Of a stretch of DNA of 28,680 nt, positions 1 to 28,680 are shown one piece after another (position 1 is the stretch's first letter; each line of letters begins with the position of its first letter). Source of the stretch: a virus; IMG/VR virus record IMGVR_UViG_3300044951_000983, positions 1 through 28,680 of that record; one strand, given 5' to 3'. The position numbers were made by a program, and so were the translations under genes. The notes under the pieces are model-generated. The model was not told the DNA's origin, searched no databases, and was given only the letters and a program-made list of their open reading frames with translations.

Positions 1-660
1 GACACAGGTACTGTTATTACTTCACCTGATGGTACGACATGGACAACTAGAACAAGTGGTACGACTAACGCGCTGTACGGAGTCACTTACTCTTCAGCTG
101 ACGATCTCTTCGCCGCTGTAGGTGCATCAGGCACTGTTATTACTTCGCCCGACGGTACAACGTGGACGACGCGAACCAGTGGTACGGCTAACGGTCTGAA
201 CGATGTCACTTACTCATCCACCGACGACCTCTTCGTTGCGGTAGGCGACACAGGTACTGTTATTACTTCGCCTGATGGAACGACATGGACAACGCGGACG
301 AGTGGTACGACTAACGCGCTGCGCGGAGTCACCTACTCATCTGCTGATGATCTCTTCGTCGCTGTAGGCACATCGGGCACAGTCATCACTTCTCCCGATG
401 GAACGACATGGACAACTCGTACTTCTGGTACGGCTAACCAGCTGAACGCAGTCACCTACTCTTCAGCTAACGATCTCTTCGTTGCGGTAGACGCATCAGG
501 CATCGTCATTACTTCACCTGACGGTACGACATGGACAACTCGTACTTCTGGTACTACTAACGCGCTGAGCGCAGTCACTTACTCATCAGCAGATGACCTC
601 TTCGTTGCGGCAGGGGGTGGAGGTGTAGTCCTCACTTCTCCCGATGGAACGACATGGACA
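1..660 (+). repeat. Tandem 123-nt coding repeats (propeller blades), first array
   Basis: The array has five complete 123-nt units plus part of one at the window edge, all in frame. The scaffold is nearly constant. Differences concentrate at the residues either side of the Leu in N-x-L-x-x-V and at two residues between AVG and GTVIT. The array continues upstream of the window, so its total unit number is unknown. Confidence 0.9.
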
Positions 661-921
661 TGCCCAGTACTGAAAACCGGTGACCTCTTCGTCGCCATGA
701 TTGCCTACCGCAGCAACGCCGCGTTCTCGTTGCCTTCCGGCTGGAGTCTTGTCGCCACACAGCAGAGTTCTGGTAATACATTAACGGTAACATCAACGTC
801 AATCGGCTCAGGTTTGATGGCGTACTGTGTTTATGACGCGGCTTCACCTCCGGGATACACGTTCACGCGTACAGCGGGTAATGTTGCTTACGGTCGCTTG
901 GCTGTGTACCGGGCGGAATAA
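1..921 (+). CDS. Asp-box (BNR/YCF48-like) repeat adhesin, 5'-truncated by the window
   Basis: Frame 1 is open from base 1 to the TAA at 919-921, so the true start lies upstream of the window. The visible part has one partial and five full units of about 41 residues, of the form NALYGVTYSS-DDLF-AVG-x-x-GTVIT followed by SPDGTTWTTRTSGT. The SPDGTTW core resembles the Asp-box of BNR/YCF48-type beta-propellers. From about base 661 a beta-rich domain follows (AFSLPSGWSLVATQQSSGNT ... YTFTRTAGNVAYGRLAVYR). The product is probably a virion adhesin or side tail fibre; that role is inferred from the repeats and from the neighbouring tail genes. The downstream paralogue at 1539 continues in frame past this point, whereas here translation ends at YRAE. 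The next ORF starts on the last A of this stop (TAATG). The coding sequence is GC-rich compared with the tail operon. Confidence 0.75.
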   Translation, partial: DTGTVITSPDGTTWTTRTSGTTNALYGVTYSSADDLFAAVGASGTVITSPDGTTWTTRTSGTANGLNDVTYSSTDDLFVAVGDTGTVITSPDGTTWTTRTSGTTNALRGVTYSSADDLFVAVGTSGTVITSPDGTTWTTRTSGTANQLNAVTYSSANDLFVAVDASGIVITSPDGTTWTTRTSGTTNALSAVTYSSADDLFVAAGGGGVVLTSPDGTTWTCPVLKTGDLFVAMIAYRSNAAFSLPSGWSLVATQQSSGNTLTVTSTSIGSGLMAYCVYDAASPPGYTFTRTAGNVAYGRLAVYRAE

Positions 922-1290
922 TGCCAATCACTTACGACACCGGTAGTGCGAATACGCTAGGTGCAATCAGCACCACAGTAACCACCGCATCTATCACGAC
1001 CGCTGAGGATGGCGAGCTTCTCATCTCGTTCTTCTTCGGTGCGGATAACACTACAGCGTCACTCTTTACCGCAGCCACCAGCCCCACCAATCAGTCCGTT
1101 GCTACGGGCGGGGCGCATATACCTAACCCTAACTTTTGGGGTGAGGTTGCAGACAACCAGACACCGACAGGTGCGGACACTACTAATACCTTCGCACACG
1201 CTGTCAAAGTCACAGCCGGTGCCACGGGTACGCTGCAAACCACAGCAGGAAACTCATCACGTCACGGCTTGATTATTGGTGCGTTTAAGC
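661..1290 (+). repeat. Long direct repeat, copy 1 (copy 2 at about 3337-3975)
   Basis: This block codes for the end of the last propeller unit and two beta-rich domains. It is very similar at the DNA level to about 3337-3975, including an exact 51-nt match (1224-1274 with 3909-3959, offset 2685). The two copies differ by 10 nt near 911-935, where copy 1 loses the reading frame. Both copies end at an equivalent codon (HGLI-GAFK), after which the sequences diverge into AT-rich DNA. Confidence 0.85.
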
Positions 1291-1442
1291 TTCCACCCAC
1301 TGTAATTATTTCGAATGAACATCTATCGAGCACTAACAATATAGAATCACCGAATCTGATAGTTTCAGAATTCTCATTTTTACTTTCATCCATTGTGGTG
1401 AGTGATATTACTAGCAATGGCGGTCGATTGACTGTCAATTAA
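921..1442 (+). CDS. C-terminal half of split adhesin (beta domain plus short solenoid-like tail)
   Basis: This 173-aa ORF begins at ATG 921, overlapping the previous stop by one base (TAATG). Reinitiation by the same ribosome is plausible, because I see only a weak purine run upstream. Residues 1-120 match the second beta domain of the 1379-aa protein encoded at 1539 (YDTGSANTL ... HGLIIGAFK), where this domain is fused in frame to the propeller. After residue 120 the DNA becomes AT-rich and the protein changes to LSSTNNIESPNLIVSE and similar text, which resembles one or two units of the 22-residue repeats at the end of the 1379-aa protein. It may be a separately translated domain that reassembles with the upstream product, or the tail of a frameshifted gene. 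Which is true cannot be decided from the sequence alone. Confidence 0.7.
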   Translation: MPITYDTGSANTLGAISTTVTTASITTAEDGELLISFFFGADNTTASLFTAATSPTNQSVATGGAHIPNPNFWGEVADNQTPTGADTTNTFAHAVKVTAGATGTLQTTAGNSSRHGLIIGAFKLPPTVIISNEHLSSTNNIESPNLIVSEFSFLLSSIVVSDITSNGGRLTVN

Positions 1443-1455
1443 AAAAGGAAAAGTT

Positions 1456-1539
1456 ATGTACATCATCGGTAGTATAAGTAGAAAAGTCAATATTATAGAA
1501 GCTACCGAAGTGGGGCTAGTAGATATAGGAGCACCATAA
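1456..1539 (+). CDS. 27-aa mini-ORF between the two adhesin genes
   Basis: ATG 1456 is preceded by a purine run with GGAA at 1447-1450 and ends at TAA 1537-1539, which overlaps the ATG of the large adhesin (TAATG). The product begins MYIIGSISRKVNIIEATEV and has no recognisable domain. Its tight coupling to the next gene suggests it may serve mainly as a leader that delivers ribosomes. It could also be debris of a longer C-terminal region. The DNA is AT-rich, unlike the adhesin modules on each side. Confidence 0.4.
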   Translation: MYIIGSISRKVNIIEATEVGLVDIGAP

Positions 1540-4500
1540 TGCCTTCCTGGCGTTACATTGGTCAGAACCTGTCTACGGCGGTTCTGTCAGGTAATTTGAC
1601 GCTTGGTTATCCGGTCATGGATGACGTGCTGACTAACCAGTTGAACGCGGTCACTTATTCATCAGTTGATGACCTTTTCGTCGCTGTAGGCAATGCAGGT
1701 ACAGTCATTACGTCGCCCGACGGTACGACATGGACAACGCGGGCGAGTGGTACGACTAACACGCTGTACGGAGTCACGTACTCATCAGCAGATGATCTCT
1801 TCGTCGCAGTAGGTACATTAGGCACCGTTCTCACTTCACCTGACGGTACGACATGGACAACTCGTACTTCTGGTACGACTAACACGCTGTATGCAGTCGC
1901 TTACTCATCCACCGACGACCTCTTCGTTGTTGTAGGCGAAGTAGGTACCATCATCACCTCGCCTGACGGTACAACGTGGACAACGCAGACCAGTGGTACG
2001 ACTCAAACACTGTCCGTAGTCACCTACTCATCAGCAGACGACCTCTTCGTCGCTGTAGGCTTCGCAGGCGTGGTCATTACCTCACCTGACGGTACGACAT
2101 GGACAACTCGGACGAGCGGTACGAGTAACAATCTGAACGCGGTCACTTACTCATCCACCGACGACTTGTTCGTAGCGGTAGGCGACTCAGGTACAGTCAT
2201 CACCTCACCTGATGGTACGACATGGACAACTCGTACTTCTGGTACGGTTAACCAGCTGCGCGCAGTCACCTACTCACCCGCCGACGACCTCTTCGTAGCA
2301 GTAGGATCAACCGGCACCGTCATCACTTCACCTGACGGCACGACATGGACAACGCGTACCAGCGGTACTATTAACGCACTGCGCGCGATCATCTACTCAT
2401 CCACTCTCTTCGTTGCTGTAGGTGTATCAGGCACCATCATCGCGTCTCCCGAAGGTACAATATGGACAACTCGTACTTCTGGTACGACTAACGCGATGCT
2501 CGGAGTCACCTACTCATCAGAAGAAGACCTCTTCGTCGTTGTAGGGGACGCAGGCACTATCATCACCTCGCCTGATGGCACGACGTGGACAAGACGAACA
2601 AGCGGTACTACTAACACGCTGTACGGAGTCACTTATTCATCCACCGACGACTTGTTCGTTGCTGTAGGTGACGTAGGCACTGTCATCACCTCACCTGACG
2701 GTACGACATGGACAACCCGAACCAGCGGTACGACTAATACGCTGTACGCAGTCACCTACTCACCCACCGACGACCTCTTCGTAGCGATAGGTAACATAGG
2801 TACTGTCATTACCTCACCTGACGGTACAACGTGGATAACGCGTACCAGCGGTACGACTGACCAGTTGAACGTAGTCACTTACTCATCAGCCGATGACCTC
2901 TTCGTGGCTGTAGGGGGTAATGGCTTCAACACAGGCACAGTTATCACTTCGCCTGACGGTACGACATGGACAACACGAACAAGCGGTACGACTAACACAC
3001 TACGCGCAGTCGCCTACTCATCTACTCTCTTCGTTGCTGTAGGGCATGCAGGTACAGTCATCACCTCATCTGACGGTACGACATGGATAACGCAAACAAG
3101 CGGTACTACTAACACGCTGTACGGAGTTACTTACTCACCCGAAGAAGACTTGTTCGTCGCTGTAGGTTTCTTTGGCACAGTCATTACTTCTCCTGACGGC
3201 ACAACTTGGACAACGCGGACGAGCGGTACGACTAACAACCTATGGGGAGTCACCTACTCATCCACTGACGACCTCTTCGTCGCTGTAGGCAATGCAGGTA
3301 CAGTCATCATCTCACCTGATGGCATTAATTGGATGTGTCCTATACTGAAAACCGGTGACCTCTTCGTCGCCATGATCGCTTACCGCGATGCCGCTGCGTT
3401 CTCGATACCTTCAGGATGGAGCCTCGTTGCCACGCAGCAGAGTTCTGGTAACACATCCACGATCACATCAACGTCAATCGGTTCAGGCTTGATGGCGTAC
3501 TGTGTCTATGACGCTGCTTCACCTCCGGGATACACGTTCACTCGTTCAGGTGGGAATGTGGCTTACGGTCGCTTGGCTGTGTACCGAGAAGAGTACGGTT
3601 ATGCAATACCAGTAAATTACGACACCGGCAGTGCGAATACGCTGGCCGCGAATAGCGACACCGTAACCACCGCATCTATTACGACCGCTGAGGATGGCGA
3701 GCTTCTCATCTCTTTCTTCTTCGGTGCTGGTAACACTGCGGCGTCACTCTTTACCGCAGCCACCAGCCCAACCAATCAGTCCGTCGCAACGGGTGGGGCG
3801 CACATACCGAACCCTAACTTCTGGAGCGAGGTTGCAGACGGCAGCACAACATCTGGTTCGGACACTAGCAACACCTTCGCACACGCGGTCAAGGTCACGG
3901 CTGGTGCTACGGGTACGCTGCAAACCACAGCAGGAAACTCATCACGTCACGGCTTGATTGTTGGAGCGTTCAAAAGATCCGATTTGCAAACTTTACTTAT
4001 TGTTACATATCCAGCAGGTACTGGTATACCTTCCAAGGCTCAGATAGTAGCAGGGCAGAACGCATTAGGTACCCCAGCATCCTGGGCAGGTAATGCAGTA
4101 TGGTCAGGTCCTGGGCAATATTTAGAAGTTACTGGGCTTTTACCTGAAACTGAATATGATTCTGCAGCTGTAATATTTGATGGTACAAAATATTCTAACG
4201 TCGTAGAGGTAAATGGAATATGGACAACGCTAGAAGGCTCCTTAACCCTAAACCTAGCAAATCTAATAAATTCCACTTCATCTGAAACTTTCAGTTTAAT
4301 TCAGCAAAATCTGATTCAACTTGCTAATATTATTAATAGTAATATAATTGATAATAGTATACTAAATACTAATATAAGTTTATTACTAAATAATATAGCA
4401 ACTGCCAATATTATTAGTAATATTGAATTAACCCAAGCAAATAGTTTAATACTTCAAAGTCTTGCTAATGGTAATTCAATTAGTACAGTACTATTATATC

Positions 4501-5678
4501 AAGCTTATGTACTTTCAATTAACCACTTAGTTAACTCAACTATAGTTGATAATGTATTATTAAGCCAAGCGTTAACTTTAGTCACTAATCATTTAGCTAA
4601 TAGTAATATACTTACTACAGCTGATTTAATTCAAGCTAATACTTTAATACTACAAAGCTTAGCACAAGGCAATTCAATAAGCTCAGTATTACTATACCAA
4701 GCTTATGTACTTTCAATTAACCACTTAGTTAACTCAACTATAGTTGATAATGTATTATTAAGCCAAGCGTTAACTTTAGTCACTAATAATTTAGCTAATA
4801 GTAATATACTTACTACAGCTGATTTAATACAAGCCAATACTTTAATACTTCAAAGTATTGCTAATAGCAATTCAATTAGTACAGTATTACTATACCAAGC
4901 TTATGTACTAACAGTTCAGAACTTAACTAATGCAAAAACAATTGATAATGTACTGCTAAGCCAAGGACTAAATCTACTAGTTAATCACTTAGCTAATAGT
5001 AGTTTACTCACTACAGCTGATTTAATTCAAGCTAATAGTCTAATACTACAGAGTTTAGCTTCTTCAAACTCAGTCAGCGCATTATTATTATACCAAGCTT
5101 ATGTACTAACGGTTAATAATCTGCTTAGTGCAAAAATAATTGATAATATACTACTAAGCCAAGGACTAAATCTACTAGTTAATCACTTAGCTAATAGTAA
5201 TTTAATTACTACAGCTGACTTAATACAGGCTAGTACTTTAATACTAAATAGTTTAGGTTCCTCTAACTCAGTTAGCCCATTATTATTATACCAAGCACAT
5301 AGTTTACTAATTGATAGTCTAAATATAAATTCTAGTATAGAAGAGTTTGCACTTTCACAAGGCATAACTATAAGTTTACTAAATCTATTAGTATCAAATA
5401 CTAATAGCACTATAGAATTAAACCAGAGTAATGTATTATTAGTTGACTACTTAGATGTAAGTTCTTTTACTGATAATTTAGAATTAGGTACACAAGCACA
5501 GTTAATTATATCTGATATTCTTCATAGTAGTTTTATAAATAATATCATTTGGATTAATAATATTATTCCAGAAGCTAGAATAATAGTAACAAGTACTGAT
5601 AATAGGTATGTTTTAATACCTATAGAAAATAGGTTCTTACTAATAGCTAAGGACGATAGAACTTTATTTGGAGTTTAA
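1539..5678 (+). CDS. 1379-aa chimeric adhesin: 14 propeller blades, beta domains, FN3-like domain, 22-residue solenoid
   Basis: Start ATG 1539 has AGGAG at 1527-1531. Residues 33-600 are 14 units of about 41 aa with the Asp-box-like core SPDGTTW. Units 7 and 12 lack two residues (the DD of TDDLF), and unit 11 has a short insertion. Residues about 605-684 and 685-812 are two beta-rich domains shared with the preceding gene pair. Residues about 816-900 are an Ig/FN3-like phage domain (PAGTGIPSKAQIVAGQNA ... YLEVTGLLPETEYDSAAV). Residues about 901-1340 are some twenty 22-residue repeats of the type L-x-L-x2-L-x-N-S-x2-I ending LSQA, LIQA or LYQA. The last 35 residues repeat a short NR-x-x-L-I/L pattern. 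DNA up to about 3975 is GC-rich and the rest is strongly AT-rich, marking a domain fusion. A receptor-binding virion protein is the likely role; attachment to the tail is inferred. Confidence 0.8.
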   Translation: MPSWRYIGQNLSTAVLSGNLTLGYPVMDDVLTNQLNAVTYSSVDDLFVAVGNAGTVITSPDGTTWTTRASGTTNTLYGVTYSSADDLFVAVGTLGTVLTSPDGTTWTTRTSGTTNTLYAVAYSSTDDLFVVVGEVGTIITSPDGTTWTTQTSGTTQTLSVVTYSSADDLFVAVGFAGVVITSPDGTTWTTRTSGTSNNLNAVTYSSTDDLFVAVGDSGTVITSPDGTTWTTRTSGTVNQLRAVTYSPADDLFVAVGSTGTVITSPDGTTWTTRTSGTINALRAIIYSSTLFVAVGVSGTIIASPEGTIWTTRTSGTTNAMLGVTYSSEEDLFVVVGDAGTIITSPDGTTWTRRTSGTTNTLYGVTYSSTDDLFVAVGDVGTVITSPDGTTWTTRTSGTTNTLYAVTYSPTDDLFVAIGNIGTVITSPDGTTWITRTSGTTDQLNVVTYSSADDLFVAVGGNGFNTGTVITSPDGTTWTTRTSGTTNTLRAVAYSSTLFVAVGHAGTVITSSDGTTWITQTSGTTNTLYGVTYSPEEDLFVAVGFFGTVITSPDGTTWTTRTSGTTNNLWGVTYSSTDDLFVAVGNAGTVIISPDGINWMCPILKTGDLFVAMIAYRDAAAFSIPSGWSLVATQQSSGNTSTITSTSIGSGLMAYCVYDAASPPGYTFTRSGGNVAYGRLAVYREEYGYAIPVNYDTGSANTLAANSDTVTTASITTAEDGELLISFFFGAGNTAASLFTAATSPTNQSVATGGAHIPNPNFWSEVADGSTTSGSDTSNTFAHAVKVTAGATGTLQTTAGNSSRHGLIVGAFKRSDLQTLLIVTYPAGTGIPSKAQIVAGQNALGTPASWAGNAVWSGPGQYLEVTGLLPETEYDSAAVIFDGTKYSNVVEVNGIWTTLEGSLTLNLANLINSTSSETFSLIQQNLIQLANIINSNIIDNSILNTNISLLLNNIATANIISNIELTQANSLILQSLANGNSISTVLLYQAYVLSINHLVNSTIVDNVLLSQALTLVTNHLANSNILTTADLIQANTLILQSLAQGNSISSVLLYQAYVLSINHLVNSTIVDNVLLSQALTLVTNNLANSNILTTADLIQANTLILQSIANSNSISTVLLYQAYVLTVQNLTNAKTIDNVLLSQGLNLLVNHLANSSLLTTADLIQANSLILQSLASSNSVSALLLYQAYVLTVNNLLSAKIIDNILLSQGLNLLVNHLANSNLITTADLIQASTLILNSLGSSNSVSPLLLYQAHSLLIDSLNINSSIEEFALSQGITISLLNLLVSNTNSTIELNQSNVLLVDYLDVSSFTDNLELGTQAQLIISDILHSSFINNIIWINNIIPEARIIVTSTDNRYVLIPIENRFLLIAKDDRTLFGV
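1635..3330 (+). repeat. Fourteen tandem 123-nt coding repeats (propeller blades), second array
   Basis: Fourteen in-frame units follow one another without spacers. Most are 41 codons; two are 39 and one is 45. The core SPDGTTWTTRTSGTT is almost constant. Variation clusters at x1, x2 and x3 of N-x1-L-x2-x3-V and at the pair after AVG (NA, TL, EV, FA, DS, ST, VS, DA, DV, NI, HA, FF). Fourteen would fit two seven-bladed propellers. Confidence 0.92.
3337..3975 (+). repeat. Long direct repeat, copy 2 (copy 1 at 661-1290)
   Basis: This is the in-frame counterpart of 661-1290. Here the linker between the two beta domains reads EEYGYAIPVNYDTG without a stop. The exact 51-nt match with copy 1 lies at 3909-3959. 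Just after this block, base composition falls sharply. Confidence 0.85.
4239..5552 (+). repeat. 66-nt (22-aa) solenoid repeats with a 198-nt higher-order period
   Basis: About twenty consecutive 22-residue units can be laid out without gaps. Units cycle as types A (NSLILQSLANGNSIS...LLYQA), B (YVLSINHLVNSTIVDNVLL) and C (LTLVTNHLANSNILTTADLI), giving a 66-aa superperiod repeated about four times. DNA starting at 4501 and at 4699 matches for roughly 130 nt with a single difference (4590 against 4788). This points to recent tandem duplication of a three-unit block. Confidence 0.9.
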
Positions 5679-5680
5679 AA

Positions 5681-6169
5681 ATGAAATATCTCACTAAAGG
5701 TGACTTGCTCACCCTCCTAGATGATGAAGCAAGCGCCTTTACTGCATTCATGATGGACCCTGCTCAATTCGGGGTTCAAGAACCTTTGCTCACTACGCTG
5801 AAGCTGGAGAAGCAGAAGTTCGACTGGACGAATGGTGTGGATGTGGGTCTGCCTCAAGTGCAGGCACTGGTATCTGTGCTGCAAGGCTACGGTGTTATCT
5901 CGGCTGAGAAAGCTGCTGCCATTCATGCGACGCCTGACACCCCTGAACTGGATTCATTCACGGTCAACATTCTGGCTCAGGATGAGATTACCGAAGCGAA
6001 TCGCTACGGCGCTGAAATGCGTGGCAGTAACTATTACACCAAGGTTGATTTCCTGAATGACACCAAGGGCGAGGTTGTTACTGAAGAATTTATCTTCGAC
6101 CGAGTACCTTCTGAAGCTGAAATGACTGCTGCCATCATGCAGCACATCAAACACTTGAAGGCTCGCTAA
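5681..6169 (+). CDS. 162-aa protein of unknown function between two adhesin genes
   Basis: ATG 5681 follows the previous stop by two bases, with a GGAG-type site about 8 nt upstream. The stop overlaps the ATG of the 1341-aa fibre (TAATG at 6167-6171). The protein is soluble-looking and rich in acidic residues, with a helical N-terminal half (MKYLTKGDLLTLLDDEASAF) and a C-terminal half containing EAEMTAAIMQHIKH. I recognise no domain. Base composition matches the GC-rich fibre gene that follows, so the two probably arrived together. Because it is small and coupled to the fibre, a fibre-assembly chaperone or a small fibre-linked virion protein is possible, but nothing in the sequence proves this. 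Confidence 0.65.
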   Translation: MKYLTKGDLLTLLDDEASAFTAFMMDPAQFGVQEPLLTTLKLEKQKFDWTNGVDVGLPQVQALVSVLQGYGVISAEKAAAIHATPDTPELDSFTVNILAQDEITEANRYGAEMRGSNYYTKVDFLNDTKGEVVTEEFIFDRVPSEAEMTAAIMQHIKHLKAR

Positions 6170-9100
6170 TGGCTGTCCAGACAGTTACAGCCAACGTGAA
6201 TGCTGATGCGATTGCATCGGGTGCATGGCGTTCCAATGACTCTCTGACCATCAATAATGGCGCAGTGGTTACGGTCAACACGGATCAAGCTAGGTTCTGG
6301 AATAGCATCACCATCAACAACGGCAAGCTGCGCATTGAGAATACCAGTACGACTGATGCCATTCGTTTCATCATGGGGCGGGTATCAGGAACCGCAGCAG
6401 GCAACATCACACCTGCCTCTGGATTGGGTTCTGTGGAGATTGCAGGTAACTGGATTGAAATAGGTACGAGTAACGGTACAGCAGGCCAGACTTTCACCGT
6501 GCCTTACCGTGATTACGTGGCTGCGTTGTGGGTAGAGACTGCACCTAGTTCTGGCGTCTATGAGTCCTGGGCGAATGCTGGTGAACCTTACGGTATGGTT
6601 CCTAAATGGCTGTTGTCTGGTCTTGCTGCGTTTGGTAAAGGCCGCAAGGGCATGGTGTTTAAACAAACCCCTAATACCGCACAGCATCGCAATATCGTTC
6701 TGACCAACTGTTCCATTACCAATGCCAGCCGTATTGCTACGGTAAGCAGCACAACTGACTTATCTCCAGGCGCACATATCACTGGTTCAGCAGGTATTAC
6801 TGCGAATACGGTAGTTGAGAAAGTGCTGTCTGCCACTCAGTTTGAAATGAATGTGGCGGCTACGGCTACCAGTTCAGTCGTTACGATGACTATCTATACC
6901 ACTTGGGAAGTACAGCATACAAACCAAGTGGTATTCGGTGATGACTTCGACGGTGCGATTCCGCCGAATGGTTGCAAGATCAGAATCCCGAACATCATGG
7001 TGACGCATGTATGTGGCGAGAATATTCACAACGGGGCAGTCACTGGAACCTATATCGCCTTAACTAATTCAGGTAGTTTGATTGCCGATACTTGCTTATT
7101 TGATGTGGCTCCGGGTAACTATACCGGAGCAGAGAAACTTTCACTGAAACGTATTGGTTGTAGTTATCCGCCAACGCTCAGTAAGGTTTACGGCATTGAT
7201 ATTGATGATATGTGTGTGGCGGTACGTCCCTTCCGTAATCATTGGGGAGCAACTACACCTGTACTTGATACTACTGCAACCAACGCTGGAAGCAACGGCA
7301 CGCTTTGGGCTATTAGCTACATTACCGGTTCAGTTAAAAAAATACACATAGCCGCCACTAAACAGATTGGTGGTGGTACTTCCAGCATTCTGCGCTTCGA
7401 CTATTGCGATGGACTTACTTTAGAAGACACTCGTCTTATTTGTCAGGGTGGCAGAAATGCTCAATCCATGCTTGCGCTATATTATGTCAATAACTCAATT
7501 ATTGATGGTGTAGAAACGTATGGTGGCCCACCCATTCGTTTTGTCACTTCTTCTGATAACAAAGTAAGTAACGTAGTGTTTGGAATGAGTGTGTATTCAG
7601 AAGGTGTTTCTTACGATTACACTAGGTACACTCTGTCGGCACAATATGATCCGGTAACAGGTAATCCGTTAGCTGAAAATACGCGGTACTATATTAAGCC
7701 ATTCTGGCAAGAGTATGCCAATATGGGCTACACCGGCTTCTTTGGTGATTGGAGGGAGCATTCTGCTGTTCCGCACCTCATGCCTACAGATGGTGTTCCT
7801 CAAGTATGGATAACGCCGGGAAACAATACGGTTTCTATAGGCTGGACTAGACTTGATCCAACACACACATCTCCAGCTTATGAGGTCTATCGGTCTACTG
7901 ATCCTGCGGTTCCTGTAAGAGATGCTGGCACTCGGGTATTTACGACAAGTACGGTAACTATTGTTACTGCGGCAGACAATACGGCAGTCAATGGAACCAC
8001 TTATTACTATGTGTTGCGTAAATATGCCTCTGCCGGTGTTTATGTAGATACACCTGCATTAAGAGCCACGCCTAAAGCATCGCTTCCATATACAAACTTT
8101 GCCAGATACTCCCACGACATTAGTAGTTCAACATGGGTTAAGTCCAATATCACAGCGGGGTCTACAGCAGCATGGGCTGGCTCTGGTATGGATGGAAATA
8201 AAGGTACGTCAATCAGACAACTGCTTGCAACGGCAGAGGCAGGTAATGGAACGGCAACACTCTCCGTTACTGGTCTAACAATAGCGACTACCTACACTGC
8301 ATCTATACTGATGCAGGCAGTTCCACGCAAGGCAACGAATACCCTTTACCCAACGGTGGCTGGTAGGATTACCTTTGGTACAGCATTTACTGATTTCACG
8401 CTGACAGATACGTTAGAAGTAAAGCACGTCACTTTTGTTGCTACTGCAACAAGCCATGATTTAGTTATACGAATGAATAGATCGGCTGACGTTATTGCTT
8501 ATGAAGGTGTATTTGTAACAGGCACTTCAACTCCTGTATTTACGCAAGAAACTGCTGCTGCCGCAGTCACTCCGGATATTGGTATGAATTATGCGGGTTC
8601 TAGGGGTTATACGAGTGGAGGTGAAACTCGCAACCAAGGAATAATCCTTACCGGAAATTCTAACTTGGTGTGGAATATATGGTGCGTTGGCACTGATCCT
8701 GACTTTGTACCAAGCAAGGAAAACATTCTGTATTGGACCGCTGTTGCAACACCATTCTTTGTATTTACTACATCCTCAAATAGAAATGTATTAGAAAACG
8801 TAACACAATCTGGATGGGGTGGTGCTGTTCAGGCAGCCTTTAATTTAACGGCTTCAAGTTCAGATAACTATATTCGTAATATTGATCTGAAATTAGGCAC
8901 TGGGTTTTTCAGTGGCACATCTGCTAATATAGATATTCAGTTTGACTCAAACAGAAACCGTTTTAAGAATATTCAAATAGATGGCAATATGGTGAGAGGG
9001 GCTAGCAATCCAGTTGTTTATGCGTTGAATACCGCCAGCGATACAATTTTGGAAAATGTAAGAACTGAATTCGGAAGTGCTGCCTTATATACCTATAACA

Positions 9101-10194
9101 ATGGCATGATATTCAAGGGAGTGGGTGGTGGTAGCTCGTCTAAACCAGATGGGGCGGCGACTACGCCTCTTTGGAATATTGGTAGCACTACAGATGGTTT
9201 AACGCAAAGCGGCTTAGGCGTGTTCGACACTCACTTTGCCGAGATGTATCACACTGCGACTACGGGTGCGTTAGGTCTGGTATTTACTGCCTCTACTCAA
9301 GCCGTCAAGCCTTATGAACTCACTGGTCTAGCTGCCTTCTCCAATACCGGCAGGCTATATCTTCAGCAAGCAGGGGACTCTGTAACTTACACTTGGCCGC
9401 ATAAGATTTATGGGGTGAGTGGCTTTAGGTCAATTCTGCCCAAGGTCTATTGCGAACAGCTTAATTCGGGCATTACGAATGCGGATATTCCGCAAGCCAT
9501 ACTGATTGAAGTTCAAGTTGATACAGGAACGGGTTATGGTGGTTGGATTGAAGCCACCCCTGCAAATCTTGCTGGCATCACGGTATCGGCTACTGTGGGT
9601 TTCAACCTGAAGGTTCGGATTACTGCACGTCAGTTCTTTATTTACCAAAGCCAAACCAATAACTTCGTAGTTGGTGAAACTGTTCGCCACATTGCCGGGG
9701 GTGGCACTGCTCGGATACTTGCAGACTTTGATACTGGCGCTAGTGGGTTATGTGTAGTGGATCAGGTTGTTGGAAATTGGACAACAGCCACTAACATTGT
9801 CAGGGATTCGGATAGCCAAGCGAGAGCAAATCTTGTGTTGGTCAATACGTCCTTCGCTTTCGGCCCATCATTCAATAGCTTCATCCAAGGTCTGTACCTC
9901 TGGACCACGGTAGACCAAACGGCTACCTATCCTGATGACATGACTACGGTGACTTTCACTGGTCTGCCTACAGGTTGCGACATTGTGATTCTGACCGCTG
10001 GCACAAACACCATCATTGATCAGGTTGATCAGAACGTAGGGACTTCCTACGCCTATGCCTACGCAGGCACGCCCACGATTGATGTGGGATTCATTAAGCC
10101 GGGGTATCAGGTGCAATTCATTCGCAATCTGACGCTAGGGCTGACCAGTTCGACTATTCCTGTTTCCCTCATCCAAGATCGTAACTATATTTAA
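6169..10194 (+). CDS. 1341-aa multidomain tail fibre/spike protein
   Basis: The start overlaps the upstream stop (TAATG). Residues about 1-110 are beta-helix-like text with repeated inward Val/Ile and Asn-Gly turns (SLTINNGAVVTV, SITINNGKLRIEN). Residues about 183-245 match a common phage structural domain (STTDLSPGAHITGSAGI ... SATQFEM). Residues about 250-530 are again beta-helical and Asn-rich. Residues about 545-635 look like an FN3 domain (NTVSIGWTRLDP ... TYYYVLRKYAS). Residues about 641-795 form a jelly-roll or carbohydrate-binding-like domain opening NFARYSHDISSSTWVKSNIT. Residues about 823-985 are a second beta-helical stretch (SSNRNVLENV, SSDNYIRNID, DSNRNRFKNI). The C-terminus ends PVSLIQDRNYI, a pattern I associate with phage structural proteins. 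It is probably a host-recognition fibre or spike. No depolymerase active site is identifiable by eye. Its GC-rich DNA contrasts with the backbone. Confidence 0.75.
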   Translation: MAVQTVTANVNADAIASGAWRSNDSLTINNGAVVTVNTDQARFWNSITINNGKLRIENTSTTDAIRFIMGRVSGTAAGNITPASGLGSVEIAGNWIEIGTSNGTAGQTFTVPYRDYVAALWVETAPSSGVYESWANAGEPYGMVPKWLLSGLAAFGKGRKGMVFKQTPNTAQHRNIVLTNCSITNASRIATVSSTTDLSPGAHITGSAGITANTVVEKVLSATQFEMNVAATATSSVVTMTIYTTWEVQHTNQVVFGDDFDGAIPPNGCKIRIPNIMVTHVCGENIHNGAVTGTYIALTNSGSLIADTCLFDVAPGNYTGAEKLSLKRIGCSYPPTLSKVYGIDIDDMCVAVRPFRNHWGATTPVLDTTATNAGSNGTLWAISYITGSVKKIHIAATKQIGGGTSSILRFDYCDGLTLEDTRLICQGGRNAQSMLALYYVNNSIIDGVETYGGPPIRFVTSSDNKVSNVVFGMSVYSEGVSYDYTRYTLSAQYDPVTGNPLAENTRYYIKPFWQEYANMGYTGFFGDWREHSAVPHLMPTDGVPQVWITPGNNTVSIGWTRLDPTHTSPAYEVYRSTDPAVPVRDAGTRVFTTSTVTIVTAADNTAVNGTTYYYVLRKYASAGVYVDTPALRATPKASLPYTNFARYSHDISSSTWVKSNITAGSTAAWAGSGMDGNKGTSIRQLLATAEAGNGTATLSVTGLTIATTYTASILMQAVPRKATNTLYPTVAGRITFGTAFTDFTLTDTLEVKHVTFVATATSHDLVIRMNRSADVIAYEGVFVTGTSTPVFTQETAAAAVTPDIGMNYAGSRGYTSGGETRNQGIILTGNSNLVWNIWCVGTDPDFVPSKENILYWTAVATPFFVFTTSSNRNVLENVTQSGWGGAVQAAFNLTASSSDNYIRNIDLKLGTGFFSGTSANIDIQFDSNRNRFKNIQIDGNMVRGASNPVVYALNTASDTILENVRTEFGSAALYTYNNGMIFKGVGGGSSSKPDGAATTPLWNIGSTTDGLTQSGLGVFDTHFAEMYHTATTGALGLVFTASTQAVKPYELTGLAAFSNTGRLYLQQAGDSVTYTWPHKIYGVSGFRSILPKVYCEQLNSGITNADIPQAILIEVQVDTGTGYGGWIEATPANLAGITVSATVGFNLKVRITARQFFIYQSQTNNFVVGETVRHIAGGGTARILADFDTGASGLCVVDQVVGNWTTATNIVRDSDSQARANLVLVNTSFAFGPSFNSFIQGLYLWTTVDQTATYPDDMTTVTFTGLPTGCDIVILTAGTNTIIDQVDQNVGTSYAYAYAGTPTIDVGFIKPGYQVQFIRNLTLGLTSSTIPVSLIQDRNYI

Positions 10195-10202
10195 GGAAAT
10201 AT

Positions 10203-11585
10203 ATGGCAAAAATTACTTCAAAAACATTACTAGCTGTAGGAACAGAAGTTAGTATTGATGAACCAAATCGTGTAATAACATTGAATGTAGCTGGGGATTT
10301 AGTGGCCAAGGATGGTGTCACTTGGCAGGCACTTTACTCCTTCTTTGTTGACTTATGGGCAACCCCAACTTATCAAGATAGTCCGTTTCCATTCTACGCC
10401 ATTGATGCGCTGTCTGGTCAGTTCCAGATTGGTACAGATGGTGCAACCTTCTCTGGATGGACTTTCAATTCTGATGCAACGCGTAACATGCTGCGAGATG
10501 GTGGTTGGTCAGAGTATTCAGCTGCTGGAGTACTATTGCAGCAGTATTCAGGTTTCGTAGGTCTTGGTAGTATTACTCCGGCTAGTACTGTACAACCATA
10601 TTATCATCTAGCACCAACAGATGCACCAACTAACTTCCCCTTTACTGATCAATTCAACGTTGGTATTAAAGTATTTGGTGATGCTACTCATGGTAACTTT
10701 GATAAACGTACTTATGCAAAGACATTCGCACGTGAGTATGGAAAAAAGTTCAAATCTTCTATTCTAGCAGATACCGGTGCTACTGCTACCGGGGCTAATA
10801 AACAGAACTTTCTAGTATCTAATGAGGATGACTTAAAGATTACTGGATTATTAGGTGATGTACAAGCTACAGCTGATACAGCTATGACTGGTGCACCTTA
10901 TAACGGTATTACAGTTGCCTACTATACAGTTAATCAAACTCGTACTATTGCAGGGGCTTCAAGAAACTTCAAGATTATTATCGAAGGCAATGGTGGTACT
11001 TTAGAGCAGATTTACGCTAAGGTTCAATATCTATTGCGCCAAGGTACTGATATTAATACTAGTGGAACAGCAGGTACTAAAATTGGTAAAATCCAAGATG
11101 AGTTACTACGCTTCGTTGGTGACATTTTAGTAACTTCACCTTCAGTTTATATTGATGATGTTCTATCCGCAGATAGTAATAGAATTGAGTTCTACGATGA
11201 TTCTAATACTCTACGTACTAACCCATATACAGCAGCAGGTACAATGTCTTTCAATTCAGTACTAGTAGGTGCTGGATCCAGCTATCGCTTAATGTTTACT
11301 ACACCACCTGGTGCCGGTAATGACTATGGTGAGACTGGGGCTATTACAGTTAATAATGCTGCTGGTACTCCAATTACTGGAACTATATCTGCCGGTAGTA
11401 TTGACTTTGATTACGATTATGATGGTAATGTACAGGGTGGATTTGCAGGAGGTACTGATAGAGCAGTTACTCTAATCGGTATTAAGCCAGGTACTGGTAA
11501 GTTCGCTGTTGCTAGTGGTACTCTATCACGTACTAAAGGTATTAGTCTATCATTGGTTGCTGAAACCGACCGCGTATACGCATAA
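10203..11585 (+). CDS. 460-aa conserved phage structural protein (neck/fibre region), function unknown
   Basis: ATG 10203 has AAGGAA at 10193-10198. From here the DNA turns AT-rich and stays so to the end of the window. The N-terminal third contains WQALYSFFVDLWATPTY, whose LYS-x2-VD motif recurs in the next protein. The middle is mixed alpha/beta, with a helical stretch near LEQIYAKVQYLLRQGTDI. The C-terminus ends LSLVAETDRVYA, similar in style to the DRNYI end of the fibre gene upstream. I know this type only as hypothetical virion proteins of siphoviruses, encoded near the head-tail connector. A collar, neck or fibre-attachment role is inferred from position. The ordinary Met content and lack of signal peptide or membrane segments fit a soluble virion protein. 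Confidence 0.6.
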   Translation: MAKITSKTLLAVGTEVSIDEPNRVITLNVAGDLVAKDGVTWQALYSFFVDLWATPTYQDSPFPFYAIDALSGQFQIGTDGATFSGWTFNSDATRNMLRDGGWSEYSAAGVLLQQYSGFVGLGSITPASTVQPYYHLAPTDAPTNFPFTDQFNVGIKVFGDATHGNFDKRTYAKTFAREYGKKFKSSILADTGATATGANKQNFLVSNEDDLKITGLLGDVQATADTAMTGAPYNGITVAYYTVNQTRTIAGASRNFKIIIEGNGGTLEQIYAKVQYLLRQGTDINTSGTAGTKIGKIQDELLRFVGDILVTSPSVYIDDVLSADSNRIEFYDDSNTLRTNPYTAAGTMSFNSVLVGAGSSYRLMFTTPPGAGNDYGETGAITVNNAAGTPITGTISAGSIDFDYDYDGNVQGGFAGGTDRAVTLIGIKPGTGKFAVASGTLSRTKGISLSLVAETDRVYA

Positions 11586-11591
11586 GGAGAT
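11584..11591 (+). promoter_or_regulatory. Strong Shine-Dalgarno deciding a GTG start
   Basis: The sequence AAGGAGAT lies 3-10 nt before GTG 11595, right after the stop of the previous gene. No ATG in this frame is closer, so GTG is the best start. Confidence 0.75.
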
Positions 11592-11594
11592 ATT

Positions 11595-12131
11595 GTGAGC
11601 AAGTTCATCTTTGATGGACCAACTTTGAGTATTGAAGGTGACCAGCTTGCTGTAGTAGGTGGAGTATTCCAGTTTACTGCTCAGGAGTTGTACTCTGAGT
11701 GGGTAGATTGGACTATTCAAGGAGATAATTTAAAGTATCCACCAGCCTTTTCCACGGCTGGTGGAGACTCCTTAGGTGGCGGAACTTTTCTAGGGGCATA
11801 TGTCTTTATTAGAAATGATTTAGGTTGGAGAGGAGTTCCTCCAGATGTAGGTAATGTACAAGTAGTAATAGATGGTAATTTTTATCCAACAGATCCAAAC
11901 CTACCATTTTTTATACCTTGGCCCATGGCAACTACAATAATACAGTCTAGAGTTTCGCAAATGACTCAGGCTTTATCTACTACTGGAACACCTGCCCCTA
12001 CTGCTAATGAAAACGCTGCTGCAGTATTAGCTGCTGCACAAGTTACACCAATACATGCAGATATACAAAAAGTTAATAATATAGAAGTTACCGGAATAGG
12101 TACTGAACTTAATCCTTGGGGGCCTATATAA
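11595..12131 (+). CDS. 178-aa conserved phage structural protein, function unknown
   Basis: The start codon is GTG, behind a near-perfect Shine-Dalgarno sequence. The protein contains the motif string TAQELYSEWVDWTIQGDN, then PPAFSTAGGDSLG and YVFIRNDLGWRGVPPD. I recognise this as a family of small hypothetical proteins widespread in siphovirus late operons, though it has no established function that I can name. The C-terminal 50 residues are Ala/Thr-rich and probably helical or flexible. The LYS-x2-VD motif is shared with the 460-aa neighbour, so both may carry related folds. The stop overlaps the ATG of the Trp-Gly microprotein (TAATG). An internal 10-bp hairpin sits at 11738-11765. A virion neck, decoration or fibre-docking role is inferred only from gene position. 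Confidence 0.65.
   Translation: MSKFIFDGPTLSIEGDQLAVVGGVFQFTAQELYSEWVDWTIQGDNLKYPPAFSTAGGDSLGGGTFLGAYVFIRNDLGWRGVPPDVGNVQVVIDGNFYPTDPNLPFFIPWPMATTIIQSRVSQMTQALSTTGTPAPTANENAAAVLAAAQVTPIHADIQKVNNIEVTGIGTELNPWGPI
11738..11765 (+). other. 10-bp perfect inverted repeat inside a coding region
   Basis: TCCACCAGCC at 11738-11747 pairs with GGCTGGTGGA at 11756-11765 around an 8-nt loop. It is GC-rich in an otherwise AT-rich gene and has no T-run after it, so a terminator is unlikely. It encodes the conserved PPAFSTAGG stretch, so it may be a by-product of codon choice. Confidence 0.55.
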
Positions 12132-12238
12132 TGTGGAAAAACTCCTGGGGTAAATCCTGGGGTTCTTCTTGGAAATATATAGTAGTTTCATTCAGAAGAG
12201 TTCCTCTAAGTAGGATAATAGTGGTCACCCACAGATAG
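12131..12238 (+). CDS. 35-aa Trp-Gly-rich microprotein
   Basis: ATG 12131 overlaps the previous stop by one base (TAATG), and the ORF ends at TAG 12236-12238, just before the ribosome-binding site of the next gene. The product starts MWKNSWGKSWGSSWKY, a regular repeat with Trp every four residues, followed by a basic, hydrophobic half (IVVSFRRVPLSRIIVV). I recall similar tiny Trp-Gly repeat proteins in other siphovirus late operons at this position, with no known role. The regular pattern, tight coupling and filled gap favour a real gene rather than chance. The aromatic repeat could pack against a virion surface or a membrane; that is speculation. Confidence 0.6.
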   Translation: MWKNSWGKSWGSSWKYIVVSFRRVPLSRIIVVTHR

Positions 12239-12246
12239 GAGTACAT

Positions 12247-12573
12247 ATGGCAATAAAAAAACTTCAGAAAGATCCAGAAGCTAAGTTAGACTACTTAATG
12301 GATTTCGCATCAAAAACAAATAATAGACCTGGAGCTACTACAGATTATTTACAAGTATTAGATTCGGAAACTATAGTATCAGCCACAGTAGTATCTAGCA
12401 AACCAGCTGAGTTAGTAGTAGTATCTTCAACTATATCAGATAGTAATACTTCAGTACTATTCTGGTTAGATGGTGGTTTAGTTGGGAAAGAGTACATAGT
12501 AGTAGTATCTATTGTAACATCTTTAGGTAGAGAAGATGATAGAAGTGTAAAAATCCAGGTGGTGAATAAATGA
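12247..12573 (+). CDS. 108-aa small Ig-like phage protein
   Basis: ATG 12247 has AGGAG at 12237-12241. The N-terminal half includes DPEAKLDYLMDFASKTN and TDYLQVLDSETIVSATVV. The C-terminal half is a beta-sandwich-like pattern ending VLFWLDGGLVGKEYIVVVSI and REDDRSVKIQVV. This layout matches a family of small structural proteins that I know from many phages next to gp6-like connector genes, where they are annotated as hypothetical or fibre-like. It overlaps the connector gene by ATGA, so the two are translationally coupled. A connector accessory or decoration function is inferred. Confidence 0.6.
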   Translation: MAIKKLQKDPEAKLDYLMDFASKTNNRPGATTDYLQVLDSETIVSATVVSSKPAELVVVSSTISDSNTSVLFWLDGGLVGKEYIVVVSIVTSLGREDDRSVKIQVVNK

Positions 12574-13139
12574 GAAACCTAATTACAGTCGACGATTATA
12601 AGCTCTATACAAATATTAGCAGTACAGATCAAGATGAGCGCATTGAGCTATTAATACCTTATATTAGTCAGTTAATTAAAAATTATTGTACTAGAAGTTT
12701 CATTGATAGCTATGATGCTGATACTGAGGAATTTTTAGATATTGTACAATATTATAATGGAGGAGATGACTATCTATATACAGAGGAATTTCCTATACTT
12801 AGTGTAGAAGAGGTTGCTTATTCAGAAGACAGTGGTCAAACATATATACCACTAGCAGAGTATACTGATTATCTAATTGATAGACAAAATGATAGACTAG
12901 TCATATTTGGTGCTGCTGATATTAATTATCCAAACTACTTCAAGATTACATATAGAGCTGGTTACTCAGTACTTCCAGGTGACTTGTATATAGCAGCTCT
13001 AGATTTACTAGAATACTATATGAAGCGTGAAGCATCTCCTAGAAAAACCCAAGGTTCTGTTAGTATTGAGTACATTCGTAGTTCTGATTTCCCTCATCAC
13101 ATTAAGCGTGTCCTAGATTTATATAGGGTTATTAGATAA
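12570..13139 (+). CDS. Head-tail connector protein, HK97 gp6-like
   Basis: This 189-aa protein has the typical features of the gp6/DNA-packaging connector family. It opens with NLITVDDYKLYTNISSTDQD and then a helix, ERIELLIPYISQLIKNYCTRSF. A beta-rich middle part carries FPILSVEEV, and the C-terminal helix is DLYIAALDLLEYYMKRE. In related phages a ring of this protein sits beneath the portal and joins the capsid to the neck. The start overlaps the previous stop (ATGA) and its own stop overlaps the next start (TAATG). Its place before the neck and tail-terminator genes supports the call. It is longer than minimal gp6 proteins (about 100 aa) because of the beta-rich middle. Confidence 0.8.
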   Translation: MRNLITVDDYKLYTNISSTDQDERIELLIPYISQLIKNYCTRSFIDSYDADTEEFLDIVQYYNGGDDYLYTEEFPILSVEEVAYSEDSGQTYIPLAEYTDYLIDRQNDRLVIFGAADINYPNYFKITYRAGYSVLPGDLYIAALDLLEYYMKREASPRKTQGSVSIEYIRSSDFPHHIKRVLDLYRVIR

Positions 13140-14671
13140 TGAGTAAGAAAGCTCTTGGTGAATTATTAGATGAGATTACAGCAGCAATACCTATTAATGA
13201 GCTAGGTAACAAGGTAGTTGGTAGTAAAGAGAGAACAACTACTTCCGATCTAAGAACTAATTTAAACAAAACAGTACATGTACTAGTAATAAGTGAAGAG
13301 CTACTAAAGTCTTTAGCTCCACAATCTATAGATAAATTAGCAACTAAAGATAAAAGTGCAGTATACGCAATATTAGCCGCGTATAGGAAAACTAGGAAGC
13401 ATAGATCTGGCAGAGTACCTCATAGGACTATAAGTAGTACTGGTGAAAAGGGCCATATATTAACTTTTGATTCATTTGATCAAGTTAGATCTTTTATTAG
13501 TTCAATAAACCTACTAGATAGAGATACTAGTATACTTAATTATGTAAAAGATAATAATAGTATTAAGGAAGAATTTATAAGGTTATCCGGAGTAGGTGAG
13601 GCTATATTTAGCCAACCAAAAGAATTCAAAACTATACTATCTATTTTAAAGAATGGGGGTAAAGAAGCACAGGCCCTACATGCCAAGCTATATAGCAAGG
13701 AACTTGATCTAGGTTTTGACGTAGGACATAATATACCGGTTGCTTATAAGAAAATAGAATTAATCGCCTCTAATAAAGATTTACTAGATAGATTAGTAAG
13801 GGATACCATAGCCCAGATACCTCAATTAAATAAACCAGGAAAAACACTAACAGAAGCAGAAATCAAGAAACTAGTTACTGGCATACAAAAAGCTGCAATA
13901 TCAAAAGCAAAAGAAACTGTAGTTAAGCACAACTTCACAGTAGAAAAAACAGAATTTGATATAAAAAAGCGTAGAGGAGCAGTAACAGTATTTATAGAAT
14001 CCTCTCCTAGAAATCAAGGTGGAGATTCAGAGTCTAGAATTACTAATGAGTTTAAACGATTAGTAATGGAATCTCTATTTTCTACTATTCGCAATAATAA
14101 AAAACTAGGTAAGGATTATACAGGTACTATAGATCTACACGGTTCTAAGTCATTCAGAGAACAAATAACTGACCATATAGTAGATACTATACTAGGCAGC
14201 AAAAATACTAAAAGTACTAATACTATATCTAGGGTCACAAAACAAGTATCTCATAAATTAAATACAAATACTGCTTCCAATAGAATAAATAACCAGTCTT
14301 CACTAATAGTTAAAGCAAAAAATACTAGTAGACTTCGCTCAACTTCAGGAGCTTTCCAGTCAGTAGTAAATCTACAGGGTCTTCTATCCGCACGGCTTCA
14401 GGAAGTAATACGTAAGAATATGGCGCCTCCGGCGCTAACTTATCAAACTGGTAGATTTGCAGAGTCAGTTAAATTAAACTCTGTGCAGTTTGATAGTAGA
14501 CAAAACGCACTAACTGCTTTTTTAAGCTACATGAAGTATCCTTATGCAACTTTTGAACCAGGGGGTGACCAAGGTAGCATAGATAAGAGTCCTGTAGCTT
14601 TAATAGATAGGTCAGTAAGAGAAATAGCAGCACAACTAACTAAGTCTAGGATGAGAACGGTAATAGTATAG
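13139..14671 (+). CDS. 510-aa neck/tail-completion protein with an unrecognised N-terminal region
   Basis: The C-terminal 110 residues contain LLSARLQEVIRKNMAPPAL, TGRFAESVKL, YMKYPYATFEPGGD and LIDRSVREIAAQL. This combination I recognise from siphovirus neck/tail-completion proteins that occupy the gp10 position between connector and tail terminator. The first 390 residues are Lys/Arg-rich and mostly helical (for example KLATKDKSAVYAILAAYRKT). They contain VFIESSPRNQGGDSESRITN near residue 285 and match nothing I can name. Classic gp10 proteins are about 130-170 aa, so this one is far larger. It starts on the previous stop (TAATG) and ends at a TAG codon followed by a promoter-bearing gap. 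A structural neck role is likely for the C-terminus, and the rest is open. Confidence 0.6.
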   Translation: MSKKALGELLDEITAAIPINELGNKVVGSKERTTTSDLRTNLNKTVHVLVISEELLKSLAPQSIDKLATKDKSAVYAILAAYRKTRKHRSGRVPHRTISSTGEKGHILTFDSFDQVRSFISSINLLDRDTSILNYVKDNNSIKEEFIRLSGVGEAIFSQPKEFKTILSILKNGGKEAQALHAKLYSKELDLGFDVGHNIPVAYKKIELIASNKDLLDRLVRDTIAQIPQLNKPGKTLTEAEIKKLVTGIQKAAISKAKETVVKHNFTVEKTEFDIKKRRGAVTVFIESSPRNQGGDSESRITNEFKRLVMESLFSTIRNNKKLGKDYTGTIDLHGSKSFREQITDHIVDTILGSKNTKSTNTISRVTKQVSHKLNTNTASNRINNQSSLIVKAKNTSRLRSTSGAFQSVVNLQGLLSARLQEVIRKNMAPPALTYQTGRFAESVKLNSVQFDSRQNALTAFLSYMKYPYATFEPGGDQGSIDKSPVALIDRSVREIAAQLTKSRMRTVIV

Positions 14672-14685
14672 ACTGGAAAATATAG

Positions 14686-14714
14686 TTGAAATTATTTTTC
14701 TACTATTATATAAT
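14686..14714 (+). promoter_or_regulatory. Sigma70-type promoter before the tail operon
   Basis: TTGAAA at 14686-14691 (five of six bases match the -35 consensus) is followed by a 17-nt spacer and a perfect TATAAT at 14709-14714. It lies in a 72-nt intergenic gap, 30 nt before the tail terminator start. The surrounding DNA is AT-rich, which raises the chance of false matches, but spacing and sequence are both close to ideal. Confidence 0.6.
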
Positions 14715-14743
14715 GTGTGGGTTAATATAAAAAGAGAGGAATT

Positions 14744-15175
14744 ATGAGTGCAAGAAGCTCCATAGCTAAAAAACTAGCTGAAAAGATCAAAAGTATAAAT
14801 GGGGCCTCTCCATTTAAAAGTACTCTGTTTCCTAGCAACATACTTACTAGACTGGTATTCTGGGACGAGCTCTCAGACTTTCCAGCAGTATGTATAGTTC
14901 CGGGTAGTGAAACTAGAGAATATCACCCAGGAGGATTTAAGTGGGGATTTTTAAATGTCTCCCTTAAATTATATGTCAACTCAGAAGACCCAACTAGTAA
15001 GCTAGAGGATCTTCTACAAGATGTAGAGCAGGTTGTTACAGATAATGAACTGCTAGAATATGAAACTGGTAAGAGTACAACAGAGATTCTTATCACTTCA
15101 ATAACCACAGATGAAGGACTACTAGCACCATTTGGTGTTGGTGAAATGAATTTATCAATAAGATACGAAATTTAG
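14744..15175 (+). CDS. Tail terminator protein (lambda gpU-like)
   Basis: This 143-aa protein begins with helix SIAKKLAEKIKSI. It then shows the beta pattern of tail terminators, with FPAVCIVPGSETREYHPGG, FLNVSLKLYVN and a helical EDLLQDVEQVV segment, and ends FGVGEMNLSIRYEI. In this family a hexamer caps the tail tube once the tape measure length is reached and forms the joint with the head. Its position directly before the tail tube gene is the standard one. A purine-rich Shine-Dalgarno GAGAGGA at 14734-14740 precedes the ATG, and the near-consensus promoter lies just upstream. It ends with TAG. Confidence 0.82.
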   Translation: MSARSSIAKKLAEKIKSINGASPFKSTLFPSNILTRLVFWDELSDFPAVCIVPGSETREYHPGGFKWGFLNVSLKLYVNSEDPTSKLEDLLQDVEQVVTDNELLEYETGKSTTEILITSITTDEGLLAPFGVGEMNLSIRYEI

Positions 15176-15216
15176 TACAATGCTAGTAAATACTGACTAC
15201 GTTATTAATTTCGTAT
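15163..15216 (+). repeat. 10-bp perfect inverted repeat before the tail tube gene
   Basis: ATACGAAATT at 15163-15172 pairs with AATTTCGTAT at 15207-15216 around a 34-nt loop. The second arm ends 2 nt before the AGGAG (15219-15223) of the tail tube gene, and the first arm overlaps the end of the tail terminator gene. It could be an mRNA stabilising or processing structure, or a protein-binding site. Confidence 0.5.
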
Positions 15217-15229
15217 ATAGGAGAATTTT

Positions 15230-16579
15230 ATGGCAGTAAATTTAAGTAGAAATACAAAGGTATTCTTCAGCACAGCTACTACTGATGTTCTAGGTGACTA
15301 TACCGCGGCTAATACTTTCGAAATTCAAGTATTAGATGGCTATAGCTTTAGTCAGAATACAGAACAACAAACTATTACATTATCAGAAGCAGGAACTGCT
15401 CCAATTCGTGGTGAACGTGCTTTCAATAGTAAACTAAATCCAGTAGATTGGAGTATGAGTACATATATTAGACCATACAAACCAGCAGCAGTAGTAACAG
15501 CCCCAGAAAAGTATTTATGGAATGCTTTAATGGGTAGTGCATCTATCAGTTCCACAGCAGTAACCGGATGGACGGGAGGTACAGTAGCTCTAGTCAACGG
15601 TTCTTATGCTATGACCTTAACTAAGGCAGCAAATACTGTAGCTTTAGGGGACATGGTCAGAATTACAGGAACAACTGGATTAACAGGTAGTTCTACTGGT
15701 AATGGTTACTTCAGAGTAGTAGGAAAAAGCGGTAATGATATAATTGTAGACTTAGAAACTACAGTAGCCCCAACAGGACCTAATGGTACAGTTACATCCT
15801 CATCTATATTTACCGGTCAGTGGCACGAAGAAGCAAGTAAAGCAGTATCTTCTACTCTAGGTTCAAATAAGAATGAACTACAGAAGTTTACTCTTATCTT
15901 CAAAGTAGATAATACAATCTATAAGGTTGCAAATGCTGCGGTTAACCAAGCAGAGATCACTTTTGATTTACAAGGTATTGCAATGATTGCATGGAGTGGA
16001 TTTGGTACTACACTAACTTCCCCGGCTACCTTACAAACATGGACTGGTAGTAACTATACCCCCTTCCCAACCAATGATGCTAAATATTACATTACCAATA
16101 AACTAAGTACTACTACTTTAGTTAGTAATATTAGTGGTACAGCAGGGAATACTTATAGTTTACCAATTACTGGTGGTAATTTAACTATTAATAATAATAT
16201 TGAGTATCTAACTCCTGAAAATATGGGTGTTGTTAATAACTCTATTGGTTACTTCACAGGTACACGTTCCATTACTGGAAGTTTAAATGCTTACCTAAAA
16301 ACTGGTTCTTTTGAGTCAGCAAAGCTACTAACCGATATTCTAGCAGGTCTTACTACTACTTCTGAAACTAAGTTTAAACTTCAGATTGAAATTGGTGGTA
16401 TTTCTAACCAAACTAGAGTTGAGATGTTGATGGATGGCTGCCAATTACAAGTACCTACTGTAGACATTCAAGACGTAGTTTCCACAACTATTGGATTTAC
16501 TGCTCAAGGTTACCAAGGCACCGACTATAATATTGAGAAGACAAATAACCTAGTAGTTTCCTACTACGGTATCCTATAA
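15230..16579 (+). CDS. Major tail (tube) protein
   Basis: This 449-aa protein has the arrangement of siphovirus tail tube subunits. The N-terminus (NLSRNTKVFFSTATTDVLGD) is followed by FEIQVLDGYSFSQNTEQQTI and VDWSMSTYIRPY. The C-terminal part contains GYFTGTRSITGSLNAYLKTG and VDIQDVVSTTIGFTAQGY. The subunit polymerises as stacked hexamers around the tape measure. It is much longer than lambda gpV (about 246 aa). Residues about 109-191 (TGGTVALVNGSYAMTLTKAA ... GYFRVVGKSG) look like an inserted beta domain that may project from the tube. AGGAG at 15219-15223 gives a strong ribosome site, as expected for an abundant protein. A hairpin follows the stop. Confidence 0.85.
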   Translation: MAVNLSRNTKVFFSTATTDVLGDYTAANTFEIQVLDGYSFSQNTEQQTITLSEAGTAPIRGERAFNSKLNPVDWSMSTYIRPYKPAAVVTAPEKYLWNALMGSASISSTAVTGWTGGTVALVNGSYAMTLTKAANTVALGDMVRITGTTGLTGSSTGNGYFRVVGKSGNDIIVDLETTVAPTGPNGTVTSSSIFTGQWHEEASKAVSSTLGSNKNELQKFTLIFKVDNTIYKVANAAVNQAEITFDLQGIAMIAWSGFGTTLTSPATLQTWTGSNYTPFPTNDAKYYITNKLSTTTLVSNISGTAGNTYSLPITGGNLTINNNIEYLTPENMGVVNNSIGYFTGTRSITGSLNAYLKTGSFESAKLLTDILAGLTTTSETKFKLQIEIGGISNQTRVEMLMDGCQLQVPTVDIQDVVSTTIGFTAQGYQGTDYNIEKTNNLVVSYYGIL

Positions 16580-16585
16580 TAAAAG

Positions 16586-16610
16586 AGGAGGGCTTTATGC
16601 CCTCCTATTT
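16586..16610 (+). terminator. Hairpin after the tail tube gene (weak terminator or attenuator)
   Basis: AGGAGGGC at 16586-16593 pairs perfectly with GCCCTCCT at 16599-16606 around loop TTTAT. Only three T bases follow the stem (ATTT), so it is more likely a leaky terminator or RNA-stabilising stem than a full stop. It lies between the abundant tube protein and the low-copy chaperones. Confidence 0.6.
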
Positions 16611-16624
16611 GGAGAAATAATTTA

Positions 16625-17047
16625 ATGGTTTCACTACAATCACTATTGACCCCTTCTAAAGTAGTTGAGGTTGATTTTCAAGACAAGATTGGTTTCAAAG
16701 TTAAAGTCGCTTTCCTTTCAAGAGAAGAACTAATTAAGTTGCGCAAAGCTTGCGTTACTACAAAATTTGATAGAAAAACTCGTCAACCTATCGAAGAACT
16801 AAATGACGAACTATTTACTAAGAACTACGTAGCCTCCGTTGTAAAAGGATGGACTGGTCTTAAGTATGAGTATCTGCAAGACCTAATGCTGGTGGATCTA
16901 TCTAGTATTAAAGATTTAAATGAAGAATTAGAGTATTCAGAAGAAAACGCTCTAGTACTTATGAAGAATTCAACAGAATTTGATAATTTTATCTCCGATG
17001 TTACGAGTGATCTATCAAATTTTCAGAAATTCAGTTCGAAGAACTAA
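16625..17047 (+). CDS. Tail assembly chaperone, gpG-like
   Basis: This 140-aa protein lies between the tail tube and tape measure genes, the fixed position of the G/GT chaperones. It opens MVSLQSLLTPSKVVEVDFQD and has a mixed beta/helical body with RKACVTTKFDRKTRQP and VKGWTGLKYEYLQDLMLV. In the lambda paradigm gpG coats the tape measure and recruits tube subunits but is absent from the finished virion. A GGAG site lies at 16611-16614. Close to its end a slippery heptamer allows a share of ribosomes to enter the -1 frame and make the longer GT form. The 0-frame product ends seven codons after the slip. Confidence 0.85.
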   Translation: MVSLQSLLTPSKVVEVDFQDKIGFKVKVAFLSREELIKLRKACVTTKFDRKTRQPIEELNDELFTKNYVASVVKGWTGLKYEYLQDLMLVDLSSIKDLNEELEYSEENALVLMKNSTEFDNFISDVTSDLSNFQKFSSKN

Positions 17048-17385
17048 TTAGTAAGATAAAGAACTTCTCCCAAAATAGACATGCTAACATGTCTAGGGAT
17101 ATGTACTTTGATATGTGTGAGCAGTTAGGCTCCGAACCTTTAGAGGATGAAATCCCTATTGAGCTAGGAGACTTACCTGACGAAGCTCAAGAGGCTTGGA
17201 CAATTTATTGTTATTTACCTGATAGGTATGATTCCTTCAGTGGACACTATTTTGGAAAAGCTATTGAGAACATATCAAATTTATTCGAACTGTTTGGTAT
17301 AACAGATAGAGTATCTGTATTAAAGATAGTTACTCTATTTGACCGTCAGGAAACCGAACAAATAAATAGTAAGAAAAAGAAATGA
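16625..17385 (+). CDS. gpGT-like frameshift fusion of the tail assembly chaperone
   Basis: The -1 frame is open from 17011 to the TGA at 17383-17385, across the end of the G gene. A slip on AAATTTT (17017-17023) joins 133 residues of G to 120 residues of the T part, giving about 253 aa. The T part starts SEIQFEELISKIKNFSQN and contains MYFDMCEQLGSEPLEDEIP. It ends in a Lys run. The only ATG that would allow separate translation of most of T (17089) has no ribosome-binding site, which favours frameshifting. In the lambda model the T domain binds soluble tube protein while the G domain binds the tape measure. Confidence 0.82.
17017..17023 (+). promoter_or_regulatory. -1 programmed frameshift site AAATTTT
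   Basis: In the G frame this reads A AAT TTT, a legal X XXY YYZ heptamer. After a -1 slip it reads AAA TTT and continues into the open T frame. It lies inside the short overlap of both open frames, seven codons before the G stop. I did not identify a clear downstream pseudoknot by eye. Confidence 0.8.
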
Positions 17386-17394
17386 GGGCTGTGT

Positions 17395-20300
17395 ATGGCT
17401 GATACTAGAAAAGTAACGGTAGAAGTAACAGATAATGGTACTTTAAAACAAGTAGCAGGCGAGGCACGCAAGCTAAACGATGTATTAGACCGTACCGCAC
17501 AACCTAGAAAAGTGCAAACACGGGCGGCTTCGGCTGCCCTTTCTGCGTCTGGTGGTATAGGCGGAGGAGCCATTCCTCCAACCACAGAGGGCCTGGGCCG
17601 CGGAACTGCAGGTGCACAAGGTAGGGGTGACGCGCGTGACTTCGGCAGACAAGCCCAAGGGCTAGGTGGCCTAGTTCACTTATATGCTACATTCGCAGCT
17701 AACGTATACGCTGTAAGTGCTGCATTCAACGCCTTATCAAAAGCCGCTGATTTCACTAATATGGAAAAAGCAGCAGATATACTATCTAGAAAAGTAGGTG
17801 CAAGTATTAATGGCCTAGCTAAAGATATGAAGGATCTAACCGACGGAGCTATATCTATGGCTGACGCCCTAGGTTCCGCCTCATTAGCTAGTTCTGCGGG
17901 ATTAACAACTACTCAGATTAAAGAATTAACTACTGTTGCCAAAGGTGCCTCTATTGCGCTAGGTCGCGATATGACTGATGCCTTACAACGCGTATTCCGT
18001 GGTACTATTAAGATCGAACCAGAACTATTAGATGAATTAGGTTTAATGGTAAAAGTAGATGATGCAAATAAAGCTTACGCAAAAACTCTAGGTAAAACTG
18101 TATCAGTACTAACAGACTATGAGCGTAGACAAGCTTTCGTTAATGCAGTAACTACTCAAGGTATAAATAAGTACAAAGAACTAGCAGATCAAGCCGCTAA
18201 TCCCTTCTCTAAACTATTTTCTACAATTAAAGATCTAAGTACTGGTGTACTAACTACTATGAACTCAGTATTAGGCCCATTTGTGAATATGCTTTCTCAG
18301 AGTCCTACTGCCTTGCTACTTGGTATGATTGCTATAGTAGGTTTATTACTTAAGCAAGCTATACCTGCTATAGGTAATATGAGGGAGGCATGGATTGCTT
18401 CTAGTAAAGCTGCGCAAGATGCGGTAGAGTCACAAATAGCCGCTATTGAGGCAAAGCAAAAAGCTTTGATAGATGCAAAAAATGAAGAAAAAAGATTATC
18501 ACAAGTAGCCCTTAAAGAAACTCAATCTAACTTAGAGAAGGGTTTAAAGAAAACACTAAGTGGAAAACAATTTGATAGTTTAAATACTAATATTAATTCT
18601 TTATTATGGGGCAAACCCGAAGACATAAATAAAAATAGAGACCTAGCTTTAGCTTCTGTTGATAGTGCTCTAAAAGACATAGATAAAAAAATAAAACAAA
18701 AACAAGCTGAGTTAGCTAGAATAGGTAAAAGTGGTGATAAAGAGCTAAAAAAACTAGAAACTCAACGTACTGCACTACAAAGCCTACAAGGGGATAATGG
18801 ATTAATACAGCAGACATCTACTTCAGCAGGTCAAGCTGCCTCGGCTAATGCTACTACGCATGCACATGAGAAGGCTTTACAAAGTCTAAAAATAGAGGGG
18901 CAGGCACTAGAGCATGTAGCTAATAAAAGAAAAGCTTTATCAGCAGTATATGAAAAAACAGAATTATTAGGCTTTCGCAATGGTTTCGCAGATCTAAATA
19001 AAGAGATTGCTAAACTTAATTTAAGTCCTTTTGAAGCCGGTATGTTAAGACTACGTGGTGGATTAGGTGCACTAACTATAAGTGTAGGAAGGCTATTAGG
19101 TACTTTTTCTGTCTGGGGTGCCACCGCAGCAATATTACTACCTATATTAGGTGGTATAACTAATGCATTAGGATTAACTACAGATCATGCGGCTAAGTTA
19201 GAAGAAAGCATGACTTCTCTAAATAGTAAGCTAGATCTAAGTAAAAAAATTAGTGAAGATTTAAAGGTAGCTGGTGACTTTCATACTATATTTGAGCTAA
19301 ATGCTTCGTCTGCTATGAGCTTCGCAGAATCATTAGGTGCAGTAAGTGAAGCAATGAAAAAGTATAATGACTTTAAAGCTAATGCTGGACTACTAACATC
19401 GTACTTTGATGACATGGCTAATATGTTTACTCTTGGGTATGGAGGTAGTGGCGGTAAAATTGCTATGGATCCTATCATGGAAGAATTTGATAGGAGGATG
19501 GCTACAGATAAGAAATTTGCTGCTGCTAATAAAGATACTTTCACAACCAATATTAAAGGGGCCAGTACCACAGCTGCAGCATCTTTTAGAAGAGCTAATG
19601 CACTAGGACTTGGTGATACAGAAGACGTAGTAAGAAAAGTATTCAGCGCTCTAAATGACCCCAAATTGAGAAAAGAGGCCAAAGAGTACGCCGATACCGC
19701 TTCAGGAATGTCAAAGAATCTAAAAGAACTTAATGATATTTCTAGTGATTATATTATTTCTATTACTAATCAATCAAAAGAGTTAAAGGCTCTTAATGCT
19801 TTTAGTACTTCTAGTGCACAAGCTATTAAACTTCTAGATAAAAATGATCTTACTAAATCTGGTGCTAATATTCAAGAATTTTTATCTGGCATTACAGATC
19901 AATTTGAAGAAATGTCTGGTATAAGTCTACCAGCGGATCTAGAATTATTACGTACTAGGCTAAATAGATTACAAGAAGATGTAAATAATAACTATAAAAC
20001 AGCTATGGAATTGGCTGGGTCTGATAAAGATCTTCAGAAAAAAGCAGAGGATGATAGAGCAAAATCTCTTAGTCAAGGTACTAGTTCACTACTAGGCTCA
20101 TACGGTGGAATTGAAAAAGTACAACAGGACTATATCGGATATTCATTAAAAGCTTCAAAAAGTTTAGCAGACTTAGCTACTGCAGCCGGACGCGCATCCT
20201 TGGCACAAACTAGTCTATCCGCTAAGCTTAAAGAAACTCAATTTTATGGTAGTTTTTCAAAAGAAGGAGAAGCTAGAGCTATTAGAGAAGCACGTAAAAC

Positions 20301-22752
20301 TGAAGAAAAAATAGCAAATATTCAAATAAAAGCAGAAAAAACTAATGCAGCAGCTATAGATGCTCAAAAATCAAATACAGAGCAACAATTAAGAACTGCT
20401 CTATCTTTAGCCTCAAAAGAACTATTTAAGAATAGCAAAAGCAATAATCCTAGTCCTCTAGGTACAGGATCTGTAAAAGATCAAGCTATCCAAGCTTTAT
20501 CAGTAAAAGAACTTGATGGGTCTATAGCATCTCAAATTCTATCCTTAGTTAATAGTTTAGAGTCCTTAGGGGCTGCTAGTGTAATTGCAACTCTAAAAAT
20601 AGACTCAATCAGAGCCTCCCTAGGCAAAGCTAGAGAATCCGAGGCTAGAGCAGAATTTAAGGAAACTGATGCTGAAGCTGATAAGAAATTTAAACCTGAA
20701 GAAGATAAACTATTCGAAGAGCTCAATAATCTAGAGAAAAAATCACAAAGTATTGCATTACTAGATTCATCTTACTTATCTGCTAGAGTAGATAGTGAAA
20801 TTAATCTTATTAAAGCAAAAGCTGATATATTACAATATGAGAAAGATTTAGCAATAAAGATAGGGGAGTATAATACTCTTGTAGAACAATTAATAAAAGA
20901 TCCTACTAATGTATCTATAGGAGAAGCTGTAGTTGGTAAAGCTAGGGCTAGGGATGAAGCTTTCAAAAAAGGTGAACCACTACGTGACCTACCCAAGGTT
21001 ATACAAGACGAAGAAAATTTAAGAATTAGAAAAACTAACCTAGAAATAACTGAAAAACTTTCTGATAATTTAAGTGAACAAGTAGACCTAGCCTCTTCCT
21101 ACTCTGATTATTTACTTAGTGTATCTACTAACTATAGTAAAATTGCTGAGTTTAATACAGTAAGTACTCAAACACTACTAGAACAATATTCAATACAAGA
21201 GAGAATACTTGAAGCTCAAATAGCTATTGAAAAATCTAAAGTTGGAGATATAGAAGCAGAACAGAAGATAGTAGACTTACAACAGCAACACTTAGCTTTT
21301 AAATTAGATACTCATCAAAAATTAACTGATCTATTTAAAAAGGAAACTGAGCTCAGCTTAAAAATAAGAGAGCAGTCTGGTAGAGCTTCAGATATTTTTG
21401 GTACTGAAGGACTACAAGAGGCTATAACTATAGCCATGGATAGAATAGAGGAAACTACAGGTAAATCTAAGTCTGTTATGTCTCAACTGGCTACTGGAAT
21501 TGTAGATTCTGCAGATATAATAGTAGATAGTTTTACTACTATGATACAGAAAATGGATGAGACAAAATTAACTTTCAAAGCTTTTAGTGATATGGTCAGA
21601 AATACTTTAAGCGACATGTTTAGGGATATGGCCTCAGACGCATTTAAAAATGCTATGAAGAGTGGAATCAAGTTACTAGCAGCAAATTTTGGGTATGATA
21701 CTCGTACTAACCAAGAAAAAGCGGCTAGTGCACTACAGATTACTGCTAATAGTTCTCTTGATCAACTAAAGTTAATTCAACAGGATATGAGGGCTTTACT
21801 ACAGGCATTAGTACCAGGTAAGATAGATCCTATAGCTCAACAAGGCATAGATTTGGATAAACAGTATAACCTTGATTGGGAGAAAGCTAATAAAGCTAAT
21901 GATACTGGAGTTAGAACATCCCCATATCCATATCCAACTAGTGCATCTATTATGTCTAGGCAACTAGATGGTGTATCTAGTATTGGCGCTACTAGCGCAC
22001 CAGCTGGAACTTACGATCCTTTAGTACAGCCAGTTAGTTCTACAGCAGCTTCCGCTAAAGAAACTAATAGACTTCTTAACGAGATAGCACAAAAGATTAA
22101 CCCAGGCAGTATACCCGTACCGGATGTTATGCAACCACCAGCTATGCAAGATAGTAGTATACCTACTCTGAATAAGACAGCCACTACTAATATTGAGAAG
22201 GGTGGAACAAAAATAGACGTAGCTGCTGATAAGTTTAACATGGCTACTACTGTTATGCATGGAGCAGTAGGTGCTTTAGTTGGTGCACTTGCTACTGGAG
22301 GTAGTGCTAAAGGGGCTCTCGGTGGAATACTAATGGGAGTAGCAACTAGTGTTATTAGTGGTGGTATAACTGGTGGATTAACTAGTATTTTTGCAAAAGC
22401 GAAAGGTGGTATTGTAGGTCCATTAGGTGACATGCCCCTCCATAAATATGCTAGAGGTGGTATAGCTACATCACCACAGATGGCACTATTTGGGGAAGGT
22501 AGTAAAAATGAAGCATATGTACCACTACCAGATAATCGTAGCATTCCTGTTACCCTAAAAGGAGGTAGTGGTGGAGCTACTTTTGGGGATACTAATATTA
22601 CAGTAACAGTAACTAATAGTGGTAGTGTAGATACATCTATTTCTGCTGATCAAGCTACTAACCTAAGTAAAGCTTTAAGCGTTTCAATTAAAGCTACTAT
22701 CCAAGAAGAACTTATGAAACAGATGAAACCTAGAGGAATGTTACATGGCTGA
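17395..22752 (+). CDS. Tail tape measure protein
   Basis: At 1785 aa this is the largest gene of the tail operon and follows the G/GT pair. GAGGG at 17384-17388 precedes ATG 17395. It is rich in Ala, Lys, Leu and Ser with long helical, coiled-coil-like stretches (for example ALKDIDKKIKQKQAELARIG). Hydrophobic segments lie near residues 91-112, 305-322 (LLLGMIAIVGLLL) and 570-594 (GATAAILLPILGGI). A Gly/Ala-rich segment at about 1620-1667 precedes KAKGGIVGPLGDMPLHKYAR and GEGSKNEAYVPLPD, the typical tape measure C-terminus. It sets tail length and is thought to help pass DNA through the membrane. I see no obvious peptidase or lysozyme motif. By the usual 0.15 nm per residue the tail would be about 270 nm. 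Confidence 0.93.
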   Translation: MADTRKVTVEVTDNGTLKQVAGEARKLNDVLDRTAQPRKVQTRAASAALSASGGIGGGAIPPTTEGLGRGTAGAQGRGDARDFGRQAQGLGGLVHLYATFAANVYAVSAAFNALSKAADFTNMEKAADILSRKVGASINGLAKDMKDLTDGAISMADALGSASLASSAGLTTTQIKELTTVAKGASIALGRDMTDALQRVFRGTIKIEPELLDELGLMVKVDDANKAYAKTLGKTVSVLTDYERRQAFVNAVTTQGINKYKELADQAANPFSKLFSTIKDLSTGVLTTMNSVLGPFVNMLSQSPTALLLGMIAIVGLLLKQAIPAIGNMREAWIASSKAAQDAVESQIAAIEAKQKALIDAKNEEKRLSQVALKETQSNLEKGLKKTLSGKQFDSLNTNINSLLWGKPEDINKNRDLALASVDSALKDIDKKIKQKQAELARIGKSGDKELKKLETQRTALQSLQGDNGLIQQTSTSAGQAASANATTHAHEKALQSLKIEGQALEHVANKRKALSAVYEKTELLGFRNGFADLNKEIAKLNLSPFEAGMLRLRGGLGALTISVGRLLGTFSVWGATAAILLPILGGITNALGLTTDHAAKLEESMTSLNSKLDLSKKISEDLKVAGDFHTIFELNASSAMSFAESLGAVSEAMKKYNDFKANAGLLTSYFDDMANMFTLGYGGSGGKIAMDPIMEEFDRRMATDKKFAAANKDTFTTNIKGASTTAAASFRRANALGLGDTEDVVRKVFSALNDPKLRKEAKEYADTASGMSKNLKELNDISSDYIISITNQSKELKALNAFSTSSAQAIKLLDKNDLTKSGANIQEFLSGITDQFEEMSGISLPADLELLRTRLNRLQEDVNNNYKTAMELAGSDKDLQKKAEDDRAKSLSQGTSSLLGSYGGIEKVQQDYIGYSLKASKSLADLATAAGRASLAQTSLSAKLKETQFYGSFSKEGEARAIREARKTEEKIANIQIKAEKTNAAAIDAQKSNTEQQLRTALSLASKELFKNSKSNNPSPLGTGSVKDQAIQALSVKELDGSIASQILSLVNSLESLGAASVIATLKIDSIRASLGKARESEARAEFKETDAEADKKFKPEEDKLFEELNNLEKKSQSIALLDSSYLSARVDSEINLIKAKADILQYEKDLAIKIGEYNTLVEQLIKDPTNVSIGEAVVGKARARDEAFKKGEPLRDLPKVIQDEENLRIRKTNLEITEKLSDNLSEQVDLASSYSDYLLSVSTNYSKIAEFNTVSTQTLLEQYSIQERILEAQIAIEKSKVGDIEAEQKIVDLQQQHLAFKLDTHQKLTDLFKKETELSLKIREQSGRASDIFGTEGLQEAITIAMDRIEETTGKSKSVMSQLATGIVDSADIIVDSFTTMIQKMDETKLTFKAFSDMVRNTLSDMFRDMASDAFKNAMKSGIKLLAANFGYDTRTNQEKAASALQITANSSLDQLKLIQQDMRALLQALVPGKIDPIAQQGIDLDKQYNLDWEKANKANDTGVRTSPYPYPTSASIMSRQLDGVSSIGATSAPAGTYDPLVQPVSSTAASAKETNRLLNEIAQKINPGSIPVPDVMQPPAMQDSSIPTLNKTATTNIEKGGTKIDVAADKFNMATTVMHGAVGALVGALATGGSAKGALGGILMGVATSVISGGITGGLTSIFAKAKGGIVGPLGDMPLHKYARGGIATSPQMALFGEGSKNEAYVPLPDNRSIPVTLKGGSGGATFGDTNITVTVTNSGSVDTSISADQATNLSKALSVSIKATIQEELMKQMKPRGMLHG

Positions 22753-23089
22753 TATCTTTACCTACGTACCCTCTAGGGGGTTCTCCAGAACTAGTAAGCC
22801 CACTGTCAATACTGTTAAGTTTGGTAGTGGGTACTCTCAAAGAGTTGCCTATGGAATAAATAACTTAGACGATTCTTGGGATCTACAATTTACTAACCAA
22901 CCACTATCTACTGCAAATAATATACTTGATTTTTTAGCTTCTAAAGGTGGTATTGAATACTTTTTATTTAAGCCACCAGGTGAAGCTGAATTTTTCAAAG
23001 TTATTTGTGAAGACTGGTCTACAGAGTACACTTCTCATATAAGTAGAAGTATAAATGCTACATTCAAAAGGGTTTACGATTTAACATGA
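22745..23089 (+). CDS. M: Minor tail protein, lambda gpM family
   Basis: This 114-aa protein matches the gpM family. It begins MADIFTYVPSRGFSRTSKPT and continues VNTVKFGSGYSQRVAYGIN, followed by the WDLQFTNQPLS and FLFKPPGEAEFFKVICEDWS stretches, which are hallmarks of that family. gpM belongs to the tail-tip initiator complex at the distal end of the tape measure. The start ATG lies 8 nt inside the end of the tape measure gene, behind AGAGGA at 22732-22737, and the stop overlaps the next start (ATGA). Length is close to lambda gpM (109 aa). Confidence 0.88.
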   Translation: MADIFTYVPSRGFSRTSKPTVNTVKFGSGYSQRVAYGINNLDDSWDLQFTNQPLSTANNILDFLASKGGIEYFLFKPPGEAEFFKVICEDWSTEYTSHISRSINATFKRVYDLT

Positions 23090-23793
23090 GTATATTAACA
23101 GAATTAAGAAAATCCTCTCCTAGTAAGATTATAGATTTATTTAGTGCGGACTTGTCTACCGTAGGAGGTTCTGAGGTGTTAAACTTTTTCTCGGACACTA
23201 ATGAGTTGGGTAATAGTTTAGTTTTTGATTCTGAAACCTATATTGCCTACCCATTTGAGATGAAAGGTTTTGAGTGGGATGGTGCTGGTCAACTAGCAAC
23301 CCCTAAACTAACAATAGCTAACTTAGGTGGATTGATAAGTGAGTATAATAGATTATATCAAGACTTATTAGGATTAAAAGTTACTCGAATTCGCACTATG
23401 TTAAAATACATAGATGCAGTAAACTTTGAAGAAGGTAACCTAGAAGCTGACCCTGAGGCTCAGTTTCCTAAAGAAGTGTACTTTATTGATCGTAAGGTAG
23501 TAGAAACTAATACTACTGTAGTTTATGACTTAGTATCTGCTCTTGATGTTAGTTCCGTTAAATTACCTCGTAGACTAATTATTCAAAATATTTGTCAGTG
23601 GAGGTATAAAGACGCTAATTGTAACTATCTACCTTCAGCACACGAGAACAGAATGTTTACTAGTGTAGGTACACCAACAACAGACCCCCTATTAGACGTT
23701 TGTGGTAAGAAACTATCAGACTGCAAACTAAGATTTGGCGCAAGTTCAGTATTAAATTATGGAGCCTTTCCAGGTGCAGGATTATTTAGCTAA
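23086..23793 (+). CDS. L: Minor tail protein, lambda gpL family (Fe-S tail tip protein)
   Basis: This 235-aa protein (lambda gpL is 232 aa) carries four cysteines with family-like spacing near the C-terminus: C170-x8-C179 within ICQWRYKDANC, and C206-x6-C213 within CGKKLSDC. In lambda gpL the equivalent cysteines ligate a 4Fe-4S cluster. The N-terminus (SSPSKIIDLFSADLSTVGG) and the segment FPKEVYFIDRKVVETNTTVV also fit. gpL is part of the hub at the tail tip. It overlaps M by ATGA and K by 35 nt, so M-L-K are translated as a coupled set. Compared with lambda, the gap between the two cysteine pairs is a little longer (26 residues). Confidence 0.9.
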   Translation: MSILTELRKSSPSKIIDLFSADLSTVGGSEVLNFFSDTNELGNSLVFDSETYIAYPFEMKGFEWDGAGQLATPKLTIANLGGLISEYNRLYQDLLGLKVTRIRTMLKYIDAVNFEEGNLEADPEAQFPKEVYFIDRKVVETNTTVVYDLVSALDVSSVKLPRRLIIQNICQWRYKDANCNYLPSAHENRMFTSVGTPTTDPLLDVCGKKLSDCKLRFGASSVLNYGAFPGAGLFS

Positions 23794-24472
23794 TTTTATA
23801 GAGTACGCTGAAGCTAATATACTAAAAGAAGCCTGTGGAGTAATTGTAAATAATTCTTTTATACCTTGCACTAATATAGCAATTGATAAGGATACTTTTA
23901 TAATTGATCCTATAGAATATTTAAAGGCTTCTAAACAGGGTGCTATACAGTTTATTTGTCATAGTCATTTAACTGGATCCTCTAAGCCTACGCCAGCAGA
24001 TATCTATGGATGTAATAAGAGTAAAGTACCTTGGTTTATATATTCATTAGTTGACAAAACTAGTAGTATAAATGCACCTACTGATTATAAATTCCCCTTT
24101 CTAGGTAGACCCTATTATTTCGGTACCCTAGACTGCTGGGGCTTAGTAGGAGATGTACTACTAGAAGAGAAAGGTATTAAAGTTGGTAGGCCAAAAGTTA
24201 CAGAGCAGGACTGGTTCAAATATGAAGAAAATTTATTTGAAAAGTATGCAGATGATAACGGCTTTGAAAAAGTAGTAGATAAAACACTAAATAAGTATGA
24301 TGTATTATTATTTAAAGCTGGTCGAACTAAAATACCTAACCATTCAGGTATAATGTATGATAATGGTACATTTTTACACCATACAGCCAATAGAATTTCT
24401 TCACAAGAAATATATGGAGGCTACTGGAATAAATGTACAGTGGCCTTATATAGGCATAGAGAGTTAAAATGA
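23759..24472 (+). CDS. K: Tail assembly protein, lambda gpK family (JAMM plus NlpC/P60 peptidase)
   Basis: This 237-aa protein has two hydrolase-like domains. Residues 1-100 are a JAB/MPN domain with E24 (KEACGV) and HSHLTGSSKPTPAD, giving metal ligands H68, H70 and D81, with Thr78 where the consensus has Ser. Residues 110-237 are an NlpC/P60 domain with C126 in TLDCWGLVGD, H195 in NHSGIMYDNG, and H207 as probable third residue. The family is needed for tail tip assembly and probably cuts peptidoglycan or a tail protein. Overlap with L is 35 nt if ATG 23759 is used. A GTG at 23774, with GGAG at 23761-23764, is a credible alternative start that leaves the domain intact. The stop overlaps I (ATGA). 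Confidence 0.88.
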   Translation: MEPFQVQDYLANFIEYAEANILKEACGVIVNNSFIPCTNIAIDKDTFIIDPIEYLKASKQGAIQFICHSHLTGSSKPTPADIYGCNKSKVPWFIYSLVDKTSSINAPTDYKFPFLGRPYYFGTLDCWGLVGDVLLEEKGIKVGRPKVTEQDWFKYEENLFEKYADDNGFEKVVDKTLNKYDVLLFKAGRTKIPNHSGIMYDNGTFLHHTANRISSQEIYGGYWNKCTVALYRHRELK

Positions 24473-25449
24473 GAACAGTATACCTATATGGTGATCTAGC
24501 AGAGCTATTCACGGATAAGATAGGCCTTGAAGTTAAGTCTATTCGTGAAACTATACGTGCACTATCAGCTAACTTCCCTAATTTTGCCAATTATATGCTA
24601 GAGCATAAACCTGGCTTTCATATTAAGGTTGGAGATATTCTTCGTGAAGAAGATACTCTTGAGGAACCAATCGGTAATAAAGATATTCATCTAATACCTG
24701 TAGTTGCTGGTTCTGGTAAACTAGGTATGATAATTGCGGGGGCTTTCCTAATCTATATGACAGCAGGTGCTGCATCAGGTGCAGTTCTCGGGTCCTCTAC
24801 TTTCGCGGGCACCACTGCAGGCTCTTTCTGGCTAGGAAGTACTGGAGCCATATCTGCTAGTGTGGCTGCCTCTCTTGGTCAAATTGGTGTAGGTTTAGTA
24901 ATGGCAGGTATTTCTGCTGTTCTATTTGCTCCACCAAAGCCTAAAGCCCAAAAATCTACAGAAAATACTCCAAATACTTATTTTAGCGGTGCTGTAAATA
25001 CTGTAGCACAAGGGCTACCAGTACCAATTGGTTATGGGGAGCTTATTATTGGTTCCGCTATTGTAAGCGCTACATTTAGTGTAGATAGTGGGGCGGGAAC
25101 TAAAAAATACGAGTGGAGCTTTCCAGCCTCTGGTACTGTTGGCTGGACACTTATTTCTGGTACTACTTATCAGAGTAATAGTCTGAACATAAAATATAAT
25201 ACAAATTTAGGTGAGTATACTTGGAATCAAGTTACATTAGTCCCAGCGTACTATGATTTCGATGAGTTTGGAAACTATGTAGAGTATCCCGAGTCTACTA
25301 GCACAAGAGTGTACACCTATAGTGAATATACAGGTAGGTTTAAATCACCACGAGTGCAATTCGCTATTGGTAGGATTAATAAAGGTTTTAATGCTACTTA
25401 TGGTAGCGCAACAGGTTCAGATGTTATACCAGAAGGCTGGGGTTCCTAA
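24469..25449 (+). CDS. I: Tail assembly protein, lambda gpI family, with C-terminal extension
   Basis: Residues 1-85 form the ubiquitin-like N-terminal domain of this family (MRTVYLYGDLAELFTDKIGL ... VGDILREEDTLEEPIGNKDI). Residues about 78-155 are hydrophobic and Gly/Ala-rich (GMIIAGAFLIYMTAGAASGA, VGLVMAGISAVLFAPP). Residues about 169-206 carry the conserved SGAVNTVAQGLPVPIGYGEL end. gpI acts with gpJ in tail tip assembly. Lambda gpI is about 223 aa. This one goes on for about 120 more residues, with a beta-rich sequence (KKYEWSFPASGTVGWTLISG ... FKSPRVQFAIGRIN), so an extra Ig-like domain is likely. The start overlaps K by ATGA and the stop overlaps J by TAATG. Confidence 0.85.
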   Translation: MRTVYLYGDLAELFTDKIGLEVKSIRETIRALSANFPNFANYMLEHKPGFHIKVGDILREEDTLEEPIGNKDIHLIPVVAGSGKLGMIIAGAFLIYMTAGAASGAVLGSSTFAGTTAGSFWLGSTGAISASVAASLGQIGVGLVMAGISAVLFAPPKPKAQKSTENTPNTYFSGAVNTVAQGLPVPIGYGELIIGSAIVSATFSVDSGAGTKKYEWSFPASGTVGWTLISGTTYQSNSLNIKYNTNLGEYTWNQVTLVPAYYDFDEFGNYVEYPESTSTRVYTYSEYTGRFKSPRVQFAIGRINKGFNATYGSATGSDVIPEGWGS

Positions 25450-28400
25450 TGAATACAAATTTAATTATTGGTAGTGGTGGAGGAGGTAAAGGAGGAGGTA
25501 GTCATACTCCAGTAGAGAGCCCAGATACTCTTAAATCTCAATCCTTTGCGGAAGTAGTTGATCTATTGTGTGAAGGTGAGATAGTTGGTTTAGTAGACGG
25601 TATAAAATCTATCTACATTAATGATACCCCTATCCAAAATTCTGATGGTACCTTTAACTATGAAGAAAGTGGCTTCCAGTACTATTTTAGAACAGGTACT
25701 CAAGATCAGGAGTATATTCCAGGTTTTGAAGTCCCTCAGGCTGAAATTCCTGTTGGAAGAGAAGTAAAGTTTTCTTCCCCAGTAACGGAAACTGTTGTAA
25801 CTTCCGCCGAGGAAAATGTAGACTTTGTAAGAGTAACTATAGATATTCCCGCCTTAGTGCACTACGCAGATAATGGTGATACTAATGGTTCAGAAGTACA
25901 ATTTAACATCGATATAATTAAGAATGGTCTAGGTAATTCTCCAATTAGTGCTGTAAAGAGAACAGTTATTGGAAAAACTACATCTAATTATCAACTTAGT
26001 TATCTTATTGAGTTGCCACGTACCCCTGGGATGGCAAATGAATTCTTCGCCATTAAAGTAACAAAACTTACTAAGGATTCTACGACATTAAAGCTCCAGA
26101 ATACATTAAAGTTTTCTAGCTTTACTAAGGTATCAAATACTAAGATGAGGTATCCCAACTCAGCACTATGTGCTATGAGAATGGCTTCCTCTCAGTTTAA
26201 CTCTATACCTAAACGCGGCTATCACGTAAAGTTACTAAAAGTAAAAATTCCTAGTAATTATAATCCAGAAACTAGAGAATATACTGGTATTTGGGATGGT
26301 ACGTTTGACTATGCTTGGACTAACAATCCTGCATGGTGTTACTACGACCTTATTACTAATGAGCGCTACGGACTTGGTGAATATATATCAGAAGACTTAG
26401 TAGATAAGTGGTCATTATATACTATTGCACAGTATTGTGACCAGTCAGTACCTACAGGGTTCAAGACTACTGAAGGTACAGATATACTCGAACCTCGTTT
26501 TACTCTAAATACTTATATTCAAGAACGTCAAGAAGCTATTAAACTCCTATATGACATTGCCAGTGCCTTCCGTGGAATGATTTACTGGACTAATGGCACT
26601 TTACATACTGAACAAGACTCTTCTAGTAGTACGCCTACTCTACAATTTACTAATAGTAATGTAGTAGGAGGTACATTTACGTATTCGGGTGCTTCAAAGA
26701 AAGTTGTACATACTGCTGCATTGGTTACCTGGAATGATCCTCAAGCTTTATACCAACAAAAGATTGAGTATGTAGAAGATAGATTAGGAATAGAGCGCTA
26801 TGGTTATAATCCTTCTGAGATAATTGCTTTTGGATGTACTTCTAGAGGTCAGGCTGTTCGTGCAGGAAACTGGCTACTATATACTGAAAGGGTAGAATCT
26901 AATATTGTTAGTTTTTCCGCAGGACTAGATTCTGTATATTGCACACCAGGTACTATTATAAAAGTATTTGATGAAGCTTTAGTAGGTGTAGAATATAGTG
27001 GTAGAATAGTTTCGTCCCTTACTAATACTATATCTCTAGATAGGGAAGTAACACTAGCGACAGGACAGACCTATTCTGTTAGACTAAGCACTCATAACCC
27101 CAACTATTCTCCAACCGATGAAATTACTGCCTCCGATCAGATTGGTACTAATCCTTCGTATTATACTCAAACATTTACTATTACCAATATTCCCGGTAGT
27201 TATGAAACTTTAACTCTATCTGGAGTTCCAACTAACTTATTAGTTGGAGCTACTTGGTCTATTTATAGTACTAGTTTAAATGAAAAACTATATAGAGTAG
27301 TTTCATTAAAAGAATCTGATAGTATTGGAGTTTATGAAATATCCGCAATGCTGCATAACCCTGATAAGTTTGCATTCATTGAAAATAATATCCAATTAGA
27401 AGAAAGGACTTACTCCACTTTATCTGCTCTACCTGAAGCAGTTAGCCTCGAAAGTATAGTATCCTCAAGTGGAACCTACCGTGATAGTTCTGACATTCTC
27501 AGAACTAGTCTAACCGTGGGCTTTTCAGCAGCATTATACGCATCTAGCTACACATTAGAAATTAAGCGTAATTCAGGTAACTGGGTAGAAGTGTATACTA
27601 AGAAGGCTGAGCTTAATTATACATTTTATGACTTATCTGCTAATGAAGAATATGCTATAAAAATAACTCCATTTAATATAATTGGTAAATCAGGACCTAG
27701 TACTATTGCACATGGGTTTACTATAGAGCATACTACTGAAGCTGTTGGTAATTCAATGGTAGCCAACTTTAGAAGTACTCTAAGGCCTACAGACTTATTG
27801 TTAGAATGGGATGCCTACCCAAGTATTGAGCCGGTAACATATACTATTAGTAAAGGTGCTAGTTATGAAACTAGTTCTGTAGTATATAGTGGTATTACAA
27901 GTAGAAGTCAAGCTATTACCGAGAATATTATAGGTACTTATACTTATTGGATCGTAGCTACATTTAATAGTGGGGATTATACTAACCCTACGAGACTAGA
28001 TATTGATATTACCGCTCCATTACCAGTAGTTGATGTTAGAAGTAGTGGTGAAATAAACCAGAATAGTTTGGGGTGGGAATTTCAGGAAACTAAGGTTGGT
28101 ACTTTAGAGACTGAAATATGGTCTGCTTCTACCAATGATAGGACTCTGGCTACAAAACTTATTAGTTTAGCTTATCCTACATCAGCTTATACACATATGG
28201 GACTGGCTTCTGAACAAACAGTTTATTACTGGTTAAGAGTTAAGGATACTAGAGGTAATACCTCAATCTACTACCCATTTAATGTGGACAAAGGCCTAAA
28301 AGTAACTACTAGGATTGGTACCCCGGAAGTATTGGGATTAATAGCTGGTAGTATTACATCTTCAGAGTTACACGCAGATCTAAATGAAACATTAGATAGT

Positions 28401-28680
28401 GTAGATGAAGCCGTATTTGGTATAGATGGTGTAACAGAAGGACTAGTTGGAACCTACTCTGTAAAAATAGATTCTGGTGGTAAAGTAGCTGGTTATGGTC
28501 TATATAATGACGCCACAACTTCCAGATTTATTGTGTCTGCAAATGAATTCGCCGTTACTACTCCAGATAGTTCTTTAGATTTAATTGCTAGGAATACCAC
28601 TTACGCTGTTGGTAAATGTGTTAGAGTATCTGACTTAGCCTATAAACATCTAATGCTAGTTTGTAAAGGAGCAGGAACCA
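25449..28680 (+). CDS. J: Tip attachment / host-specificity protein, lambda gpJ family (3'-truncated by the window)
   Basis: The frame starting at ATG 25449 stays open to the last base, giving at least 1077 residues. The N-terminus shows the family signature: a Gly-rich start (IIGSGGGGKGGGSHTPVESP), then FAEVVDLLCEGEIVGLVDGI and a region with GIWDGTFDYAWTNNPAWCYY followed by DLITNERYGLGEY. The middle contains RGMIYWTNGTLHTEQD and RVVSLKESDSIGVYEISAM, followed by FN3-like modules (NYTFYDLSANEEYAIKITPF). Near the end of the window TYSVKIDSGGKVAGYGLYND starts a DUF1983-like region. gpJ trimers form the central tail fibre and bind the host receptor. The receptor-binding C-terminus is outside the window. 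Confidence 0.92.
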   Translation, partial: MNTNLIIGSGGGGKGGGSHTPVESPDTLKSQSFAEVVDLLCEGEIVGLVDGIKSIYINDTPIQNSDGTFNYEESGFQYYFRTGTQDQEYIPGFEVPQAEIPVGREVKFSSPVTETVVTSAEENVDFVRVTIDIPALVHYADNGDTNGSEVQFNIDIIKNGLGNSPISAVKRTVIGKTTSNYQLSYLIELPRTPGMANEFFAIKVTKLTKDSTTLKLQNTLKFSSFTKVSNTKMRYPNSALCAMRMASSQFNSIPKRGYHVKLLKVKIPSNYNPETREYTGIWDGTFDYAWTNNPAWCYYDLITNERYGLGEYISEDLVDKWSLYTIAQYCDQSVPTGFKTTEGTDILEPRFTLNTYIQERQEAIKLLYDIASAFRGMIYWTNGTLHTEQDSSSSTPTLQFTNSNVVGGTFTYSGASKKVVHTAALVTWNDPQALYQQKIEYVEDRLGIERYGYNPSEIIAFGCTSRGQAVRAGNWLLYTERVESNIVSFSAGLDSVYCTPGTIIKVFDEALVGVEYSGRIVSSLTNTISLDREVTLATGQTYSVRLSTHNPNYSPTDEITASDQIGTNPSYYTQTFTITNIPGSYETLTLSGVPTNLLVGATWSIYSTSLNEKLYRVVSLKESDSIGVYEISAMLHNPDKFAFIENNIQLEERTYSTLSALPEAVSLESIVSSSGTYRDSSDILRTSLTVGFSAALYASSYTLEIKRNSGNWVEVYTKKAELNYTFYDLSANEEYAIKITPFNIIGKSGPSTIAHGFTIEHTTEAVGNSMVANFRSTLRPTDLLLEWDAYPSIEPVTYTISKGASYETSSVVYSGITSRSQAITENIIGTYTYWIVATFNSGDYTNPTRLDIDITAPLPVVDVRSSGEINQNSLGWEFQETKVGTLETEIWSASTNDRTLATKLISLAYPTSAYTHMGLASEQTVYYWLRVKDTRGNTSIYYPFNVDKGLKVTTRIGTPEVLGLIAGSITSSELHADLNETLDSVDEAVFGIDGVTEGLVGTYSVKIDSGGKVAGYGLYNDATTSRFIVSANEFAVTTPDSSLDLIARNTTYAVGKCVRVSDLAYKHLMLVCKGAGT

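Follow-up and report, generated by a model that had tools for sequence, protein, structure and literature searches.

In this fragment of an uncultivated phage (the window, the whole stretch of 28,680 b that was analysed), two paralogous genes lie one after the other: copy 1 is interrupted by a stop and an overlapping start, and copy 2 continues through the equivalent position as a single reading frame. This raises the question of whether the interruption at 905-940 is a real gene boundary, the mark of a frameshifted pseudogene, or an assembly error. Our analysis indicates that it is probably a genuine gene boundary, with copy 1 forming two translationally coupled cistrons for the halves of a putative tail or head surface protein. 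The features concerned are as follows.

1..921, plus strand: ORF1 of copy 1, C-terminal 306 aa (the window begins within ORF1), with the end of a Ycf48/BNR-type beta-propeller followed by domain D1; it ends in YRAE and a stop
670..918, plus strand: D1 core of copy 1 (LKTGDLFVAM...GRLAVYRAE), the second part of a beta-sandwich
919..923, plus strand: TAATG, ORF1 stop and ORF2 start, overlapping by 1 nt
921..1442, plus strand: ORF2 of copy 1, 173 aa, starting MPITYDTG at ATG 921; D2 at about 921-1289, C-terminal tail at about 1290-1439
1456..1539, plus strand: mini-ORF of 27 codons (MYIIGSISRKVNIIEATEVGLVDIGAP, then a stop), ending TAATG into copy 2
1539..5678, plus strand: copy 2, the fused paralogue, with first D1 strand, propeller, D1, linker, D2 and a long repetitive C-terminal part
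3591..3614, plus strand: interdomain linker EYGYAIPV of copy 2, residues 87-94 of the model
3615..3971, plus strand: D2 of copy 2

Direct reading of copy 1 gave GTG TAC CGG GCG GAA TAA at 904-921, and the elements that the earlier note had described (YRAE, TAA, the overlapping ATG and MPITYDTG) all read as claimed at 904-940. The corresponding stretch of copy 2, GTG TAC CGA GAA GAG TAC GGT TAT GCA ATA CCA GTA AAT TAC GAC ACC from 3579, translates as VYREEYGYAIPVNYDT and reads through the linker without a stop (YREEYGYAIPVNYDTG). From the GTG to the shared TAC, copy 1 measures 29 nt and copy 2 39 nt, in agreement with the 10-nt difference reported for them. The arrangement is not a chance one: each ORF of copy 1 has its homologue in one half of copy 2, at 83% DNA identity over 689 nt, and other contigs show the junction again. 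No alternative ATG, GTG or TTG occurs in the ORF2 frame from 921 back to the previous stop at 879. The same type of stop/restart is indeed used elsewhere in the operon, with TAATG also at 1539, 6169, 13139 and 25449 in the window, alongside 4-nt ATGA-type overlaps at 12570, 23086 and 24469.

An AlphaFold model of the fused D1-D2 region of copy 2, built with 28 sequences (pLDDT 75.6, pTM 0.81), revealed two beta-rich (beta-sandwich) domains, the last strand of D1 ending at residue 86 and D2 beginning at residue 95. The split point of copy 1 aligns to residues 87-92, and the model places it in the linker between the two domains; in copy 2, the linker at 3591..3614 occupies this same position, with the last strand of D1 before it and the first of D2 after it. 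The propeller appears to sit inside D1: the first strand (MPSWRYIGQNLS...LTLGYP) is followed by the propeller and then by GDLFVAM, as compared with relatives that have no propeller (MAWSFVGVSSVVETATTTHTLTEPAGVAAGDLLVACI), and in full ORF1 the first strand of the beta-sandwich, MPSWRYIGQNLSTAVASGDLTLGYP, likewise precedes the propeller. Because the model of full ORF1 (P0008, pTM 0.49) is poor at the D1/propeller seams, this insertion is drawn from sequence comparison. With the propeller within D1 and the cut in the linker, ORF1 therefore comprises a whole D1 with its propeller, and ORF2 a whole D2. The inserted propeller is seen at 6325-8001 of the sister contig L009 and at 1539-3593 of the window, with about 11 repeats in copy 1 and about 14 in copy 2. 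Positions 1-921 matched PF14870 at 38.7 bits, above the cut-off of 27, PDB Ycf48 chains were matched by the propeller at an E of about 1e-5, and the repeat motif SPDGTTWTTRTSGT is common to Ycf48-like/BNR propellers and that of ORF1. Unlike Ycf48, the propeller here lies in a loop of a phage beta-sandwich domain and has 11-15 repeats rather than 7. A PDB sequence search with D1-D2 returned no match, Pfam and PHROG searches with ORF2 returned no family, and a profile comparison of D1 with D2 (probability 36%) was no more than suggestive of internal homology.

Comparison with related phages showed that the junction recurs. Two contigs assembled from two sister metagenomes carry it, with 0 mismatches to the window in 5314 nt (L009) and 2 in 6010 positions (L010, which is a separate assembly, since these two positions differ), and ORF1 is intact in both at 558 aa. 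A third contig, L012, has the same TAATG within a 46-nt identical stretch, although its surrounding domains differ by 13-16%, and a fourth, L038, is split with another sequence. ORF1 is cut off at the contig start in L012 and L038. Counting the window, L009 and L010 as one, the split thus occurs in three lineages. L011 and L013 carry the fused form, and in L013 its immediate upstream neighbour is the gene found just before copy 1 in L009. When either junction, split or fused, was sought by degenerate DNA scans, only these contigs matched, and a nucleotide search of window positions 1-6000 against 50,697 phage records gave no match. Our profile search of genome contigs yielded no D1/D2 relatives and so offers no prophage context.

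The L038 contig bears on how the boundary arose. Its order is that of the window (split copy 1, tailed ORF2, mini-ORF and fused copy 2 with the linker YGYAIPV), and its split junction reads GAA TAG GAG CGT AAA ATG TCG ATC, that is, a TAG in frame with ORF2, then a Shine-Dalgarno site, then the ATG. From GTG to TAC it spans 39 nt, exactly the length of the fused linker, and codon by codon TAG stands against the TAC/TAT (Tyr) and ATG against the ATA (Ile) of the fused copies. L038 therefore has both a stop and a restart although it lacks no nucleotides compared with the fused form, and the proposal that a deletion created them does not hold. The junction of the window and L012 corresponds to the L038 spacer with 10 nt removed, and the start accordingly lies at -1 instead of +9 relative to the stop; the deletion may have tightened an already existing boundary. 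The ends of the split copies (RAE plus stop, and M-x-I-T) have persisted despite synonymous changes, TAA to TAG among them, as in AGG GCT GAA TAG of L038 versus CGG GCG GAA TAA of the window, and the fused linker YGYAIPV is likewise conserved through synonymous changes. The mini-ORF has a positional counterpart in L038 (20 codons, 1809-1871, also ending TAATG into copy 2), carries its own GGAAA site in both phages and may be a translational leader.

To place split and fused forms relative to one another, a search with D1 only, blind to the downstream sequence, was used and gave 35 loci. Outside the propeller clade, all ~22 distinct contigs (near-duplicates removed) run D1 into D2 in one ORF, and two phages are also fused. 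Because every more distant relative found is fused, fusion is, on these comparisons, the ancestral state of the wider family, and the split arose within the propeller clade. The outgroup linker between YR and D2 is typically about seven residues; that of the clade's fused copies is about three codons longer and aligns with the L038 intergenic spacer. Since this alignment runs codon for codon along the L038 stop, Shine-Dalgarno site and start, with TAC for TAG and ATA for ATG, the clade's fused form could conceivably descend from an older junction of two genes that was fused again. The D1 and D2 trees have no well-supported branches, and there is some signal of recombination between D1/D2 copies.

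As to how copy 1 is expressed, ribosomes that finish ORF1 at TAA 919-921 would most likely re-start at ATG 921 by termination-reinitiation, yielding D1 and D2 as separate chains that could then associate non-covalently; copy 2 keeps both in one chain. The genes are co-directional, with overlapping or nearby stop and start at spacings of -1 (window) and +9 (L038), and both products are under selection. Spacings of -1, as in TAATG, are among the enriched coupled arrangements (PMC12548453), and in pairs spaced -8 to +10 nt, subunits of heteromeric complexes account for 30-45% versus 6-7%, a 4.5-8-fold enrichment (PMC10666635). The Shine-Dalgarno match before ATG 921 is weak (15% of random positions reach its value of -5.5), which could keep ORF2 output low; that of L038 is good (-7.5, 6 nt from the ATG). 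Coupled translation and D1:D2 assembly are inferred; the chains would putatively be part of the virion, on head or tail, with a putative role in attachment to a host surface.

Selection was estimated by the Nei-Gojobori method among split members (dS 0.5-1.4), which gave dN/dS values of 0.027-0.084 for D1, 0.116-0.174 for D2 and 0.165 for the ORF2-only tail. In the tail, 16.5 synonymous changes over 38.5 sites compare with 11.5 nonsynonymous over 117.5 (Fisher p 3e-5, rounded counts), and the indels between the two ORF2s of the window and L038, of 12 and 3 nt, are in frame. By these estimates, both parts of copy 1 are under purifying selection, the tail included. Since D1 and D2 recombine between copies and phages, part of the signal could come from fused donors, an objection that does not apply to the tail, which is conserved in L038 and is not in copy 2.

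Set against these data, an assembly or sequencing error at 905-940 has a next to negligible chance of explaining the split. The region does adjoin repeats, which assemble badly; the junction itself, however, sits in unique sequence outside them, and we ruled out an error on the strength of the sister assemblies and two different split phage contigs, one of them the 13-16% diverged L012 with the same junction. These contigs also answer, indirectly, the earlier note's concern that raw reads might hold extra bases restoring the frame. The earlier note suggested that copy 1 might be a frameshifted pseudogene, retained as a recombination donor. In favour of such a role towards copy 2 are the 83-87% DNA identity of the domains shared by the two copies and permutation tests that give some signal of recombination between copies (p 0.0005-0.001 for W2-S1 and W1-L011). 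This signal, however, needs no silent copy 1. Copy 1 shows neither relaxed selection nor disrupted frames, and because both of its parts are under purifying selection (dN/dS 0.03-0.17), including a tail with no counterpart in copy 2, we do not regard it as a pseudogene. Moreover, the stop has been kept through the TAA/TAG change and the ATG in three lineages, the L038 split involves no frameshift at all, and the split pair of L012 carries a different, long C-terminal part. Together, these observations make a pseudogene highly improbable. The other possibility raised there, that the protein is made as two coupled parts, gains support from the split in three lineages, the purifying selection and the cut at a domain boundary.

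Copy 1 might still yield a fusion protein by recoding, through -1 frameshifting in the window or stop readthrough in L038, and it is true that no stop interrupts the ORF2 frame over the 13 codons before ATG 921 and that the L038 stop is in frame with ORF2. We consider this very unlikely: direct reading of 904-921 shows no slippery X XXY YYZ heptamer ahead of the stop, the frame relation in L038 differs so that two different events (a -1 shift and an in-frame TAG readthrough) would be needed, and a stop followed by a restart at the aligned ATG, in L038 with its good Shine-Dalgarno site, accounts for both phages alike. A real split could also be neutral, with D1 and D2 acting independently and the linker state drifting without consequence. 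In keeping with this, the linker lies between the domains, and the domain trees do not follow the split state: an AU test rejected a single clade of split copies for D2 (p 0.020) and for D1+D2 (p 0.028), although not for D1. Against it, the tandem of a split first and a fused second copy is present in two of the three split lineages (the window and L038) on different backbones, and both the split ends and the YGYAIPV linker have been conserved. On balance, a neutral split seems unlikely, though less so than recoding, and we retain the interpretation of copy 1 as two coupled cistrons.

Phages that carry the D1/D2/propeller cassette differ in their portal and capsid families and have it at different places in the genome: a phrog_12 portal with a T5-like capsid, portal phrog_145 with capsid phrog_283 in L012, and phrog_145 with the again different phrog_247 in L038, suggesting horizontal exchange of the cassette. 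The ORF2 tail (SPNLIVSEFSFLLSS..GGRLTVN; window 1290-1439) also ends an 81-aa stand-alone protein at 6157-6402 of L013 and may itself be a mobile module. It is conceivable, and we offer it tentatively, that the two copies are a working pair, in which copy 1 would supply a propeller-bearing D1 and a D2 as exchangeable chains, copy 2 would supply the covalent version, and both would be mixed in one structure, the cassette travelling between unrelated backbones and the fused form perhaps being a re-fusion.

Among known proteins, Synechococcus phage S-CBWM1 gp97 (ATW62781.1) resembles copy 1 in having D1 followed by D2, with about 49% identity to D1 and a predicted fold that agrees with our model across D1 and D2 (TM 0.81 on the query, E 1.5e-10), as does XAI96042.1 of Microcystis phage Mwe-JY26, with 44% identity to D2. 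Unlike copy 1, both are single chains with no propeller in D1 and no split. Their D1-D2 order is preserved here, and copy 2 is likewise a single chain, whereas copy 1 of the window, the L012 pair and copy 1 of L038 are not. Termination-reinitiation pairs such as trpB-trpA (Huber et al. 2023, PMC10666635; Brown and Wade 2025, PMC12548453) share with copy 1 the 1-nt TAATG overlap, the common strand and the encoding of two halves that form one chain elsewhere; in copy 1, by contrast, coupling is putative, and the operon also holds a fused paralogue immediately downstream. Weaker likenesses were seen to predicted minor tail proteins of Mycobacterium phages Stubby and Shauna1 (Foldseek match to the whole model, TM about 0.5) and, as the best PDB match of D2, to the receptor-binding protein (RBP) head of lactococcal phage Tuc2009 (Z 5.3, rmsd 3.8 over 101, tied with unrelated rows); these lie in the range expected for common beta-sandwiches, and we claim no membership. 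A literature search for split or fused phage fibre genes found no papers with the terms used.

What is unusual here is that one operon carries the same protein both split and fused, an arrangement conserved in phages whose backbones differ. This amounts to a natural gene-splitting experiment, in which two domains form a single gene product in one place and two products in the neighbouring gene of the same operon, and this in different phages. With it, one can ask directly whether a covalent link in a phage surface protein can be substituted by coupled translation, and why both forms are kept. For annotators, it carries the warning that stop/restart genes like copy 1 should not be called frameshifted.

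Several further observations concern the surroundings of the pair. The C-terminal part of copy 2 (window 4200-5400) is a diverged repeat array, AT-richer than the preceding domains, with the repeat NSISTVLLYQAYVL..N.L...DN.LLSQ...LV.NHLANS.LLTTADLIQAN and no assigned fold. Between the paralogue pair and the neck genes lie two large proteins, at 6169-10194 (1341 aa) and 10203-11585 (460 aa), neither of which matched a PHROG or Pfam family. At the protein level, the products of the capsid gene (read on L009) and of the major tail gene are about 35-40% identical to those of T5-like phages. At L043:13535-16831, among the head genes of the L038 contig, a 1,098-aa ORF gave matches to PHROGs of phage RNA polymerases (phrog_414, 1.6e-20).
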